A DNA stretch of 64,000 nt from Streptomyces sp. NBC_01549 (GTDB lineage: Bacteria; Actinomycetota; Actinomycetes; Streptomycetales; Streptomycetaceae). Made by a program: the position numbers and the translations under genes. Location: assembly GCF_026339955.1 (NCBI RefSeq), contig NZ_JAPEPW010000002.1, forward strand, positions 1,550,001 to 1,614,000, read 5' to 3'. The first letter of the stretch is position 1. The number at the start of each line of letters is the position of its first letter. Below the pieces are notes generated by a model. It ran no database searches. It saw only the letters and a list, made by a program, of their open reading frames with translations, and was not told the origin of the DNA. Positions 1 to 64,000 of the stretch are shown piece after piece.

Positions 1-302
1 GGCTGGAAGTGGATGTCGGCGATCACCGGGATCTGGGACTTGCGGGCGATGGTCGCGAGGGCGTCCGCGTCGTCCTGCGTGGGGCAGGCGACGCGGACGA
101 TCTGGCAGCCGGACGCGGTGAGTTCCGCGATCTGCTGCAGGGTGGCACCGATGTCCGACGTACGCGTCGTCGTCATCGACTGCACCGAAACGGGTGCTCC
201 GCCCCCGACCGCCACCGCTCCGACCTGGATCCGCCGCGACACACGTCGCTCGGCGATCGGTCGGACCGGCACCTCGGGGAGGCCCAAGGAAACGGCGGTC
301 AT
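1..302 (-). CDS. ispG: IspG (GcpE), 4-hydroxy-3-methylbut-2-enyl diphosphate synthase, partial
   Basis: This is the N-terminal ~100 residues of IspG; the rest lies beyond the left edge. The family is a cytosolic [4Fe-4S] enzyme of the MEP pathway that converts MEcPP to HMBPP. Visible family segments include VQSMTTTRT and [16 protein letters not shown], followed by IPVIADIHF. The ATG at 302 lies 4 nt after the hpnH stop, so it is read as the last visible gene of the hopanoid operon. An ispG copy inside a hopanoid operon is known in Streptomyces and presumably boosts isoprenoid supply; whether a second ispG exists elsewhere cannot be seen here. Confidence 0.93.
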
Positions 303-306
303 GTCG

Positions 307-1329
307 TCACCCGCGGCTTTCCGTGAAGGTCTCTCGGGCGGCGCGCAGCGACTCCTTGAGGGAGCCCATGGTGGCGAGGACGGCGGTCGGCTCGTAGCCG
401 CAGTGCGCCATGCAGTTCGCGCACCGCTCGTCCTTGCCGCGCCCGTAGGAGTCCCAGTCGGTCTCCTCCAGGAGCTGCCTGTACGTCTGCACGTACCCGT
501 CGCTCATCAGGTAGCAGGGCCGCTGCCAGCCGAAGAGCGAGTAGCTGGGGATCGCCCACGCGGTGCACGGGAAGTCGACCTTGCCTTCCAGGAAGTCCAG
601 GAAGAGCGGGCTCTGGTTGAGCCGCCAGCGGCGCCGGTTGCCGCCCGAGAAGGCCTTCTTGAACAGCTCCCGGGTCTGCTGGACGCCGAGGAAGTGCTCC
701 TGGTCGGGCGCCTTCTCGTAGGCGTAGGCGGGCGAGAGCATCATCTCGTCCACCTTCAGGTCGTCATTGAGGAAGTTGAGGACCTCGATGACGGTCTGCG
801 GGGTGTCGGTGTTGAAGAAGGTCGAGTTGGTGGTGACCCGGAAGCCGCGCCGCTTGGCCTCCTTGATGGCCGCGACCGCCTCGTCGAAGGTGCCCTCCTT
901 GGCCACCGACTCGTCGTGCCGCTCGCGCAGCCCGTCGATGTGCACGGCCCAGGCGAAATACGGCGAGGGCTTGAACTTGTCCATCTTCTTGCGCATCAAC
1001 AGCGCGTTCGTGCACAGGAAGACGAATTTCTTCTTGGCCACCAACTGCCGCACGATCTCGTCGATCTGCGGGTGCATCAACGGCTCGCCGCCGGCGATGG
1101 ACACCATCGGCGCACCGGATTCGAGGACCGCTCCCACGGCCTGGGCAACCGGCATGCGCTGCTTGAGCACCCCCGCCGGGTGCTGGATCTTGCCGCAGCC
1201 CTCGCACTTGAGATTGCAGGCGAAGAGGGGTTCCAACTCGACCAGCAGCGCGAATTTGTCCCGCTTCCTGAGCTTCTGTTCAAACAGGTACGCAGCGACC
1301 TTCATGGACTGCCGAAGCGGCATAGCCAT
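307..1329 (-). CDS. hpnH: HpnH, radical SAM adenosyl-hopene synthase
   Basis: A radical SAM enzyme of 340 residues that joins 5'-deoxyadenosine to hopene (diploptene), the first step of C35 bacteriohopanepolyol side-chain formation. The radical SAM cluster motif CNLKCEGC lies about 35 residues in, followed by GGEP. A C-terminal Cys-rich stretch ([10 protein letters not shown]) is typical of the HpnH/SPASM-like group. The open frame extends upstream to 1368, but the ATG at 1329 (MAMPLRQS) is preceded by GGAGGTGAG at good spacing, so it was chosen. It follows hpnG by 5 nt and precedes ispG by 4 nt, consistent with one transcript. Confidence 0.95.
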
Positions 1330-1334
1330 CTGGC

Positions 1335-1976
1335 TCACCTCCGAGGGAGCAACAAAGAACGGTGCCATTCAAAGAAAGCGGGAAGAACGGCACGAAGAAC
1401 ACGGAATGCTGATATTCCACCGTGCACTGTGCCGATTCGGACGAGCTCATGTTCAGGAGCGTCCACGACCACCCGCACGGCCGCAACCGGGCGCGCGCCC
1501 GCTCGCACGGCGCTGTGGAGCGTGGCCGCGGATTCCATGTCGACCGCGATCGCGCCGGTCGCGAACAGATCCGACCGTTCGTGACCGCGCACGACGTGGT
1601 CGGAGCCGGTGAGCGGCCCGGTGTGGACGGTGCGCCCGGGCACGGTACGCACGAGTTCCTTGACGAGCAGTTCGGTGCCCACGCACGGGGTGCTGCCGCG
1701 CGGGTCCCGGGTCTCCTCGGCGACCACGAGGTCACCGGGGTGCATGCCCGGGGCGAGCCCCGCGCAGAAACCCGTGGCCAGGACGGCGGCCTCGCTCAGC
1801 GCCGGGTCTGCGAGGATCCGGGTGAGCGAGCGCTCGGCGGCCTTGGGACCCATGCCGGTGCGCAGGACGGTGACGGGCCCGTCGGCCCCGGTACGGTCGC
1901 CGATGCGCAGGGCGAGGTGCTCGATGCCCAGCGCGCAGGCGATCAGCAGCGGGGCCCGATCGGGCTTCGTGCTCAT
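1335..1976 (-). CDS. hpnG: HpnG-type nucleoside phosphorylase of hopanoid side-chain synthesis
   Basis: A 213-residue protein of the purine-nucleoside-phosphorylase/MTA-nucleosidase fold. In hopanoid biosynthesis HpnG removes adenine from adenosylhopane to give phosphoribosylhopane/ribosylhopane. Family features visible are RTGMGPKAAE near residue 42, ATGFCAGL near 67 and VDMESAA near 150. The ATG at 1976 shares one base with the shc stop (TGATG), so the two genes are probably translationally coupled. Placement between shc and hpnH supports the assignment over a generic nucleosidase. Confidence 0.9.
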   Translation of the reverse strand: MSTKPDRAPLLIACALGIEHLALRIGDRTGADGPVTVLRTGMGPKAAERSLTRILADPALSEAAVLATGFCAGLAPGMHPGDLVVAEETRDPRGSTPCVGTELLVKELVRTVPGRTVHTGPLTGSDHVVRGHERSDLFATGAIAVDMESAATLHSAVRAGARPVAAVRVVVDAPEHELVRIGTVHGGISAFRVLRAVLPAFFEWHRSLLLPRR

Positions 1977-4000
1977 CAACCCCCCTTGACCTCGGCGAAC
2001 GACTCGCCATGGACGAAGCTCGGCTCTCCGTGGACATAGCGGCCGAGCGCGGTGAGCGGGAAGACCTGCCGGTAGAGGTGGTAGTTGATCGAGAAGTCCC
2101 ACGGGAACCCGGTGCCGGTGAAGTACGGCTCGTCCCAGGAGCCGTCCGCCAGCTGGGTCTCCGCGAGCCAGGCGATCCCGCGCTCCACCGCCTTGGACTC
2201 CCGCTCCCCCGCGGCCAGCAGGGCGAGCAGTGCCCAGCCGGTCTGGGAGGCGGTCGAGGCGCCGCGTCCGCTCCACTCGGCGACCTCGTGGTAGGAGCGC
2301 AGGTCCTCGCCCCAGCCGCCGTCGTCGTTCTGGACGGTTTCCAGCCAGGCGACGGCCCGGCGGATCGCCGGGTGGGAGGCGGGCAGTCCGGCGGCCACGA
2401 GCGCCGGGAGTACCGAGCCCGTTCCGTAGACGTAGTTGACGCCCCAGCGGCCGAACCACGAGCCGTCCGGCTCCTGGTGAGCGAGCAGCCACTCGATGCC
2501 CCGGCGGGTGCGCGGGTCGTGCGAGAGCCCCTCGACCGCGAGCATCTCCACCACATGGGCGGTGACGTCGGCGGACGGCGGGTCGATGACCTCCCCGAAG
2601 TCGCAGAACGGGAGCCGGTTGGGGAAGGCGCTGGTGTTGTCGACGTCGAAGGCGCCCCAGCCGCCGTCCTTGGACTGCATACCGAGGTTCCAGCGCACCC
2701 CGCGCCCGATGGCGTGCTCGACGCGCTCCGGGTCGTGGTGGCGGACGCGGCGCAGCGCGAGGGCGACCTCGGCGGTGTCGTCGATGTCGGGGTAGTTGTC
2801 GTTGTGGAACTCGAAGGCCCAACCCCCGGGCGGAAGGTGGGGCCGCTTCACCGCCCAGTCCCCGGGCCGCACGATCTCCTCGCCGAGCATCCAGTCCGCG
2901 GCCTTCACCAACTGTGGATGGTCGGCGGGCAGGCCCGCGTCGGCGAGCGCGATGGTGGCGAGGCAGGTGTCCCAGACGGGCGACTGGCAGGCCTCGATCA
3001 TCCGGGCGCCGTCCTCGCGCCAGACGGCGAACCGGTCCAGTGAGGCCAGCCCCTCGCGCATCACGGGGTGTTGGAGGTCGTAGCCGAGCAGGTGCAGCGC
3101 GATGACCGAGTACACCGCGGGCGGCTGGATGCCGCCCCAGCAGCCGTCGTTCTCCTGCCGTTCGATGATCCAGCGCGCCGCCGCGTTCATCGCGGACCGG
3201 CGCAGCCTGCGCGGCGCGACCTTGCGGTACTGATGCAGGACCTTGTCCAGACGCTGGAAGACCCCGTCCCAACTCGCCGCGGGGGCGAGGGGTTTGACCG
3301 GGTTGGGGTCCCGGGCGTCGACGTGCAGCTCGTCGAGCGGGAACGGCGCGGGCCGCACCGGGCGCTTCGCCGAGACGACGGTCAGCGGCACGATCGTCTG
3401 CCGTGCCCAGCAGCCGAAGTCGTAGATGTTGAGCGGCATCCACTTCGGGAAGTAGATGAGTTCCGGCGGGAGTTCGGGCAGGTCGTCCCATTTCCACCAG
3501 CCGAACAGGGCGAGCCAGATCCGGGTGAAGACACGGGCCGAGGCGATGCCGCCCCGCTCGCGGATCCAGGCGGCCGCCCTCGCCATGTGCGGCTCGTCCG
3601 TGCCGTCCCCGGCCAGCCGCAGGGCGACGTACGCCTCGATGGTGGCGGAGAGCTCGCCGGGGCCGCCGTAGAAGGTGGCCCAGGTGCCGTCCTCGCGCTG
3701 CTCGCCACGGATGAACAGTCCGGCGGCGCGTGTGGTCGTCTCGTCGCGGATTCCCAGGAACTGACGAAGGAGCAGATCCTCGGCGTCCATCGTGACGTTC
3801 GTCTCGAGGTCGCCCTTCCACCAGCCCTCCGCGTCCTGCCGCGAGAGCAGGAAATCGGTGGCTCGCTGTATGGCGTGCGTGGCGACGTCTCGGGTCTCGA
3901 CTGTCCCGGCCGCCACGGGAGTCGTCTGTTCCTGGATTTCGCTGGCCGCGGCAGCCCGGGGCGGCAGAGCCCCGGTGCTTCCGTCGGTCGTCGCTGTCAT
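1976..4000 (-). CDS. shc: Squalene-hopene cyclase
   Basis: A monotopic membrane triterpene cyclase of 674 residues, converting squalene to hopene/hopanol. The acid motif DIDDTA (residues 405-410) supplies the catalytic proton. Many QW-type repeats are visible, for example DGTWATFYGG, DGCWGGIQP, DGGWGAFD, DGSWFGRWG, DDGGWGEDL and the C-terminal DGSWDEPYFTGTGFP. The frame is open back to 4072, but the ATG at 4000 has GAAGGGGA upstream and removes a poorly conserved extension. It is separated from the upstream polyprenyl synthase by 111 nt containing a strong hairpin; hpnG overlaps its stop. Confidence 0.97.
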   Translation of the reverse strand: MTATTDGSTGALPPRAAAASEIQEQTTPVAAGTVETRDVATHAIQRATDFLLSRQDAEGWWKGDLETNVTMDAEDLLLRQFLGIRDETTTRAAGLFIRGEQREDGTWATFYGGPGELSATIEAYVALRLAGDGTDEPHMARAAAWIRERGGIASARVFTRIWLALFGWWKWDDLPELPPELIYFPKWMPLNIYDFGCWARQTIVPLTVVSAKRPVRPAPFPLDELHVDARDPNPVKPLAPAASWDGVFQRLDKVLHQYRKVAPRRLRRSAMNAAARWIIERQENDGCWGGIQPPAVYSVIALHLLGYDLQHPVMREGLASLDRFAVWREDGARMIEACQSPVWDTCLATIALADAGLPADHPQLVKAADWMLGEEIVRPGDWAVKRPHLPPGGWAFEFHNDNYPDIDDTAEVALALRRVRHHDPERVEHAIGRGVRWNLGMQSKDGGWGAFDVDNTSAFPNRLPFCDFGEVIDPPSADVTAHVVEMLAVEGLSHDPRTRRGIEWLLAHQEPDGSWFGRWGVNYVYGTGSVLPALVAAGLPASHPAIRRAVAWLETVQNDDGGWGEDLRSYHEVAEWSGRGASTASQTGWALLALLAAGERESKAVERGIAWLAETQLADGSWDEPYFTGTGFPWDFSINYHLYRQVFPLTALGRYVHGEPSFVHGESFAEVKGG

Positions 4001-4044
4001 GGCTTCCCCTTCGTGCAGTGGTACGTCTCTGCTGGGTCCGCCGT

Positions 4045-4078
4045 CGGCCGGTGCGTCGTTGTCCCGCGACACCGGCCG
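4045..4078 (-). other. Hairpin in the gap between the polyprenyl synthase gene and shc
   Basis: Perfect 9-bp arms (CGGCCGGTG at 4045-4053 and CACCGGCCG at 4070-4078) enclose a 16-nt loop in the 111-nt spacer, the only real gap in the hopanoid operon. There is no T-run, so it looks less like a full terminator than a partial terminator, an mRNA-processing site or a stability element. It could set different levels for the squalene-making and cyclising halves. Confidence 0.45.
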
Positions 4079-4111
4079 GCGACTACGCGAGGTTTATTCG
4101 ACCGATAGTGA

Positions 4112-5239
4112 TCATCTCTTCCGTACGACGACGAAGTCGGCGAGCGCCACGAGCTGGGCCCGCACCTGGTCGGGCATGTCGACGGCGTTCAGGGCCTCGA
4201 TGGCGATGGTGTGCTGGCGGCGTGCCTCCTGGGCGGTCCACTCGCGGCCGCCCGCCTCCTCGATGAGCGCGGCGCGCGCGGCGAACTCCTCCTCGGAGAA
4301 GTTCTCGAAGTCGCTGGCCTTGGCGTCCTCGGCGAGCAGTTCCCCGAGCCGCTCGGAGGCGGGCCCGCCCGCGGCGAGCGCGGCCACGACCGGCAGTGAC
4401 TTCTTGCGCTGGCGCAGATCGCTCCAGGTCTGCTTGCCGGTGGCCTCCGGGTCGCCCCAGATGCCGAGGAGGTCGTCGACGGCCTGGAAGGCCAGGCCGA
4501 GGTGGTAGCCGTACTTCTCCAGCGTGTCGGCGGTCCGGTCGTCCGCGCCGCCGAGGACCGCGCCGATGGAGCAGGCGCAGGCGAGCAGGGCGCCCGTCTT
4601 GTTGCCCTCCATCTCCAGGCACTCCTCGACGCTGACGCGGTCGCGGTGCTCGTAGGAGATGTCCTGGGCCTGCCCGTCGATGAGGGCGCGGGTGGCGGTG
4701 GTCAGCCTGCGGGTGGCGCGGCCGGCCTCGACGGTGCCGAGTTCGAGGAGGATCTCGTTGCCCAGCGCGAACAGGGCGTCGCCGACGAGGATCGCCTGGG
4801 CGGGACCGTGCACCTTCCAGACGGTGTCGCGGTGGCGGCGCTGCTCGTCGCCGTCCATCAGGTCGTCGTGCAGCAGGGAGAAGTTGTGCACCAGCTCGAC
4901 CGCGACCGCGCCGGGCACGCCGACCTCGGGGGCGGCACCCGCGACCTGCGCGGAGAGCACGGCCAGCGCGGGGCGCACGGCCTTGCCGCCGTCGCCGTCC
5001 GCGGGGTTGCCCTGGGCGTCGATCCAGCCGAAGTGGTAGGCGGCGACGGTGTCCATGGGTGACGCCAGGCGGTCGACCGCCGCCTTCAGCACCGGTGTGG
5101 CCAGGGTCCGGCCGCGCTCCAGGAGCGCGGTCACGTCCACCGCGTCGGCAGCCTTGTCGGCCGGGGGCACAGTGGGCACAATCTCTCCTCTTGTTGCGGT
5201 ACCGGGGGTGCGGGGGTCTGCCGCGCGCTCGTCGAGCAT
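4112..5239 (-). CDS. Polyprenyl (farnesyl/geranylgeranyl-type) diphosphate synthase
   Basis: A trans-isoprenyl diphosphate synthase of 375 residues. The two aspartate-rich motifs that bind Mg-diphosphate are present: the first as DDLMDGD in LLHDDLMDGD, the second as DDLLGIWGD. KAVRPAL matches the IPP-binding KxxRP region. In this operon it most likely provides farnesyl diphosphate for squalene, though chain length cannot be read from sequence alone. The ATG at 5239 shares one base with the hpnE stop and has GAGGAGG upstream. About 60 extra N-terminal residues before the conserved core are usual for actinomycete members. Confidence 0.93.
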   Translation of the reverse strand: MLDERAADPRTPGTATRGEIVPTVPPADKAADAVDVTALLERGRTLATPVLKAAVDRLASPMDTVAAYHFGWIDAQGNPADGDGGKAVRPALAVLSAQVAGAAPEVGVPGAVAVELVHNFSLLHDDLMDGDEQRRHRDTVWKVHGPAQAILVGDALFALGNEILLELGTVEAGRATRRLTTATRALIDGQAQDISYEHRDRVSVEECLEMEGNKTGALLACACSIGAVLGGADDRTADTLEKYGYHLGLAFQAVDDLLGIWGDPEATGKQTWSDLRQRKKSLPVVAALAAGGPASERLGELLAEDAKASDFENFSEEEFAARAALIEEAGGREWTAQEARRQHTIAIEALNAVDMPDQVRAQLVALADFVVVRKR

Positions 5240-6654
5240 CAGGCCGCCTCCTCGAACGCGAGGAGGTGGTCGCGGGGCCGACCCAGGGCGCTCAGTGCGG
5301 CTCGCGCCGCACCGACACCGCTGCGGACCGCACTCTCCATGGTCGCGGGCCACCCGGTGGCGGTCCACGCGCCGGCCAGATACAGGCCGGGGGCTCTGGT
5401 GCGGACGCCGGGCCGCAGCCGCCCGACGCCTGGGGTGGGGGCGAACGTCGCCGTGCGCTCCCTGGTCACGAAGAAGTCCTTCACCTGCGCGCCGCGCGCG
5501 GCGGGCAGCAGCCGCTCCAGCTCCGGCAGATAGCGCTCGCGCAGCACGGCGACGGGCTCGTCGATCTCGTCCTGGGCGGCCGACTGCGAGAGGGCGAGGT
5601 ACTGCCCTTCGCGCAGTCCGGACGCGTCGGTGCGGTCGAAGACCCACTGCACCGGGGAGCCGAGCGCCGCGAAGAACGGTCGCGCCAGCACCTTCCGGTC
5701 GTAGACGACATGGACGTTGAGGATCGGCGCGGTGCCGATCTCCAGGAGCCGCTCGGGGGCGTCGAGCGCTCCCTCGGGCAGCAGCTCGTGGGCCTCGCGC
5801 TGGGGTACGGCGAGGACGACGGTGTCGGCGTCCAGCGTTTCACCGGGAACCTGAACGCTCCAACGCCCGTTCTCGTTAAGGGAGATGGAGGTGACGCGTG
5901 TACGGACTTCGGTACGCACGCCCGCGGAGTCGAGCGCCTTGCGGGCCAGCGTGTCATGCAGTTCGCCCAGCGGGACGCGTGCCCAGCCGATGTCGGCCGC
6001 GCCCGGGTCGGACAGCAGACCGGTCTTGAACACCATCGCGGCGAGCCCGAGCGAGGAATCGCCGGCCACCGCGTTGAGGGTGGCGACCCCCACCAGGTCC
6101 CACAGTGCCTCGACGGCACGCTCCGACTGACCGTGTTCGGCGAGCCATTGGCCGAAGTTCTGGTCGTCGAGGGCCGGATCGTCGAGATCGAGCGCTTTGA
6201 GCGCCAGTGCGGCACGTCCGACCTTGGCGCGTTCCGCGAGCGACAGATGCTGATACGTCGCCAGGCTGCGCGCGAGATGCAGGGGAACAGGCAGCGCGCT
6301 GCGGCCGATTCTGCCGAGACGCCGCCCGGGTTTCGCCTCGGCGTCGAGAACGGGCACGTCGAGACGATCCTGCAGTGGCGCGAGCGAGGCCCCGTCGACG
6401 CGGTCGAGGAACCAGCGGTATGCGGTGCAGCAGCGCAGATACACATGCTGTCCGTTGTCCACGGTGAGCTCGCCGCGCTGGAAGGAGAAGGCGAGCCCGC
6501 CGAGCCGCGGTCGGCCTTCGAGCAGGGTGACCCGCACCCCGGCGTCCGCCAGTGCGAGCGCGGCCGTGATTCCGGCCAGCCCGCCGCCGACCACTACGGC
6601 GCCGGCCCCTCCCGGGCTGCCCGCGGTCTCCGCGGGCTGCGTCTCCTCGCTCAT
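5239..6654 (-). CDS. hpnE: HpnE, FAD-dependent hydroxysqualene dehydroxylase
   Basis: A 471-residue flavin amine oxidase/phytoene-desaturase-like protein. It opens with the dinucleotide-binding segment VVVGGGLAGITAALAL followed by the acidic residue of LLEG, and ends with the family FAD-binding stretch GLYLAGAWT. HpnE reduces hydroxysqualene to squalene, the last step of the HpnCDE route. The ATG at 6654 has GGGAGGGTG upstream and overlaps the stop of the small DUF6380 gene by 4 nt. Its place after hpnC and hpnD makes the function secure. Confidence 0.95.
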   Translation of the reverse strand: MSEETQPAETAGSPGGAGAVVVGGGLAGITAALALADAGVRVTLLEGRPRLGGLAFSFQRGELTVDNGQHVYLRCCTAYRWFLDRVDGASLAPLQDRLDVPVLDAEAKPGRRLGRIGRSALPVPLHLARSLATYQHLSLAERAKVGRAALALKALDLDDPALDDQNFGQWLAEHGQSERAVEALWDLVGVATLNAVAGDSSLGLAAMVFKTGLLSDPGAADIGWARVPLGELHDTLARKALDSAGVRTEVRTRVTSISLNENGRWSVQVPGETLDADTVVLAVPQREAHELLPEGALDAPERLLEIGTAPILNVHVVYDRKVLARPFFAALGSPVQWVFDRTDASGLREGQYLALSQSAAQDEIDEPVAVLRERYLPELERLLPAARGAQVKDFFVTRERTATFAPTPGVGRLRPGVRTRAPGLYLAGAWTATGWPATMESAVRSGVGAARAALSALGRPRDHLLAFEEAA

Positions 6655-6791
6655 CGTGCACCCTCCCCAGCGGCCGTGCCGCGGTGATTGAACGGTGCAC
6701 GGCAGGCCATCGCAGTCAGGGACGCCACCCGGTCCCGGAGGGTTGCGTGCCGCTTTTCGCCGGTGGAATCACCTTGGCCCATATTGTCCAT
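6651..6791 (-). CDS. Small DUF6380-type protein between hpnD and hpnE (46 aa)
   Basis: This 46-codon gene fills the whole gap between hpnD and hpnE. Its ATG at 6791 shares a base with the hpnD stop (TGATG), and its stop overlaps the hpnE ATG. An AGGAGG ribosome-binding site precedes it. The product begins MDNMGQGDSTGEKRHATL and is basic and probably soluble, with one Cys and no membrane segment. I recall a DUF6380 family at this position in other Streptomyces hopanoid operons. Its function is unknown; tight coupling on both sides argues that it is translated. It might also exist mainly to carry ribosomes across the junction. Confidence 0.75.
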   Translation of the reverse strand: MDNMGQGDSTGEKRHATLRDRVASLTAMACRAPFNHRGTAAGEGAR

Positions 6792-7741
6792 CAGGCGCGC
6801 CTCCTGACAGTGCGCCGGGAGACATGCCGGGCGTCCAGACCGGAGAGGCCGCGCACGGCGACGTACGCCTTCTCACGCCCCGGCAACGAGACGCGGCCGC
6901 GCAGCACGGCCTCCGGCTCGCGCTCGATGCGGTCGAGGAGCCGCCGGTAAATGCCGGCCATGGCCGCGACACAGGCGCCGCTGCGCCGGTCGAGCATGGG
7001 CAGCAGTCGGTAGCCCTCGGCGAAAAGAGTGCGGGCCCGTCGCACTTCGAAGTGGACGAGGCCCGCGAAGTCGGAGCCCTCGGGTGGAGTCGGGCCGTTG
7101 AACCCGGCCGAGCAGCCGAACTTCGCGAGGTCGTCCGCGGGCAGATAGGTGCGCCCGCCGGCGGCGTCCTCCCGTACGTCCCGCAGGATGTTGGTGAGCT
7201 GAAGCGCGAGCCCGAGCGTGTCCGCATACTCCGGCGCGCGCTCGGCGCCACGCGCCCCCGGTTCCGTACCGAACACGCCGAGCGAGAGCCGCCCGATCGC
7301 CCCGGCCACGCACCGGCAGTACACCTTCAGGTCGTCCCAGGTCTCGTACGTCTCACCGTGTACGTCCATCAGGACGCCGTCGATGAGTTCATCGAGGCCG
7401 CCCAGCGGCACCGGGAAGTACGCGGCGGTGTGGCTGAGGGCGACCGCGACCGGGTCGGTGTCGTCCTCAGCCACACCGCCCTCGCGGACCCGGGCAAGCA
7501 GCGCCCGGGTGTCCTCGAGCCGCGCCGCCTTCACATCCGGTGCCAGCGTGCCGTCGCCGATGTCGTCGACACGGCGCGAGAACGCGTAGAGCGCCGACAT
7601 CGCGCGACGCTTGGGCGTCGGCAGAAGTCTGATGCCATAGGCGAAATTACGGGCCTGCTGACCGGTCACTGCCTCGCAGTAGCTGTAAGCGGCGAGTACC
7701 GGTGCAGACACGTGTTGTTCCGACTCCACGGTCCGGATCAC
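6791..7741 (-). CDS. hpnD: HpnD, presqualene diphosphate synthase
   Basis: A squalene/phytoene synthase family enzyme of 316 residues that condenses two farnesyl diphosphates to presqualene diphosphate. The two metal-binding aspartate motifs appear as RRVDDIGD (about residue 57) and NILRDVREDAAGGRTYLP (about 185). The GTG at 7741 overlaps the hpnC stop as GTGA and is preceded by GAGGAAAGG. The next gene begins on its stop codon. HpnD and HpnC are paralogues encoded side by side, as usual in this pathway. Confidence 0.95.
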   Translation of the reverse strand: MIRTVESEQHVSAPVLAAYSYCEAVTGQQARNFAYGIRLLPTPKRRAMSALYAFSRRVDDIGDGTLAPDVKAARLEDTRALLARVREGGVAEDDTDPVAVALSHTAAYFPVPLGGLDELIDGVLMDVHGETYETWDDLKVYCRCVAGAIGRLSLGVFGTEPGARGAERAPEYADTLGLALQLTNILRDVREDAAGGRTYLPADDLAKFGCSAGFNGPTPPEGSDFAGLVHFEVRRARTLFAEGYRLLPMLDRRSGACVAAMAGIYRRLLDRIEREPEAVLRGRVSLPGREKAYVAVRGLSGLDARHVSRRTVRRRA

Positions 7742-8640
7742 CCCTTTCCTCGCAGAGTCACTCCCACCTCGCGCAGCAACTGGAGCTTGCCGGGCTTGGG
7801 CGGGCCGGGAAGTACGTCGTATTCGGCGGCGGCGATCGCACGGATCGCCGCCCTTCCCCCTGCCACGAACCCCGCGAGCAGCAGCTTCAACCTGCCGTGG
7901 ACGCTACCCACGAGGGGGGTGCCTTCATTCAGGAGGTGGAGCGCGCGTTCTGATTCGTAGGCAACCAGCGCGCGCACCGATGCGCCTGCTGTGGCCGTGG
8001 CGAGATCCGTCTCCTGGACATGGAAGCGCTTCATGTCCTCGGCCGGCAGGTAGATGCGGTCGCGGCCGAGATCCTCGGCGACGTCCTGGAGGTGCTCGAC
8101 GATCTGCAACGCCGTGCAGACCGCGTCCGAGCGGCGGATCCGCTCGGGCGTCGAGGTGCCGGTGACGGACAGCACCAGGCGGCCGACGGGGTTGGCGGAC
8201 AGTTCGCAGTAGGCCACGAGATCGTCGTAGGTCTCGTAGCGCTTGATCAGCTGGTCCTGGCGGTTGGCCGCGATCAGGCCGAGGAAGGGTTCGGGGGTGA
8301 GGCCCGCGCGGCGGACCGTGGGCTGCAGGCGTCGCAGCAGCGGGTGCCCCGGCGTCGAGTCGAACACTCGGTGCAGGTCGGCCTCGAAGGCGTCCAGGAG
8401 TGCGAGGCGGTCCTCGGCCTCTTCGGGCGACACGCCGAGCAGCCTGGCGTCCGCGCCGCCCGGGGCGAGGTCGCCGTCACCGATGTCGTCGACGAGGCGC
8501 GCGAAGCCGTAGACGGCCATCAGGTCGTCGCGCCAGGCCCGGGGCAGGAAGAAGGGGGCCACGGGGAAGTTCTCGCCCGCGGCCTTGTCGAGCGTTCCGC
8601 GCTCCGTCTCACCAGTGCGCGCCGTACCGGCTTGGGTCAC
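7738..8640 (-). CDS. hpnC: HpnC, hydroxysqualene synthase
   Basis: A squalene synthase-like enzyme of 300 residues that turns presqualene diphosphate into hydroxysqualene. The first aspartate motif is RLVDDIGDGD and the second QDVAEDLGRDRIYLP. The frame is open to a GTG at 8670. I prefer the GTG at 8640 because it overlaps the stop of a preceding 21-codon ORF as GTGA, the same coupling seen throughout this operon, and because conserved sequence starts soon after. It is the first enzyme gene of the operon. Confidence 0.92.
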   Translation of the reverse strand: MTQAGTARTGETERGTLDKAAGENFPVAPFFLPRAWRDDLMAVYGFARLVDDIGDGDLAPGGADARLLGVSPEEAEDRLALLDAFEADLHRVFDSTPGHPLLRRLQPTVRRAGLTPEPFLGLIAANRQDQLIKRYETYDDLVAYCELSANPVGRLVLSVTGTSTPERIRRSDAVCTALQIVEHLQDVAEDLGRDRIYLPAEDMKRFHVQETDLATATAGASVRALVAYESERALHLLNEGTPLVGSVHGRLKLLLAGFVAGGRAAIRAIAAAEYDVLPGPPKPGKLQLLREVGVTLRGKG

Positions 8641-8702
8641 CGCTCGCCGCCCGGCGCGGGGACGGCACACGCGTCGCGGAGCTGGAGAGTTTCCGTAGCC
8701 AT
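8637..8702 (-). CDS. Possible 21-aa leader ORF coupled to hpnC
   Basis: An ATG at 8702 opens 21 codons (MATETLQLRD... ending PGGER) whose TGA overlaps the preferred hpnC GTG at 8640. GGGAGA lies about 10 nt before the ATG. The arrangement matches the overlapping junctions of the rest of the operon and would explain how hpnC, which lacks a good ribosome-binding site of its own, is translated. No known family is recognised, and chance cannot be excluded for so short a frame. Confidence 0.4.
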   Translation of the reverse strand: MATETLQLRDACAVPAPGGER

Positions 8703-8953
8703 TGCCGTCACATCTCCCGTTCTACACTGCCGACCCAATAGTGCCCATTTCGGACACGCCGCCCGGGATTCCGCGCGGCGCGCCGGTGCCGGATGTCGCG
8801 CGGTATCGCCCCACTTGCCGCGATTCAGCACCGGTACAGCTTACGTTGTACAACGCAGCGAGGTTCGTCGGGGTGTCCTGCACATCACAACAACACACCG
8901 ATTGGTGTCAAGATTCCTAAGGCCAGCAGGAGTTGGCGTTTCCTTTGCAGACG

Positions 8954-8987
8954 CAGGGCCCCGCCGAATCGTTGCGGCGGGGCCCTG
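8954..8987 (-). terminator. Intrinsic-type terminator after the ABC exporter genes
   Basis: A perfect 13-bp inverted repeat (CAGGGCCCCGCCG, loop of 8, then its complement) begins 12 nt beyond the stop of the minus-strand ABC ATPase gene. It has no long T-run, as is common for Streptomyces terminators. It closes the 9-16 kb operon; the next gene downstream is the start of the hopanoid operon on the same strand. Confidence 0.8.
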
Positions 8988-8998
8988 GGCGTTGCGGG

Positions 8999-9772
8999 CT
9001 ACTTGCCCGTGAACTTCTCGTACTCCTTGAGGACCTCTTCGGTCGGACCGTCCATCCGCAGCTCACCGCGCTCCAGCCAGAGCACACGGTCGCAGGTGTC
9101 GCGGATCGACTTGTTGTTGTGGCTGACCAGAAACACCGTGCCCGCGCTCTTGCGCAGCTCGCGGATGCGGGCCTCGGAGCGCTTCTGGAAGGAGCGGTCT
9201 CCGGTGGCGAGGGCCTCGTCGATCATCAGGACGTCGTGGTCCTTGGCGGCCGCGATGGAGAACCGCAGCCGCGCGGCCATGCCGGAGGAGTAGGTGCGCA
9301 TCGGGAGGGTGATGAAGTCGCCCTTCTCGTTGATGCCCGAGAAGTCCACGATCTCCTGGTAGCGCTCCCGGATCTGCTCGCGGGACATGCCCATCGCGAG
9401 CCCGCCCAATATGACGTTCCGTTCGCCCGTGAGGTCGTTCATCAGGGCCGCGTTCACGCCGAGCAGCGAGGGCTGACCGTCGGTGTAGACCTTGCCCTTC
9501 TCGGCGGGCAGCAGCCCGGCGATGGCCCGCAGGAGCGTGGACTTGCCGGAGCCGTTGGAGCCGATCAGGCCGATGGCCTCGCCGCGGTAGGCCGTGAAGG
9601 AGACGCCCCTGACGGCGTGCACCTTGCGCACGCCCCGCTCCTCGCCGCGCTTGATGATGCGGCTGAGGGCGGCGGTGGCGCTGCCCTTTCCGGTCTTGGC
9701 GCCGTTCACGCGGTAGACGATGTGCAGCTCGTCCGCGATGACGGTCGGGATGTGGGATGTCTGCTCAGCCAC
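8999..9772 (-). CDS. ABC exporter ATPase, TagH-like (polysaccharide/teichoic-acid type)
   Basis: A 257-residue ABC ATPase of the ABC-2 polymer exporter group. Walker A is GSNGSGKST (about residue 70), the signature region is TYSSGMAARLRF and Walker B is HDVLMIDEAL, followed by an H-loop VSHNNKS. The length and the switch to MIDEALATGD are typical of TagH/RfbE-like exporters, without the long C-terminal extension of B. subtilis TagH. The GTG at 9772 overlaps the permease stop by 8 nt and has AGAGAGGT upstream. With the permease it should export a lipid-linked glycopolymer made by the upstream genes. Confidence 0.9.
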   Translation of the reverse strand: MAEQTSHIPTVIADELHIVYRVNGAKTGKGSATAALSRIIKRGEERGVRKVHAVRGVSFTAYRGEAIGLIGSNGSGKSTLLRAIAGLLPAEKGKVYTDGQPSLLGVNAALMNDLTGERNVILGGLAMGMSREQIRERYQEIVDFSGINEKGDFITLPMRTYSSGMAARLRFSIAAAKDHDVLMIDEALATGDRSFQKRSEARIRELRKSAGTVFLVSHNNKSIRDTCDRVLWLERGELRMDGPTEEVLKEYEKFTGK

Positions 9773-10694
9773 GGCCGTACCTCTCTTCCGCCTTCCAGAA
9801 GTACACGAACCCGCCGCCGGCGACGACCACGGCCCAGAAGGCGGCGATGGCCCACACATGGGGCGGCAGGTTGGAGGCGCCGTAGCCGTCGATGAGAGCG
9901 AAGCGCATCAGGTCCATGTAGATCGCGGCCGGGTTCACCTGGAGCGCGCGGATGAACCACTCCGGCCGCCCGACCAGCATGTTGCTGATGGAGAACATGA
10001 CGCCCGAGGTGTACATCCAGGTGCGCACGATGAACGGCATCAGCTGGGCGAGGTCCGGCGTCTTGGAGCCCATGCGCGCGACGATCAGCGCGAGGCCGGT
10101 GTTGAAGAGGAACTGCAGCACCAGCACCGGGACGATCAGCAGCCAGGACAGACCCGGAACACTGCCGAAGCCGATCACCACGACGAACAGCACGAGCATC
10201 GAGAAGAGCAGTTGCTGGAGCTGCTGGAGCGCGAAGGAGATGGGCAGCGAGGCGCGCGGGAAGTGCAGCGCGCGCACCAGCCCGAGGTTGCCCGAGATCG
10301 CGCGGACGCCCGCCATGATCGAGCTCTGCGTGAAGGTGAAGACGAAGACACCGGTCACCAGGAACGGGATGTAGGTGTCGTGGGACATGCCTCGGCTGGC
10401 CTTGAGGATCACGCCGAAGATGAAGTAGTACACGGCCGCGTTCAGCAGCGGCGTCGCCACCTGCCACAGCTGGCCGAGCTTGGCCTGGCTGTACTGGGCG
10501 GTGAGCTTCGCCTGCGAGAAGGCGAGGATGAAGTGCCGTCGCCCCCACAGCTGACGCACGTACTCGACGAGCCCGGGCCGGGCACCGCTGACCGCGAGCC
10601 CGTACTTGGCGGCCACGTCGGCCGCGGAGAGCCCGTCATCGGGGGACGGACGATCGCTCACCGCGACAGCTCCGTCATGCGTTGTCTCACTCAC
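9765..10694 (-). CDS. ABC-2 type exporter permease, TagG-like
   Basis: A 309-residue integral membrane protein with about six hydrophobic segments spread over residues 75-300, preceded by a ~50-residue polar N-terminus. The QAKLTAQYSQAKLGQLWQV segment and FGVILKASRG match the ABC-2/TagG amphipathic N-terminal region. It pairs with the overlapping ATPase gene. The GTG at 10694 has a weak ribosome-binding site; a GTG at 10661 preceded by GGAG is an alternative and would remove 11 residues. Function is inferred from family and neighbours; the substrate is unknown. Confidence 0.9.
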   Translation of the reverse strand: MSETTHDGAVAVSDRPSPDDGLSAADVAAKYGLAVSGARPGLVEYVRQLWGRRHFILAFSQAKLTAQYSQAKLGQLWQVATPLLNAAVYYFIFGVILKASRGMSHDTYIPFLVTGVFVFTFTQSSIMAGVRAISGNLGLVRALHFPRASLPISFALQQLQQLLFSMLVLFVVVIGFGSVPGLSWLLIVPVLVLQFLFNTGLALIVARMGSKTPDLAQLMPFIVRTWMYTSGVMFSISNMLVGRPEWFIRALQVNPAAIYMDLMRFALIDGYGASNLPPHVWAIAAFWAVVVAGGGFVYFWKAEERYGRG

Positions 10695-10785
10695 AAATGG
10701 AAACTTTCGTCTTCATGATGCGCACGGCCTGGTCGGGCAGAGGCTGGGGCACGGATCGCGGTACGGCTAACGTGCTCCCGGTACC

Positions 10786-10819
10786 GAGCTTGTCAGATGG
10801 TGTGGGAGCTTGTCAGATG
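10786..10819. repeat. Two 14-bp direct repeats ahead of the exporter genes
   Basis: GAGCTTGTCAGATG occurs at 10786-10799 and again at 10806-10819, exactly 20 bp apart (two helical turns). The second copy overlaps the stop codon of the glycosyltransferase gene. They lie about 90-125 bp upstream of the permease start and could be a tandem operator for an internal promoter, or a simple duplication. Confidence 0.55.
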
Positions 10820-11697
10820 ACGGGAGGACGACCGAGGCGGGTAAGCCGCCACACCGTACGCCACCTCATCGGACGCCGAGGGCCGCAGGGACTGGTCCAG
10901 CCCTCCTTGAAACCGCCGAACCACGCCTTCAGGGCAGGTCCCGAGGGACGGCGGGCCAAGGTGAGGAGCATCCAGACACCGAGGTACACGGGGACGAGCG
11001 GCGCGGGAAGGTTTCGGCGCGCGAGCCAGACGCGGTTGCGGGCCACCATGCGGTGGTAGACCGCGTGCCGCGAAGGGGCGGTCGTGGGGTGGTACAGCAC
11101 CATGTCGGACCGGTAGTCGATCATCCAGCCCGAGTCGAGGGCCCGCCATGCCAGGTCGGTTTCCTCGTGGGCGTAGAAGAACTCGTCCGGAAGTCCGCCG
11201 ACCTCGGCGAAGACCTTCGTACGGACCGCGTTGGCGCCGCCGAGGAAGGTGGTCACGCGCGAGGAGCGCATCGGGTCGGAGGCGCGCAGCCGCGGTACGT
11301 GGCGGCGCTGGGTCTCCTTGGTCTCGGGGTCCGCGATCCGGAAGCTGATGATGCCGAGATCGGGGTCGGAGGTGAAGGCCCGGCGGCACAGCTCGGCGGT
11401 GTCGTGGGTGGCGAGGAGGCCGTCGTCGTCGAGGAAGAGCAGGATGTCGACGTCCGTGCCGCCGGGGCCGAAGGCCTCGATGCCCACGTTGCGGCCGCCG
11501 GGTATGCCGAGGTTCTCGGGCAGCTCGACGGTGCGTATGCCGTCGGGGACGTCCGGGACGGGCGAGCCGTTGCCGACCACGACCACCTCGACCCGGTCGC
11601 CGTCCTGCTTGGCGACGGAGTCCAGCAGGGCTCGCAGTTCGTCGGGGCGGTTGCCCATGGTGATGATGACCGCGCCGACCTTCATCGCCGTACTCAC
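10813..11697 (-). CDS. Family 2 glycosyltransferase
   Basis: A 294-residue GT-A fold glycosyltransferase. Near the N-terminus it shows VGAVIITMGNRPDELRALL, the metal-binding acidic motif FLDDDG at about residue 90, and later GGANAVR and the ED-like pair in YAHEETDLAWR. A short hydrophobic stretch near the C-terminus (VPVYLGVWMLLTL) may anchor it to the membrane. The GTG at 11697 overlaps the stop of the preceding gene as GTGA; an ATG at 11685 is an alternative. It probably adds sugar to, or builds the linkage of, the polymer exported by the next two genes. Confidence 0.88.
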   Translation of the reverse strand: MSTAMKVGAVIITMGNRPDELRALLDSVAKQDGDRVEVVVVGNGSPVPDVPDGIRTVELPENLGIPGGRNVGIEAFGPGGTDVDILLFLDDDGLLATHDTAELCRRAFTSDPDLGIISFRIADPETKETQRRHVPRLRASDPMRSSRVTTFLGGANAVRTKVFAEVGGLPDEFFYAHEETDLAWRALDSGWMIDYRSDMVLYHPTTAPSRHAVYHRMVARNRVWLARRNLPAPLVPVYLGVWMLLTLARRPSGPALKAWFGGFKEGWTSPCGPRRPMRWRTVWRLTRLGRPPVI

Positions 11698-12473
11698 TTC
11701 AGCCTGCTGGAGGCGAGGATGGACACGAGGTGCAGCACGGTCTGCAGGAGCGCGATGCCGGCCAGGACCGCGACGCCGAGGCGGGTGAAGAACAGGTCTC
11801 CGCGCACCGAGTCCACGATGGCCAGCACCAGGATCAGCAGGGACGCCTCGATGCCGAGCACCAGCCGGTGGAACTTCAGCGCCGCGGCGGCCTTGCGGGC
11901 CAGCGCCATGCCGGACGAGCGCGGCTCGGACGCCGACTCCTTGACCGGTGGCAGGCCGCCCTGGTGACGGGCGACGCCGACGAGGTCGGTCTCGGCCTTG
12001 ATCAGGATCGCGCCGAGGGCCGCCAGGGTGCCGAGGAAGGCCCAGAGCCAGTCGATCCGCCCGGAACCCCAGGGATCGGCGGCACGCAGGCCGAAGCCGA
12101 CGAGCACCGCGGCGTCCGTCAGATAGGCACCGACCCGGTCCAGGTAGACCCCGCCGAGCGAGAACTGCTTCTTCCAGCGCGCTATCTCGCCGTCGACGCA
12201 GTCGAGCAGCAGATAGAGCTGGACCATGATCACGCCGAGCACGGCGCCCGGGATCCCCGGCACCAGCAGGGCCGGGGCAGCGAGCACGCCGAAGACAGTC
12301 ATCAGGTACGTGAGCTGGTTGGGCGTGACCCTGGTGTTCACCAGGTAGCGGTCGCAGCGCAGCGAGATCTCTCGCATGTAGAGGCGTCCCGCCCAATGCT
12401 CACCGCTGCGCCGGTCCTTCACCCCTGCGGGATGAACGACGGGGCGGAGTTCAGCTACTGATGGCCTTGGCAT
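11694..12473 (-). CDS. CDP-alcohol phosphatidyltransferase family protein with altered active-site motif
   Basis: A 259-residue membrane protein of the CDP-alcohol phosphotransferase family, which moves a phospho-alcohol from CDP to an acceptor alcohol. The motif runs D91-C-V-D94-G-E-I-A-R, then G108 and D112, but the residue where the last aspartate of the consensus DG(x)2AR(x)8G(x)3D(x)3D should stand is Ala116. That aspartate is the proposed general base, so activity may be altered. Flanking hydrophobic segments fit the family. The ATG at 12473 overlaps the preceding gene by 23 nt. The start was chosen because the region before residue 25 looks conserved in my memory of homologues. Confidence 0.85.
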   Translation of the reverse strand: MPRPSVAELRPVVHPAGVKDRRSGEHWAGRLYMREISLRCDRYLVNTRVTPNQLTYLMTVFGVLAAPALLVPGIPGAVLGVIMVQLYLLLDCVDGEIARWKKQFSLGGVYLDRVGAYLTDAAVLVGFGLRAADPWGSGRIDWLWAFLGTLAALGAILIKAETDLVGVARHQGGLPPVKESASEPRSSGMALARKAAAALKFHRLVLGIEASLLILVLAIVDSVRGDLFFTRLGVAVLAGIALLQTVLHLVSILASSRLK

Positions 12474-13512
12474 AGTCGGAGTAGATGTCCTTGATCTGGT
12501 TGGGTTTCAGGTCGAGGTGTTCGAGGATCGTGTAACGGCCCGGCCGGGTCTGCGGAGCGAACTCCACGACCTGTACGAACTCGTCCACGGTGAACCCGAT
12601 CTCCTCGGGCAGTACCGGCAGCCCGTGTCGGCGCAGCACCTCGGCCGTGTACGCCGACTCCTCGTGCGCCCCCCGCAGGTACATCGCGAAGGCCGCGCCC
12701 AGACCGCACTGCTCGCCGTGGCTCGCCGCGCGCTTGGGGAAGAGGAGGTCGAAGGCGTGGTTGATCTCGTGGCAGGAGCCCGAGGCGGGCCGTGAGTCGC
12801 CCGAGATCGACATCGCGATGCCGGTGAGGACCAGCGCCTCGGCCAGCACCTGGAGGAAGCCGTTGTCCCCGATGCCGCCCGGATGCCGGAGCACCGCCTC
12901 GCCGGCCTGGCGGGCCATCGCGGAGGCGAGGCCGTCGATCTTTTCGCCGTTGACGCGGTTGGAGAGTTCCCAGTCCGCGATCGAGTTGATGTTGGAGATC
13001 GCGTCGCCGATGCCGGCCCGCACGAAGCGCGCCGGTGCGTCGCGGATCACGTCCAGGTCAATGACGACCGCGATCGGGTTCGGCACACCGTAGGAGCCGC
13101 GGCCCGCGTCGTTGTCGAGGGTCGCGACGGGCGAGCACAGGCCGTCGTGCGCGAGGTTGGTCGGCACGGCGACCAGCGGAAGCCCGACCCGCGCCGCGGC
13201 GAACTTGGCGCAGTCGATGATCTTGCCGCCGCCCAGGCCCACGACCGCGTCGTAGTGGCCCGCCTTTATGGCACCGGCCAGCTGGATCGCGTCGTCGAGG
13301 GTGCCGCCGCCGACCTCGTACCAGGTGGCGCCGGGCAGGGCAGGGGCGATCCGTTCGCGCAGTTTCGCGCCGGAGCCGTTGCTCACGGCGACGGCCAGCT
13401 TCCCGGAGTGCGAGATCCGCTCGTCGGAGAGCACGCTCGCCAGGTCGTCCAGGGCACCCGGGCGGATGTCGACGACGACCGGCGAGGGAATGAGCCTCGT
13501 CAGTACTGGCAC
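12451..13512 (-). CDS. Iron-type alcohol dehydrogenase fold, sn-glycerol-1-phosphate dehydrogenase-like
   Basis: A 353-residue protein of the dehydroquinate synthase-like/group III alcohol dehydrogenase fold. The stretch VPTNLAHDGLCSP closely resembles the TxxSHDGxxSP segment of archaeal glycerol-1-phosphate dehydrogenase and bacterial AraM. It is followed by the metal ligands of CHEINHAFD and the ASHGEQCGLG motif. VVGLGGGKIIDCAKFAA is the NAD(P) and glycine-rich part. The likely reaction is reduction of dihydroxyacetone phosphate to sn-glycerol 1-phosphate, but a related polyol phosphate is possible. The GTG at 13512 follows GGGAGATCGC and overlaps the nucleotidyltransferase gene by 13 nt. 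Confidence 0.85.
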   Translation of the reverse strand: MPVLTRLIPSPVVVDIRPGALDDLASVLSDERISHSGKLAVAVSNGSGAKLRERIAPALPGATWYEVGGGTLDDAIQLAGAIKAGHYDAVVGLGGGKIIDCAKFAAARVGLPLVAVPTNLAHDGLCSPVATLDNDAGRGSYGVPNPIAVVIDLDVIRDAPARFVRAGIGDAISNINSIADWELSNRVNGEKIDGLASAMARQAGEAVLRHPGGIGDNGFLQVLAEALVLTGIAMSISGDSRPASGSCHEINHAFDLLFPKRAASHGEQCGLGAAFAMYLRGAHEESAYTAEVLRRHGLPVLPEEIGFTVDEFVQVVEFAPQTRPGRYTILEHLDLKPNQIKDIYSDYAKAISS

Positions 13513-14252
13513 GCGATCTCCCGTCCCTTGGCGAGGTCGTCGTGGTTGTCGATCTCGACCCACTTGACCTCACCGATCGGCGCCACGTCGATCTTGAAGC
13601 CGCGGTTGACGAGCTCCTGGTAGCCGTGCTCGTAGAACTGCTGCGGGTCCGTCTCCCACACCGTCTTCAGGGCGTCGGCCAGGTCGGCGGCCGCGTCGCC
13701 CTCGATGAGGGTGACACCGATGTACTCGCCGGTGGCCTCGGCGGGCTCCATCAGCTTGGTGATCTTCTGGACACCCTTGTCGGGGTGCACGACGACCTTC
13801 ATCTCCTCGTCGGCGAGCTTCTTCACCGTGTCGAGGGCGAGGATGATCCTCTTGCCGTCGCCGCGCGCGGCCAGCAGCGTCCTCTCGACGGAGACCGGGT
13901 GCACGGTGTCGCCGTTGGCGAGGATCACACCGTCCTTGAGGGCGTCACGCCCGCACCACAGGGAGTAGGCGTTGTTCCACTCCTCGGCCTTGTCGTTGTC
14001 GATGAGGGTGATCTTGAGGCCGTACTTGGCCTCCAGGGCGTCCTTGCGGTCGTACACGGCTTCCTTGCGGTAGCCGACGATGATCCCGACCTCGGTCAGA
14101 CCGATCTCGGCGAAGTTGCCGAGCGTCAGGTCCAGGACCGTGATGCTGTCCTCTATGCCCGCGGGGCCCACCGGCACGAGAGCCTTGGGGAGGCTGTCGG
14201 TGTAGGGACGCAGACGCCGTCCGGCGCCGGCCGCCAGCACGAGGCCGATCAT
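13500..14252 (-). CDS. Nucleotidyltransferase, LicC/IPCT-like cytidylyltransferase
   Basis: A 250-residue nucleotidyltransferase. The N-terminal LVLAAGAGRRLRPYT...PKALVPVG is the nucleotide-binding signature. DNDKAEEWNNAYSLWC resembles the NDKY...NNIYSL segment of CTP:phosphocholine (LicC) and inositol-phosphate cytidylyltransferases rather than sugar-specific enzymes. VILANGDTVHP carries the metal-binding Asp and EVKWVEIDNHDDL closes the domain. It should activate a phospho-alcohol as its CDP derivative, feeding the two CDP-alcohol phosphotransferases that flank it. The ATG at 14252 has AAGGAGA upstream and overlaps the previous gene by 4 nt (ATGA). Confidence 0.88.
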   Translation of the reverse strand: MIGLVLAAGAGRRLRPYTDSLPKALVPVGPAGIEDSITVLDLTLGNFAEIGLTEVGIIVGYRKEAVYDRKDALEAKYGLKITLIDNDKAEEWNNAYSLWCGRDALKDGVILANGDTVHPVSVERTLLAARGDGKRIILALDTVKKLADEEMKVVVHPDKGVQKITKLMEPAEATGEYIGVTLIEGDAAADLADALKTVWETDPQQFYEHGYQELVNRGFKIDVAPIGEVKWVEIDNHDDLAKGREIACQY

Positions 14253-16051
14253 GCGGGTTCTCCTTCATCGTGTACGGCGGGGGCCCCGGAGGACACCCAG
14301 AAGCGGATGCTCTCGACGAGCACCAGCAGCGCCACGGCCACGGCGAGCGCCGTGAGCGCGACCTTGAACTGTGCGGCGGTGAGCAGCGCTGCCAGGACGG
14401 TGACCAACAGCGTCCTGCCTTCGTGCCCGCCGATCGCCCGCACCAGCCAGTGCGGGGGAGCTCCGGCGTTGCCGCGGATGCGGTACACCGTGTCGTAGTG
14501 ATGGTAGGCGACGGCCGCCACCAGGCCGAAAGCCGCGGGAAGTGCTCCGTTCACATCGGCTTTGGCCGCCAGTACCAGAACGGTGAGGTATTCGGCGGCG
14601 CGGAAGAAGGGGGGCACCAGCCAGTCGAGGGCGCCCTTGAGGGGGCGGGCGACGGCGAGGGCGGACAGGAGCACGTAGCCGACGGCGCACAGGACGGTCT
14701 GCCAGCCCGCGCCCCACAGCAGGGTCGAGGTCACCACGAGGACGCCGCCGACGGCCGCGCTGACGGGCGCCGCGATACGGACCGTGCCGCGCGCGAGACG
14801 TACCAGCGGTTCGACGAGCGGTCCGCTGTCCGCGAGGTCCGCCAGCGCCTGCGCCGCCCGGTCCGTGCGCCGGGCCTTGCGGGTGAGCGAGCGCAGTACG
14901 CGGCCCGCCGTGGTGTACGTCGCGGCGAACGCGCAGCCGACGAGCAGCGCGTAGAAGGTGATGCGGGGGGTCGTCAGCGCCGTGAGGACGGCGATCATCG
15001 CCCATCGTTCGCCGATGGGCAGGACTATCATCCGGCGCACCCAGACCGTCCAGCCGACGCTGTCGAGCTTGTCCGAGAGCGCGGCGGTGGGGCTGGTGTT
15101 GGCGGTGGCGTCGTGGTTCGCCTCGTTGAAGGAGAAGTCCACGACGTGCCGGCAGGTCTGCAGGATCATCGCGCCGAGCGCGAGGGCCCATACGTCGTCG
15201 CCGCCGCGGGCCGCTCCGAGGGCGAGGCCCGCGTAGTAGGCGTACTCCTTGGCGCGGTCGAAGGTCGCGTCCAGCCAGGCACCGAGCGTCGAGTACTGCA
15301 GCGAGTAGCGGGCGAGCTGCCCGTCCGTGCAGTCCAGGACGAAGGAGAACAGGAGCAGCAGCCCGGCCGCGACGAATCCGGCGCGGGTGCCGGTGGCGGC
15401 GCAACCCGCGGCGATGAGCGCGGTGAGCAGAGAGGCGGTGGTGACCTGGTTCGGGGTCAGGCCGCGGCGGGCGCACCAGCGGGCGATGTAGCGCGAGTAC
15501 GGGCTGATGCAGTACGTGGTGAAGAAGCCGTCGCGGGCCTTCACGGCGCTGCGCAGGCGTACGGCTTCGTCGTCCACGGCGGAGACGGCCTGCCGGACCT
15601 CGTTGCGCTCCTGCGGGTCGGCGGGAACCGCGGCGACGAGGGTGCCGAGCTCGGGGCGGAACACGGCGACGCCGTCCGCGTCGAGGGCCGCGGTGAGGCG
15701 CTCGGCGAGGTTGTCGGTGGCGACGGCGAGACCGCCGGAGGCGGAGCCCTCACGGGCCACGGCCCGGGTCAGCGCCCGGCGGGCCTCGGGCTGCACCGAT
15801 ACGGCGCCGGGCAGCGCGGAGGCCGCGAACCGTGGGTCCGTGAGGCCGAGGCGCAGTGCGTGCAGGTGCCCCACGAAGCGGGCGTCGACGACGGCGACCC
15901 GCTGGTCCGCCGGTACGGCGGCCAGCAGCGTCTCGGCGTCACCGGCTTCGTCGGCGAGCCGCACGTCGAAGCCGAGCGACCGCAGATCGCTCTCGAGCGA
16001 CGATCCGGGGACCGGCTGGCCGGTGAGGATGGCGGTCGACAGCGAACTCAC
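14249..16051 (-). CDS. DUF5941 protein with internal CDP-alcohol phosphotransferase domain
   Basis: A 600-residue protein and the first gene of the 9-16 kb operon. Residues 1-165 are soluble, with a periodic alpha/beta pattern that could be a degenerate nucleotidyltransferase. Residues ~185-385 form a complete CDP-alcohol phosphotransferase domain (D240, D243-G244, A247-R248, G257, D261, D265). After a basic linker, residues ~435-590 contain further membrane segments matching what I recall as DUF5941. The layout recalls fused cytidylyltransferase/phosphotransferase enzymes of di-inositol-phosphate synthesis, but the N-terminal part lacks a clear catalytic signature. The GTG at 16051 has CAGGGA only 0-3 nt upstream, so the start is uncertain. 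Confidence 0.85.
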   Translation of the reverse strand: MSSLSTAILTGQPVPGSSLESDLRSLGFDVRLADEAGDAETLLAAVPADQRVAVVDARFVGHLHALRLGLTDPRFAASALPGAVSVQPEARRALTRAVAREGSASGGLAVATDNLAERLTAALDADGVAVFRPELGTLVAAVPADPQERNEVRQAVSAVDDEAVRLRSAVKARDGFFTTYCISPYSRYIARWCARRGLTPNQVTTASLLTALIAAGCAATGTRAGFVAAGLLLLFSFVLDCTDGQLARYSLQYSTLGAWLDATFDRAKEYAYYAGLALGAARGGDDVWALALGAMILQTCRHVVDFSFNEANHDATANTSPTAALSDKLDSVGWTVWVRRMIVLPIGERWAMIAVLTALTTPRITFYALLVGCAFAATYTTAGRVLRSLTRKARRTDRAAQALADLADSGPLVEPLVRLARGTVRIAAPVSAAVGGVLVVTSTLLWGAGWQTVLCAVGYVLLSALAVARPLKGALDWLVPPFFRAAEYLTVLVLAAKADVNGALPAAFGLVAAVAYHHYDTVYRIRGNAGAPPHWLVRAIGGHEGRTLLVTVLAALLTAAQFKVALTALAVAVALLVLVESIRFWVSSGAPAVHDEGEPA

Positions 16052-16402
16052 TCCCTGAGTGCCGACGCGGCGTCGCGCCGGGCATGTACGTGGTGGGAAG
16101 GCCCCGGCCCCAGGCCCGCGGAGGGCTCAGGCCGCTGGGCGGCATGTCGGCAGAGGCTATCGGATGATGAGAAGCGGGCGTTCACCGCCCGTTCACTGCG
16201 CGATCAACCACATCTGCGTACCGCCTCCGCCGCGATCATCATCGGTGATCCGGGGGCTGTGCCACAAACCCGCACGTACAGAACGCACTATTCGCGCTAT
16301 TGATCACGACACCCTACGCACCCTCCCGTAGTGGGGCAGGACGGTCGGATCGGGAGCCGGCCCCGGCGCCGCCGGCGGCGCACCGGCATAGGGTGGTCGT
16401 CC
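16052..16402. other. Divergent intergenic region, no gene seen
   Basis: This 351-bp gap separates the polymer operon (minus) from galE (plus) and should hold both promoters. I see a 6-bp GC hairpin at 16175-16191, flanked by two copies of CGTTCAC, and a CTATT-CGCG-CTATT repeat near 16285-16305. A TAGGGT -10-like hexamer lies at 16389-16394, 8 nt before the galE ATG, suggesting a very short or absent galE leader. No convincing ORF is present on either strand. Confidence 0.5.
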
Positions 16403-17380
16403 ATGACATGGCTGATCACAGGCGGGGCCGGATACATCGGGGCACACGTGGCGCGGGCGATGGCGGAGGCCGGGGAGCGCGTCGTCGCCCTCGACGACCT
16501 CTCGGCCGGCGTTCCCAACCGGCTTCCGGAGAGCATCCCGCTGGTGCAGGGCTCGTCACTGGACGGGGATCTGCTCAAGCGGGTCCTCGCCGAGCACGCG
16601 GTGACGGGTGTGGTGCATCTCGCCGCGCGCAAGCAGGTCGGCGAGTCCGTGGCCGAGCCGACGCGCTATTACCAGGAGAACGTGGGCGGACTCGCGACGC
16701 TCCTGGAGGCGGTCGCCGGGGCGGGCGTCAAGCGTTTCCTCTTCTCCTCGTCCGCGGCTGTCTACGGCAACCCGGATGTGGACCTCATCACGGAGGACAC
16801 CCCCTGTGCGCCGATGAGCCCGTACGGCGAGACGAAGCTCGCCGGGGAGTGGCTGGTCCGCGCGGCGGGCCGGGCGCACGGCATCGCGACCGTGTGCCTG
16901 CGTTACTTCAACGTGGCGGGCGCGGCCACACCCGAGCTGGCCGACACCGGTGTGTTCAACGTGATCCCGATGGTCTTCGACCGCCTCACCCGCGACGAGG
17001 CCCCGCGGATCTTCGGCGACGACTATCCGACACCGGACGGCACCTGCGTCCGTGACTACATTCACGTCGCCGACCTCGCCGAGGCACACCTCGCGGCGGC
17101 CCGGCGGCTGGCCGGCGGTGCGACGGGCGACCTCACGGTGAACATCGGCCGCGAGGAAGGGGTTTCGGTACGTGAACTGCTCACGCTGATCGGGGAGGTC
17201 AGCGGGGACACCCGGCGGCCGGTCGTGGAGCCGCGCCGCCCGGGGGACGCGCCGCGCGCGGTCGCCTCGGCCGGGCTGGCCGCGCGGGAACTCGACTGGA
17301 GCGCACGGCGCGGGGTGCGGGAGATGGTGGACTCGGCGTGGCAGGGGTGGCTGCTGCATCACCCCCGGACGCAGGGTTAA
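16403..17380 (+). CDS. galE: UDP-glucose 4-epimerase (GalE-type extended SDR)
   Basis: A 325-residue extended short-chain dehydrogenase. The Rossmann signature GGAGYIG is at residues 7-13, the catalytic Ser region is FSSSAAVYG and the catalytic Tyr-Lys pair is in SPYGETKLAGEW. YFNVAGA and VRDYIHVADLAEAH are GalE hallmarks. It interconverts UDP-glucose and UDP-galactose (or the N-acetyl forms) and may supply sugar for the neighbouring glycosyltransferase. The ATG at 16403 was chosen over the longer frame from 16331 because the Rossmann motif follows at once. A strong terminator follows the stop. Confidence 0.92.
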   Translation: MTWLITGGAGYIGAHVARAMAEAGERVVALDDLSAGVPNRLPESIPLVQGSSLDGDLLKRVLAEHAVTGVVHLAARKQVGESVAEPTRYYQENVGGLATLLEAVAGAGVKRFLFSSSAAVYGNPDVDLITEDTPCAPMSPYGETKLAGEWLVRAAGRAHGIATVCLRYFNVAGAATPELADTGVFNVIPMVFDRLTRDEAPRIFGDDYPTPDGTCVRDYIHVADLAEAHLAAARRLAGGATGDLTVNIGREEGVSVRELLTLIGEVSGDTRRPVVEPRRPGDAPRAVASAGLAARELDWSARRGVREMVDSAWQGWLLHHPRTQG

Positions 17381-17391
17381 CGATCTTGACC

Positions 17392-17430
17392 ATGCTCTGA
17401 CCTGCGGATCGTTTCCGCAGGTCAGAGCAT
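17392..17430 (+). terminator. Strong hairpin terminator after galE
   Basis: A perfect 17-bp inverted repeat (ATGCTCTGACCTGCGGA and its complement) with a TCGTT loop begins 12 nt after the galE stop. Its right arm ends 2 nt before the candidate Zur box of the next promoter, so it cleanly separates galE from zitB. Its symmetry means it could act in either direction. Confidence 0.88.
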
Positions 17431-17431
17431 A

Positions 17432-17446
17432 TGACAACGATGTTCA
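17432..17446 (+). promoter_or_regulatory. Candidate Zur box upstream of zitB
   Basis: TGACAACGATGTTCA matches 12 of 15 positions of the Streptomyces Zur consensus as I recall it (TGAAAATGATTTTCA). It lies about 70-85 bp upstream of a zinc-exporter gene. In S. coelicolor, zitB is reported to be activated by Zur at high zinc, so a Zur site here is expected. A weak promoter (TTGCCG at 17455-17460, TAGTTC at 17476-17481) lies just downstream, which would fit an activator position. Confidence 0.6.
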
Positions 17447-17517
17447 GTGCGGCGTTGCCGGATACCCCCCACCCGTAGTTCACTGTGATCCCGCGCAGCG
17501 CACAGGAGGCGGCTTCC

Positions 17518-18456
17518 ATGGGGGCTGGACACGATCACGGGCACGCCCACGGCGCTCCCACCAGCGGTACGGCGGCAGCCGCGTACCGCGGGAGACTGCG
17601 GGTCGCGCTGTCGATCACGCTCACGGTGATGGTGGTCGAGATCGTCGGCGGCCTCATGGCCGATTCGCTCGCGCTCGTCGCGGACGCGGCGCACATGGCG
17701 ACGGACGCGGTGGGGCTGGGCATGGCGCTGCTCGCGATCCACTTCGCCAACCGCCCGCCCAGCGACAACCGCACCTTCGGCTACGCGCGGGCCGAGATCC
17801 TCGCCGCCCTCGCCAACTGTCTGCTGCTGCTCGGCGTCGGCGGCTACGTCCTGTACGAGGCGATCCACCGCTTCGTGACGCCCACGGACACCGAGGGCGG
17901 TCTGACCATCGTCTTCGGTCTGATCGGTCTGGTCGCCAACACGATCTCCCTCACCCTGCTGCTGCGCGGCCAGAAGGACAGCCTCAACGTGCGCGGCGCC
18001 TTCCTGGAGGTGGTGGCGGACGCGCTGGGCTCGGTGGCGGTGATTATCTCCGCCGTTGTGATCATGAGCACAGGTTGGCAGGCGGCCGACCCGATCGCCT
18101 CGATCCTCATCAGCGTCATGATCGTCCCGCGTACCTGGAAGCTGCTCCACGAGACGCTCGACGTGCTCCTGGAGGCGGCGCCCAAGAACGTCGACATGGC
18201 GGAGGTGCGCGCCCACATCGTGGCCCTGCCCGGCGTCGAGGACGTCCACGACCTGCACGCCTGGACCATCACCTCGGGCATGCCGGTCCTCTCCGCCCAT
18301 GTCGTCGTCAGCTCCGACGTCCTGAACGCCATCGGCCACGAGAAGATGCTCCACGAGCTCCAGGGCTGCCTGGGCCACCACTTCGACGTGGAGCACTGCA
18401 CCTTCCAGCTGGAACCGAGCGGGCACGCGGAGCACGAGGCGAAGCTCTGCCACTGA
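17518..18456 (+). CDS. zitB: Cation diffusion facilitator zinc exporter, ZitB-like
   Basis: A 312-residue CDF transporter. It starts with a His-rich tail (HDHGHAHG), then has six membrane segments between residues ~22 and ~205. The metal site in TM2 is ADAAHMATD; in TM5 the usual HxxxD is ExxxD (LEVVADALGS), which is common in actinomycete members. A cytoplasmic C-terminal domain follows (VEDVHDLHAWTI). It exports zinc (perhaps Cd/Co) by proton antiport. The ATG at 17518 follows ACAGGAGG. Position next to idi and a Zur-like box fits S. coelicolor zitB. Confidence 0.92.
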   Translation: MGAGHDHGHAHGAPTSGTAAAAYRGRLRVALSITLTVMVVEIVGGLMADSLALVADAAHMATDAVGLGMALLAIHFANRPPSDNRTFGYARAEILAALANCLLLLGVGGYVLYEAIHRFVTPTDTEGGLTIVFGLIGLVANTISLTLLLRGQKDSLNVRGAFLEVVADALGSVAVIISAVVIMSTGWQAADPIASILISVMIVPRTWKLLHETLDVLLEAAPKNVDMAEVRAHIVALPGVEDVHDLHAWTITSGMPVLSAHVVVSSDVLNAIGHEKMLHELQGCLGHHFDVEHCTFQLEPSGHAEHEAKLCH

Positions 18457-18560
18457 GCGACGCCGTCGGGAAGCTCCCGATCCGGCAGGCTCTTAATTCG
18501 CGGGCATGGCCGGCACCTCCGCTGCTAGCGTGGCCGAAGACACGAGGAAGAGGTGGGTTG

Positions 18561-18629
18561 ATGACTGTCGCGTTCGGTGCCGCTGTACGCGGCGACAGGT
18601 GCGTCCCCGTCCTCCGGGTCCACGGCTGA
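18561..18629 (+). CDS. Possible 22-aa upstream ORF in the methyltransferase leader
   Basis: A TAGCGT -10-like hexamer at 18526-18531 is followed, after GAGGTGGG, by an ATG at 18561 opening 22 codons (MTVAFGAAVRGDRC...) ending at 18629. A small perfect hairpin (ACGCCG-AG-CGGCGT) lies just beyond the stop, and the methyltransferase TTG start is 57 nt downstream. The layout resembles a leader peptide, but no amino-acid run or known regulatory family is recognised. Confidence 0.3.
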   Translation: MTVAFGAAVRGDRCVPVLRVHG

Positions 18630-18686
18630 CCCACGCCGAGCGGCGTGCGCGGCGGCCCGGGCCCCCGCATCCAAAGGTTTCCCACG

Positions 18687-19457
18687 TTGTCAGAGCATCA
18701 CGACTCGTCCGACCACAGCGCTCTCCACGAGGCCTTCTTCACCCTGCGCCACCGACTGCCCCGGCAGGGCCCCGGCTCCGACGCCACCACCCGTCACCTG
18801 CTCTCCCTGGCGGGCCCGCTGCCCGCCCGTCCCCGCGCGCTCGACCTGGGCTGCGGCCCCGGCCGCTCGGCGCTGCTCCTGGCCGCCGAGGCCGCGGCCG
18901 AGGTGACGGCCGTCGATCTGCACGAACCGTTCCTCGACGAACTGCGGACGGCCGCCGAGGCCCGGGGTCTTGCCGCGTCGATCGACATCGTCCACGGGGA
19001 CATGGGTGAGCTCGCCCACCCCGACGGCTCGTTCGACCTGATCTGGGCCGAGGGATCGGCCTATCTCATCGGTTTCGACACCGCCCTGCGCGATTGGCGC
19101 CGACTGCTCGCCCCCGGCGGCACGCTGGTCCTCACCCACTGCGTGTGGACCACCGACACGCCGTCCGACCAGGCCCGCGCGTTCTGGCGGGACGATTCGT
19201 TGCGCTCGACCGACGAGGACACCCGGGTCGCGCGCGAGGCCGGATACTCCGTACTGGGTGTGTACCTCCAGCCGGAGTCCGACTGGGACGAGTACTACGA
19301 CGCGCTCGACATTCACGCCGACGTGGCCGATGTCACCCGGCCCGGTATGGCCGAGGCGGTGGCGGGCGCCCGCGCGGAGATCGCCATGCGCCGCGAGCAC
19401 GGGAGGGAGTACGGCTACGTGGGCTATGTCCTGCGTCCGGTCGCCATGGGCGCCTGA
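18687..19457 (+). CDS. SAM-dependent class I methyltransferase
   Basis: A 256-residue Rossmann methyltransferase. Motif I is ALDLGCGPGRSALLL, the acidic end of beta-2 is TAVDLHEPFLDEL, motif II is VHGDMGEL and motif IV/V is FDLIWAEGSAYLIGF followed by LLAPGGTLVLTH. The substrate is unknown; the SAYLIG stretch and the WDEYYDALD C-terminal segment resemble small-molecule methyltransferases. The TTG at 18687 preceded by AAAGG was chosen because the in-frame upstream codons look non-coding. Confidence 0.85.
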   Translation: MSEHHDSSDHSALHEAFFTLRHRLPRQGPGSDATTRHLLSLAGPLPARPRALDLGCGPGRSALLLAAEAAAEVTAVDLHEPFLDELRTAAEARGLAASIDIVHGDMGELAHPDGSFDLIWAEGSAYLIGFDTALRDWRRLLAPGGTLVLTHCVWTTDTPSDQARAFWRDDSLRSTDEDTRVAREAGYSVLGVYLQPESDWDEYYDALDIHADVADVTRPGMAEAVAGARAEIAMRREHGREYGYVGYVLRPVAMGA

Positions 19458-19813
19458 CCCGTCCTGCCCGCCCGCAACCCGCGGCGACGCCTGCGTCCGG
19501 CGCCGCACGACGGGTGCGCCGCGCACCGCGGTGAACCCGCCGCGCACTGCGGCATCCGGCCCGGGTCCGACGGGCCGGCCGAACATCGGGTCCAACGCGC
19601 CGGGCGAACACCTGATGGCCCCTGTCCTGGACGATTCCCCGTCCGTGGCACCGGGCACGATCAAGTGTCCGGCCGCTTTCGGTGACTGACACACGTCGGC
19701 CGCGTATCCCGCTCCGGGCTCCCGGAGCGGGACATGCGGGGAGCCGCGAAGTGCCGGGAGTGCCGGATTCGTACGGCAGACTTGGGGCTCGAAGACCGAT
19801 GCGAAGGATGGGT
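19458..19813. other. Intergenic region before idi
   Basis: No ORF with coding character was found in this 356-bp stretch. It holds one strong symmetric hairpin at 19707-19732 (listed separately) and, closer to idi, a GC-rich leader containing TTCGTACGGCAGACTTGGGG, which may include the idi promoter. The frame of idi is open through the second half, but its composition there is not convincing as coding. Confidence 0.5.
19707..19732 (+). terminator. 12-bp perfect hairpin, terminator-like
   Basis: TCCCGCTCCGGG and its complement are separated by only CT; the loop must open by at least one pair in RNA. It lies 250 nt after the methyltransferase stop and about 80 nt before idi. It could be a distal terminator, or an operator for idi given the dyad symmetry. 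Confidence 0.5.
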
Positions 19814-20407
19814 ATGCCGATCACACCTGCCACCGCGACGCACAGTTCGTCGAACGGCACCGTTGAAGCGATCTTGCTCGAGTTGGTCGACGAGGACGGC
19901 AACACGATCGGCACGGCGGAGAAGCTCGCCGCCCATCAGCCACCCGGACAGCTGCACCGGGCCTTCTCCGTGTTCCTCTTCGACGAGCACGGCCGGCTGC
20001 TGCTCCAGCAGCGCGCCCTGGGCAAGTACCACTCCCCCGGTGTCTGGTCCAACACCTGCTGCGGCCACCCCTACCCCGCCGAGGCGCCCTTCGCGGCGGC
20101 GGCCCGGCGGACGTACGAGGAGCTCGGTGTCTCGCCCTCCCTGCTCGCGGAGGCGGGCACGGTCCGCTACAACCACCCGGACCCGGAGTCGGGCCTGGTG
20201 GAACAGGAGTACAACCACCTCTTCGTCGGTATGGTGCAGGCGTCGCTGCACCCCGATCCGGAGGAAGTCGGGGACACCGCGTTCGTGACCGCCGCCGAGC
20301 TCATGGAGCGGCACGCGAAGGACCCCTTCTCGGCGTGGTTCATGACGGTCCTGGACGCGGCCCGTCCGGCGATCAGGGAGCTGACGGGTCCGTCCGCCGG
20401 CTGGTGA
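19814..20407 (+). CDS. idi: Isopentenyl-diphosphate delta-isomerase, type I
   Basis: A 197-residue Nudix-fold enzyme that interconverts IPP and DMAPP, linking it to the isoprenoid use of the nearby hopanoid operon. The catalytic Cys lies in SNTCCGHP, the metal ligands in QLHRAFS and RRTYEELG, and the second catalytic acid in EQEYNHLF. The ATG at 19814 (MPITPATA) has GAAGGA 5 nt upstream; the longer frame to 19682 reads through sequence lacking coding character. Length and N-terminus match the S. coelicolor enzyme as I recall it. Confidence 0.95.
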   Translation: MPITPATATHSSSNGTVEAILLELVDEDGNTIGTAEKLAAHQPPGQLHRAFSVFLFDEHGRLLLQQRALGKYHSPGVWSNTCCGHPYPAEAPFAAAARRTYEELGVSPSLLAEAGTVRYNHPDPESGLVEQEYNHLFVGMVQASLHPDPEEVGDTAFVTAAELMERHAKDPFSAWFMTVLDAARPAIRELTGPSAGW

Positions 20408-20440
20408 CGGCCCCGTCCTCGTAAGGTTCTCCCGAGGGCT

Positions 20441-20947
20441 CTAGAGGATGCTCGCGGTGAGCGGCAGGGCTGCCCAGATCACCTTGCCGCCACTCGCCGT
20501 GTGCTCGACGTCGCACACCCCGCCCGACTCCCTGGCGACCTCCCGCACCAGCAGCAGCCCACGGCCGCCGGTCTGGCCGTGGTCGGCCTCCAGGGCGGTC
20601 GGGCGATAGGGGTGGTTGTCCTCCACCGAGACCCGCACCCACTCGGCGCCGACGGCCACCTCCACGGCGAGCATCGGGGACAGCAGTGCCGCGTGCCGTA
20701 CGGCGTTCGTGACCAGTTCGGAGACGATCAGCAAGAGCCCGTGGGCGAGGTCGTCCGAGACGGGTACTTGTTGACGGAAGAGCAGGTCACGAACAGCGTG
20801 TCGCGCCTGCGGAACCGAGGCGTCGATGGCGGGAGCGGTGAACCGCCACACCCCCTCGTACGGCAGCGGACCCGGCGGTCTCCGATCGGGAGACACGTCC
20901 CCGGCGCCTTCAGGGCGGGAGTCGAACCCCCGCCCGTGGTTCTCCAT
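20441..20947 (-). CDS. RsbW-like ATP-binding protein (HATPase, anti-sigma type)
   Basis: A 168-residue protein with a GHKL ATPase domain of the serine kinase/anti-sigma group that is abundant in Streptomyces. The N-box is VSELVTNAVRHA, the G1 region VSVEDNHPYRP and the G2 region GGRGLLLVREVA. A disordered ~30-residue N-terminus precedes the domain. No partner anti-anti-sigma factor or sigma gene is adjacent. The ATG at 20947 was chosen; GTG codons at 20980 and 20983 would extend it by 11-12 residues. It converges on idi with 33 nt between stops. Confidence 0.85.
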   Translation of the reverse strand: MENHGRGFDSRPEGAGDVSPDRRPPGPLPYEGVWRFTAPAIDASVPQARHAVRDLLFRQQVPVSDDLAHGLLLIVSELVTNAVRHAALLSPMLAVEVAVGAEWVRVSVEDNHPYRPTALEADHGQTGGRGLLLVREVARESGGVCDVEHTASGGKVIWAALPLTASIL

Positions 20948-21241
20948 CGTCCGGTCGCCACCCTTGCGCTCGATTGTCACCACACGTCGAGTGTTGGTAA
21001 CGCGCTGGTCCGGACCGCATCGCTGAACGGAAGTCAGCGATTATCGACGGCTTCTGACCGTTGACGCATGACACAGTCAGCCGTGCGACCACTCCTGCCC
21101 GTGTGGTGTCTGCTTCGAGAACTATTCGGGTTGTACGGGTTGGGCGCCGGGCTCGCCCGATTCGTCCGTCAACGGCCGCGCCCCGAGACCAGCGGCCCCT
21201 TCTTGATCGTACGTTCGAGGGTTGCGGATAGCATCCGGCGT

Positions 21242-22072
21242 ATGGAGCCGCAGCTGCTGCACAGCGTCGGCGACGGGGTCGCCACCGTCGTCATCCACCA
21301 CCCGGCCAAGCGCAACGCCATGACGGCCGACATGTGGAGAGCGCTGCCACCCCTGCTCGACGGGCTCGCCGCCGACCCGGACGTCCGTGTACTCGTCCTC
21401 ACCGGCGAGGGCGGCACCTTCCGCGCGGGGGCCGACATCTCGACGCTGCGGGGCTCCTCGGACGAGGCGCAGGGGCTCGCCGTGCGCGCAGAGGAGGCGC
21501 TCGCCACGTTTCCCAAGCCGACGCTCGCGGCGATCCGCGGGTACTGCGTCGGCGGCGGGTCCCAGCTCGCGGCGGCCTGCGACGTGCGCTTCGCGGAGGA
21601 GGGGGCGGGGTTCGGAGTGACGCCGGCGAAGCTGGGGATCGTCTACGCGGCCTCGGCCACCCGGCGGCTGGTGTCGCTGGTGGGCCCGGCGACGGCCAAG
21701 TACCTGTTGTTCTCGGGCGAGCTGATCGACGCCGAACGGGCGCTGCGCACGGGGCTGGTGGACGAGGTGCTGCCCGAGGGCGAACTCGGCAAGCGGGTCG
21801 GCGAGTTCACCCGCGTCCTGGCCGCGCGGTCGCTGCTGACGCAGGCGTCCGCCAAGGAATTCGCCAATGGGCGGACCGACCGGGACGCGTACTGGGCCGA
21901 GCAGGCGCGCGGAAGCGACGACACCGCGGAGGGCGTCGCCGCGTTCCTTGAGCGCCGGCCGCCGCGCTTCACCTGGACCACGCCGGCGTCCACCGCGACC
22001 AGTCAGCCGGCCACCACGACCGCTCCGGCGTCCACCGCGACCACTCCGTCGCCCTCCGCGACTACTCCATGA
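21242..22072 (+). CDS. Enoyl-CoA hydratase/isomerase family protein with Thr/Pro-rich tail
   Basis: A 276-residue crotonase. The oxyanion-hole segments are RAGADIST and GYCVGGGSQLAAACDVR. The usual catalytic Glu of the PE motif is replaced by FGVTPAKLGI, so the exact reaction is uncertain. The last ~30 residues are a repetitive Ala/Thr/Pro/Ser tail absent from normal crotonases. TAGCAT at 21229-21234 lies 7 nt before the ATG, suggesting a leaderless transcript. The frame opens at 21068, but conserved sequence begins only at MEPQLL. The 3' end overlaps the convergent DJ-1 gene by 11 bp. Confidence 0.88.
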   Translation: MEPQLLHSVGDGVATVVIHHPAKRNAMTADMWRALPPLLDGLAADPDVRVLVLTGEGGTFRAGADISTLRGSSDEAQGLAVRAEEALATFPKPTLAAIRGYCVGGGSQLAAACDVRFAEEGAGFGVTPAKLGIVYAASATRRLVSLVGPATAKYLLFSGELIDAERALRTGLVDEVLPEGELGKRVGEFTRVLAARSLLTQASAKEFANGRTDRDAYWAEQARGSDDTAEGVAAFLERRPPRFTWTTPASTATSQPATTTAPASTATTPSPSATTP

Positions 22073-22697
22073 TGAAGCGGCTCTTCGCCCGGAACTCCTC
22101 CACGAGATGTGCGGGAGCCTTCTCGGGTGACCCGGCGTCGTAGGGCGGCTGCGGATCGTATTCCGTCAGCAGCTGTACGGCCTGTGCGTGTTCGTCGCCC
22201 GCGATCCGTCCGAGCAGGCCGAGCCCCATGTCGATGCCGGACGACACGCCGGCCGCGGTCACGTACTTCCCGTCGAACACGACCCGCTCCCCCGTCGGCT
22301 CGGCACCGAACCGCTTGAGGTGGTCCAGGGCCAGCCAGTGCGAGGTGGCCCGGCGGCCCTCGAGCAGCCCGGCGGCGGCCAGCAGCAGGGAGCCGGTGCA
22401 CACGGAGGTCGTCCAGGTGCTCGTGGCGTCGGCGGCACGCAGCCAGTCCAGCAGGACCCGGTTCTCCATCTGCGGGGTCTGGCCCGGTCCGCCGGGGACC
22501 ACGACGATGTCCGGGTGCAATACCTCGGCCAGGGTCCTGTCGGCGGTCAGGGCCAGGTTGCCGCTGTCGTTGCGGACGGGGCCGGTGTGCTCCGCGACGA
22601 AGACGGTCTCCGCGTCGGGCAGGCGGCCGAGGGTCTCGTAGGGTCCCACGGCGTCCAGGGCGGTGAAGCGGTCGAAGAGGACGATGGCGATCTGCAT
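22062..22697 (-). CDS. DJ-1/PfpI family protein (isonitrile hydratase-like)
   Basis: A 211-residue class I glutamine-amidotransferase-like protein. The nucleophile Cys sits in TTSVCTGSLLLAAAGLL, preceded by VVVPGGPG and followed by TSHW; VTAAGVSSGIDMGL is typical of the isonitrile hydratase/ThiJ subgroup. The ATG at 22697 has AAAGGAA at good spacing. It lies 50 nt downstream of a GlxA-type regulator with a homologous N-terminal domain, so the pair may be one transcript. Substrate unknown. Confidence 0.88.
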   Translation of the reverse strand: MQIAIVLFDRFTALDAVGPYETLGRLPDAETVFVAEHTGPVRNDSGNLALTADRTLAEVLHPDIVVVPGGPGQTPQMENRVLLDWLRAADATSTWTTSVCTGSLLLAAAGLLEGRRATSHWLALDHLKRFGAEPTGERVVFDGKYVTAAGVSSGIDMGLGLLGRIAGDEHAQAVQLLTEYDPQPPYDAGSPEKAPAHLVEEFRAKSRFIME

Positions 22698-22747
22698 CGG
22701 GTTCCTTTCCACGGGCGGGTGGGGCAGGGGCGTCAGGTGAGGGCCGG

Positions 22748-23701
22748 TCAACGCGCGGGGGCGGGGCGGAAGCGGCGCCGGTACTCCGCCGGTGCCGTGC
22801 CGAGCGCCTTCACGAAGGCGCGGCGCATCGCCTCGGGAGTGCCGTAGCCGCAGGCGCGGGAGATCTCCTCTATGCCGTCGGCGGTGTCCTCCAGGAGGCG
22901 CCGGGCGTGTTCGAGGCGCACCCGGTCGACGTACCGGCCCGGGGTCATGCCCGTCTCGGTCTGGAAGGCGCGGGCGAAGTGCCGGGGCGAGAGCCGGGCA
23001 CGGGCGGCGAGCGACTCGACGGACAGGTCGTCGCCGGGATGCTCGGTGATCCATTGCTGTACCTCGCGGAGCGGTTCGCGCTGCGCCGTCTGCGCGGCCA
23101 GCTGCGCGCTGAACTGGGCCTGGTTGCCCGGGCGGCGCAGGAAGACGACGAGGTGGCGGGCGACCGTCAGGGCGGCCTCGCGGCCGAGGTCCTCCTCCAC
23201 GAGCGCGAGGGCGAGGTCGATGCCGGAGGTGACACCGGCCGAGGTGGACACCTGTCCGTCCCGCACATAGATGGGGTCGGGGTCGACCTCGACGGCCGGG
23301 TGATCGCGGGCGAGTGCGTCGCAGTACGCCCAGTGGGTCGTCGCGCGGCGACCGTCCAGAAGGCCCGCCTCGGCGAGCGGGATGGCGCCGGTGCAGACGG
23401 AGACCAGGCGCTCGGCGCGCGGCCCGTACGCGCGCAGCCAGTCGGTCAGCCGGGGGTCGGGGCGCCGGGTGCCCAGGCCGCCCGGGACGAGCAGGGTGTG
23501 CGCGGCGGGCGCGTCGGCGAGGGCGTGGTCCGGGACGAGGGTCAGGCCGCTGGTCGTGCGCACGGGTGCGCCGTCCAGGGAGGCGGTGTGGATGCGGTAC
23601 GAGCCGCCCCGGAGGGTCTCGGCGCCCGCGAAGACCTCCACGGGGCCCGTGACGTCAAGGCTCTGCACGTCGTCGAAGAGGACGACAAGGACGGTTCGCA
23701 T
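22748..23701 (-). CDS. GlxA-family AraC-type transcriptional regulator
   Basis: A 317-residue regulator with an N-terminal DJ-1/PfpI-like domain (residues 1-185; Cys in SVCTGAIPLAEAGLL) and a C-terminal AraC HTH pair (residues ~220-310; LSPRHFARAFQTETGMTPGRYV and GYGTPEAMRRAF). Such proteins are mostly transcription factors; the Cys is retained but activity is unproven. It precedes the related DJ-1 gene. The ATG at 23701 lacks a good ribosome-binding site. Divergent from the SCO6745-family gene. Confidence 0.9.
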   Translation of the reverse strand: MRTVLVVLFDDVQSLDVTGPVEVFAGAETLRGGSYRIHTASLDGAPVRTTSGLTLVPDHALADAPAAHTLLVPGGLGTRRPDPRLTDWLRAYGPRAERLVSVCTGAIPLAEAGLLDGRRATTHWAYCDALARDHPAVEVDPDPIYVRDGQVSTSAGVTSGIDLALALVEEDLGREAALTVARHLVVFLRRPGNQAQFSAQLAAQTAQREPLREVQQWITEHPGDDLSVESLAARARLSPRHFARAFQTETGMTPGRYVDRVRLEHARRLLEDTADGIEEISRACGYGTPEAMRRAFVKALGTAPAEYRRRFRPAPAR

Positions 23702-23777
23702 GGAATCGATTCTTGGCGGGCGGGGCGATGGCCGCAATGACGAGTGCCCCACCTTTCCTGCCATCGCCCCTCCCGTC

Positions 23778-23806
23778 TTCCCGGCGTACCGACCAGTCGG
23801 TAACAT
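23778..23806 (+). promoter_or_regulatory. Promoter with internal palindrome for a leaderless gene
   Basis: TTCCCG (23778-23783), a 17-bp spacer and TAACAT (23801-23806) place transcription start at about the ATG at 23813, with no ribosome-binding site between. A perfect dyad ACCGAC-CA-GTCGGT (23788-23801) fills the spacer and touches the -10, the position of a repressor operator. TetR-type repressors use sites of this kind, but none is encoded next to it. Confidence 0.55.
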
Positions 23807-23812
23807 TCGGGT

Positions 23813-24679
23813 ATGACCACACCTCTGCCGGAGCGCGCCGGGCGGCGCTGCCACAACGTCCTCAACCCGCTGCACTCGACGCACTACTTCTCGCCGGATC
23901 TGGGACGGGAGATGGCCGACGTCGGGATCGAAGACAGCAACGGCGCCTACTTCGCCGTGCGGGCCGCCGCCATGGGGCCGGTGGGCCCTGGCACGGTGAC
24001 GGCGACGTTCTACAACTTCCGCCACGAGCTGGTGGCCCGGCATGTGCCCGAGGTGTGGAAGAAGGCCTCCCCGGAGACCGTCCTCGCGGCACGCGCGCGT
24101 GCCGTCGACGCGACCTGGCGCCGGCTCCTCGGCGAGGACGTCCTCGCCTCCAAGGAGGTCGCCGAGGCGGCGGAGCTCGCCCTGCGGGCCGCGGAGGCCT
24201 GCACGAGGACCGCCCGGCCGCTGTACGCGGCGCACGCCGACCTGCCGGTGCCCGACGCGCCGCACCTCGCCTTCTGGCACGGCGCCACGCTGCTGCGCGA
24301 GCACCGGGGCGACGGTCATCTCGCGGCGCTGCTCGACGCGGAGCTCGACCCCGTCGAGGCCCTGGTGAGCCACACCGCGACCGGCAAGGGCATGGCCCCG
24401 AAATGGGCACTGGGCACGCGCGGCTGGTCGCGCACGCACTGGGACGCGGCGGTCGAGCGGCTGCGCGAGCGCGGACTGCTCGACGCGGAGGGCGAGTTGA
24501 CCGAGGCGGGGGTGGCCCTGCGCCAGGAGATCGAGGACCGCACGGACCGGCTGGACCGTGCCCCGTACGAGCATCTCGGTGCCGCGGGAGTGGAACGTCT
24601 GACCGAGCTGGCACGGGGCGTCCTGATGCGGGCGCTGGCCGCCGGCGCGTTCCCCGAAGGCATGACCGGCAAGGGCTGA
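23813..24679 (+). CDS. SCO6745-family protein (MarR-like winged-helix, function unknown)
   Basis: A 288-residue protein that I recognise as the family named after SCO6745; members are annotated as hypothetical or SalK-like. It begins [17 protein letters not shown], has [22 protein letters not shown] in the middle and a C-terminal winged-helix-like part ([21 protein letters not shown]). The middle His-rich segment is conserved in the family. No enzymatic role is known to me. It starts at or next to its own transcription start behind a palindromic operator. Confidence 0.75.
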
Positions 24680-24767
24680 CAGCGCCGATCGGCGCCCTGA
24701 GCCCCCGTTGTCGGTGTCACCTGCCACAATTGCCGCGCAACCTCAGTGGAGAAGGCGGTACGGGATC

Positions 24768-27155
24768 GTGACGACACCCCTCGTAGGGTCCATCGAAGGC
24801 AGGATCGCCGAGGAGCTCGGCGTACGGGAGCGGCAGGTCAAGGCCGCCGTCGACTTGCTCGACGGCGGGTCGACGGTGCCCTTCATCGCCCGCTACCGCA
24901 AGGAAGCGACCGAGATGCTCGACGATGCGCAGCTGCGCACCCTCGAGGAGCGGCTGCGCTATCTGCGGGAGCTGGAGGAGCGGCGCACGGCGATCCTCGA
25001 ATCGGTGCGCGAGCAGGGCAAGCTCACCGAGGAGGTCGAGGCGCAGATCCAGGGCGCCGAGACGAAGGCGCGGCTCGAGGACATCTATCTGCCGTTCAAG
25101 CCGAAGCGGCGCACGAAGGCGCAGATCGCGCGCGAGGCGGGCCTGGAACCGCTGGCCGAGGGCCTGCTCGGCGACGCGTCGGTCGACCCGCTCGCCGCCG
25201 CGGCGGCCTTCGTCGACGCCGACAAGGGCGTCGCCGACCCGCAGGCCGCGCTGGACGGCGCCCGGTCGATCCTCACGGAGCGGTTCTCGGAGGACGCCGA
25301 CCTGATCGGCGAGCTGCGCGAGCGCATGTGGGTGCGCGGCCGCCTGGCCGCCAAGGTGCGGGACGGCAAGGAGGAGGCCGGCGCCAAGTTCGCCGACTAC
25401 TTCGACTTCGCCGAGCCCTTCAAGGAGCTGCCCTCGCACCGCGTCCTCGCCATGCTGCGCGGCGAGAAGGAGGAGGTCCTCGACCTCGTCCTGGAACCCG
25501 AGGAGCCCTCCGAGCAGCCCGGTCCCTCCTCGTACGAGGGAATCGTCGCCCACCGCTTCCAGATCGCCGACCGCGGCCGTCCTGCCGACAAGTGGCTCAC
25601 CGACACCGTCCGCTGGGCCTGGCGTACCCGCATCCTGGTGCACCTCGGCATCGACCTGCGTCTTCGGCTGCGTACGGCCGCCGAGGACGAGGCGGTGAAC
25701 GTCTTCGCGGCGAACCTGCGGGACCTGCTGCTCGCCGCCCCGGCGGGCACCCGCGCGACGCTCGGACTCGACCCCGGTTTCCGTACGGGTGTGAAGGTCG
25801 CCGTGGTCGACGCGACCGGCAAGGTCGTCGCGACGGACGTGATCTACCCGCACGTCCCGGCCAACAAGTGGGACGAGGCCATCGCCAAGCTCGCCCGCCT
25901 CGCCAAGGAGCACGCGGTCGAGCTGATCGCGATCGGCAACGGCACGGCATCCCGCGAGACCGACAAGCTCGCCGGTGAACTCATCACCAAGCACCCGGAG
26001 TTGAACCTCACCAAGGTGATGGTGTCCGAGGCGGGGGCGTCGGTGTACTCGGCGTCCGCGTTCGCCTCGCAGGAGCTGCCCGACATGGACGTGTCGCTGC
26101 GCGGCGCCGTCTCCATCGCGCGCCGACTCCAGGACCCCCTCGCGGAGCTGGTGAAGATCGACCCGAAGTCCATCGGTGTCGGGCAGTACCAGCACGACCT
26201 GTCCGAGGTGAAGCTCTCCCGGTCTCTGGACGCGGTGGTCGAGGACTGTGTGAACGGCGTGGGCGTGGACGTGAACACGGCGTCCGCCCCGCTGCTCGCC
26301 CGCGTCTCCGGCATCACCTCCGGGCTCGCGGAGAACATCGTGGCGCACCGCGACGCCAACGGCCCCTTCACGTCCCGTACCGCCCTCAAGAAGGTGGCCC
26401 GGCTCGGCCCGAAGGCGTACGAGCAGTGCGCGGGCTTCCTGCGCATCCGGGGCGGGGACGACCCGTTGGACGCGTCCAGCGTGCACCCGGAGGCGTACCC
26501 CGTGGTGCGGCGGATGGTGAAGACGGCGGGCAACGAGGTCGCCTCCCTGATCGGCAACACCGGTGTGCTGCGCTCGCTCAGGCCGACCGACTTCGTGGAC
26601 GAGACGTTCGGTCTGCCGACCGTCACGGACATCCTGAAGGAGCTGGAGAAGCCCGGGCGCGACCCGCGGCCCGCCTTCAAGACGGCCACCTTCAAGGAGG
26701 GCGTCGAGAAGATCTCCGACCTGGCCTCCGGGATGGTGCTCGAAGGGGTCGTCACGAACGTGGCCGCGTTCGGGGCGTTCGTGGACATCGGCGTCCACCA
26801 GGACGGTCTGGTGCATGTCTCGGCGATGTCGAAGACGTTCGTGAAGGACCCGCGCGATGTGGTGAAGCCGGGCGACATCGTCAAGGTGAAGGTGCTCGAG
26901 ATCGACATCCCGCGCAAGCGGATCTCGCTCACCCTGCGGCTCGACGACGAGGCGGCTCCGGCGGATCAGCAGGGTGGGGGTGGGCGTCCGCAGCGGGGTG
27001 GCCGGCCCCCGCAGCAGCGCCAGCAGCAGCGTCAGCCGCGGGGCGGGGCGAGCGGCGGCGGTTCGCGGCAGGCCGCTCCGCCGCCGGCCAACAGTGCGAT
27101 GGCCGACGCCTTGCGGCGGGCGGGGCTTGTAGATCCGAAGAAGGGCCGTCGTTGA
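24768..27155 (+). CDS. tex: Tex-family S1 RNA-binding transcription accessory protein
   Basis: A 795-residue Tex protein. It has the N-terminal Tex domain ([14 protein letters not shown] near residue 45), a YqgF/RuvC-like domain from ~335 ([17 protein letters not shown]), helix-hairpin-helix motifs (~485-570) and an S1 domain near 660-725 ([21 protein letters not shown]). The final ~65 residues are Gly/Gln/Arg-rich and probably disordered, an RNA-binding-like extension beyond the usual ~770 length. It acts in the cytoplasm on nucleic acid, with effects on transcription. The GTG at 24768 was chosen; upstream frame has no conservation signal. Confidence 0.95.
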
Positions 27156-27179
27156 GCCGCGGGTGAATCGTGGCTGGTC

Positions 27180-27217
27180 GCGCAGTTCCCCGCGCCCCTG
27201 AAGGGGCGCGGGGCTGC
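27180..27217 (+). terminator. GC-rich palindromic repeat acting as probable terminator
   Basis: An 11-bp perfect stem CCCCGCGCCCC/GGGGCGCGGGG with a TGAA loop lies 32 nt after the tex stop; GCAG/CTGC extend it after a small bulge. The left part (27180-27196) is a near copy of a 17-bp sequence found twice more in this window (35389-35405 and 51116-51132). I recognise it as a repeat common between convergent Streptomyces genes. Confidence 0.75.
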
Positions 27218-27268
27218 GCCTACACTCCTAAGCGACCGTAAGGTCGGCTCGCGTGCCATTCCCGAGCG

Positions 27269-28909
27269 TCAGCGTTCCGTCACCTTGCCCGCCGCCACTT
27301 CCAGCCGGCGCGTGGTGTGGACCGCGTCGAGCATCCGGCGGTCGTGGGTCACGAGCAGCAGGGTGCCCTCGTACGAGTCGAGCGCCGACTCCAGCTGTTC
27401 GATCGCGGGAAGGTCGAGGTGGTTGGTCGGCTCGTCGAGGACGAGGAGGTTGACGCCCCGGCCCTGAAGCAGGGCGAGGGCCGAGCGGGTGCGCTCGCCC
27501 GGGGAGAGGGTGGCCGCAGGGCGCAGGACGTGTTCCGCTTTGAGGCCGAACTTGGCCAGCAGGGTGCGCACCTCGGCGGGTTCGGTGTCGGGGACGGCGG
27601 TGCTGAACGCGTCGAGCAGGGACTCGGAGCCGTGGAAGAGCTTGCGGGCCTGGTCGACCTCGCCCACGACCACCCCGGAACCGAGGGTCGCGTGACCGGC
27701 GTCCAGCGGAACCCTGCCGAGCAGGGCGCCGAGCAGGGTCGACTTGCCCGCGCCGTTGGCGCCCGTGACGGCAACCCGGTCCGCCCAGTCGATCTGGAGG
27801 GTCGCGGGGCCGAAGGTGAAATCGCCGCGCCGTACCTCGGCGTCACGCAGGGTGGCGACGACGGCGCCGGAGCGCGGAGCGGCCGCGATCTCCATCCGCA
27901 GCTCCCACTCCTTGCGCGGCTCGTCGACGACGTCCAGGCGCTCGATCATGCGCTGGGTCTGGCGGGCCTTGGACGCCTGCTTCTCGCTGGCCTCGCTGCG
28001 GAACTTGCGGCCGATCTTGTCGTTGTCGTTGTTCGCCTTGCGCCGGGCGTTCTTGACGCCCTTGTCCATCCAGGAGCGCTGCATCTGGGCGCGGCCTTCG
28101 AGGGCGGAGCGCTTGTCGGCGTACTCCTCGTAGTCGTCGCGGGCGTGTCGGCGGGCGGTGTCGCGCTCCTCCAGGTAGGCCTCGTAGCCGCCGCCGTACA
28201 GGGTGATCTGCTGCTGGGCGAGGTCGAGTTCGAGCACCTTGGTGACCGTACGGGTCAGGAACTCGCGGTCGTGGCTGACGACGACGGTGCCCGCGCGCAG
28301 CCCGGAGACGAAGCGTTCGAGCCGCTCCAGGCCCTCCAGGTCCAGGTCGTTGGTGGGCTCGTCGAGGAGGAAGACGTCGTAGCGGGAGAGGAGGAGCGAG
28401 GCGAGTCCGGCGCGGGCCGCCTGGCCGCCGGACAGCGACGTCATCGGCTGGTCGAGGTCGACGCCGAGCCCGAGGGTGTCGGCGACCTCCTCGGCGCGCT
28501 CGTCGAGGTCGGCGCCGCCCAGGTCGAGCCAGCGCTCCAGGCTCTCCGCGTACGCGTCGTCCGCGCCCGGCGCGCCGTCGACGAGTGCCTGCGTCGCCTC
28601 GTCCATCACGCGCTGGGCCTCGGCCACACCGGTGCGCCGGGCCAGGAACTCCCGGACGCTCTCGCCCTCGCGCCGCTCCGGCTCCTGCGGCAGATGGCCG
28701 ACGGTCGCCGACGGCGGGGACAGCCGCAGCTCCCCCTCCTCGGGCGTGAGCAGTCCGGCGAGCATCCGCAGCAGGGTGGACTTGCCCGCGCCGTTGGCAC
28801 CGACGAGTCCGATCACATCGCCGGGCGCGACCACGAGGTCGAGCCCGGAGAAGAGCGAGCGGTCGCCGTGTCCGGCGGCGAGGTTCTTGGCGACGAGAGT
28901 GGCAGTCAT
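27269..28909 (-). CDS. ABC-F family ATPase (ribosome-acting or regulatory)
   Basis: A 546-residue soluble protein with two ABC domains and no membrane segment. First domain: GANGAGKST (~39), TSLSGGQAARAG and FLLDEPTNDLD. Second: GANGAGKST (~380), ATLSPGERTRS and LVLDEPTNHLD. The linker (~240-330) is Arg/Lys-rich and helical, as in ABC-F proteins that enter the ribosomal E site. It may protect ribosomes or act in translation; an antibiotic target cannot be assigned. Convergent with tex across a palindromic terminator. The ATG at 28909 has no clear ribosome-binding site. Confidence 0.9.
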   Translation of the reverse strand: MTATLVAKNLAAGHGDRSLFSGLDLVVAPGDVIGLVGANGAGKSTLLRMLAGLLTPEEGELRLSPPSATVGHLPQEPERREGESVREFLARRTGVAEAQRVMDEATQALVDGAPGADDAYAESLERWLDLGGADLDERAEEVADTLGLGVDLDQPMTSLSGGQAARAGLASLLLSRYDVFLLDEPTNDLDLEGLERLERFVSGLRAGTVVVSHDREFLTRTVTKVLELDLAQQQITLYGGGYEAYLEERDTARRHARDDYEEYADKRSALEGRAQMQRSWMDKGVKNARRKANNDNDKIGRKFRSEASEKQASKARQTQRMIERLDVVDEPRKEWELRMEIAAAPRSGAVVATLRDAEVRRGDFTFGPATLQIDWADRVAVTGANGAGKSTLLGALLGRVPLDAGHATLGSGVVVGEVDQARKLFHGSESLLDAFSTAVPDTEPAEVRTLLAKFGLKAEHVLRPAATLSPGERTRSALALLQGRGVNLLVLDEPTNHLDLPAIEQLESALDSYEGTLLLVTHDRRMLDAVHTTRRLEVAAGKVTER

Positions 28910-28994
28910 CAGGAGGCCGATCCTAACGGCCCGGCCGCCCCGGCTGCGCCCGCGTTTCCGTGCGGGGCCGCACCCCCTGTCCTGTGCGGTCCGC

Positions 28995-30020
28995 TCAGTG
29001 GGCCATCGCCTCCACCAGCACGCTCCCCGAGGTCCGCGCCACGAGGAAGGACTCCCCCTTCACGGCCTTGGCGTCCAGCGCGATCCGGTGTCTGCCCGCC
29101 TCCAGGATCCCGTCGAAGACCTCCCGCGTGTGGGTACGGTACAGGCGGTCGAGGCGGTACGCGGTGATCTGGACCCGGCAGGTGGAGGTGACCTCGATGC
29201 CCGCCTCGCCGTCGGCGGCGACCAGGCGGGTGAGCCGGCGCAGCTCGTGCGGGCCCCGGGCCAGGGCGTGCTCGATCTGGGCGACGAGGAGCGGGATGAT
29301 CGGGGCCAGTCCGTCGACGTAGGCGACCTCGACCCCGGCCCGCTCGAAGGACCGCCGTACGGCCGCGCGCTCCTGCTCGCCGATGGCGCGCCCGAAGGCC
29401 ACCGCGCCGTACTCGCAGAGTTCCTCGGCCGGGACGTCGGTGGCGTCGCGGGTGATGTCGGTGCCGATGCCGATGGCGCGCAGGGCGGCGGCGAGCTTGG
29501 CAAGCACGGCGACCCGGGCGCCGATGAGCAGGACCCGGCGGCGTGCCCCGGGGTCGCTGAGGAGGAGTGAGTTCAGGGCGCTGCGGTACTCGGCGCCGTG
29601 GAAGCGGAACGGCCCTATCCCGTGGTAGCCGTTGAGCTCCAGATCGGCGTGGTCGCCGGTCTGCCAGGCGAAGTCGCGCCACACGTAGTCGTCGGCGGGG
29701 TCGTCCTTCTCGATGACGGCGGTCACGGCACCGCATTCGATGCCCTCGCACTCGGGACAGCCGTAGATCACGTAGCGGCCGTCGTCGAGCGGAGCCTCGA
29801 CCTCCAGGAGGAGGCTTCGGACCTGGGCGGTGAAGATGGCGGGTGGTACGTCGGAGGCGAGCGGGGACACCGCGTCGAGGTCGGAGAGCTGGTACAGCAG
29901 CGGGCGGCCGTCGACGATGAAGTCGACGAAGTCCCGGTGTACTTGGTAGTCACCGTTGGCGAGGACTCCACCGGCACGCATCGCCGGTGCCAGGCCGAAG
30001 GTCGCGTATTCGGCAGACAT
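28995..30020 (-). CDS. Two-domain protein of unknown function
   Basis: A 341-residue protein I cannot name. The N-terminal half (~1-155) holds a conserved-looking Cys motif (YGCPECEGIECGA) and WRDFAWQTGDH, which could bind metal. The second half (~165-280) has a Rossmann-like pattern beginning RRVLLIGARVAVLAKLAAALRAIGI, but lacks a classical GxGxxG. Some databases call similar proteins oxidoreductases. The ATG at 30020 (MSAEYATFG) was chosen over 30062. Divergent from the FAD oxidase with 66 bp between starts, so they may share control. Confidence 0.6.
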   Translation of the reverse strand: MSAEYATFGLAPAMRAGGVLANGDYQVHRDFVDFIVDGRPLLYQLSDLDAVSPLASDVPPAIFTAQVRSLLLEVEAPLDDGRYVIYGCPECEGIECGAVTAVIEKDDPADDYVWRDFAWQTGDHADLELNGYHGIGPFRFHGAEYRSALNSLLLSDPGARRRVLLIGARVAVLAKLAAALRAIGIGTDITRDATDVPAEELCEYGAVAFGRAIGEQERAAVRRSFERAGVEVAYVDGLAPIIPLLVAQIEHALARGPHELRRLTRLVAADGEAGIEVTSTCRVQITAYRLDRLYRTHTREVFDGILEAGRHRIALDAKAVKGESFLVARTSGSVLVEAMAH

Positions 30021-30074
30021 GCTGTGAGTATCCCCAGACTGGGAGTGATGTGAGCACGGCATGACATATTCCGC

Positions 30075-30080
30075 TAACGT
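30075..30080 (+). promoter_or_regulatory. -10 element implying a leaderless oxidase mRNA
   Basis: TAACGT ends 6 nt before the ATG at 30087, so transcription should start at the start codon itself. TGAGCA at 30051-30056 is a possible -35 with an 18-bp spacer. No ribosome-binding site is present, which supports leaderless translation. Confidence 0.5.
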
Positions 30081-30086
30081 CCCGGC

Positions 30087-31061
30087 ATGGACAACGGGCG
30101 CGGCGATGATGTGATCGTGGTCGGCAGCGGTGTCGTCGGGCTGACGACGGCCGTGGTCCTGGCCGAGCGCGGCAGACGGGTACGGGTGTGGTCGCGGGAG
30201 CCCGGCGAGCTGACCACCTCGGCCGTTGCCGGCGCGCTGTGGTGGCCGTACCGCATTCGGCCGAAGGCGCTCGCGGGCGAATGGGCCCTCCAGTCACTCT
30301 CCGTGTACGAGGAGTTGGCGGCCCGGCCGGAGGAGACGGGCGTACGCGTGGTCGAGGGCGTACAGGGTGAGACACGGCTGGACGAGCTGGAGCCGTGGGC
30401 CGCCCGGGTGCCGGGGCTGCGGGCGGCGACGGCCGAGGAGTACGCGGGTACGGGGCTGTGGGCGCGGCTGCCGCTGATCGACATGCCGGTGCATCTGCGG
30501 TGGCTGCGCGAGCGGTTCCTCGAGGCGGGCGGGGTCATCGAGATACGGACGGTGACGGATCTCGCGGAGGTCGAGGCGCCGGTCGTCGTCAACTGCACGG
30601 GGCTGGGCGCCCACTCGCTCGTACCGGATGCGGCAGTACGGCCCGTGCGCGGGCAGCTCGTGATCGTGGAGAACCCGGGGATCCGCACCTGGCTCGTGTC
30701 GACGGACCCGGACGCCGGGACGACCACCTATGTCTTCCCGCACCCGGACCGGCTCGTGCTGGGTGGCACGACCGACGAGGACGACTGGTCGCTCACGCCG
30801 GATCCGGTGGCGGCCGGGGCGATCGTCGAACGGTGTGCGGCGCTGCGGCCGGAGATCGCCGGGGCGCGCGTGCTCGGCCATCGGGTGGGGCTGCGCCCGG
30901 TGCGCGACACGGTCCGGCTGGAGCGCGAAGTACTGCCGGGCGGGCGGGTGTTGGTGCACCACTACGGCCATGGCGGCGCGGGCGTCACGGTGGCCTGGGG
31001 CTGTGCGCGGGAGGCGGCCGGCCTCGCGCTGGGCGAGGAACCGGCCGCCGTGCACCCGTGA
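30087..31061 (+). CDS. FAD-dependent oxidoreductase, D-amino-acid oxidase-like
   Basis: A 324-residue DAO-family flavoprotein. The FAD fold opens with DVIVVGSGVVGLTTAVVLAERG. NCTGLGAHSL and RPVRGQLVIVENP are family segments, and the C-terminal HHYGHGGAGVTVAWGCA closely matches D-amino-acid oxidase. It would oxidise D-amino acids to keto acids, with hydrogen peroxide as by-product. It ends 14 bp from the convergent peptidase gene without a visible terminator. Confidence 0.88.
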   Translation: MDNGRGDDVIVVGSGVVGLTTAVVLAERGRRVRVWSREPGELTTSAVAGALWWPYRIRPKALAGEWALQSLSVYEELAARPEETGVRVVEGVQGETRLDELEPWAARVPGLRAATAEEYAGTGLWARLPLIDMPVHLRWLRERFLEAGGVIEIRTVTDLAEVEAPVVVNCTGLGAHSLVPDAAVRPVRGQLVIVENPGIRTWLVSTDPDAGTTTYVFPHPDRLVLGGTTDEDDWSLTPDPVAAGAIVERCAALRPEIAGARVLGHRVGLRPVRDTVRLEREVLPGGRVLVHHYGHGGAGVTVAWGCAREAAGLALGEEPAAVHP

Positions 31062-31074
31062 GGGCGTCAGTGGA

Positions 31075-33036
31075 TCAGCGGGTCTCCCCCGGCACCCGCC
31101 GGGCACCGCTCGGATCGCGTACGCCGTCGCGGCCGGCCGTGGACGCGGCTGCGGCGGATCCCGCGGTCGCCCTGGCGAAGGCCTCGGCGCCGCCGACGAA
31201 CGGCACGCGGGCCGACGTACGGGACAGGTCCAGGGTGAGGGTCGGAGTGGTCGACGGCGGGTCGATGAGGTCCTTGTCGGTGCCCGCGACGATCAGGGCG
31301 AGCCGGTGGCCCGCCGGGACGACGTGGTCGGTGGCGGCCAGGTCGAGCGTGATCGTGTACGCCTTGCCCGGGGAGAGCGGGACGCCCTTGAGGTCGGAGG
31401 CGTAGTTGCCGAGGTCGGCCCAGCCGCGGCTGAAGACCGTGGCCCCGACGTCGGTCTTCTTCGCCTGGGTGACCTTGTAGCAGGAGCTGTCGCCGGTCGT
31501 GCTCGCACCCCAGCAGGTGCGGTCGGTGAGGGTGGTGATGCCCTCGCCGCCGTCGGCGTAGTCGCGGATGGTGTCCGGGCCCAGGTCGACCAGGACCGCG
31601 GAGAGGTGGGCCGTCGAGGTCGTCGGCGTGGCGGTGACGGTCACCTTGGAGGAACCGGACAGCCGCACGTCCCTGGTCAGCGCCTTGGTGACGAACCCGG
31701 CCTTCCCGGGGGTGGACCGGTCGATGTCCGCGGCCCAGTCGGTCTCGCTCAGCCGCGGGTCGTCGGTGAAGGTCTCGGTTCCGGAGCCCGTACGCAGGCC
31801 GAGGGTGCCGACGCCTGCCTGGGTGCCCGTGCCCGGACGGAGTGTCGTCGTCCGCGTCCCGCGGGGCGGCCAGACGCTGGAGGTGACCCACTGGTCGGGG
31901 TGGCGCTCGATGTCGGCCATGGGCTCGTCGTCGATGCCGTTGTCGTAGCCGAGGAGTTCGTGGTCGAACCAGCGGTGCAGGGTGTCGACCCAGGCGGTGC
32001 GACGGAAGTCGAAGGGGTCGACATGGCCGGTCTGGGAGAGCCAGATCTTGCGCTCGACGCCGTTCTTGGCGAGGGCGCTCCACCACTGGCCGAAGTTCTT
32101 GGTGCGGACGTTGAGGTCCTGCATGCCGTGCACCAGGAAGACGCTCGCCTTGACCTTGCTCGCGTCCTTCACGTAGTCGCGTTCGGTCCAGAACTTGGTC
32201 CAGTCACCGGTGCGCGGCGCCCCGTCGACGAGCTTCTGCTGCACGGCGGCGCACTTGGCGGTGGCCTCGGGGCTGTCGACGTAGCCGGAGAGCCAGTCCG
32301 GGCCCGAGTCGTACAGCGGGGCGCCCTTGGCGAAGTAGTAGTCGTACCAGGAGGAGATGGCGCTGATCGGCACGATGGTCTTCAGGCCCTTGACGCCGGT
32401 CGCGGCGACACCGTTGGCGATGGTGCCGTCCCAGCTCTTGCCGATCATGCCGGTGCTGCCGTTGGTCCAGGTCGCCTTGGCCCGGTCCGCGCCGGTGCGC
32501 GTGGTGTAGCCCTTGGCCCGGCCGTTGAGCCAGTCGATCACGGACTTCGCGGACTGGATGTCGGAGCGGCCGCCGACATCCACACAGCCGTCGGACCGAT
32601 TGGTTCCGGCCAGGTCGACGCCGACGAAGGCGTAGCCGCGCGGCACGAAGTAGTTGTCGTAGAACAGCGGCATCTGGACGACGTTGCCGTTCGCGTCGTA
32701 CGTCTTGAGCTGGCTCTCGTTGCCGCGCCCGCAGCAGGAGTAGTACGGGCTGGCGTCCATGATCACGGGAACCTTGCGGCCCTGCTGGGCGAGTTCGCGG
32801 GGCCGGACGATGTCGACGGCGACGCGGTCGGTCTTCCCGTCGCCGTCGCCGTCGAGGCCGGTGTCCACCCAGACGGATTCGCGGATCGCGTTCTCGTACG
32901 AGTAGACCGGGGTGCTCTCCCGGGGCGCGCCGTGTGCGGCGACGGGGGCGAGGAAGACGGCCATCAGGACGGCGGTGGCCGCCGTCACGAGCGCTCTCCA
33001 GGTCGTGAAGCGCATACGGCGCGCTGGTTTCGGCAT
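31075..33036 (-). CDS. Secreted Xaa-Pro dipeptidyl-peptidase (CocE/NonD family)
   Basis: A 653-residue secreted serine hydrolase. Residues ~1-35 form a signal peptide (basic start with RRMRFTTWR, hydrophobic core, cleavage near AHGAPR). The nucleophile lies in MIGKSWDGTIA (GxSWxG). Later come FLVHGMQDLNV (acid region) and SQTGHVDPFDF (His region), followed by a C-terminal jelly-roll domain typical of the X-Pro group. It removes Xaa-Pro dipeptides outside the cell. The ATG at 33036 gives a sensible signal peptide; ATG 33015 is an alternative. Confidence 0.9.
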   Translation of the reverse strand: MPKPARRMRFTTWRALVTAATAVLMAVFLAPVAAHGAPRESTPVYSYENAIRESVWVDTGLDGDGDGKTDRVAVDIVRPRELAQQGRKVPVIMDASPYYSCCGRGNESQLKTYDANGNVVQMPLFYDNYFVPRGYAFVGVDLAGTNRSDGCVDVGGRSDIQSAKSVIDWLNGRAKGYTTRTGADRAKATWTNGSTGMIGKSWDGTIANGVAATGVKGLKTIVPISAISSWYDYYFAKGAPLYDSGPDWLSGYVDSPEATAKCAAVQQKLVDGAPRTGDWTKFWTERDYVKDASKVKASVFLVHGMQDLNVRTKNFGQWWSALAKNGVERKIWLSQTGHVDPFDFRRTAWVDTLHRWFDHELLGYDNGIDDEPMADIERHPDQWVTSSVWPPRGTRTTTLRPGTGTQAGVGTLGLRTGSGTETFTDDPRLSETDWAADIDRSTPGKAGFVTKALTRDVRLSGSSKVTVTATPTTSTAHLSAVLVDLGPDTIRDYADGGEGITTLTDRTCWGASTTGDSSCYKVTQAKKTDVGATVFSRGWADLGNYASDLKGVPLSPGKAYTITLDLAATDHVVPAGHRLALIVAGTDKDLIDPPSTTPTLTLDLSRTSARVPFVGGAEAFARATAGSAAAASTAGRDGVRDPSGARRVPGETR

Positions 33037-33216
33037 GCGCGGAAGGTACCCCGGCCAACTCCCGTGCAAAAGAGGGTCTGTGGAGGCAGCCAGGCCCGAA
33101 TGGGTCATGTCGGCCGAATGGCGATCGTGTGACAGGAGGGGCGATGGACAGGGTGACGGCACAGGGAGTCAATAGGCTCCGAACCGTCCTCGTTCCCCCA
33201 TGACTTGGAGCTCTCC

Positions 33217-34716
33217 GTGCACCGCAGACTCATCGCCCCGGGCGCTCTCGCCGCCTCTCTCCTGCTGGCGATCCCGGCATCGGCGGCGGACTACACCCCC
33301 GGGGCGCCCGGTATCGGCGACCCCTACTACCCGGCCTACGGCAACGGCGGATACGACGTCTCGCACTACGACCTGCGACTCCAGTACCAGCCCGCGACCG
33401 ACGAGTTGCAGGGAACGGCGACCCTCCTGGCCACCACCACGCAGGATCTCTCACGGTTCGACCTGGACTTCCTGCTCGATGTGAGCGAGGTGCGGGTCAA
33501 CGGGGCGAAGGCCTCGTTCACCCGTTCGGGCCAGCACGAGCTGGAGATCACTCCGGCGACCCCGCTGCCGAAGGGCACACCCGTCACGGTCGTCGTCCGG
33601 TACAGCGGGGTGCCCTCGACGAAGAGCGCGTACGGCTTCTCGACCTGGCACCGCACTCCGGACGGGGCCGTCGCGGCGGACGAGCCCGAGTCGGCCTGGT
33701 GGTGGTTCCCCAGCAACGACCACCCCAGTGACAAGGCCACCTACGACGTCTCGGTAGCCGTGCCGAACGGTACGCAGGCGATCTCCAACGGCACGCTCCA
33801 GTCGACGACTTCACAGCTGGGCTGGACCCGCTACAACTGGCGCTCCAACAGGCCACAGGCGACCTATCTCACCACGCTCGCCATCGGCAGGTTCGACATC
33901 ACGACGGGAAAGACGTCCGACGGCGTCCCCGTCGTCAACGCGTACAGCAAGGACCTCGGCGACAACGACGGGGCCGCGCGGGCGAGCGTCGAGCGGACCG
34001 GGGAGATCGTCGACTGGCTGACCGGCTACTTCGGCCCCTACCCCTTCAGCTCGGTGGGCGGATACGTGCCGAACACCACCACCGGGTACGCGCTGGAGAC
34101 CCAGACCCGCGTGTACTACAGCCCCCGGCAGTTCGCGAACGGCGCCAACACCTCCGTGGCCGTCCATGAGTTGGCGCACCAGTGGTACGGCGACGACGTG
34201 TCCCTTAAGGGCTGGAAGGACATCTGGATCAACGAGGGCTTCGCGCGCTACGCGCAGTGGCTGTGGTCCGAGCACGAGGGCGAGGGGACGGCTCAGGAAC
34301 TCGCGGACTATGTGTACGCCTCGCACCCGGCGGGCGACGCCTTCTGGACGGTCGCGCCCGGTGACCCCGGTCCGGACAACCAGTTCGACATCGCGGTCTA
34401 CGACCGGGGCGCGTTGGCGATCCAGGCACTGCGCAACGAGGTCGGGGACGACACGTTCTTCGCCATCCTGAAGGGGTGGCCCCAGGAGCACGCCTACGGG
34501 AACGCGTCGGTCGGGGACTTCCAGAAGTACGCGGAGAAGGTGTCCGGCACGTCGCTCGCCACGCTCTTCGACACCTGGCTGTTCGAACCGTCGAAGCCGG
34601 CGGCGCCCGCGGCGCGGGGTGCGTCGATCGCGGTGGCCCCGGCCACCACGGGTACCCCGGCGCAACCCAGGTCATGGAAGAAGATCGCGGCGACCGACTC
34701 CGTCCACTCCGGCTGA
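33217..34716 (+). CDS. Secreted M1-family zinc metallopeptidase
   Basis: A 499-residue aminopeptidase-N-like protein with a signal peptide (hydrophobic LAASLLLAIPASA near residue 15). The zinc motif HELAHQW is at residues 317-323 and the third ligand Glu lies in NEGFARY about 18 residues on. It is shorter than full M1 enzymes (~850), ending soon after the catalytic domain with an Ala/Pro-rich tail, as in the bacterial short subgroup. The GTG at 33217 has GGAG 6-7 nt upstream, preferred to the TTG at 33205. It diverges from the dipeptidyl-peptidase gene. Confidence 0.92.
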   Translation: MHRRLIAPGALAASLLLAIPASAADYTPGAPGIGDPYYPAYGNGGYDVSHYDLRLQYQPATDELQGTATLLATTTQDLSRFDLDFLLDVSEVRVNGAKASFTRSGQHELEITPATPLPKGTPVTVVVRYSGVPSTKSAYGFSTWHRTPDGAVAADEPESAWWWFPSNDHPSDKATYDVSVAVPNGTQAISNGTLQSTTSQLGWTRYNWRSNRPQATYLTTLAIGRFDITTGKTSDGVPVVNAYSKDLGDNDGAARASVERTGEIVDWLTGYFGPYPFSSVGGYVPNTTTGYALETQTRVYYSPRQFANGANTSVAVHELAHQWYGDDVSLKGWKDIWINEGFARYAQWLWSEHEGEGTAQELADYVYASHPAGDAFWTVAPGDPGPDNQFDIAVYDRGALAIQALRNEVGDDTFFAILKGWPQEHAYGNASVGDFQKYAEKVSGTSLATLFDTWLFEPSKPAAPAARGASIAVAPATTGTPAQPRSWKKIAATDSVHSG

Positions 34717-34753
34717 ACCGGCACCCACCCCGGGCCCGTGAGCCGGGCCTTCG

Positions 34754-34795
34754 CCCACTCGTCCGCCCTTCTCCCTTTCGGGGCGGGCGAGTGGG
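34754..34795. terminator. Bidirectional terminator between convergent genes
   Basis: A 15-bp stem (CCCACTCGTCCGCCC pairing with GGGCGGGCGAGTGGG, one G-U) encloses a 12-nt pyrimidine-rich loop. It lies between the M1 peptidase stop and the stop of the minus-strand b-subunit-like gene and is symmetric enough to serve both. Confidence 0.8.
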
Positions 34796-34814
34796 GGCCG
34801 TTCCCGTACGGGCG

Positions 34815-35291
34815 TCAGTTGCCCTGCTCCACCGGGGCCGCGATCCGCTCGCCCACGATGCGGCTCGCCAGCTCCGAGGCCAACTCCGAGACGGACATAC
34901 GGAGTTCGACCTCGGCCGCCGCACACTCGGACTCGATGCGGGCGCGGCCGTCGGCCACGACGGCGTCACGTTCGCGCTGCCCGTCCGCGCGGGCCTCGGC
35001 GATCAGGGCGGAGCCCTGTTCGAGGGCCTGCTGGCGGATCCGGGCGGCGTCGTGGCGGGCCTCGGCCAACAGGACCTCGGTCGCGGCACGCTCACTCTCG
35101 GCGCGGGCGCGCACGGCTTCGGCACGCTCCTTGGTGCCGTTGATCGCGTCGTCCCGCAGTTCGAGCGCCCGGTTCATCCGCGGGAGTACGCGGGTGACGC
35201 ACACATAGATGAAGGCGAACAGCGCCAGGGCGTAGCCGACGTCCTGAACCTTCGGGTTGAGTGGACCTATCGGGTAGGGGATGAGTTCCAT
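34815..35291 (-). CDS. Orphan ATP synthase subunit b-like protein
   Basis: A 158-residue protein with one N-terminal membrane helix (residues ~18-36, VGYALALFAFIYVCVT) followed by a long Ala/Glu/Arg-rich coiled coil to the end (RARAESERAATEVLLAEARHDA). This is the design of F-type ATP synthase subunit b, but no other atp gene is nearby and the N-terminal FWQLINFL-type motif is missing. It may be a stand-alone membrane-anchored coiled coil. The product starts at the ATG at 35291 with only a weak ribosome-binding site. Confidence 0.75.
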   Translation of the reverse strand: MELIPYPIGPLNPKVQDVGYALALFAFIYVCVTRVLPRMNRALELRDDAINGTKERAEAVRARAESERAATEVLLAEARHDAARIRQQALEQGSALIAEARADGQRERDAVVADGRARIESECAAAEVELRMSVSELASELASRIVGERIAAPVEQGN

Positions 35292-35388
35292 GGCCGTGAC
35301 TTACCCGCTCATGCGTGCGAACCAACGCGCATCTGCGCCAGAGTTGACCGAAAGTAGCCCTTCCAGCCGACCCCGGCGCCCTGTCACA

Positions 35389-35405
35389 GGCGCGGGGAAC
35401 CGCGC
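35389..35405. repeat. Intergenic GC palindromic repeat copy
   Basis: GGCGCGGGGAACCGCGC is the exact reverse complement of 51116-51132 and one mismatch from 27180-27196. It lies in the gap between the b-like gene and the macro-domain gene. Confidence 0.7.
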
Positions 35406-35476
35406 TCCCGGCCACCGACGGACCCCGTACCCGACAACGCCGTCGCGCGAGCCCGCGGCCGGGTTTCGGGCACCGC

Positions 35477-35956
35477 TCACTCCCCGTGGTCGTACACCGT
35501 CACCGCCACCCCCTGCTCCACCAGCCGTCGCGTGACGAGCGGCTCCACGCGGGACCAGTGACCGCCGGCCAGACCGCAGCCGATGCGAGGCATGTGGACG
35601 GATGCGTCGAGCTCGGCGGCCTTGGTCGCGAGGTGGGCGAGGCCCATGTCGATCGCCTCGTAGCGGACAGGGACCCCCTTGCTGCCCGTCCGTATGCCCC
35701 GCTGGCCTATCAGGTTCGCCACCCACACGTACTTCTCGACCTGGACGAACTGAGCCGCGCCCAGCCCGAAGTCGTTGTGGGCGCGGTCCCGGTGCCACGC
35801 CCGGTACGCCGCCTCGGGCTCGGTCCAACGGCGGGAGAGGGCCAGGACGAAGCCCTTCCCCCAGCCCCCGATGTCATTGCAGACATGGGCGATCAGCTTG
35901 ACGCCCTTGCCCGACGGAGCGGTGGCATCACCCCGGACATACGTGATCTCCGACAT
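35477..35956 (-). CDS. Macro-domain protein (ADP-ribose binding/hydrolase type)
   Basis: A 159-residue single macro domain. ADP-ribose-contacting segments visible are VRGDATAP at the N-terminus, AHVCNDIGGWGKGF, and MPRIGCGLAGGHW in the C-terminal third. The CNDIGGWGKGF variant is close to the TARG1/ADP-ribose-1''-phosphatase subgroup, suggesting deacylation or hydrolysis of ADP-ribose adducts. No DarT-like toxin is next to it. The ATG at 35956 follows GGTGGCG. Confidence 0.88.
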   Translation of the reverse strand: MSEITYVRGDATAPSGKGVKLIAHVCNDIGGWGKGFVLALSRRWTEPEAAYRAWHRDRAHNDFGLGAAQFVQVEKYVWVANLIGQRGIRTGSKGVPVRYEAIDMGLAHLATKAAELDASVHMPRIGCGLAGGHWSRVEPLVTRRLVEQGVAVTVYDHGE

Positions 35957-35999
35957 GACGCCACCGTAGGTGCAGCCACTGACAACGGCGTCCGGCCCG

Positions 36000-36122
36000 C
36001 TACTTCGTCAGCTCTCTCAGTTCCTGGTCCGTGGTCGTCGAGACGCGGTGGCGGATCGCGAACCAGCCGCCGATCAGCAGGGCCGCGATCACCGGGACGA
36101 GGAGCAGGGTATCGCGAAACAT
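36000..36122 (-). CDS. Small single-pass membrane protein (40 aa)
   Basis: A 40-codon frame giving MFRDTLLLVPVIAALLIGGW then a positively charged exit (IRHR) and a polar, helical tail ending in ELRELTK. One clear membrane helix with positive-inside topology and a sensible charge pattern argue for a real small protein. The ribosome-binding site is weak. It shares a 113-bp divergent region with the MerR gene and could be its target. No family recognised. Confidence 0.5.
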   Translation of the reverse strand: MFRDTLLLVPVIAALLIGGWFAIRHRVSTTTDQELRELTK

Positions 36123-36164
36123 CTCACATGGTGATCAAAGAGTGCATAAATCCTCGACAGCGCT

Positions 36165-36194
36165 TTCACAGGACCGGTGAGACAGCAATACTGT
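36165..36194 (+). promoter_or_regulatory. Promoter and imperfect dyad of the MerR gene
   Basis: TTCACA (36165-36170) and AATACT (36187-36192) are 16 bp apart, or 18 bp if TACTGT is the -10. The imperfect dyad CAGCAATACTGTTG (36182-36195; 10 of 14 positions symmetric) covers the -10. MerR regulators normally bind such a dyad within their promoters, so autoregulation is likely. Confidence 0.5.
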
Positions 36195-36235
36195 TGCACC
36201 CGATCACCGCACCATCGAAGAGGCAAGGACCTGCC

Positions 36236-36997
36236 ATGACGACGGACACCGACGAGCCGACGCTCACCGTCGACGAGCTGGCCGCACGCGCGGGCGTCAC
36301 GGTCCGTACCGTCCGCTTCTACAGTTCCAAGGGGCTGCTCCCGCCGCCCGTGATCGGACCCCGCCGGGTGGGGCACTACAGCCAGGAACATCTGGCCCGG
36401 CTCGCGCTGATCGAGGAGCTGCAGCGCCAGGGCATGACGCTGGCCGCGATCGAGCGCCATCTTCAGCAGCTGCCTGCCGACCTGAGCGCCCAGGATCTCG
36501 CCCTCCACCGCGCCGTGGTCGCCTCCTGGGCGCCGGACGCCGCGGAGGACGTGACACGCGAGGAACTGGAACGGCGGGCCGGCCGCCCCCTGGGCGAGGA
36601 GGATCTGGAGCGGCTGGTCGCGATGAACGTCATCGACGGCGCCGAGGGCGCCCCGGAGACGATGGGCTCCATGGACTGCCCAGGCTCCTCGGTCTCTCCG
36701 GGCTCACCGGTCTCCTTCCGAGTGGACCCGGCGCTGCTGGCCCTCGGCGTCCAGCTCCTCGACGTCCCGCTCGCGCACGAGTCGATCCTCGCCGCGCGCG
36801 GCGTCCTGCTGGAGCACTCCCGCGCGGCGGCACGCGAGCTGTCCGCGCTGCTGCGCGAGGCGGTGGGCGAGCACGAGTCGGTGGCGGCGGTGAAGTCCCT
36901 GTCGGCGCACATGCAGCCGCTGGTGGTGCAGGCGCTGCTGACCACGTTCCAGCGCTCCCTGAAGGAGGAGCTGCGGGAGTGGCTCAAGGAGTCCTGA
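36236..36997 (+). CDS. MerR-family transcriptional regulator
   Basis: A 253-residue regulator. The winged-helix DNA-binding domain is residues 10-80 (LTVDELAARAGVTVRTVRFYSSKGLLPPP, then RVGHYSQEHLARLALIEELQRQG). The longer C-terminal part is helical and lacks the Cys pattern of metal sensors; it may bind an organic ligand. A Ser/Gly/Pro-rich stretch near residues 142-160 looks like a flexible linker. The ATG at 36236 follows AAGGACC. The tnpB element begins just downstream of its stop. Confidence 0.88.
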   Translation: MTTDTDEPTLTVDELAARAGVTVRTVRFYSSKGLLPPPVIGPRRVGHYSQEHLARLALIEELQRQGMTLAAIERHLQQLPADLSAQDLALHRAVVASWAPDAAEDVTREELERRAGRPLGEEDLERLVAMNVIDGAEGAPETMGSMDCPGSSVSPGSPVSFRVDPALLALGVQLLDVPLAHESILAARGVLLEHSRAAARELSALLREAVGEHESVAAVKSLSAHMQPLVVQALLTTFQRSLKEELREWLKES

Positions 36998-37040
36998 GCC
37001 ACTCTCCCCGCTCACTGACGTGTCGGCGCTACCGGGATTC

Positions 37041-37081
37041 ATTCGCAGTGCATCGGCCTTCAGGCCGGTGGTGAAGCGAAT
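37041..37081 (+). repeat. Left-end hairpin of the IS605-type element
   Basis: ATTCGC pairs with GCGAAT and TGCATCGGCC with GGCCGGTGGTG around a TTCA loop, giving an imperfect 16-bp stem. Such hairpins near the ends are bound by the Y1 transposase of the family. Confidence 0.6.
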
Positions 37082-37093
37082 CTGTCATGGTGG

Positions 37094-37168
37094 CGCGGAG
37101 CGTCACGGATGCTGTCCTGCGGAGCATGAGAGGGCAGGCGTCACCATGGCCGACGCGGAGCGTCACGG
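37094..37168 (+). repeat. Two 15-bp direct repeats, 60 bp apart, upstream of tnpB
   Basis: CGCGGAGCGTCACGG occurs at 37094-37108 and 37154-37168. Both lie between the left-end hairpin and the tnpB start. Role unknown; they may be a remnant of an internal duplication or a regulatory site of the element. Confidence 0.55.
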
Positions 37169-37296
37169 GGCCCGGTCCGACGAGCCGGGCGACGCCTATC
37201 CCGTTCGGCCCGTTCCACTCCCCCGGTTCAAGGGAGTACTGACCGTTCATACGTTCCCTCTGGTAGTGGGTGGCGCTCGTTCGTACGATCACCGCA

Positions 37297-38518
37297 TGCA
37301 GCTTCGGTATGCCTTCAGGCTGTACTCGGAACCGGGCCAACGCCTTGCGCCGGCCAGGGCGTTCGGGTGCGCCCGCGTCGTGTACAACGACGCCGTGCGT
37401 GCCGTGAGGACGCCCGCAGGGCGGGCGAACCCTTCCCCACGGCGGGTGTGCTGTCCCGGAAGCTGATCACCCAGGCGAAGCAGACACCCGAGCGGTCCTG
37501 GCTGGGCGAGGTCTCCGCGGTCGTCCTCCAGCAGTCCCTGCGCGACGCGGAGGCCGCCTACAAGAACTTCTTCGCCTCCCTCAAGGGCGAGCGGAAAGGT
37601 GCGAAGAGCGGTGCGCCCCGCTTCAAGTCCCGCAAGGACAGCCGTCAGTCGATCCGCTTCACGGCCAATGCCCGCTGGTCGCTCACCGGTTCCGGGAGGC
37701 TGAACCTTCCGAAGATCGGTGCGGTGAAGGTGAAGTGGTCCCGGTCCCTGCCCGCGCAGCCCTCGTCGGTCACCGTGGTCAAGGACGCGGCCGGACGGTA
37801 TTTCGCCTCGTTTGTCGTCGACACCGACCCGGCCGCGGACGCCGCCCGGATGCCCGGTACCGACCAGGCTGTCGGCGTCGACCTGGGCCTTTCCCATTTC
37901 GCGGTCCTCTCCGACGGGACGAAGATCGACTCGCCGCGGTTTCTGCGCCGGGCGGAGAAGAAGCTGAAGAAGGCCCAGCGGGAGCTCTCCCGCAAGCAGA
38001 AGGGATCCAAGAACCGGGAGAAGGCCCGCCTCAAGGTCGCCCGCGCCCACGCGAAGGTGACCGACGCCCGCCGTGAGTTCCACCACCAGCTCTCCACCAC
38101 GATGATCCGCGACAACCAAGCGATCGGCGTGGAAGACCTGGCGGTCAAAGGACTCGCGCGCACCAGGCTGGCCAAGAGCGTTCACGACGCCGGATGGTCG
38201 GCATTCGTCCACATGCTGGAATACAAGGCCGCCCGGTACGGCCGGACCCTGGTCAGGATCGGCCGGTTCGAGCCGACCTCCCAGACCTGCTCGGCCTGCG
38301 GCATCAAAGGCGGACCCAAACCCCTGAACGTCCGGGAATGGACCTGCACCGCCTGCGGCACCCTCCACGACCGGGACCACAACGCCGCGAAGAACGTCAA
38401 AACGGCCGCCGGACTGGCGGTGACAGCCTGCGGAGCGCAGGTAAGACCAGGACTCGTCCCGGCACAGCGCGAAGAAACAGGAAGCCACGGATCCCCGCCG
38501 GGACCCCGTGCCGCGTAG
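37297..38518 (+). pseudogene. tnpB: tnpB, RNA-guided nuclease of IS605 family, frameshifted near its start
   Basis: The ATG at 37297 opens MQLRYAFRLYSEPGQ... as in OrfB/TnpB, but this frame stops at 37466. Homology resumes in another frame with REDARRAGEPFPTAGVLSRKL, so one base appears lost near 37405. The rest is intact: RuvC-like acidic residues at GVDLGL (Asp codon 37880), GVEDLA (Glu codon 38131) and HDRDHN (Asp codon 38375), and the zinc finger CSAC...CTAC between the last two. The remainder covers ~380 residues, full length for TnpB. A sequencing error or a frameshift could restore function; as given, the N-terminal domain is split from the nuclease part. Confidence 0.8.
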
Positions 38519-38600
38519 CGGCACGGGGTTCCGGGCGGGAAGGCCAGAACCCTCGGGCTTCAGCCCACGGAGCAAGTCAATTGTCGCCGAACCTCTCGCC
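38400..38600 (+). ncRNA. Probable omega RNA at the 3' end of tnpB
   Basis: In TnpB systems the guide RNA scaffold spans the tnpB 3' end and right end, and the guide is the flank just outside. Here the 11-bp hairpin 38504-38528 has the tnpB stop in and beside its loop, and a second hairpin precedes the GTCAA end at 38580. Bases from 38581, the antisense 3' end of the FadB-like gene, would be the guide. Boundaries are estimates and expression is not shown. Confidence 0.5.
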
Positions 38601-40757
38601 CTCGCTCTTCTCCGCCTTCTCGACGAGCAGCGCGGGCGGCGTGAACCGCTCCCCGTAGCGCTCGGCGAGTTCACGCGCGCGCGCCACGAATCCGGACAGA
38701 CCGCCGTCATAGCCGTTGATGTACTGCAGCACGCCGCCGGTCCAGCCCGGGAAGCCGATCCCGAAGATGGACCCGATGTTGGCGTCGGCGACGGACGTCA
38801 GGACGCCCTCCTCCAGGAGCCGGACGGTGTCCAGCGCCTCGGAGAAGAGCATGCGCTCCTGCATGTCCTCGAACGGGATCTCGTAGCCGGGCTTGGTGTA
38901 GTGCTCGCGCAACCCGGGCCAGAGCTTGCCGCGCTTGCCGTCCTCGGCGTACTCGTAGAAGCCCGCGCCGCCGCTGCGCCCGGTGCGGCCGAACTCGTCG
39001 ACCATGCGGTCGATGACCGCCTCCGCCGGATGCGTCTGCCAGGTGCCGCCCGCCTCCTCGACGGCCTGCTTGGACTCCTTGCGGATCTTGCGGGGCAGGG
39101 TGAGCGTCAGCTCGTCCATCAGGGAGAGGACCTTGGCGGGATAGCCGGCCTGGGCCGCCGCCTGCTCGACGGAGGCGGGCTCGATGCCCTCGCCGACCAT
39201 CGCGACGCCCTCGTTGATGAAGTGGCCGATGACACGGGAGGTGAAGAAGCCGCGCGAGTCGTTGACGACGATCGGGGTCTTCTTGATCTGTCGTACGAGG
39301 TCGAAGGCGCGCGCCAGTGCCTCGTCACCGGTCCGCTCGCCCTTGATGATCTCGACGAGCGGCATCTTGTCGACGGGCGAGAAGAAGTGCAGTCCGATGA
39401 AGTCGTCCTGCCGCTCCACGCCCTCGGCGAGCACGGTGATCGGCAGGGTCGAGGTGTTGGAGCACAGCAGCGCGTCGGGCTCGACGACGTTCTGGATCTC
39501 CTGGAACACCTTGTGCTTGAGGGCCGTGTCCTCGAAGACGGCCTCGATCACGGCGTCGCAGCCGGCCAGGTCGTTCGGGTCGGCGGTGGGCGTGATGCGG
39601 GCGAGCAGTTCGTCGGCCTTCGCCTGGGTCGTACGGCCCCGGGAGACGGCCTTCGCGCAGAGCTTCTCGGAGTAGGCCTTGCCCTTGGCCGCCGCGTCCG
39701 CCGACACGTCCTTCAGAACGACGTCGATGCCCGCGCGGGCGCAGGAGTAGGCGATGCCCGCGCCCATCATCCCGGCGCCAAGGACGGCGACCTTGCGGAC
39801 CGGGCGCGGCTCGATGCCCTGGGGGCGGTTGGCACCGGAGTTGACCGCCTGGAGGTCGAAGAAGAACGCCTGGATCATGTTCTTCGAGGTCTGCCCGGTG
39901 ACCAGCTCGGTGAAGTAGCGGGCCTCGATGACCTGCGCGGTCTCGAAGTCGACCTGGGAGCCCTCGACGGCGGCCGCCATGATGTTGCGCGGGGCCGGGT
40001 AGGGGGCGCCGTTCAGCTGCTTCCTCAGGTTGGCCGGGAAGGCGGGCAGGTTGGCGGCGAACTTCGGGTTCGACGGCGTGCCGCCCGGGATCTTGTAGCC
40101 GGGCTTGTCCCAGGGCTGCTGCGACTCGGGGTTGGCGTCGATGAAGGCGCGCGCCTTGGCGAGCATCTCCTCGGAGGTGGCCGCCACTTCGTGGACGAGC
40201 CCGTTCTCCAGGGCCCGCTGCGGGGAGTACTGGGTGCCCTGGAGGAGCACCTTCAGCAGCGCGTCGGTGATGCCCATGAGGCGGACGGTGCGGGTGACGC
40301 CGCCGCCCGCGGGCAGCAGGCCGAGGGTGACCTCGGGCAGGCCGATCTTGGAGCCGGGGGCGTCCAGGGCGACGCGGTGGTGCGAGGCGAGGGCGATCTC
40401 GTAGCCGCCGCCGAGGGCCGCGCCGTTGATCGCGGCGACGACCGGCTTGCCCAAGGTCTCGATGCGGCGCAGGGAGGACTTGATGGCCATGCCGGTGTCG
40501 AAGGCGTCCTGGGCGTTCTCCGGACCTGCCTTGATCATGTCCTTGAGGTCGCCGCCCGCGAAGAAGGTCTTCTTGGCGGAGGTGTAGATGATGCCCCGGA
40601 TGGAGTCCTTCTCGGCCTCGGCGCGTTCGGCGATCGCCGCGATCGAGTCCTTGAAGGCCTGGTTCATGGTGTTGGCGGACTGGTTGGGGTCGTCGAGGAC
40701 GAGGGTGACGACACCGGTCTCGTCCTGTTCCCAGCGGATGGTGGTGCTCTCGGTCAT
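38577..40757 (-). CDS. fadB: FadB-like fused enoyl-CoA hydratase/3-hydroxyacyl-CoA dehydrogenase
   Basis: A 726-residue bifunctional beta-oxidation enzyme. Residues ~1-290 are the crotonase domain (NGAALGGGYEIALA, then GLPEVTLGLLPAGGG with the catalytic Glu). From ~330 comes the NAD-binding dehydrogenase domain (VAVLGAGMMGAGIAYSCARAG), then HFFSPVDKMPLVEII with the catalytic His, and two C-terminal helical domains. The ATG at 40757 has GGAG ~10 nt upstream. Its TGA at 38577-38579 lies within the last bases of the IS605-type element, so the insertion has not visibly truncated the protein. Confidence 0.95.
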   Translation of the reverse strand: MTESTTIRWEQDETGVVTLVLDDPNQSANTMNQAFKDSIAAIAERAEAEKDSIRGIIYTSAKKTFFAGGDLKDMIKAGPENAQDAFDTGMAIKSSLRRIETLGKPVVAAINGAALGGGYEIALASHHRVALDAPGSKIGLPEVTLGLLPAGGGVTRTVRLMGITDALLKVLLQGTQYSPQRALENGLVHEVAATSEEMLAKARAFIDANPESQQPWDKPGYKIPGGTPSNPKFAANLPAFPANLRKQLNGAPYPAPRNIMAAAVEGSQVDFETAQVIEARYFTELVTGQTSKNMIQAFFFDLQAVNSGANRPQGIEPRPVRKVAVLGAGMMGAGIAYSCARAGIDVVLKDVSADAAAKGKAYSEKLCAKAVSRGRTTQAKADELLARITPTADPNDLAGCDAVIEAVFEDTALKHKVFQEIQNVVEPDALLCSNTSTLPITVLAEGVERQDDFIGLHFFSPVDKMPLVEIIKGERTGDEALARAFDLVRQIKKTPIVVNDSRGFFTSRVIGHFINEGVAMVGEGIEPASVEQAAAQAGYPAKVLSLMDELTLTLPRKIRKESKQAVEEAGGTWQTHPAEAVIDRMVDEFGRTGRSGGAGFYEYAEDGKRGKLWPGLREHYTKPGYEIPFEDMQERMLFSEALDTVRLLEEGVLTSVADANIGSIFGIGFPGWTGGVLQYINGYDGGLSGFVARARELAERYGERFTPPALLVEKAEKSEGERFGDN

Positions 40758-40814
40758 GAGGAGGGTCTCCGTAGAAGCCGTTTAAGCCGTGGAAGTCTGG
40801 GGGTCCGCCGGGGG

Positions 40815-42029
40815 TTACAGGCGCTCGACGATGGTCGCGATGCCCATGCCGCCGCCCACGCACAGCGTGGCGAGGCCGTAGCGCTTGTCCTGGCGCTCCA
40901 GTTCGTCGACGAGGCTGCCGAGGATCATCGCGCCGGTGGCGCCCAGCGGGTGGCCGAGTGCGATCGCGCCACCGTTGACGTTGACCTTGTCCAGGGACAG
41001 GCCCATGTCCTTCACGAAGCGCAGGACGACGGCGGCGAAGGCCTCGTTGATCTCCACGAGGTCGATGTCGTCGATGGTCAGTCCGGCCTTGGCGAGCGCC
41101 TTGCGGGTCGCGGGCGCGGGGCCGGTGAGCATGATGGTGGGCTCGGAGCCGGAGACGGCCGCGGCGACGATCCGCGCGCGGGGAGTGAGGCCGTAGCGCT
41201 CGCCGACCCCCTTGGAGCCGATGGCGACCAGGGAGGCGCCGTCGACGATGCCGGAGGAGTTGCCCGCGTGGTGGACGTGGTCGATCTCCTCGACCCAGTG
41301 GTACTTCTGCAGCGCCACGGCGTCGAAGCCTCCCAGCTCGCCGATGTCCGCGAACGAGGCCTTCAGCTTGCCGAGTGAGTCGGCGGTGGTGCCGGGGCGC
41401 ATGTGCTCGTCGTGGTCGAGGACGACGAGTCCGCTGCGGTCCTTCACGGGGACGACGGACCGGTCGAAGCGGCCGTCCTTCCAGGCGGCGGCCGCGCGCT
41501 CCTGGGAGAGGGCCGCGTACTCGTCGACGTCACGCCGTGAGAAGCCCTCGATGGTGGCGATGAGGTCGGCGCCGATGCCCTGCGGCACGAAGTTGGTGGC
41601 GATGTTGGTCATCGGGTCGGCGAACCAGGCGCCGCCGTCCGAGGCCATGGGCACGCGGGACATCGACTCGACGCCGCCCGCGAGCACCAGGTCCTCCCAG
41701 CCGGAGCGGACCTTCATCGCGGCCAGGTTGACGGCTTCCAAGCCCGAGGCGCAGAAGCGGTTCTCCTGGACTCCGGCGACCGTGTCGGGCAGTCCGGCGG
41801 CGATGGCTGCGATCCGCGCGATGTCGGAGCCCTGGTCGCCGACCGGGCCCACGACACCGAGCACGATGTCGTCGATCGCGGCCGGGTCCAGGCCCGGGAA
41901 GCGGCGCTGGATCTCGTGGATGAGCCCGACGACCAGGTCGATGGGCTTGGTGCCGTGCAGGGCGCCGTTCGCCTTGCCGCGCCCGCGCGGGGTGCGGATC
42001 GCGTCGTACACGTACGCTTCGGTGCTCAC
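40815..42029 (-). CDS. fadA: Acetyl-CoA acyltransferase (thiolase)
   Basis: A 404-residue thiolase. The acylated Cys lies in [13 protein letters not shown] (~93), the His in [17 protein letters not shown] and the second Cys in TLCVGGGMG at the C-terminus. It cleaves 3-ketoacyl-CoA with CoA, following FadB in beta-oxidation. The GTG at 42029 has GAAAGG 7 nt upstream. Part of the minus-strand operon from 45.4 to 38.6 kb; 57 nt from the FadB-like gene. Confidence 0.95.
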
Positions 42030-42059
42030 TGATAAGCCTTTCGGGGAGGGTGCGGAGGA

Positions 42060-43202
42060 TCAGCCGAGCAGGGAGCGGCCGATGATCTCCTTCATGATCT
42101 CTGTGGTCCCGCCGTAGATGGTCTGGATGCGGCCGTCCGTGAAGGCCCTGGCGACGCGGTACTCCGCCATGTAGCCGTAGCCGCCGTGCAACTGGAGGCA
42201 GCGGTCCGCGACGCGTTTCTGCAGTTCGGTGGCCCACCACTTGGCCATCGAGGCGTGCACGGCGTCGAGTTCCCCGTTCGTGTGGTCGACGACGCAGCGG
42301 TCGAGGAACGTACGGGTGACGGCGCACTCGGTCGCCATCTCGGCTATCTCGAAGCGGATGTGCTGGAGCTTGGAGAGCGGCCGTCCGAAGGCCTCGCGCT
42401 CCTTGACGTACTGGGTGGTGATCTCCAGCAGGTGCTCGGCCGCCGCGATCCCGGCGACGGCGATGCCCATGCGTTCCTGCGCGAGGTTCGTCATGAGGTG
42501 CACGAAGGCGCCGTTGAGCTCCCCGAGCAGGTTCTCCTTGGGGACGCGTACGTCGTGGAAGAACAGCTCGGCCGTGTCCTGTGCCTTCTGACCGATCTTG
42601 TCGAGGTTGCGGCCACGTTCGAAGCCTGCCATGCCGCGCTCCACGACGAGCAGAGACAGACCGTGAGCGCCGCCTTCCGGGGTCGTCTTCGCGACGACGA
42701 TCACCAGGTCGGCCAGGATCCCGTTCGAGATGAAGGTCTTGGAGCCGTTGAGCAGCCAGTGCTCGCCCCGGTCCTCGGCGTGCGTCCTGATGCCCTGGAG
42801 GTCGGATCCGGCGCCGGGCTCCGTCATCGCGATCGCCGTGATGAGCGAGCCGTCGCAGAACCCGGGCAGCCAGCGCCGCTTCTGCTCCTCGGTGGCCAGG
42901 TCCGTCAGATACGGCCCGATGATGTCGTTGTGCAGCCCGAGGGCGAGACCCGCGGCCCCCGCGCGCGTGAACTCCTCGGCGAGTACGGCGCTGTAGCGGA
43001 AGTCGGCGTTGCCGCCGCCTCCGTACTCCTCCGGTACGGCGAGGCCGAGCAGCCCCTGCCTGCCGGCCGCGCGCCAGGCCTCGCGCGAGACGATGCCGTC
43101 CTTCTCCCACTGTTCGTAGTACGGCGTCACCTCCTTGCCGAGGAAGGTGCGCACGGTCTCACGGAACGCGTCGTGCTCGGCGCCGAAAATCTGCCGCTTC
43201 AT
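42060..43202 (-). CDS. Acyl-CoA dehydrogenase
   Basis: A 380-residue FAD-dependent acyl-CoA dehydrogenase. AIAMTEPGAGSDLQGI is signature 1, QLHGGYGYMAEYRVAR is the conserved C-terminal segment, and IYGGTTEIMKEIIGRSL closes the protein with the position used by the catalytic Glu in many members. It introduces the 2,3 double bond in acyl-CoA. The ATG at 43202 (MKRQIFG) follows AGGAGGG; the frame upstream to 43346 belongs to the preceding gene's coding region. Confidence 0.95.
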   Translation of the reverse strand: MKRQIFGAEHDAFRETVRTFLGKEVTPYYEQWEKDGIVSREAWRAAGRQGLLGLAVPEEYGGGGNADFRYSAVLAEEFTRAGAAGLALGLHNDIIGPYLTDLATEEQKRRWLPGFCDGSLITAIAMTEPGAGSDLQGIRTHAEDRGEHWLLNGSKTFISNGILADLVIVVAKTTPEGGAHGLSLLVVERGMAGFERGRNLDKIGQKAQDTAELFFHDVRVPKENLLGELNGAFVHLMTNLAQERMGIAVAGIAAAEHLLEITTQYVKEREAFGRPLSKLQHIRFEIAEMATECAVTRTFLDRCVVDHTNGELDAVHASMAKWWATELQKRVADRCLQLHGGYGYMAEYRVARAFTDGRIQTIYGGTTEIMKEIIGRSLLG

Positions 43203-43216
43203 GCGCGAATGCCCTC

Positions 43217-44230
43217 CTAGAGCCAGCTCTTGACGGTCTCGACCAGCCGGGTCGGCTCGGGCCCCACGGGAGTGATGTTGAGCATGTCGACCCCGGCCTC
43301 CCGGAAGGCCTCGACCCGCTCGCGCACATAGCTCTCCGGCCCGCACAGCGAGATCAGCTCGCAGAACTCGGCCGGTACGGCGGCCTCGGCCTCCTTCTTA
43401 CGACCGGAGAGGTACAGCTCCTGGATGAGCCGGGCCTCCTTCTCGTAGCCGTAGGCCACCGCGAGGTCGTTGTAGAAGTTCTTGCCGGGGGCGCCCATGC
43501 CGCCTACGTAGAGGGCGATTTTGGGTCGCGCGAGTTCCCGTACGGCCGCCGCGTCCTCGCCGATGGCGAGCAGGCCGCCGGCGACGGTCCGCAGCGGGCC
43601 GAGCGCCGGGTCCCGCAGTGCGGCGCCCTCCGCGAGGGGGCCGCCCCACACCTGGTGGGCCTTCTCCGGGATGAAGAGGGTGGGCAGCCAGCCGTCGGCG
43701 ACTTCGGCGGTCATCCGGACGTTGGCGGGGCCCAGGGACGCCACGTAAAGCGGGATGTCGGGGCGCACCGGCTTGGTGAGGAGCTTCAGGGGCTTGCCCG
43801 GGCCGCCGGGGCGGGGCATGTCGGTGATGCCGTGGTGGTCGATGACCTCGCGGCGCAGGATGCGGCGGGTCAGTTCGATGGCCTCGCGGGTGCGGCCCAG
43901 CGGCTTGTCGTACGCCTTCCCGTGCCAGCCCTCGACGACCTGCGGGCCCGAGGCACCGAGCCCCAGCATGGCGCGGCCGCCCGAGAGCGCGTCGAGTCCG
44001 GCGGCGGTCTGCGCGAGGAGCGCCGGGGTGCGCGAGTAGACGTTGAGGATCCCGGAGCCGATCTTCATGCGCTCGGTGCGGGCGGCCAGATAGCCCATGA
44101 TCGTGGGCGCGTCGAAGCCGTAGGCCTCCGCGACCCAGACGGCGTCCAGACCCGCGGACTCCAGGGCGGCGACCTCGTCGGCGGCCTGCCGGGGGTCGCC
44201 GGCGTAGTCGAGCGGGAGGGAGAGCTCCAT
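43217..44230 (-). CDS. LLM-class F420-dependent oxidoreductase
   Basis: A 337-residue luciferase-like TIM-barrel protein. Features are MELSLPLDYAGDP at the start, VWVAEAYGFDAPTIMGYLA, IGSGILNVYSRTPALLAQTA and GRAMLGLGASGPQVVEGWHG, all typical of F420-dependent LLM enzymes of actinomycetes. Its ATG shares a base with the stop of the CoA-transferase gene, so it is coupled to it. Within this operon it may oxidise or reduce an acyl-CoA intermediate; the substrate is unknown. Confidence 0.9.
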   Translation of the reverse strand: MELSLPLDYAGDPRQAADEVAALESAGLDAVWVAEAYGFDAPTIMGYLAARTERMKIGSGILNVYSRTPALLAQTAAGLDALSGGRAMLGLGASGPQVVEGWHGKAYDKPLGRTREAIELTRRILRREVIDHHGITDMPRPGGPGKPLKLLTKPVRPDIPLYVASLGPANVRMTAEVADGWLPTLFIPEKAHQVWGGPLAEGAALRDPALGPLRTVAGGLLAIGEDAAAVRELARPKIALYVGGMGAPGKNFYNDLAVAYGYEKEARLIQELYLSGRKKEAEAAVPAEFCELISLCGPESYVRERVEAFREAGVDMLNITPVGPEPTRLVETVKSWL

Positions 44231-45396
44231 CAGTCGCCGTCCTTCATCGAGTCGTCCTTCATGAGGCCGTGCCCCGTCAGCCGTGGTACGTCCCAGTCGC
44301 GGGCCACGTCCGCGGTGTCGGCGCCGGGCAGGGCGGGGCCGGTGCGGACGGAGGTGCGGGTCAGGGAGAAGCGGGGTGCGGGGGCGGGCTGGGTGATGCC
44401 GCCGTGGTCGGTGAAGGTGCCGCGGGCGGCGAGGTGGGGATGGGCCGGGGCCTCCCGCAGCGACAGGACGGGGGCCACGCAGGCGTCGGAACCCTCGAAG
44501 ACCGCGCTCCACTCGTCCCTGGTGCGGGTCTTGAAGCGGGCCGCGACCGCCTCGCGCAGCTCGCCCCAGCGGGCCAGGTCCTTGCGGGCGTCGGCGTACT
44601 CCTCGATGCCGAGCAGTTCCACGAACTCGGCGTAGAACTGCTGCTCCAGGGCGCCCACCGCCATGTACTTCCCGTCGGCCGTCTCGTACGTGCCGTAGTA
44701 CGGGCAGCCGCCGTCCAGGAGGTTGGCGCCGCGCCGGTCCTGCCAGCCGCCCGCGGCGAGCATGCCGTGGATCATCGAGGCCAGGTGCGCGGCGCCGTCG
44801 ACGATCGCCGTGTCCACGACCTGCCCGACGCCGGTGGCGCGCGCGTGGTGGAGCGCGGCGAGGACGCCGACGACGAGGTAGAGCGAGCCGCCCGCGTAGT
44901 CGCCGACGAGGTTCGCGGGGACCGTGGGCGGCTCGTCCGGCCTGCCGATCATGCCGAGGGTGCCGGTGAGGGCGATGTACGCGATGTCGTGCCCGGCACG
45001 CGGCGCGAGCGGGCCCTGCTGGCCCCAGCCGGTCATCCGGCCGTAGACGAGTCGGGGGTTGCGGGCGTGGCAGGTCTCGGGGCCGACGCCGAGACGCTCG
45101 GCGACGCCGGGGCGGTACCCCTCGACGAGGATGTCCGCGCGTTCGACCAGGTCGAGGACGCGCGCGGGACCGTCCTCGACCTTCAGGTCGATCACGACCG
45201 ACCGCTTGTTGCGGTTGGTGATGTCGTACTCCGGGTTGACGGCGAGCCCCGTGCCGCCGGGCCGGTCCACGCGGACCACGTCCGCGCCGAGGTCGGCGAG
45301 GAGCATGGCGGCGAACGGGCCGGGGCCGATGCCCGCCAGCTCCACCACCCGCACTCCGGCCAGCGGGCCGTGCGCCGGCGTCCCTGCCACTGCCAT
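44230..45396 (-). CDS. CaiB/BaiF family protein, alpha-methylacyl-CoA racemase-like
   Basis: A 388-residue type III CoA-transferase/racemase. VRVVELAGIGPGPFAAMLLADLGADVVRVDRP is its first part (given in pieces: VVELAGIGPGPFA, LADLGADVVRVDRP). GHDIAYIALTGTL and NLVGDYAGGSLY contain the His and Asp used by alpha-methylacyl-CoA racemase. It would epimerise 2-methyl branched acyl-CoA so that beta-oxidation can proceed. The ATG at 45396 follows GGGGG; it is the first gene of the operon, 35 nt after the predicted start point. Confidence 0.9.
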   Translation of the reverse strand: MAVAGTPAHGPLAGVRVVELAGIGPGPFAAMLLADLGADVVRVDRPGGTGLAVNPEYDITNRNKRSVVIDLKVEDGPARVLDLVERADILVEGYRPGVAERLGVGPETCHARNPRLVYGRMTGWGQQGPLAPRAGHDIAYIALTGTLGMIGRPDEPPTVPANLVGDYAGGSLYLVVGVLAALHHARATGVGQVVDTAIVDGAAHLASMIHGMLAAGGWQDRRGANLLDGGCPYYGTYETADGKYMAVGALEQQFYAEFVELLGIEEYADARKDLARWGELREAVAARFKTRTRDEWSAVFEGSDACVAPVLSLREAPAHPHLAARGTFTDHGGITQPAPAPRFSLTRTSVRTGPALPGADTADVARDWDVPRLTGHGLMKDDSMKDGD

Positions 45397-45418
45397 CGAA
45401 CCCCCAGCACTGTGACAC

Positions 45419-45466
45419 CACTGATGTGACATCAGTGATGTTAAGAACGTGTACCACGCCGGGCAA
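45419..45466 (-). promoter_or_regulatory. Operon promoter with overlapping palindromic operator
   Basis: On the minus strand TTGCCC (45466-45461), a 17-bp spacer and TAACAT (45443-45438) form a good promoter. Immediately downstream, over the start point, is a perfect dyad CACTGATG-TGA-CATCAGTG (45419-45437). A repressor bound there would block the whole fatty-acid operon. Its regulator is not encoded in the adjacent genes. Confidence 0.75.
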
Positions 45467-45479
45467 GCCCCCAGCGAGC

Positions 45480-45487
45480 AAGCGCTT
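45480..45487. promoter_or_regulatory. AAGCGCTT palindrome upstream of the operon promoter
   Basis: AGCAAGCGCTTAGTT, with the 8-bp core AAGCGCTT, lies ~14 bp beyond the -35 of the operon. TetR-type regulators of acyl-CoA metabolism in actinobacteria often use such cores, as far as I recall. It could act on this operon or on transcription in the plus direction. Confidence 0.45.
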
Positions 45488-45761
45488 AGTTAAATCCCGG
45501 GTGGCGTATCGTGATGAAAAGTGACGAAACAGGGCATGTCAGCGGGTATGCCGCCGCGTGGCCGACGTGCCTCGCCCGGCCGGGGCTATCGCCTTCGGGC
45601 CGAGGGTGAGGTCACACGCCTTCTCCCGCTTTTTCAGGGCATTCCCCGGCACGGTCATGGCCACCTCCGACCTCTACGTCGACCTCAATCGTTCGGCTGC
45701 TCGTACCTCACGCTAGCCTCAGCCACCGACAACGGCGCTTCGCGCCCGACAGAGGGGTGTC
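45488..45761 (+). other. Intergenic region before the enoyl-reductase-like gene
   Basis: A GTG at 45521 opens MTKQGMSAGMPPRGRRASPG..., which briefly looks like a TetR N-terminus, but no helix-turn-helix follows and the frame continues out of phase through the next gene. A TAGCCT hexamer near 45713-45718 may be the -10 for the downstream gene. Nothing else recognised. Confidence 0.4.
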
Positions 45762-46934
45762 ATGAGCAGGCTGAACGAGACGGCTCGCACGTACGACATC
45801 GTGCTCTTCGGAGCCACCGGGTTCGTCGGGGCCCTCACCGCGGAGTACCTCGCCGCGCACGCGCCCGAAGGGCTGCGCTGGGCGATCGCGGGCCGCGGCG
45901 AGGAGAAGCTGGAGCGGCTGCGGGAGCGGTTGTCCGGTGCCCCCGACGTGCTGCGGGCGGATGTCGCCGATCCGGCGTCACTGCGCGAACTCGCCCGCAG
46001 CGCGCGCGTGGTGGCCAGTACGGTCGGGCCGTACGTCCTGCACGGCGAGGAACTGGTCGCCGCCTGCGCCGACGCGGGCACCGACTATCTGGACCTCACC
46101 GGCGAGCCCGAATTCGTGGACCTGATGTACGTCCGGCACGACGCACGCGCGCGGGAGACCGGGGCGCGCCTTGTGCACGCCTGCGGTTTCGACTCGATAC
46201 CGCACGACCTGGGCGCCTACTTCACGGTGCGGCAGCTGCCCGAGGGTGTGCCGCTGCGGGTCGACGGTTTCGTCCGCACCCGGGCGATGTTCTCGGGCGG
46301 CACCTTCACCTCCGCGCTCACCCAGTTCGCACGCGGGCGGCAGATCCTGGCCGCGGCGCGGGATCGCGGGCGGCACGAACCGCGGCTGGTGGGGCGGCGG
46401 GCGTACGCGCCGCTGAGCGCGCCGCGGTTCGCCAAGGAGGTCGGGGCGTGGGCGCTGCCGCTGCCCACGATCGACGCCCAGGTCGTGCAGCGCTCGGCGC
46501 GGGCGCTGGAGCGCTACGGGCCCGACTTCCGCTACCGCCACTACGCGGCCGTCGAACGGCTGCCGGTCGCGCTGGGCGGGGTCACCGCCGTCGGCGCGGT
46601 GTTCGCGGCGGCCCAGGTGCCGCCCGCGCGACGCTGGCTGTCCGACCGGATCAAGCCGGGCGAGGGCCCCAGTGCCTCCCTGCGGGCGAAGAGCTGGTTC
46701 TCGGTGCGGTTCGTGGGCGAGGGCGGCGGGCGGCGCGTGTACACCGAGGTCGCGGGCGGCGACCCCGGCTACGGCGAGACCGCCAAGATGTTCGCGGAGT
46801 CCGCGCTGTCCCTCGCCTTCGACGACCTGCCCAAGACGGCGGGACAGGTCACGACGGCGGTGGCGATGGGCGACGCGCTCATCGACCGGCTGCGCGGGGC
46901 GGGGATCACCTTCCGGGTGGCCGCGACCCGGTAG
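45762..46934 (+). CDS. Saccharopine dehydrogenase-like / trans-acting enoyl reductase family protein
   Basis: A 390-residue NAD(P)-binding protein. It begins with YDIVLFGATGFVGALTAEYLA, followed by RWAIAGRGEEKLERL and STVGPYVLHGEELVAACA. HACGFDSIPHDLGAYF matches the mycobacterial Rv2449c/Rv2953 trans-acting enoyl reductase group. In mycobacteria some members act with polyketide synthases; in Streptomyces the role is unknown. It begins with an ATG preceded by GAGGGG. Divergent from the fatty-acid operon. Confidence 0.87.
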   Translation: MSRLNETARTYDIVLFGATGFVGALTAEYLAAHAPEGLRWAIAGRGEEKLERLRERLSGAPDVLRADVADPASLRELARSARVVASTVGPYVLHGEELVAACADAGTDYLDLTGEPEFVDLMYVRHDARARETGARLVHACGFDSIPHDLGAYFTVRQLPEGVPLRVDGFVRTRAMFSGGTFTSALTQFARGRQILAAARDRGRHEPRLVGRRAYAPLSAPRFAKEVGAWALPLPTIDAQVVQRSARALERYGPDFRYRHYAAVERLPVALGGVTAVGAVFAAAQVPPARRWLSDRIKPGEGPSASLRAKSWFSVRFVGEGGGRRVYTEVAGGDPGYGETAKMFAESALSLAFDDLPKTAGQVTTAVAMGDALIDRLRGAGITFRVAATR

Positions 46935-46951
46935 AACCGTCCGGAAGGTCC

Positions 46952-47098
46952 CTAGAGGGGCCAGCCCAGCACCGTATAGATCATCCCGCCGATCCAGCCG
47001 ACCCCGGCGAGGACGGAGAGGACCAGCGCGGCCATCACGGTGCGCTCGACGGGCTGGGTGGTGCCGGCGGCGGGCTTCGGGGAGCGGTGCGTCGTCAT
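46952..47098 (-). CDS. Small single-pass membrane protein (48 aa)
   Basis: A 48-codon frame: a polar N-terminus MTTHRSPKPAAGTTQPVER, then one hydrophobic helix (VMAALVLSVLAGVGWIGGM) and a short YTVLGWPL end. The composition is convincing for a real small membrane protein. AGGC lies ~12 nt upstream of the ATG. It converges on the enoyl-reductase-like gene. No family name recognised. Confidence 0.55.
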   Translation of the reverse strand: MTTHRSPKPAAGTTQPVERTVMAALVLSVLAGVGWIGGMIYTVLGWPL

Positions 47099-47173
47099 GC
47101 GGAACAGCCTGCCGATCATGACGGCGCCCCCGCATCCGTACAGGTACTCAGAACAACTACTCAGGGCACGTAC

Positions 47174-47908
47174 TCAGTCAACGGGTGGGGCTTCCGAGGG
47201 AGTTGTCTCCTTCAGGGCCCGCCGGCACAGGGAGTCCGCGCTTCGGGTGGTCTCCGGGAGGCGGTACTTCGGGGCGAGCCCGAGGGTGTGCGCACAGGCG
47301 TTGTCGAGGCTCATGCGGTGGCCGACCGAGACGAAGACCGGCTTGACGCCGTCCTGGGTGCGCAGTGCGCGGCCGACCTCCTCCGGGCCCGTCGGTTCGC
47401 CCGCGAGCAGCGGGGAGGCGCTGCCGCGCCGCGCGCCGGGTTCCTCGTAGGAGAAGGTGAACGGGTTCTTGGCCACCCCGATCGTGGGGAACCCGGTGAG
47501 TACGCCGAGGTGGCTTGCGAGGCCGAAACGGCGGGGGTGGGCGCGCCCGTAGCCGTCGCAGACCACGAGACCCGGCGCGCACGGCAGCGCGTCGAGCACG
47601 GCCAGCACGGCCGGGATCTCGCGGAAGGCGAGCAGCCCGGGAACGTAGGGGAAGGAGACCTGTCCGACGGCGGTCGCCTCGGCGACGACGACGAGGGTCG
47701 CCACGTCGAGCACGACGGCCGCGGCCACGACGACGTCCCGCTCGTCGTCGTACGCCACGTCGACGCCCGTCACCCTGCCGGTGCCCGGCGGCGGCCCTGG
47801 CTCGTCGAGGACCACGCGCCCCCGCAGCTCGTCCTGCACGGCGCGGGCCTGCTCCTCGGTCACGGGCCAACCCGCAGGAATCGGTACCGTGTTCGACGTG
47901 GTGTTCAT
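47174..47908 (-). CDS. nfi: Endonuclease V (deoxyinosine 3'-endonuclease)
   Basis: A 244-residue endonuclease V, which cuts DNA one base 3' to deoxyinosine. GVDVAYDDE carries the first catalytic Asp, SFPYVPGLLAFRE is the family core, CDGYGRAHPRRFGLASHLG the second metal-binding region, and PTIGVAKNPF a conserved Lys. TAGTCT (complement of 47919-47924) lies 10 nt before the ATG, so the mRNA leader is at most a few bases. Confidence 0.93.
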   Translation of the reverse strand: MNTTSNTVPIPAGWPVTEEQARAVQDELRGRVVLDEPGPPPGTGRVTGVDVAYDDERDVVVAAAVVLDVATLVVVAEATAVGQVSFPYVPGLLAFREIPAVLAVLDALPCAPGLVVCDGYGRAHPRRFGLASHLGVLTGFPTIGVAKNPFTFSYEEPGARRGSASPLLAGEPTGPEEVGRALRTQDGVKPVFVSVGHRMSLDNACAHTLGLAPKYRLPETTRSADSLCRRALKETTPSEAPPVD

Positions 47909-47956
47909 GGTGCTGACGAGACTAGACCCCCGGCACCCGAGGAGATCCCCGGCCGG

Positions 47957-48283
47957 TCACTTGCCGCCCAGCGCGCGCCTCAGCTCCTCCTTGTTCATGT
48001 CCGAACGGCCGTGGATGTCGCGGCGCTTGGCCTCCTCGTACAGCTGGTCGTAGGTGGGTCCCTGGGCGCCCTGGTGGGAGCGCAGGCCGCCGCGCCTGCC
48101 GGAGGAGATGTCCTGGGTGGACGTGCGGCTCGCGGTCTTCGACTCGCCGGACCGGGCGCGCTCCTTGTTGACGGTGCGCGCGGCGATCTCCTCGGCGCGA
48201 TCCCTGCTCTCTCCCCGGTCGAGTGCGCTCTCCTTGATGTGCTCGTACTGGCGTTCGCGCTTGGGGCTGGAGCCACGAGGCAT
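47957..48283 (-). CDS. Small basic protein with Rho-N/SAP-like C-terminus ('plasmid stabilization' type)
   Basis: A 108-residue hydrophilic protein. The N-terminal part is highly charged (SPKRERQYEHIKESALDRGES, in pieces; AARTVNKERAR). The last ~35 residues (TYDQLYEEAKRRDIHGRSD, then KEELRRAL) have the helix-turn-helix look of Rho N-terminal/SAP nucleic-acid-binding motifs. Such proteins are often labelled plasmid stabilization protein without proof. The ATG at 48283 has GGAAG upstream. Confidence 0.7.
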   Translation of the reverse strand: MPRGSSPKRERQYEHIKESALDRGESRDRAEEIAARTVNKERARSGESKTASRTSTQDISSGRRGGLRSHQGAQGPTYDQLYEEAKRRDIHGRSDMNKEELRRALGGK

Positions 48284-48386
48284 GACGGCTCACTTCCTTC
48301 CGTGTCGCGGATCGCTTCCGTGTCGCCGATCTCTTCATTGCGTCTCGGCGACACGGGTACCCCACTCGTCGCGGGGCACGCGGCGA

Positions 48387-49475
48387 TCACCGCTCCAGAC
48401 GTGCCACCCGGCCCTTCTCCCCGGACGCCCAGCAGCCCAGGTCGGGGGTGCAGTCCACGGTGTCGTACGAGCCGGTGTCCAGGGCGTGCCAGGTGCGGCC
48501 GCCGTCGGTCGTGAGATCGGTGCCGGTCGGGCCGACCGCGAGCGCGGAGGTGCGGCTGTGCGGGAGCCAGGCGACACCGGAGCGGTAGGCGGGCGGCGGC
48601 TGGACGGCCGGCGTCCAGGTGCGCCCGCCGTCGGGGGTGAGGGCGGCCGCCTGGGGCGATGCCTGGTCGGCGCGGTAGTCGCCGCCGACCGCGAGGCCGT
48701 GGGCGCGGTCCCGGAAGGCGAGGGCGAAGACGCCACGCGCCGGGTCGCCCGCCGGGATCGGCGTCTCGGCCGCCTTCCAGGTCAGTCCCCGGTCGGTGGA
48801 GTGCAGCACACGTGCGTGTGCGCCCCCGCCGGTGGCCAGCCAGGCATCGTGCGATCCCGCGCTGACGAGGCACTGTCCACTGGCGGCGAAGCCCGCCTCG
48901 CCGTCCTGTGCGGCGGGCATGCCGTCGTTGGGCAGCACCTTCCAGGACCGTCCGCCGTCGCTGGTGGACAGGATGCGGAACCTGCCGTCCACGGGGTCGC
49001 TCAGCGCAAGGCCGTGGCGCCGGTCGAAGAAGGTCAGACAGTCGTAGAAGGCCTTCGCGTCGGTGTTGCGGAAGGACTCGGTCCAGGTCGCGCCGCCGTC
49101 GTCGGTCCTGAAGACCCGGGAGGCCTCGCCCTCACCGATGGCGAGGACCACCGCGCGCCGCGCGTCGAACGCCTCGATGTCGCGGAACTCCAGGTCGGCG
49201 GCGCCGGGCGGCGACACGTTCCGCCACTTCGCGCCGCCGTCGGTGGTCCGCAGGACAGTGCCCTGGGAACCCGCCACCCAGGCGGTGTCCCGGCTGACGG
49301 CCGACAGTCCGCGGAAGCGAACGTCGCTGCTGCTGTCCTTGAGCGCCCAGTGGGCCGCCTTCCCCGCCTCGTGTGCCTGCGCGGGCGCCGCCGTCAGCGC
49401 GGCGGCGAACGCCGCCGCGCACAGTCCCACGGTGACCGCCCGACTCGTACGTCTCGACTTCCCCAAGCCCCTCAT
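48387..49475 (-). CDS. Secreted BNR/YCF48-like beta-propeller protein
   Basis: A 362-residue exported protein with a twin-arginine-like start (GKSRRTSRAVTVG), a hydrophobic core and cleavage near APAQA. The mature part is a beta-propeller built of repeated TTDGGxxW / STDGGRSW sialidase-type Asp-box motifs (at least six, e.g. RTTDGGAKW, RTDDGGATW, STSDGGRSW, HSTDRGLTW, LTPDGGRTW). It resembles photosystem II assembly factor Ycf48/oxidoreductase-like propellers; its role in a non-photosynthetic bacterium is unknown. TAGCTT 8 nt before the ATG suggests a leaderless mRNA. The longer frame to 49604 was not used. Confidence 0.82.
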   Translation of the reverse strand: MRGLGKSRRTSRAVTVGLCAAAFAAALTAAPAQAHEAGKAAHWALKDSSSDVRFRGLSAVSRDTAWVAGSQGTVLRTTDGGAKWRNVSPPGAADLEFRDIEAFDARRAVVLAIGEGEASRVFRTDDGGATWTESFRNTDAKAFYDCLTFFDRRHGLALSDPVDGRFRILSTSDGGRSWKVLPNDGMPAAQDGEAGFAASGQCLVSAGSHDAWLATGGGAHARVLHSTDRGLTWKAAETPIPAGDPARGVFALAFRDRAHGLAVGGDYRADQASPQAAALTPDGGRTWTPAVQPPPAYRSGVAWLPHSRTSALAVGPTGTDLTTDGGRTWHALDTGSYDTVDCTPDLGCWASGEKGRVARLER

Positions 49476-49598
49476 GGCGGGCGAAGCTAGCCCACTCCCT
49501 TGGCGCCGTCCAGATGGCCTTCGGCGGGAACCCGGGGGCCGCGGTTGGTGTCCTCTCCGGTATCGCGGGCATGTCGGAACGAGAAACGGATCACTACG

Positions 49599-49635
49599 TG
49601 TCACCGAGGTGAATGAACTCGGTGACAGAGGTCAC
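49599..49635. promoter_or_regulatory. Overlapping palindromes between the YCF48-like gene and ssgD
   Basis: A perfect 10-bp inverted repeat (TGTCACCGAG at 49599-49608, CTCGGTGACA at 49618-49627) is overlapped by a second dyad GTGAC-AGAG-GTCAC (49622-49635). They lie ~100 bp upstream of the ssgD start and ~125 bp from the divergent gene. A transcription-factor site is more likely than a terminator, because both flanking genes diverge. Confidence 0.55.
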
Positions 49636-49733
49636 TGGGTTTCAGGTGCACTGAATGGCTCATTCCGTCGTCTCCTACATTGCCTGGCCTCATCCGCCCG
49701 GAGTTCGTCCAGCCGTCACAAGGGAGCAAGGCG

Positions 49734-50150
49734 TTGTCCACCGTCATCGAGCAGCCCGTAGAGGCCCGTCTCGTCGCCGCCGCCCCGCGGATGCCGAGCA
49801 TTCCCGCCACACTCCACTACGACCGGAGCGACCCCTTCGCCGTCCGTATGACCTTCCCCGCCCCGGCCACGCTGGAAGGCGTGGAGGTCTGCTGGACGTT
49901 CGCACGCGAGCTGCTCACGTCCGGCATGGAGGACTCGGTGGGGTACGGCGACGTACGGGTGCGGCCGTACGGCTACGACCGCACCGTTCTGGAGTTCCAC
50001 GCCCCCGAGGGCACCGCCGTGGTGCATGTGCGCTCGGGCGAGATGCGGACGTTCCTGCAGCGCACGACCGAGCTGGTGCCCGTCGGGCTCGAGCATCTCC
50101 AGGTCGACCTGGACCACGACCTGGCGGAGCTGATGCGGGGCACCTGCTGA
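49734..50150 (+). CDS. ssgD: SsgD, SsgA-like sporulation/cell-division protein
   Basis: A 138-residue SsgA-like protein (SALP), a family restricted to morphologically complex actinomycetes. It shows LHYDRSDPFAVRMTF, CWTFARELL, GDVRVRPYG and FLQRTTELVPVG, the conserved SALP blocks. N-terminal STVIEQPVEARLV matches S. coelicolor SsgD as I recall it. SALPs help direct FtsZ, wall synthesis and spore maturation; SsgD has been linked to lateral wall integrity. The TTG at 49734 follows AAGGGAG at 7-nt spacing. Confidence 0.9.
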   Translation: MSTVIEQPVEARLVAAAPRMPSIPATLHYDRSDPFAVRMTFPAPATLEGVEVCWTFARELLTSGMEDSVGYGDVRVRPYGYDRTVLEFHAPEGTAVVHVRSGEMRTFLQRTTELVPVGLEHLQVDLDHDLAELMRGTC

Positions 50151-50165
50151 GCGGCGCCCCCGTCC

Positions 50166-51023
50166 TCAGCGACCGCCGCCCAGCACGGTGTTGAGCTCGG
50201 CGTAGTCGAGTCCACCGGTCAGCGAGTCGTAGGTCCCCGCGCTCAGCAGCTCCCGCGCGGCACGGCGGACCACGGCGTGCGCGGCCTGCGCGATGCTCGA
50301 GCCCGCGCTGATCCGGGCGACCCCGAGCGCGGCCAGCTCGGCGACGGACGGCGCACCAGGGCCGACCAGCACGTTGAGCGGGCCCTCGACACCCGCCACG
50401 AGCGACTTCACCGTCTCCGGGTCGACGGCCCCGGGGACGAAGATCCCGTCGGCTCCGGCGGCGAGGAAGGCCGCGGCTCGCTCCAGGGTCTCCTCGACCC
50501 CTCCGGCGCCCCTCAGAACAGTGTCGATGCGGGCGTTGATGAACAGCGGAACGCCCGCCGCATCGGCTGCGGCGCGGGCCGCGGCGATACGTTCCGCCTG
50601 CTCGGCGACCGGGCGCAGCGGGCCACGGCCGCCGCCGACGTCGTCACCCTCGCCGTCGTACAGCGCGTCCTCGAGGTTCACGCCCACGGCGCCGGCCGCG
50701 AGCGCCGCGCGGATCGTGTCCCCGACGCCCGTGGCGTCCTTCGCGTAGCCGCTCTCGATGTCCGCGCTCACCGGGACCCGGACCGCGGCGGCGATGCGTG
50801 CGACCGCGCCGAGGGCCCGGTCCCGATCCAGCCGGTCCCCGTCGGCCGTTCCCAGGTCCCAGGCGAGCCCCGCGCTGGTCGTCGCGACGGCGGCCGCTCC
50901 TGCCTCCTCGACCAGGAGCGCGCTCGCCGTGTCCCAGGCGTTCGGGACGATCAGGGGGCGGCCGGGGGTGTGCAGGGCGCGGAAGGCGAGGGCGGCTTCG
51001 TGGGTGGGGTTCTGGTTCGTCAT
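50166..51023 (-). CDS. Isocitrate lyase/PEP mutase family protein
   Basis: A 285-residue TIM-barrel protein of the phosphoenolpyruvate mutase/isocitrate lyase superfamily. LIVPNAWDTASALLVEEAG and ADIESGYAKD carry the substrate and Mg sites, VNLEDALYDGEGD the next acidic group and FINARIDT the later one. The CxS loop of isocitrate lyase and the phosphonate-specific loop are not evident, so it is probably an uncharacterised C-C lyase such as an oxaloacetate decarboxylase-like enzyme. It converges on ssgD with 15 bp between stops. Confidence 0.85.
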   Translation of the reverse strand: MTNQNPTHEAALAFRALHTPGRPLIVPNAWDTASALLVEEAGAAAVATTSAGLAWDLGTADGDRLDRDRALGAVARIAAAVRVPVSADIESGYAKDATGVGDTIRAALAAGAVGVNLEDALYDGEGDDVGGGRGPLRPVAEQAERIAAARAAADAAGVPLFINARIDTVLRGAGGVEETLERAAAFLAAGADGIFVPGAVDPETVKSLVAGVEGPLNVLVGPGAPSVAELAALGVARISAGSSIAQAAHAVVRRAARELLSAGTYDSLTGGLDYAELNTVLGGGR

Positions 51024-51115
51024 GGGGACGATCCCATCACCGGGGGCGGGGTGGAGGCTGGCAGGAATGCGACATGTGCGTGCGGAACCGGGAAGCGTAG
51101 CCGGGGGCGGCCGGC

Positions 51116-51132
51116 GCGCGGTTCCCCGCGCC
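51116..51132. repeat. Intergenic GC palindromic repeat copy
   Basis: GCGCGGTTCCCCGCGCC lies just after the stop of the GPP34 gene. It is the exact reverse complement of 35389-35405 and nearly identical to 27180-27196. Confidence 0.7.
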
Positions 51133-51146
51133 CCTTGCCGGACGCT

Positions 51147-51827
51147 TCATCCCCCCGTTGCCGCCCCCGAGGTCGATGCCGCCGTGGCCGCGACGACGAT
51201 CGCGGTGCGGACCTCCTGGATGACCTTCTTCAGCGCCGGGGCCGCCGCTCCGCTCCGGTCGGTCAGCTCCTCGATGCGCTGCTTGTACAGCTTGCGGTCC
51301 TTCCCGGACGCCAGGGTGCGCAGCTCGGCCGCGGCGGCGAGAGCGACGAGGGCCGCGTCGCGGTCGGAGACTTCCACGACGGGCAGGGGCCCTTGCAGCA
51401 CGGTCCGTGCCTCCTCCTGGAGCGCCACCGCCGCGGACACCCGATCCAGTTCGTACTCCACGGACGGGAAGAGTCCGAGCACCCGCTTCTTCTCGGCCCG
51501 CAGGTACCCCTCGGCGGCGAGCTGCGCGCGGACCGCGTCCAGGGTGACGCGCGCCCGCAGGGTCACCCACGCCTTCCACTTCCGGGGCCGGGACTCCTCC
51601 ACCAGCTCCAGCAGCCCGTCGAGGACCAGGTCCCCTGTACGGGCGTCGGCGTCGACCGGCGTGGCGATGCCGTCCACGTCGGCGAGCAGCCCTCGCTGGG
51701 CGAGCTCCGTGAGGGCGCCGGCGCGCACCAGGTGGTGGAGATGGGTCGCGCCGGTGACCTTGAGCCTCGTGGTGTCCCAGGCCAGCAGATAGAGCCGGGC
51801 GGGCAGCGACAGCGAGCCGTTGGGCAC
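51147..51827 (-). CDS. GPP34 (GOLPH3-like) family phosphoprotein
   Basis: A 226-residue GPP34-domain protein, all-helical, beginning SLPARLYLLAWDTTR and including GALTELAQRGLL, DLVLDGLLELVEES and KRVLGLFPSVEYEL. The eukaryotic relative binds PI4P and Golgi membranes; Streptomyces has many paralogues without known function. The GTG at 51827 follows AAGGAGA at 5-nt spacing and was preferred to the GTG at 51860, which lies in a repeat array. Confidence 0.87.
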   Translation of the reverse strand: MPNGSLSLPARLYLLAWDTTRLKVTGATHLHHLVRAGALTELAQRGLLADVDGIATPVDADARTGDLVLDGLLELVEESRPRKWKAWVTLRARVTLDAVRAQLAAEGYLRAEKKRVLGLFPSVEYELDRVSAAVALQEEARTVLQGPLPVVEVSDRDAALVALAAAAELRTLASGKDRKLYKQRIEELTDRSGAAAPALKKVIQEVRTAIVVAATAASTSGAATGG

Positions 51828-51840
51828 GGGCGTCTCCTTC

Positions 51841-51904
51841 GGGGTCGAGGCCGGGGCCACGCGGGGTCGAGATCGGGGCCACGCGGGGTCGAGGTCGGGG
51901 CCAC
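51841..51904. repeat. Three tandem 22-bp repeats
   Basis: The unit GCGGGGTCGAGGTCGGGGCC+AC occurs almost three times (starting at about 51839, 51861 and 51883) with one or two changes per copy. The array sits just upstream of the GPP34 start and before the promoter of the divergent ABC-F gene. Unit length is not a multiple of 3, so it is unlikely to be coding. Confidence 0.7.
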
Positions 51905-51913
51905 GTTAATGCG

Positions 51914-51942
51914 TTGACAGCGTTCAGGGCCGTTCCTACGGT
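51914..51942 (+). promoter_or_regulatory. Strong vegetative-type promoter of the ABC-F gene
   Basis: A perfect -35 TTGACA (51914-51919), a 17-bp spacer and TACGGT (51937-51942) predict a start point near 51949. The resulting leader is ~224 nt long, unusual for this gene density and consistent with leader-based control. Confidence 0.75.
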
Positions 51943-51948
51943 GTACAG

Positions 51949-52172
51949 CGGTCCTGTTGTCGTCGATCGGAGAAGGACGTTGCTCGTCTGAGGTCTGAGA
52001 CACCGCGTCACACGGTGGGTTCTTTCCACCCCCGTGTGCGTAGCGTGCGACCTCGGCGTATGAGCCGTCCTCCGGTGCGGGGCCTTGTTTCCGCCCTCCC
52101 GACCGGATCGTCGTCACCTCGCGGTGTCCCGAACGCGTGCCCCTGACCGCACCCAGTAACCGCGAGGCCTTC
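51949..52172 (+). promoter_or_regulatory. Attenuator-like 5' leader of the ABC-F gene
   Basis: After the mini-ORF come a hairpin from CACACGG to CCGTGTG (about 52012-52042) and, near the gene, a perfect 9-bp pairing CCTCGCGGT (52117-52125) with ACCGCGAGG (52159-52167). The right arm contains the GAGG ribosome-binding site 5 nt before the ATG at 52173, so the stem would hide it. Ribosome stalling on the mini-ORF could change folding and expose the site. The layout follows ribosome-mediated attenuation; the fold itself is inferred. Confidence 0.5.
51980..51991 (+). CDS. Possible 3-codon upstream ORF (Met-Leu-Val) in the ABC-F leader
   Basis: GGAGAAGG (51969-51976) is followed by TTG CTC GTC TGA. 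The ribosome-binding site is among the best in the window yet serves no other gene. Very short leader ORFs in attenuator leaders of antibiotic-responsive ABC-F genes are known. The TTG start makes this a candidate only. Confidence 0.45.
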   Translation: MLV

Positions 52173-53807
52173 ATGTCTACTTTCCCCACCTCCCTCAGCT
52201 GTACCTCCCTCTCCTTCGCCTGGCCCGACGGGACCGCCGTCTTCGACGACCTCCAGATCTCCTTCGGCCCCGGCAGGACCGGGCTCGTCGGCGTCAACGG
52301 ATCAGGGAAGTCGACCCTGCTGAAGCTGATCGCGGGCGAACTCACCCCGGACGAGGGCACGATCCGCGTCAACGGCGAGGTCGGGTACCTGCCGCAGAAC
52401 GTCACGCTCGACACCGCCCTGCGGGTCGACGAGGCGCTCGGCATCGCCGCCACGCGTGCCGCGCTGCACGCCATCGAGAGGGGCGACACGGCCGAGGAGC
52501 ACTTCGAGGTCGTCGGCGACGACTGGGACGTCGAGGAGCGGGCACTCGCGATGCTCGGTGAACTCGGGCTCGGACACGTCGAGTTGGACCGCACCATCGG
52601 CGAGGTCTCGGGCGGCGAGTCGGTACTGCTGCGCCTGGCCGCGCTGCTGCTGCGCCGCCCGGACGTCCTGCTGCTGGACGAACCCACGAACAACCTCGAC
52701 CTGTACGCGCGCAGGCGGCTGTACGCGGCCGTCGAGGCCTGGTCCGGGGTCATGGTCGTGGTCAGCCACGACCGTGAACTGCTGGACCTGGTCGACCAGA
52801 TCGCCGATCTGCGCTCGGGAGAGGTCACCTGGTACGGGGGCAACTTCTCCGCGTACGAAGAGGTCCTCGCCGGCGAACAGGAGGCGGCGGAACGCATGGT
52901 GCGCGTCGCCGAGGCCGACCTGAAGAAGCAGAGGCGCGAACTGGTCGACGCGCAGGTCAAGCTCGCCCGTCGAGGGCGCTACGGCCAGAAGATGTTCGAC
53001 CAGAAGCGCGAGCCGAAGATCGTCATGGGTGCGCGCAAGCGGGCCGCCCAGGAGTCCGCGGGCAAGCACCGCGTCATGCACGAGGAGAAGCTCGCCGAGG
53101 CGAAGGAACGGCTCGACGACGCGGTGGAGGCCGTACGGGACGACGACGAGATCCGTGTCGACCTGCCGTACACGGCCGTGCCGCCGGGCCGTACCGTCCT
53201 CACGCTGGAGAACCTGGTGCTGCGGTACGGCACGCGCGTGGACGGTGTGTTCGATCTGCGCGGGCCCGAGCGGGTGGCGCTGATCGGGCGCAACGGCGCG
53301 GGCAAGACGACGCTGCTGCGGACGATCGCCGGAGAGCTGGAGGCCGTGTCCGGTCTGGCGCGGGTCCATGTGCCGCTGCGGTTTCTGCCCCAGCGGCTCG
53401 ATGTGCTCGACGGGGAGAGGACCGTGGTCGAGAACGTGGTCCGGTTCGCGCCTTCCGCCACCAACAACCGGATCCGGGCGCGACTCGCCCGCTTCCTGTT
53501 CAAGGGGGCGAAGGCCGACCAGCGGGCGGCGACGCTCTCCGGCGGCGAACGCTTTCGGGCGGCGCTCGCCGCGCTGATGCTCGCCGAGCCCGCACCGCAG
53601 CTTCTGATGCTCGACGAGCCGACGAACAACCTCGATCTGGCGAGCGTCCGCCAGCTCACCACGGCGCTCGAGTCCTACGAGGGCGCGCTGATCGTCGCCA
53701 GCCATGACCTGCCGTTCCTGGAGTCGATCGGAATCACACGCCGGCTGCTGCTGGAAGGAGGAGAACTGAAAGAAACGACGCAGGAACCTGTCGGGTATCC
53801 GACATAG
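52173..53807 (+). CDS. ABC-F family ATPase, likely ribosome-protection type
   Basis: A 544-residue tandem ABC protein without membrane segments. First domain: GVNGSGKST (~40), EVSGGESVLLRL and LLLDEPTNNLD. Second: GRNGAGKTT (~370), ATLSGGERFRA and LMLDEPTNNLD. The interdomain linker (~235-330) is rich in Arg/Lys/Glu, as in ribosome-binding members. An antibiotic-responsive leader supports a role in ribosome protection rather than transport. The drug specificity is unknown. It is unrelated in detail to the 27269-28909 ABC-F. Confidence 0.9.
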   Translation: MSTFPTSLSCTSLSFAWPDGTAVFDDLQISFGPGRTGLVGVNGSGKSTLLKLIAGELTPDEGTIRVNGEVGYLPQNVTLDTALRVDEALGIAATRAALHAIERGDTAEEHFEVVGDDWDVEERALAMLGELGLGHVELDRTIGEVSGGESVLLRLAALLLRRPDVLLLDEPTNNLDLYARRRLYAAVEAWSGVMVVVSHDRELLDLVDQIADLRSGEVTWYGGNFSAYEEVLAGEQEAAERMVRVAEADLKKQRRELVDAQVKLARRGRYGQKMFDQKREPKIVMGARKRAAQESAGKHRVMHEEKLAEAKERLDDAVEAVRDDDEIRVDLPYTAVPPGRTVLTLENLVLRYGTRVDGVFDLRGPERVALIGRNGAGKTTLLRTIAGELEAVSGLARVHVPLRFLPQRLDVLDGERTVVENVVRFAPSATNNRIRARLARFLFKGAKADQRAATLSGGERFRAALAALMLAEPAPQLLMLDEPTNNLDLASVRQLTTALESYEGALIVASHDLPFLESIGITRRLLLEGGELKETTQEPVGYPT

Positions 53808-53961
53808 CGCCGGTCCCGGAGGCTGACTAACGTCACTCTCGGGCGTCGGCACTCCGCTGCCGAGGCCCGGGAGCCGCCCGCGCCGATTCGGGGGCTGTTG
53901 TGCGCGCGAACGGCGCTGCATGATGTGCGCCGACGCACCCTGCCGATTCGGAGACCGCACC

Positions 53962-54738
53962 GTGCCCAGCCAGAAAGCCCTCATCCGCAGGCCCAGTCCC
54001 CGTCTCGCCGAGGGGCTGGTGACGCACATCGAGCGCGAGAAGGTGGACGTCGACCTGGCCGTAGAGCAGTGGGAGGCGTATGCGGAGGCGCTGCGCACAC
54101 ACGGCTGGGAGACCGTCGAGGTCGATCCGGCGGACGACTGCCCCGACTCCGTCTTCGTCGAGGACGCCGTGGTCGTCTTCCGCAATGTCGCGCTGATCTC
54201 CCGCCCCGGCGCCGAGTCCCGGCGTGCCGAGACCGCCGGGGTCGAGGAGGCAGTGGCCCGGCTGGGCTGCTCGGTGAACTGGATCTGGGAGCCGGGCACC
54301 CTCGACGGCGGTGACGTCCTGAAGGTCGGCGACACGGTGTACGTGGGCCGCGGCGGGCGCACCAACGCGGCCGGGGTCCAGCAGCTGCGGGCGGCCCTCG
54401 AACCGCTCGGGGCGCGAGTCGTGGCCGTACCCGTGAGCAAGGTGCTGCATCTGAAGTCGGCGGTCACCGCGCTGCCCGACGGGACCGTGATCGGCCATGA
54501 GCCGCTGGTGGACACGGCCTCGCTGTTCCCACGCTTCCTGCCGGTGCCGGAGGAGTCCGGGGCGCATGTCGTGCTGCTCGGCGGCGAAAAGCTGCTGATG
54601 GCGGCGAGCGCCCCGAGGACGGCGGAGCTGCTCGCGGGCCTCGGTCACGAGCCCGTGCTCGTGGACATCAGCGAGTTCGAGAAGCTCGAGGGCTGCGTGA
54701 CCTGCCTCTCAGTACGACTCCGGGAGCTGTACCTCTGA
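53962..54738 (+). CDS. Dimethylarginine dimethylaminohydrolase (DDAH)
   Basis: A 258-residue guanidino-group-modifying enzyme. CPDSVFVEDAVVV contains the substrate-binding acids, TLDGGDVL a conserved loop, LPDGTVIGHEPL the region of the catalytic His, and LEGCVTCLSV at the C-terminus the nucleophilic Cys. It hydrolyses methylated arginines to citrulline and methylamines. The GTG at 53962 has GGAG 8 nt upstream. The TAACGT-like element near 53829 may be its promoter. Confidence 0.9.
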   Translation: MPSQKALIRRPSPRLAEGLVTHIEREKVDVDLAVEQWEAYAEALRTHGWETVEVDPADDCPDSVFVEDAVVVFRNVALISRPGAESRRAETAGVEEAVARLGCSVNWIWEPGTLDGGDVLKVGDTVYVGRGGRTNAAGVQQLRAALEPLGARVVAVPVSKVLHLKSAVTALPDGTVIGHEPLVDTASLFPRFLPVPEESGAHVVLLGGEKLLMAASAPRTAELLAGLGHEPVLVDISEFEKLEGCVTCLSVRLRELYL

Positions 54739-54797
54739 ATGTGCCCGCTCCCCGCCGAGACCCCCACTGATCAGGCGCTCTTTACAGCGAACTTAAC

Positions 54798-54841
54798 CTA
54801 CGGTTTCGTAACCTACGGATACGTAGCCTACGATGCCGTAG
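54798..54841 (+). promoter_or_regulatory. Three phased palindromic operators upstream of the desaturase
   Basis: CTACG-N4-CGTAG dyads occur at 54798-54811 (last base A), 54813-54826 and 54828-54841, with an exact 15-bp period; two are perfect and one has a single mismatch. TACGAT within the third (54829-54834) may be the -10. The array ends 73 bp before the desaturase GTG. It should be the operator of a TetR-type lipid regulator that binds cooperatively. Confidence 0.75.
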
Positions 54842-54914
54842 GTTTCGATTCCGCTCGGAAACCAGCCGAGTAACCCGCTCAGCAACTCGCTTTTCACGTC
54901 CCCCTGGAGCACCC

Positions 54915-55892
54915 GTGACGATCACTTCTCCCCACCTTGGCAGCCCGCCCGCCGCCTGGACCGACGCTCGGCTGCTCTACGCGCTGGAAGAAGTGGTCGA
55001 GACCGAGCTCAACCGCCACCTCAAGGTGGCCAAGGACTGGATGCCGCACGAGTACGTGCCGTTCAGCGACGCCCGCAACTTCCCCGGCTTCTTCGAGGAC
55101 GGCGAGGCCTGGGACAAGGAGCAGTCCAAGGTCACGGAGATCGGCCGGATCGCGCTGGTCGTCAACCTGCTCACCGAGGACAACCTGCCGAGCTACCATC
55201 ACGAGATCGCCGCGCTCTTCGGCCGTGACGGCGCCTGGGGCACCTGGGTGCACCGCTGGACCGCGGAGGAGGGCCGGCACGGCATCGTGATGCGCGACTA
55301 CCTGCTCGCCTCGCGCGCCGTCGACCCCGACAAGCTCGAGGCGTTCCGTATGGCGCACATGAACGAGGGCTTCGAGTCGGACAACCGCCACTCGATGCTG
55401 CACACGGTCGCGTACGTCGCCTTCCAGGAGCTCGCGACCCGCGTCTCGCACCGCAACACCGGTCACCAGTCGGGCGACCCGGTCTGCGACCGCATGCTGG
55501 CGCGCATCGCGACCGACGAGAACCTGCACATGGTCTTCTACCGGAACCTGCTCAAGGCCGCGTTCGAGCTGGCCCCCGACCTGACCATGCAGTCCGTGCG
55601 CGACGTCGTCGTCGACTTCCGGATGCCCGGACACGGTATGCCCGGCTTCGAGCGCGCCGCCGCGCAGATGGCCATCGGCGAGGTCTACAACATGCGCATC
55701 CACCACGACGACGTGCTGCAGCCGGTGCTGCGTCACCTGAAGGTCCTGGAGATGGACGGCCTCGGCCCCGAGGGCCTGCAGGCCCAGGAGGAGCTCGGCT
55801 TCTTCATGGGCGGCCTGAACGCGGAGGCCTCGAAGTTCGACGAGAAGCTCGCGGCCCGCAAGGCGCGGATGGCCGCGCGCGCCGCCGGCTGA
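54915..55892 (+). CDS. Acyl-ACP desaturase (soluble diiron, DesA-type)
   Basis: A 325-residue ferritin-like desaturase that puts a cis double bond in acyl-ACP. Diiron ligands are E30 region (VETELNRHL), E118-E119xxH122 (AEEGRHG) and D201-E202xxH205 (TDENLHM), with another Glu in AFQELATR. The length and motifs match mycobacterial DesA and plant stearoyl-ACP desaturases. The GTG at 54915 has GGAG 6-7 nt upstream. Control by the upstream operator array would tie it to membrane fluidity. Confidence 0.92.
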   Translation: MTITSPHLGSPPAAWTDARLLYALEEVVETELNRHLKVAKDWMPHEYVPFSDARNFPGFFEDGEAWDKEQSKVTEIGRIALVVNLLTEDNLPSYHHEIAALFGRDGAWGTWVHRWTAEEGRHGIVMRDYLLASRAVDPDKLEAFRMAHMNEGFESDNRHSMLHTVAYVAFQELATRVSHRNTGHQSGDPVCDRMLARIATDENLHMVFYRNLLKAAFELAPDLTMQSVRDVVVDFRMPGHGMPGFERAAAQMAIGEVYNMRIHHDDVLQPVLRHLKVLEMDGLGPEGLQAQEELGFFMGGLNAEASKFDEKLAARKARMAARAAG

Positions 55893-55913
55893 CCCTCTCC
55901 GGCCGAAGCCGCT

Positions 55914-56652
55914 TCACTCGTACGCCGTCACCTGGTCCAGCGCCACGTCCCACACGTCGGCCACCGGGTGGCGGCGCAGTGGCTCTCAGCCGCTCCCGCC
56001 AGGGCGCGGCCCAGCCCGTGCGGGCGCCGATCGCCCCGGTCACGGCCGCCGCGAGCAGTCCCTCGCCGTGTCCGCCGTGCGCACCCAGCCGCCGCACCAC
56101 GGCCAGCAGGACGTCGGGATCCCCCTCGTGCGCCTGCCGCCGCAGCCGCTCCCCGAGCTCCCGGGCCGTCCGTGCGGCACGCCCTCCCCCGCTGCCGAGC
56201 GGGTTGCGTTTGAGCCAGACGCCCGTGACGACCCGCGGTGAGGCGCGGAGGTTGTCGGCGATGCGGCAGGCGCCGCCCGCGGTGATCCCGTTGCAGCCGA
56301 GGTACAGCGTCTCGACCTCGGCACGCGCGGCGAACGCGGCGGCGCCCTCGTCGCCGAGCGCGTCGGTGCCGAGCAGCAAGTGCCGTACGGGAGAGGGTCC
56401 GTCCGAGACAGTGGACATCTCGGAGAGGGCCTCGGCGACCAGCGCCGCGCCCCGCGCTCCGAGTCCCTGCTTGCACAGGTCGAGGCGCCCGTCGGGCAGC
56501 GCCGTACCGCCCGTGAAGTCCAGCCGCTCGCCGGCCGGGCGGCCGTCGCGCAACCAGTCGAGCAACGGGGCGAGTTCGGTCAAAGGGCGCGGTACGACCG
56601 CCGGTACGCCCGCGAACCGCGGGTCCGGCTTCCACTCCGGCTCGCTCACCAT
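55914..56652 (-). pseudogene. Leucine-rich-repeat protein gene with an apparent frameshift near the 3' end
   Basis: From the ATG at 56652 the frame encodes MVSEPEWKPDPRFAGVP... with RNI-type LRR segments (LDLCKQGLGARGAALVAEAL, VETLYLGCNGITAGGACRIA, VWLKRNPLG). Near 55986 an extra T in CTCTC shifts the frame; beyond it another frame gives EPLRRHPVADVWDVALDQ and stops at 55914, which looks like the natural C-terminus. As given, translation would instead run to 55804 into the antisense of the desaturase gene. It overlaps the SDR gene start-to-stop and has AGGAGG upstream. A sequencing error is possible. Confidence 0.7.
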
Positions 56653-57980
56653 TCCGCCTCCTGGTAGTCCTTGAGGAACACCCCGGACACGGGTGCGCCC
56701 GCCTCGCCCCGCACGATCGGGTCGTACACCCGGGCCGCTCCGTCCACGATGTCGAGGGGGGTGCGGAACCCCGCGCCCGCCATCCGCTCCTTCTTGGGGG
56801 CGGGGTTCTCGTCGGTGATCCAGCCGGTGTCGACGGCACACATGTGCACGCCCTGCTCGGCAAGTTCGGTGGCGCTGGTGCGCGTGAGCATGTTGAGGGC
56901 GGCCTTGGCCATGTTGGTGTGCGGATGGCCCGCCGTCTTGTTCCGTACGGCGAAGCGGCCCTCGACGGCGGTCACGTTGACGACATATCGACGCGGGTGG
57001 GACGAGGCGAGCAGCAGGGGCAGCAGCCGGTCGCAGAGCAGTGCCGGGGCGAGCGCGTTGACCAACTGGGTCTCCAGGACCTCGGCCGGGTCGAGTTCGC
57101 CCAGCCGCGCCGACCAGGAGTTCTCCGGGGAGGGATCGGGCAGCAGCCCGGCCTCGTCGGCCTCCCGCAACGCCGCGGGGAGCGCCGAGGAACCACTCGC
57201 CAGCGCCCGCATCGGCGTGAACCCCGGCGCCTCCCGAGCCCCTTCGGGCAGCCCGGCGCGCTCCCCACCGGCCAGCAGCGCGTACGACTCGGCGGGCCGC
57301 CGCACCGTCTGCGCGGCGTTGTTGACCAGGATGTCGAGGGGCTCACCCTCCTGCCTCAGCTGCTCGCAGATCCCCAGTACCTGACGAGGATCACGGAGGT
57401 CCACCGCCAGCACCGTCAGCCGGTCCAGCCACTTCGCGCTGCCCGGTTCGACGCGGAAGCGACGCATGGTGTCGTGCGGGAAGCGGCTGGTGACCAGGAG
57501 TTCGGCGCCGTCGCGCAGCATCATCAGGGCCAGCTGGAAGCCGATCTTGACCCGGCCTCCGGTGAGCAGCGCGCGACGGCCGCTCAGGTCGGTGGCGAGC
57601 GCACGCCGGGCGGTGTTGTCCGAGGCGCAGTCCGGGCACAGCCGGTGGTAGAAGGCGTCGACCTGTCGATAGGGCGTCTTGCAGACATAGCAGGAACGGG
57701 GCTTCACGAAGACACCGCCGCCCCCGGGACGGTCGAGCGGTGCATCCTCCCGCCGGTCGAGCGCTCCCGTCGCGGTCGCGGCCATCACGGCCGCGTCGGC
57801 GGCGGAGAGTTCGGCGCCGCGCACCTTGCGCCTGCGCACCCGCCCGTCCCGCGCGAAGGACGCGGCGACCTGTTCGGCGCGCAGCCTCACCGGGTCGTCG
57901 ACGGGCAGCGCCCGCAGCTTGCCGACCGTACGATGGAATGCCGCCAGTTCGTCCTGCGTGATCGCGCCGCCGTCACCCAT
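56646..57980 (-). CDS. Zinc-ribbon-containing short-chain dehydrogenase lacking the catalytic Tyr
   Basis: A 444-residue protein. Residues 97-118 hold a four-Cys zinc ribbon (CYVC...CPDC). From ~135 an SDR-like Rossmann domain follows with TGGRVKIG in place of TGxxxGxG and ILVNNAAQ (217-224). The expected Ser region reads VNVTAVEG and the YxxxK motif reads N356-M-A-K359, so the catalytic Tyr is missing; ~70 inserted residues (230-300) separate the two parts. It may bind NAD(P) without classical catalysis. The LRR gene overlaps its stop by 7 nt. The tRNA-like pair lies just upstream on the same strand. Confidence 0.82.
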   Translation of the reverse strand: MGDGGAITQDELAAFHRTVGKLRALPVDDPVRLRAEQVAASFARDGRVRRRKVRGAELSAADAAVMAATATGALDRREDAPLDRPGGGGVFVKPRSCYVCKTPYRQVDAFYHRLCPDCASDNTARRALATDLSGRRALLTGGRVKIGFQLALMMLRDGAELLVTSRFPHDTMRRFRVEPGSAKWLDRLTVLAVDLRDPRQVLGICEQLRQEGEPLDILVNNAAQTVRRPAESYALLAGGERAGLPEGAREAPGFTPMRALASGSSALPAALREADEAGLLPDPSPENSWSARLGELDPAEVLETQLVNALAPALLCDRLLPLLLASSHPRRYVVNVTAVEGRFAVRNKTAGHPHTNMAKAALNMLTRTSATELAEQGVHMCAVDTGWITDENPAPKKERMAGAGFRTPLDIVDGAARVYDPIVRGEAGAPVSGVFLKDYQEAEW

Positions 57981-58008
57981 GTGTCCCCGCCCCGCGTGTG
58001 CGCCGCCG

Positions 58009-58080
58009 TGGTCCTGACCGGATTCGAACCGGCGTATCCGCCTTGAGAGGGCGGCGAGTCTGCCTCTGCTCTACAGGACC
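58009..58080 (-). tRNA. tRNA-like gene, anticodon CTC (Glu-type)
   Basis: A full cloverleaf can be drawn: acceptor GGTCCTG/CAGGACC plus A73, D arm GAG...CTC with a short irregular stem, anticodon arm CCGCC-CTCTCAA-GGCGG, a 4-nt variable loop and T arm GCCGG-TTCGAAT-CCGGT. No CCA is encoded. The anticodon and T arms resemble Streptomyces tRNA-Glu(CTC); the acceptor and D arms do not. It sits 28 bp upstream of the SDR start. Charging identity is uncertain. Confidence 0.7.
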
Positions 58081-58111
58081 CTGCTGTCCCGGTCCGTCCG
58101 GCCGGACGCAG

Positions 58112-58183
58112 CCCGGACGACCGGATTCGAACCGGCGTATCCGCCTTGCCAAGGCGGCGAGTCTGCCTCTGCTCTACGCCCGG
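58112..58183 (-). tRNA. tRNA-like gene, anticodon GGC (Ala codon), sharing its core with the neighbour
   Basis: Cloverleaf: acceptor CCGGGCG/CGTCCGG (one G-U) plus G73, anticodon arm CCGCC-TTGGCAA-GGCGG, and D arm, variable loop and T arm identical to the gene 31 bp away. The acceptor can extend to 8 bp. The anticodon GGC would read GCC, but the G3-U70 pair needed for alanine charging is absent. No CCA is encoded. It is probably a divergent duplicate with an unusual or non-standard role. Confidence 0.65.
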
Positions 58184-58354
58184 GTGCGCCACGGGGATCG
58201 TAACCACCGCACGCCGGATGGCCCCACCGAATTACGGCAGGGCACCGCATCACGACAGGGCACCGGACCGGGGCAAGGTACCGCCCGGACGCGGCTGTTC
58301 ACGGCGTCCGGCGCGAGGCCCTGCGCCGTAGGGGGCAGTTCGGCGTCGTAGGGG

Positions 58355-58603
58355 TCAGTTCTGGTCCGAGCGCCGGAGGCTGAGCCGTTCCTTCTCGGAC
58401 AGGCCGCCCCAGACTCCGAAGCGTTCGTCGTTGTTCAGCGCGTACTCGAGGCAGACGGAGCGCATCTCGCACATCGCGCAGATGCGCTTGGCCTCACGCA
58501 CCGAGCTGCCCGGCTCGGGAAAGAAGAAATCGGCCCCGGTCTGCGCGCACAACGCCTGCTCCTGCCAGGCGGAGTCGGCCGGGGTGATGGTGTCGGTGTG
58601 CAT
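58355..58603 (-). CDS. WhiB-like (Wbl) iron-sulfur regulator
   Basis: An 82-residue Wbl protein. The four cluster Cys are in ALCAQTG and ICAMCEMRSVC, followed by the GVWGGLS turn and a basic tail ERLSLRR. Wbl proteins carry an oxygen- or NO-sensitive [4Fe-4S] cluster and act with the main sigma factor on developmental and stress genes. By position it may be the wblJ orthologue; I am not sure. The ATG at 58603 starts the conserved part; the frame is open to 58720. Confidence 0.9.
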   Translation of the reverse strand: MHTDTITPADSAWQEQALCAQTGADFFFPEPGSSVREAKRICAMCEMRSVCLEYALNNDERFGVWGGLSEKERLSLRRSDQN

Positions 58604-58684
58604 GACGACGATCGTGCCGCGCGGCGAAAAACGTTCGATCAACGCGGGATCAACGCCACGTTCCGAGGCGCCAGGCGGCTCGCC

Positions 58685-58712
58685 GCAAAGTATGAAAACA
58701 AAACAAACATAA
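58685..58712 (-). promoter_or_regulatory. AT-rich stretch in the Wbl promoter region
   Basis: About 28 bp (AAAGTATGAAAACAAAACAA and following) are mostly A on the plus strand, unusual in DNA of ~72% GC. It is ~80-110 bp upstream of the Wbl ATG. It may hold the promoter (CATACT on the minus strand) or a site for an AT-seeking nucleoid protein such as Lsr2. Confidence 0.45.
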
Positions 58713-58836
58713 CCGATCACCCAGGGTAATCACCATGGTCTCTCCTGCCGGTGGTGGGAGTCCTGGCAGCGATTGTCAGTGGGCGGTGCCAGACTCGGCA
58801 GTACAGGCAACGGGACCCCTCAAAGGAGGGCACAAC

Positions 58837-59628
58837 ATGCTCACCACCCGCTTTGTCACCGGCGCTCCGAACTGGCTCGATGTCGGCACCCCGGACATCG
58901 AAGGCGCGTCATCCTTCTATGGCGGCCTTTTCGGCTGGCAGTTCCAGTCGGCAGGCCCCGACGCCGGCGGCTACGGTTTCTTCCAGCTCGCCGGAAAGAC
59001 CGCCGCGGGCGGTATGCAGACCACCGAGGAGCAGGGCCCACCCTCCTGGACGGTGTACTTCCAGAGCCCCGACGCGCAGGCCACGGCCAAGGCGGCCGAG
59101 CAGGCCGGCGGCAGTGTGATCGTCCAGCCCATGGATGTCATGGGCCAGGGTCACATGGCGATTCTCGGGGACGAGGCGGGTGTGCCCTTCGGTATCTGGC
59201 AACCGGCCCTGACCAAGGGCATCGACGTGGCGGGGGACCCGGGTTCGCTGTGCTGGGTCGAGCTCTACACCCCGGACGAGCCGGCGGCCGCCGCGTTCTA
59301 CAACTCCGTGTTCGGCTGGGAGACCTCGGCCGTTGCGTTCCCCGGAGGCACGTACACCTGCATCAACCCCGCCGGGGCGGAGGAGTCGGACATGTTCGGC
59401 GGCGTCGTCCCGCTGGCCGACGACCCGACCGAGGCCCGGTCGGGCGCGTACTGGCTGCCGTACTTCGAGGTCACCGACGCGGACGCCGCCGTCAGTAAGG
59501 CCCAGGAGCTCGGCGGCACGGTCCGCATGCCCGCCACGGACCTGGAGGGCGTCGGCCGCATGGCGAAGCTCGCCGATCCGTACGGGGCGCGCTTCGCGGT
59601 GATCAAGAGCGCGACGCCGCAGAGCTGA
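58837..59628 (+). CDS. VOC (glyoxalase/bleomycin-resistance fold) two-domain protein
   Basis: A 263-residue protein made of two VOC modules (~1-120 and ~130-260), each starting with a W-x-x-V/E-L-x-T-P-D pattern: NWLDVGTPDIEGASSFYGGLFGW and CWVELYTPDEPAAAAFYNSVFGW (each split here by residue limit: PDIEGASSFYG, PDEPAAAAFYN). Each module has the G-rich loop TAAGGM / MFGGVV. Similar to the mycobacterial CFP30B-like group. Metal and substrate unknown. The ATG at 58837 has GGAGGG upstream. Confidence 0.85.
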   Translation: MLTTRFVTGAPNWLDVGTPDIEGASSFYGGLFGWQFQSAGPDAGGYGFFQLAGKTAAGGMQTTEEQGPPSWTVYFQSPDAQATAKAAEQAGGSVIVQPMDVMGQGHMAILGDEAGVPFGIWQPALTKGIDVAGDPGSLCWVELYTPDEPAAAAFYNSVFGWETSAVAFPGGTYTCINPAGAEESDMFGGVVPLADDPTEARSGAYWLPYFEVTDADAAVSKAQELGGTVRMPATDLEGVGRMAKLADPYGARFAVIKSATPQS

Positions 59629-59754
59629 AATACGGACCGATTCGGTGGGGCCCCGCGCATGGACCCCACCGACCTCCTCAGGACCGGAGACGCCGGGCCT
59701 CCGTCCGTCACACCCCTCCCTGCCCCTCCCAGCCCTCCCCGCCTCCCGGAAAAC

Positions 59755-59812
59755 GGGGAACACTCCCCAGTTCCCGATTCGGCGATATCATCAGTTCCGG
59801 GGAGTGCTCCCC
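59755..59812 (+). promoter_or_regulatory. Paired TetR operators around the promoter of the TetR gene
   Basis: GGGGA-N4-TCCCC occurs at 59755-59768 and 59799-59812, centres 44 bp apart. Between them TATCAT (59786-59791) is a good -10. The TetR gene starts 20 bp after the second copy, so autoregulation by its own product is the simplest reading. Confidence 0.7.
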
Positions 59813-59831
59813 GGTACTTCCGAGAGGCGAC

Positions 59832-60500
59832 ATGATGACGGTCGACGTGAACAGACCCGATCCGGTGCGGCGGCGCGACGCGCGGCGCAACCGCGAGCTG
59901 CTGGTCGAGGCGGCTCGCGAGGTCTTCGCCGCGCAGGGCCTGGACGCGCCGCTCGATGTGATCGCACGCCGCGCCGGTGTCGGAAACGCCACGCTCTACC
60001 GGCACTTCCCCAGCCGCGCCGCACTGGTCGACGAGGTCTTCCGCGACTCGCTCACGCAGACCATGGATGCCGGGGACCGGGCCCGGACCTCCGAGGACGC
60101 CTGGGCGGGTCTGCTGGGATACGTCGAAGAGGTTTTCGAGGGTCTCGCCGCGGACCGCGGTGCCAACGATCTGATGACCACCCACCTGGAGGGCGTCCAC
60201 TCCCTCGACTCCGTGCACGCCCACAACCGGGAGACGCTGGAGGTACTCCTGCGCCGCGGCCGGGAACAGGGCACGATCCGCGACGATCTCACCACCGAGG
60301 ACCTCCTCGTCGCGCTGGCAGTACTCGGCCGCGCCGTCCCGGCCCTCACCAGCACGGCCCCGGACGCCTGGCGCCGCCCGCTCGCCCTCCTCCTGAGCGG
60401 CCTGCGCGCCTCCCCCACCGTCACCCCGCTGCCCGAGCCGTCGCTCACGCCGATCCAACTCGGAGCGTTCCTGGGCAACTTGGGACCACACCGGGACTGA
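59832..60500 (+). CDS. TetR-family transcriptional regulator
   Basis: A 222-residue TetR regulator. The HTH is residues ~18-65 (NRELLVEAAREVFAAQGL, then IARRAGVGNATLYRHFPSR). The ligand domain includes DLMTTHLEGVHSLDSVHAH. The ATG at 59832 follows GAGAGGCG. It does not neighbour an obvious efflux or enzyme target other than the VOC gene upstream; self-repression through two flanking operators is likely. Confidence 0.9.
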   Translation: MMTVDVNRPDPVRRRDARRNRELLVEAAREVFAAQGLDAPLDVIARRAGVGNATLYRHFPSRAALVDEVFRDSLTQTMDAGDRARTSEDAWAGLLGYVEEVFEGLAADRGANDLMTTHLEGVHSLDSVHAHNRETLEVLLRRGREQGTIRDDLTTEDLLVALAVLGRAVPALTSTAPDAWRRPLALLLSGLRASPTVTPLPEPSLTPIQLGAFLGNLGPHRD

Positions 60501-60555
60501 CGGAAGCAAGCGGGCGCGAACGGAAGCGCGTGGGCGCGCCGCGAGGGCAGCGGTC

Positions 60556-61593
60556 CTACGCGGAAGCCCGCCGTACCAACGTCGTCGGCAGCACGACGCC
60601 GGCGGGGCCGCCGTCCAGCCCCTGCTTGCCCGTCCGGCGATCGAGGTCGCGCAGCAGCAGACGGGCCATCAACCGGCCCATTTCCTCTATGTCCTGACGG
60701 ACCGTCGTGAGCGGTGGGTCGGTCTGTTCGGCGACCGGCAGCATGTCGTCGAACCCGATCACAGCGACGTCGTCCGGCACCCGCCGCCCCCGCTCGCGCA
60801 GCACCCGAAGGACTCCCGAGGCCGTCAGGTCGTTCGCCGCGAACACCGCGTCGACGTCCGGGCAGCGCTCCAGCAGCTCCCTCATAGCGCGCTCGCCGCC
60901 CGCGGGCGTGAAGTCTCCCTCGACGACGAGCCGTGGATCGGCCTCGCCCATGACGTCCCGGAAGCCGTCGAGCCGGTCGACCGCGGACGTCTGGTCGAGG
61001 GCGCCGGTGATGTGCGCGATACGCGTACGGCCGAGTCCGACGAGATGGCGTACGGCCTCGCGGGCACCACCCCGGTTGTCACTGTCGACGTAGACGGCCG
61101 GCCGCGCGCCGTCGCCCCAGCCGGGTCGCCCGCCGAACACGGTCGGCACGCCCGCGCCGTGGATCAGCTCCGGCAGCGGGTCGTCGAGGTGCAGCGAGAA
61201 GACGAGTGCGCCGTCGACGTGGCCGCCGGCCAGATAACGGCCGACGCGCGTGTGGTCGTCGCGGCCCTCGGTGAGCAGCAGGACGAGCTGCGAGTCGTGC
61301 GCGGTCAGCTCCTTGCTGATGCCGCGGAGCTGGAGGGCGAAGAAGGGGTCGGCGAAGACCCTGGTCTCCGGTTCGGCGATGACGACGGCGACGGCGTCGT
61401 GGCGGCGGGTGACCAGGCTGCGGGCGGCCTGGTTCGGGACGTAACCGAGCTCCTCGACGGCCCGCCTGACCCGCTCGACGAGCGGTTCGCGCACCCCGTC
61501 GCCGCCGTTGACCACGCGCGAGGCGGTGGCCCGTGAGACCCCGGCCCGCGCGGCCACGGCCTCCAGCGTGGGGCGCGACACTGTCTCGGTCAC
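60556..61593 (-). CDS. LacI-family transcriptional regulator
   Basis: A 345-residue LacI regulator. The HTH and hinge are residues ~8-60 (TLEAVAARAGVSRATASRVVNG, shown in part: VSRATASRVVNG, and VPNQAARSLVTRR). The periplasmic-binding-like sensor follows, with ADPFFALQLRGI, YVDSDNRGGAREAV and ADAVFAANDLTASGVL-type segments (VDAVFAANDLTASG). The GTG at 61593 has GGAGGAG 7-11 nt upstream. An operator-like palindrome lies 55 bp upstream. It may sense a sugar; no transport gene is visible nearby. Confidence 0.9.
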   Translation of the reverse strand: MTETVSRPTLEAVAARAGVSRATASRVVNGGDGVREPLVERVRRAVEELGYVPNQAARSLVTRRHDAVAVVIAEPETRVFADPFFALQLRGISKELTAHDSQLVLLLTEGRDDHTRVGRYLAGGHVDGALVFSLHLDDPLPELIHGAGVPTVFGGRPGWGDGARPAVYVDSDNRGGAREAVRHLVGLGRTRIAHITGALDQTSAVDRLDGFRDVMGEADPRLVVEGDFTPAGGERAMRELLERCPDVDAVFAANDLTASGVLRVLRERGRRVPDDVAVIGFDDMLPVAEQTDPPLTTVRQDIEEMGRLMARLLLRDLDRRTGKQGLDGGPAGVVLPTTLVRRASA

Positions 61594-61647
61594 CTCAGGG
61601 CTCCTCCTCGGCGGTTGCCGAGAAGGATAGCCCCAGGCCGCACGCGA

Positions 61648-61661
61648 TGAGAGCGCTCCCC
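61648..61661. promoter_or_regulatory. LacI-type operator upstream of the LacI gene
   Basis: TGAGAGCGCTCCCC matches 12 of 14 positions of the palindromic TGAGAGCGCTCTCA site used by many actinomycete LacI sugar regulators. It lies ~55-68 bp upstream of the LacI GTG and ~85 bp upstream of the divergent plus-strand gene, so both may be under LacI control. Confidence 0.6.
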
Positions 61662-61743
61662 GACCGACGTCCACCCCGCCGAAAGTCCGTTGCGCGGGCA
61701 GCTCCCCCGGGCGAGGATCACGCCATGACCATGAGAAAGGCCC

Positions 61744-62634
61744 ATGTCGCCTGACCGGCCGGCCACCCGCCTGGCTCCGTACGCCCGTCTCCCGCGTGTC
61801 TACCGGGACCGGCATGTCCTGCACAGCACGGTCGACGCCTACGGACGCGTCCACTGGCTGCTCACCGAGCGACCGCCCGACCCCCTCCGCGAGAATCCGT
61901 ACGACGCGCTCGTCGTCACGGTCGAGGAGGGCGGGCGGCCGTACGAGACACAACTCAGTGCGGTACGAGCACGGTTCGCCCGGTTCGACGCGCTGCCGGA
62001 CGGCGGCTTCGTCCTCGCGAACGCCCGCAGCCGGCGTGGCGAGGAGCATGTCCAGGTGTTCGACGTCCTGGGACGCACTTCGCACACCTTCCGCGTGGGT
62101 GACGCCATCGAGGATCTCCTGGTCGACGAGGCCGGAGACATCTGGGTCGGCTACTTCGACGAAGGCGTCTTCGGTGACGACGAGTTGAGCCGGCCGGGCC
62201 TGCGACGCTGGAGCAGCGCCGGCGAACCGCTCTGGGCGTACAAGCCCGGTCCCGACCACGACGAGATCTGCGACTGCTACGCCCTGAACGTCGGCACCCG
62301 GGCCGTCTGGGCCTGTCCCTACACCGACTTCCCTCTCCTGGAGATCCGCGACAACCACGTGGTGCGCGCCCGCGCGAACCCGGTGCGGGGCGCGCACGCG
62401 TTCGCCGTCCATGCCGACCGCGTGGTGTTCCTCGGCCCGTACGGCGAACCCGACCGGATCGTCGACTGTCGTCTGACCGAGAAGACGGTGGAACAGGTCG
62501 CACACGGCCGCCTGCTCCGCCCTGACGGCGGTGACCTCGGCAGCCACCACCGGATCGTCTGCCGGGGCCCGCGTCTCTACGTGCGGAACGAGTCCTCCAG
62601 CGACTGGGCGGTGCTGGACATCAACGTCATCTGA
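61744..62634 (+). CDS. Beta-propeller-like protein of unknown function
   Basis: A 296-residue soluble protein rich in beta-type segments (VDAYGRVHWLLTERPP, LPDGGFVLANARSR, VDEAGDIWVGYFDEGVFG, LGPYGEPDRIVDC). The spacing suggests a propeller, similar to proteins often annotated as SMP-30-like or hypothetical. The ATG at 61744 follows AAAGG; a 9-codon frame (MTMRKAHVA) overlaps its start. Divergent from LacI across an operator-like site, so it may be a LacI target. Confidence 0.6.
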   Translation: MSPDRPATRLAPYARLPRVYRDRHVLHSTVDAYGRVHWLLTERPPDPLRENPYDALVVTVEEGGRPYETQLSAVRARFARFDALPDGGFVLANARSRRGEEHVQVFDVLGRTSHTFRVGDAIEDLLVDEAGDIWVGYFDEGVFGDDELSRPGLRRWSSAGEPLWAYKPGPDHDEICDCYALNVGTRAVWACPYTDFPLLEIRDNHVVRARANPVRGAHAFAVHADRVVFLGPYGEPDRIVDCRLTEKTVEQVAHGRLLRPDGGDLGSHHRIVCRGPRLYVRNESSSDWAVLDINVI

Positions 62635-62729
62635 AGCGCCCTCCCGGCTCCGCGGGACCCGTTGTCAGTGGCGTGCGGCATGCTGTGATCAGTGGCAGCC
62701 GTACGCCACTGACCACGGGGGAGGTTCAT

Positions 62730-64000
62730 GTGTTCACGGGGATCGAGGATGTCGACTGGGCGTCGATGGGACACGCCTATACGGACTCGGCGACGGACGT
62801 CCCGGAGCTGCTGTGGGGTCTCGCCTCGGACGACCCTGCCCGGCGGGACATCGCGCTGGACGGGATGTACGGGGCGGTCCACCACCAGGGGGATGTGTAC
62901 GACAGCACGGTCGCGTGCGTGCCGTTCCTCTTCGAGCTGGTCGCCACACCGACGGTGGCCGACCGGGGCTCGATCGTCGGACTGCTGCGCAGCATCGCGG
63001 GAGAGAAGGAGCCGGACCCGGAGGAGTTGGGCGGCGTCTTCGAGGACGAGGAGGAGGACGCCGCGTGGATCCGGCCCTTCATCGGGGCGTCGGAGCTGAT
63101 CCGCGGGCGCGCCGGTTCCTTCCTCGAACTGCTGGACGACCCCGGTCCCCAGTTGCGTGCGGCGCTTCCGGGCGCGCTGGCGCATATGCACTCCGACCCG
63201 GTGCGGGTGTTCGCGGCGCTGCGCGGGCGGCTGCCCGTCGAGGAGGACCCCGAGGCCGTTCGCTGCCTGGCTCGCGCGCTCGGCAGACTGTCCGTCGATC
63301 ACGCGAGGACGCTCGGCGCCGAGGCGGGACCGGTGCTGCGGGACCTCGTAGACCGCACGTCCGATCCCGAGCTGCGCCTGACCGCCTTGGCCCAACTGGC
63401 GCTCTGCGCACCGGACTCGCTGCCGCGGAACACCACGGAGCTGGCGTTGGAGGTGATGCGGCTGGCCTGCGAGGCCAAGCACGGCCCCGACGGGGACGCG
63501 GAAACGGAGACGGAGCCGGAGCGGCCGCGTACGGACACGATGGTGTCGTATCTGCGGGAGCTGGAGGCCGAGCATCGCGAGAGCATCGACGCCGATGTCG
63601 CCGACGATCTCCTGGAGGACCTGCACCGGGCACTCGGCGACCGCACGGAGACACGCTTCGAGCTGCTCAACAAGCAGTTGTGCAGCCAGGACTGGGGCCA
63701 GCGCATGGCGGCCGTCCGGATGGGCGGAATGCTGCTGACGGGCTGGCGCGCGCCGAACGATCTTCCGGTGTTCCTGCTCGCGCGCCAGCTCATCGAGGAG
63801 GACGACCGCCTCTCGCAGAGCGCGCTGAGCGAGCTGGGGTACGTGGCGCCGATCGCCCAGGTCGTCGGGGACATGCTCGCGGCGTGCGCAGAGGTGTGGG
63901 CCGACGAGTGGGAGCCCGTGGGGTGGCAGTGGACGCTCTTCGGCAGGACGCGCGAGGCACTGGCCCGGCAGGGGGATGCGCGGGCGGTTCCGGCGCTGGT
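62730..64000 (+). CDS. HEAT-repeat protein, 3' end beyond the window
   Basis: From the GTG at 62730, preceded by GGGGGAGG, an open frame runs to the edge (over 420 residues). It begins VFTGIEDVDWASMGHAY and continues with helical pairs of HEAT type (LLWGLASDDPARRDIALDGM, RAALPGALAHMHSDPVRVF, RLTALAQLALCAPD). An acidic stretch (EDEEEDAAW, then ETETEPERP) interrupts the repeats. Similar large Streptomyces proteins are annotated as HEAT/PBS-lyase repeat proteins with unknown partner. Confidence 0.75.
   Translation, partial: MFTGIEDVDWASMGHAYTDSATDVPELLWGLASDDPARRDIALDGMYGAVHHQGDVYDSTVACVPFLFELVATPTVADRGSIVGLLRSIAGEKEPDPEELGGVFEDEEEDAAWIRPFIGASELIRGRAGSFLELLDDPGPQLRAALPGALAHMHSDPVRVFAALRGRLPVEEDPEAVRCLARALGRLSVDHARTLGAEAGPVLRDLVDRTSDPELRLTALAQLALCAPDSLPRNTTELALEVMRLACEAKHGPDGDAETETEPERPRTDTMVSYLRELEAEHRESIDADVADDLLEDLHRALGDRTETRFELLNKQLCSQDWGQRMAAVRMGGMLLTGWRAPNDLPVFLLARQLIEEDDRLSQSALSELGYVAPIAQVVGDMLAACAEVWADEWEPVGWQWTLFGRTREALARQGDARAVPAL

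Follow-up and report, generated by a model that had tools for sequence, protein, structure and literature searches.

Paired tRNA-shaped genes upstream of a zinc-ribbon SDR gene in Streptomyces: members of an actinobacterial RNA family with a possible role as tRNA mimics

The paired genes and their neighbourhood

The window considered here, a stretch of 64,000 nucleotides from Streptomyces sp. NBC_01549, carries on its minus strand two tRNA-shaped genes upstream of a gene for a zinc-ribbon SDR (Table 1). The order on that strand is the GGC gene, 31 nt, the CTC gene, 28 nt and the SDR start codon. ARAGORN reads the two genes as tRNA-Glu(ctc) at 58008-58080 and tRNA-Ala(ggc) at 58111-58183, both on the minus strand, and Rfam places both in RF00005, with 58.4 bits for the CTC gene (58009-58080) and 52.0 bits for the GGC gene (58112-58183). 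The D arm, position 26, the anticodon stem CCGCC/GGCGG, the variable loop ATAC and the T arm are identical in both genes, the bodies of which differ at the 7-nt anticodon loop and the acceptor stem alone. Each has a 7-bp acceptor, a 5-bp T stem and T33, followed by C34 in one and G34 in the other. The original prediction had described two cloverleaf genes 31 nt apart sharing one core, with different anticodons (CTC and GGC) and acceptors (GGTCCTG and CCGGGCG), a GGC gene lacking G3-U70 and a zinc-ribbon SDR beginning 28 nt past the CTC gene. ARAGORN, Rfam RF00005 and the sequence itself bear out this description, position 3:70 of the GGC gene being G3-C70 and the SDR start lying at 57980.

Table 1. 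Coordinates of the features at the locus, numbered from the first base of the window
Feature	Position	Strand	Details	Basis
Leucine-rich-repeat (LRR) gene, 5' part, after the SDR gene	56140..56652	-		tblastn of L135 relative
Zinc-ribbon pseudo-SDR, 444 aa	56646..57980	-	C97/C100/C115/C118, TGGRVKIG, Ala338, Thr355	Pfam, alignment, model
tRNA-shaped RNA no. 1 (proximal)	58009..58080	-	anticodon CTC (loop CTCTCAA), acceptor GGTCCTG/CAGGACC, A73, extra acceptor pairs = 0; open type	ARAGORN, Rfam
3' trailer of RNA no. 2	58105..58111	-	C58111 bulged, next six bases predicted to pair with 58190-58185	RNA fold
tRNA-shaped RNA no. 2 (distal, transcribed first)	58112..58183	-	anticodon loop TTGGCAA (GGC), acceptor CCGGGCG/CGTCCGG, G73; closed long-stem type	ARAGORN, Rfam, RNA fold
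5' leader of RNA no. 2	58184..58190	-	predicted to pair with position 73 and the 3' trailer, lengthening the acceptor helix	RNA fold
-10-like hexamer TACGAT	58197..58202	-	13 nt 5' of position 1 of RNA no. 2	sequence

The GGC gene and its flanks are predicted to form a 14-bp acceptor helix (58190-58177 with 58119-58105) containing one bulged C, and only 3/200 shuffled sequences folded equally well (z -2.44). The CTC gene with its flanks folded no better than shuffles (z -0.86; 36/200), and the same was true of the 216-nt stretch holding both RNAs (z -0.88; 39/200). The position of TACGAT agrees with the family-wide -10 peak described below; a sigma-70 scan, in which a -35 element was also required, found no promoter before the pair.

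RF00005 has 75 matches in this genome, a total that takes in the pair as well as ordinary Glu(CTC) and Ala(GGC) genes. RNA no. 1 has the same anticodon arm as the host tRNA-Glu(CTC) and the same acceptor as the host tRNA-Asp, but it carries A73 where tRNA-Asp has G73; the GGC gene has the loop TTGGCAA and the host tRNA-Ala(GGC) a different one, ATGGCAT. Compared with the ordinary tRNA-Glu, tRNA-Asp and tRNA-Ala, the pair differs in its D arm, discriminator and gene setting. The closest relatives found are the SDR-linked RNAs of S. olivochromogenes DSM 40451 (L204), whose SDR is 96% identical to that of the window; these RNAs are identical or one base different, the distal RNAs of the two loci being separated by a single base at anticodon position 35 (GCC in L204). 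The suspicion that these were not normal isoacceptors therefore stands, the pair having its nearest relatives beside an SDR gene and not being orthologous to the tRNA-Glu and tRNA-Ala genes found elsewhere in the genome. That they are simply ordinary Glu and Ala isoacceptors is ruled out by the gene setting and by the presence of those normal genes.

Pfam PF00106 and Foldseek matches assign the SDR protein to the SDR Rossmann fold, and its predicted model is confident (pLDDT 88) and matches ordinary SDRs in a structure search. In NCBIfam its matches, judged from the best 25 of 153, were to general SDR models scoring under their cut-offs. The four zinc-ribbon cysteines, TG(G/A)R(V/A/I)KIG, NNA, Lys359 and Thr355 are conserved in all 82 SDR sequences that were collected. 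Ala338 and Thr355 occupy what we take to be the positions of the usual catalytic Ser and Tyr, respectively, of classical SDRs. Ala338 is present in 60/62 SDRs linked to an RNA of the present kind and in 20/20 unlinked ones, and Thr355 in 62/62 linked ones, linkage being scored here with a relaxed RNA pattern within 700 nt. With both positions replaced, a classical dehydrogenase mechanism would be unlikely. The Ser and Tyr replacements are shared by SDR paralogues without the RNA, so this loss is not specific to the RNA-linked proteins.

The LRR gene that follows aligns by tblastn with residues 1-166 of its 418-aa relative in L135, and many relatives are near full length; since only this portion aligns, the gene appears to be truncated in this genome. 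No NCBIfam match was obtained for two LRR proteins, and a PADLOC defence-system search gave no match for the SDR or LRR proteins. The genes annotated near the pair are WhiB, SDR, LRR remnant, desaturase, glyoxalase and ADI. The WhiB-family gene (58355-58720, minus strand) lies just upstream of the pair, and WhiB-like sequence was recognised by eye upstream of the SDR in L061 and L063 too. Rfam also reports ASdes (RF01781, 71.5 bits) at 55269-55336 on the minus strand, antisense inside the fatty-acid desaturase gene (54915-55892). ASdes is a mycobacterial sRNA, and the match may represent sequence common to desaturase genes and not an sRNA.

A family with constant body and changing anticodon

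By sequence, the pair belongs to a family of tRNA-shaped RNAs with constant D and T arms, variable anticodon arms and covarying acceptor stems. A DNA search of 61 genomes combined with ARAGORN recovered tRNA-shaped genes with similar D and T arms and varied anticodons, including GAC, GTC, GCT, TCA, CGC, CAC, CCG, GCG, TCG, CCA and GCA. A strict pattern was present in 99/391 genomes of the order, with no match to a backward control pattern in the same 391-genome table, and in 2/396 genomes across the phylum, one of them being the genome of the window. A named scan gave at least 118 stretches matching the family pattern, and the genera among the matches listed are Streptomyces, Kitasatospora, Streptacidiphilus, Actinospica, Catenulispora, Actinoplanes, Micromonospora, Dactylosporangium, Lentzea, Amycolatopsis, Kutzneria, Actinomadura, Nocardiopsis and others. 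Copies are single or stand in rows of two to five. Most bases in the D loop and T arm are prescribed by the search pattern, and conservation in these parts is to some extent built in; many loci entered the set through their match to the pattern, and the sequences are related, so the counts given below are not independent events. An identical core shared by different anticodons is a property of the whole family, not a peculiarity of this locus. Since both the acceptor and the anticodon differ from member to member, the missing G3-U70 of the GGC gene weighs less than was first thought.

Covariation was assessed in the 176 unique elements whose anticodon stem has 4 or more pairs, a filter that favours the anticodon stem but not the other stems. 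Standard pairs account for 94-98% at acceptor positions 1:72 to 5:68 and at anticodon-stem positions 29:41 to 31:39, against 45-57% after shuffling of partners; pair 31:39 alone is paired in 98% (53% shuffled) and uses six pair types. Smaller margins over the shuffled value were obtained for pairs 11:24 (99% vs 72%), 27:43 (90% vs 60%), 6:67 (86% vs 72%) and 28:42 (98% vs 92%). Pairs 7:66, 10:25 and 12:23 are nearly invariant and uninformative for covariation, and 13:22 is mostly unpaired (18% paired). Among all 216 non-redundant elements, G15 is present in 216, as fixed by the pattern, and two bases outside the pattern are almost constant, namely C48 (212/216) and G21 (215/216), the latter being, in our numbering, the G that precedes position 22.

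The anticodon loop behaves differently in different parts of the family. In the GTAGAGC type of Streptomyces (19 unique sequences before the SDR), the D and T arms are invariant except at T-stem position 65, which is C or T opposite G49, and the loop varies chiefly at positions 32, 34, 35 and 38; position 36 is C and 37 is A in 19/19, and U33 is kept in 18/19. Among the 184 elements with a good anticodon stem, the other 32/216 having no 4- or 5-pair stem and being omitted from loop counts, U33 is present in 144 and missing in 40. C37, in place of the usual purine, was observed in 17/68 elements with A36 and 7/12 with T36, against 3/90 with C36 and 3/14 with G36, and might block modification of position 37. 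In nine of the ten LRR-linked RNAs the anticodon arm does not form a standard stem of 4 or more pairs. An SDR-linked RNA of Catenulispora (L068-L074) has a 27-nt anticodon arm that is the same in six of the seven loci and one base off in L069; ARAGORN reads it as tRNA-Gly in L069 only, and in L068 it scores 45.6 bits with the Rfam tRNA model. When unique loops were compared with a genuine loop of the same anticodon at positions 32, 33, 37 and 38, 11/68 matched, against a permuted mean of 4.8 (P 0.0025), and 8/184 anticodon arms are identical to an arm of the tRNAs of this genome. This resemblance argues against free drift of the loops and would favour imitation of real tRNAs.

Linkage to the SDR gene was examined, with the counts made by hand, in the 391 genomes of the order, of which 65 hold a full orthologue (460 bits or more). 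The RNA pattern occurs in 48/65 of these and in 51/326 genomes without the SDR. In 46/65 an exact-pattern RNA directly precedes the SDR gene on the same strand, at a distance of up to about 250 nt, and three more genomes (G013, G365 and G090) have a diverged copy in this position. For the other 16/65, no RNA was found directly upstream by coordinates and in the fetched stretches; one of them (G375) has a copy just downstream of the SDR, and for another (G141) the upstream stretch that was fetched yielded none. ARAGORN detected the RNA at 0/14 loci of a distant SDR paralogue. The proposed link between the pair and the zinc-ribbon SDR is accordingly upheld by its conservation, relatives of the pair standing beside the same SDR in many genomes.

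When the 216 elements were assigned by looking downstream on the same strand only, 102 preceded an SDR gene, 16 an ankyrin gene and 10 an LRR gene, and 88 preceded none of these; the last group includes L269, which has AT-rich flanks and is probably an ordinary tRNA. The LRR gene follows the SDR in many loci, as in the window, and SDR-linked copies retain some common neighbour families in many Streptomyces. The predicted model of the ankyrin protein (pLDDT 87) matches ankyrins across the repeats, PADLOC matches are confined to the same repeats, and only repeats were identified. At L250 two ankyrin genes stand in tandem, with a copy of the RNA just upstream of each.

Anticodon CCA combined with the absence of all three genes downstream was recorded for 46 of the 216 elements. 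Ten CCA loci, read over 6.6-12 kb, had no adjacent gene family in common, barring one locus and its duplicate. Several of the CCA elements (L096, L100, L101, L105, L115 and others) have the tRNA-Trp-like loop CTCCAAA, a -10-like box and a long closed acceptor, and at least six CCA copies (L099, L104, L110, L159, L195 and L208) are located downstream of a gene for an SDR or LRR protein. One CCA-type RNA occurs with its neighbours twice, near both ends of a 9.0 Mb contig (L123 and L125), as in terminal repeats. In Catenulispora, separate rows of 2-4 RNAs are found upstream of an MFS transporter gene (L075-L080) with, where read, an aldehyde dehydrogenase gene on the upstream side of the rows (by annotation in L075 and by gene clustering in the others), and L076 and L077 have one TCA copy each. 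At L119, L150 and L207 the RNA adjoins a gene assigned by eye as ileS on the opposite strand.

Bases 5' of position 1 form at least three contiguous extra pairs with position 73 onward in 118/215 elements (one of the 216 was omitted for a short flank), against 1/71 ordinary tRNAs of this genome. Such extended stems are found in 40/101 SDR-linked, 8/10 LRR-linked and 12/16 ankyrin-linked elements and in 58/88 of those with none of the three genes. Mean extra pairs exceed the partner-shuffled value in the SDR (1.77 vs 0.68), ankyrin (3.06 vs 1.49) and unassigned groups (3.59 vs 1.69), and equal it in the LRR group (3.20 vs 3.14). The window GGC gene is credited with only 1 extra pair by this count in spite of its bulged 14-bp helix, so bulged helices escape it. 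An energy-based test separated most groups poorly from their shuffled controls, with means (shuffled) of -9.9 (-8.3) for last and -12.7 (-10.0) for earlier SDR copies, -13.3 (-12.8) for LRR, -12.8 (-11.2) for ankyrin, -15.5 (-14.1) for CCA and -12.8 (-9.9) for other elements, and -4.8 for genuine tRNAs; this test is weak because the flanks are G+C rich, and the contiguous-pair count was used instead.

Zero extra pairs were counted in 53/215 elements, 34 of them with A73, and 43 of the 53 precede an SDR; these make up 43/101 of SDR-linked RNAs, and 29 of the 43 have A73. Two ends of a range appear to emerge, comprising closed RNAs, in which the 3' end would be buried in a long helix, and open RNAs. 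The open A73 members linked to the SDR could be processed and charged. The idea that copies directly before the SDR constitute the open A73 class was rejected, A73 being present in 26/69 last copies and 10/32 earlier ones, and open RNAs are not confined to the copy adjoining the gene.

Among 169 first copies with 60 nt of upstream sequence, taken from 170 clusters, TANNNT occurs within 8-24 nt before the copy in 135, against 5/338 control stretches. The box is present in 43/69 SDR-linked, 10/10 LRR-linked, 15/15 ankyrin-linked and 67/75 unassigned first copies; for ordinary tRNA genes the figure is 9/35, against 5/35 in the control stretch. In 122/135 cases the hexamer ends 9-13 nt before position 1, a spacing with which transcription would start at the base of the long stem.

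Taken together, these features bear on whether the genes are functionless, decaying duplicates of ordinary tRNA genes. The host-like anticodon arm and acceptor of RNA no. 1 would fit such an origin, as would copies that look degenerate (G013). Decay would not, however, be expected to leave covarying acceptor and anticodon stems, fixed C48 and G21, -10-like boxes and repeated linkage to three gene families in many genera, and this reading is disfavoured as very improbable.

Mimicry, leader function or translation

The changing anticodon and the position at the front of operons suggest a job other than protein synthesis. Our preferred reading, to which we give a probability of about 0.4, is that the pair are tRNA-mimic RNAs acting with the protein of the operon they head. 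Comparison of the sequences supports several parts of this reading. Transcription probably begins a few bases 5' of position 1, given the narrow distance of the -10-like box before the first copy, and the RNA retains the cloverleaf and the elbow bases of a tRNA. In over half of the members, pairing of leader and trailer places position 73 onward in a helix, so that no free CCA end is left; a smaller class has zero extra pairs and often A73. One to five such copies precede a same-strand gene for an SDR, LRR or ankyrin protein, most with an anticodon arm in which the stem is kept and the loop changes, and a few with an arm equal to that of a real host tRNA. The zinc-ribbon SDR, with its Ser and Tyr replaced, may serve as a tRNA-binding scaffold that grips the constant elbow of the RNA, and the complex might handle or sense an agent acting on tRNAs, for example an enzyme that cleaves or modifies tRNAs, the variable anticodon arm serving as bait. 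A scaffold and bait of this kind would account for a conserved body and partner alongside a changing anticodon. A bolder and less likely form of the proposal is a new actinobacterial RNA-protein system. In it the RNAs, shaped like tRNAs, would act as guide or bait, with the constant elbow as handle and a swappable anticodon arm; they would be held by the catalytically altered SDR, or by one of the LRR and ankyrin proteins, and would serve to detect agents attacking or modifying tRNAs, or to neutralise them. The anticodon would then change because the enemy changes. Speaking for mimicry are the linkage to the SDR, the covarying stems, the nearly constant C48 and G21, the extended acceptors, the -10-like boxes, the replaced Ser and Tyr of the SDR, the loops that resemble genuine ones above chance and the precedent of the TRMT10C-SDR5C1 complex. 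Counting against mimicry are the 88/216 elements with none of the three genes downstream and the 16/65 SDRs with no RNA found directly upstream, the shuffled-level pairing of the LRR group and the poor separation in the energy test, the equally altered unlinked SDR paralogues, the 43/101 SDR-linked RNAs that are open, and the nine of ten LRR-linked arms without a standard stem.

The position of the RNA is also consistent with a cis-acting leader, in which the RNA forms the 5' end of the mRNA of the operon and sets the stability or translation of that mRNA, for example through cleavage by RNase P or RNase Z or through binding of the operon product, the anticodon arm mattering little. All 128/216 assigned elements are upstream of their gene on the same strand, as the downstream, same-strand assignment dictates, only 28 nt separate RNA and start codon in the window, the -10-like box is placed so that the mRNA would start at the RNA, and the tandem ankyrin genes of L250 have a copy each. 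Counting against a leader are the 88/216 elements without such a gene, of which 67/75 first copies have the box, and the six or more CCA copies downstream of an SDR or LRR gene. Compensatory changes that keep the anticodon stem, and loops that resemble genuine ones above chance, likewise sit badly with an arm that matters little, and this explanation is a minority possibility.

Deliberate mistranslation by dual-identity tRNAs, in which one body would carry one amino acid and the anticodon would vary by species, has an obvious precedent for the open class in tRNA-ProX, for which excerpts of the source likewise describe a constant body, several anticodons and G21 (PMC11415595). The 53/215 elements without an extra acceptor pair, 34 of them with A73, are compatible with this possibility. 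So are the GTAGAGC type, in which U33 (18/19) and A37 (19/19) are kept and positions 34 and 35 vary on invariant D and T arms, and the single anticodon base that separates the distal copies of the window and L204. Among the genes annotated around the pair in the window, on the other hand, there is no synthetase gene, the sole ProRS above the family cut-off in the genome is on a different contig, and the putative ileS beside three other members lies on the opposite strand. U33 is lost in 40/184, the 27-nt arm of Catenulispora and the stemless arms of 9/10 LRR-linked RNAs cannot decode normally, and the acceptor stem is extended in 118/215. A role in translation is hard to reconcile with the closed class and with the aberrant anticodon arms, and for the family it is unlikely. 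The earlier suggestion of a non-translational role stands in part: it agrees with the extended acceptor stems and with the loss of U33 in part of the family, while the open class could be translational.

The family is apparently undescribed and is widespread in soil actinobacteria; no description of it was found in the open-licence full-text literature, and a paper elsewhere could be missed. ARAGORN and Rfam class its members as ordinary tRNAs (RF00005, the general tRNA model, for the members scanned in Rfam), and since tRNA finders file them by anticodon, the family may have stayed hidden in actinobacterial genomes. If the RNAs are not for translation, they would represent a novel class of regulatory or defence RNA, tRNA-like in shape and with a dedicated protein partner; if they do serve translation, programmed mistranslation would extend far beyond tRNA-ProX.

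Relation to known systems

In excerpts of the published accounts, tRNA-ProX of Streptomyces and Kitasatospora, which works with ProRSx, has A15-A48, A33 and G21 and bears several anticodons on one body (PMC11415595); the dual-identity precedent is also treated in PMC10365949. The present family shares with it the bacterial group, the one body with several anticodons and G21 (215/216). It differs in having G15-C48 (C48 in 212/216) and not A15-A48, and mostly U33 (144/184) and rarely A34 where tRNA-ProX has A33 and A34; in addition, no ProRSx gene stands beside the pair, the acceptor is often extended, and an SDR, LRR or ankyrin gene is downstream in 128/216.

Allo-tRNAs have an 8/4 or 9/3 split between acceptor and T stem. 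Unlike these, the family keeps a 7/5 split within the tRNA, and its extra pairs lie outside positions 1-72. Bacterial Y RNAs (YrlA) and tmRNA carry a tRNA-shaped part on a helix joining their 5' and 3' ends and do not serve ordinary decoding. The present family, in contrast, has a full anticodon arm, and no match to a described Y RNA was obtained, RF00005 being the only model to reach its gathering score for the window RNAs and four other loci. What the family shares with allo-tRNAs is a non-standard acceptor branch in bacterial tRNAs (PMC7609411).

The arrangement of one to five RNA copies upstream of a same-strand gene is reminiscent of type III toxin-antitoxin systems, but the downstream gene in the window encodes an SDR and not an endoribonuclease of the ToxN or CptN type. 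With classical SDR dehydrogenases the window protein shares the Rossmann fold and Lys359, and it differs from them in the Ala338 and Thr355 that replace the catalytic Ser and Tyr. A precedent for an SDR working with tRNA is the TRMT10C-SDR5C1 complex, a tRNA maturation platform of human mitochondria according to excerpts of the source (PMC11996679). Both cases involve an SDR-family protein, SDR5C1 sitting in a tRNA-binding complex and the window SDR being a presumed binder of tRNA, and the window protein is set apart by its zinc ribbon and altered catalytic residues.
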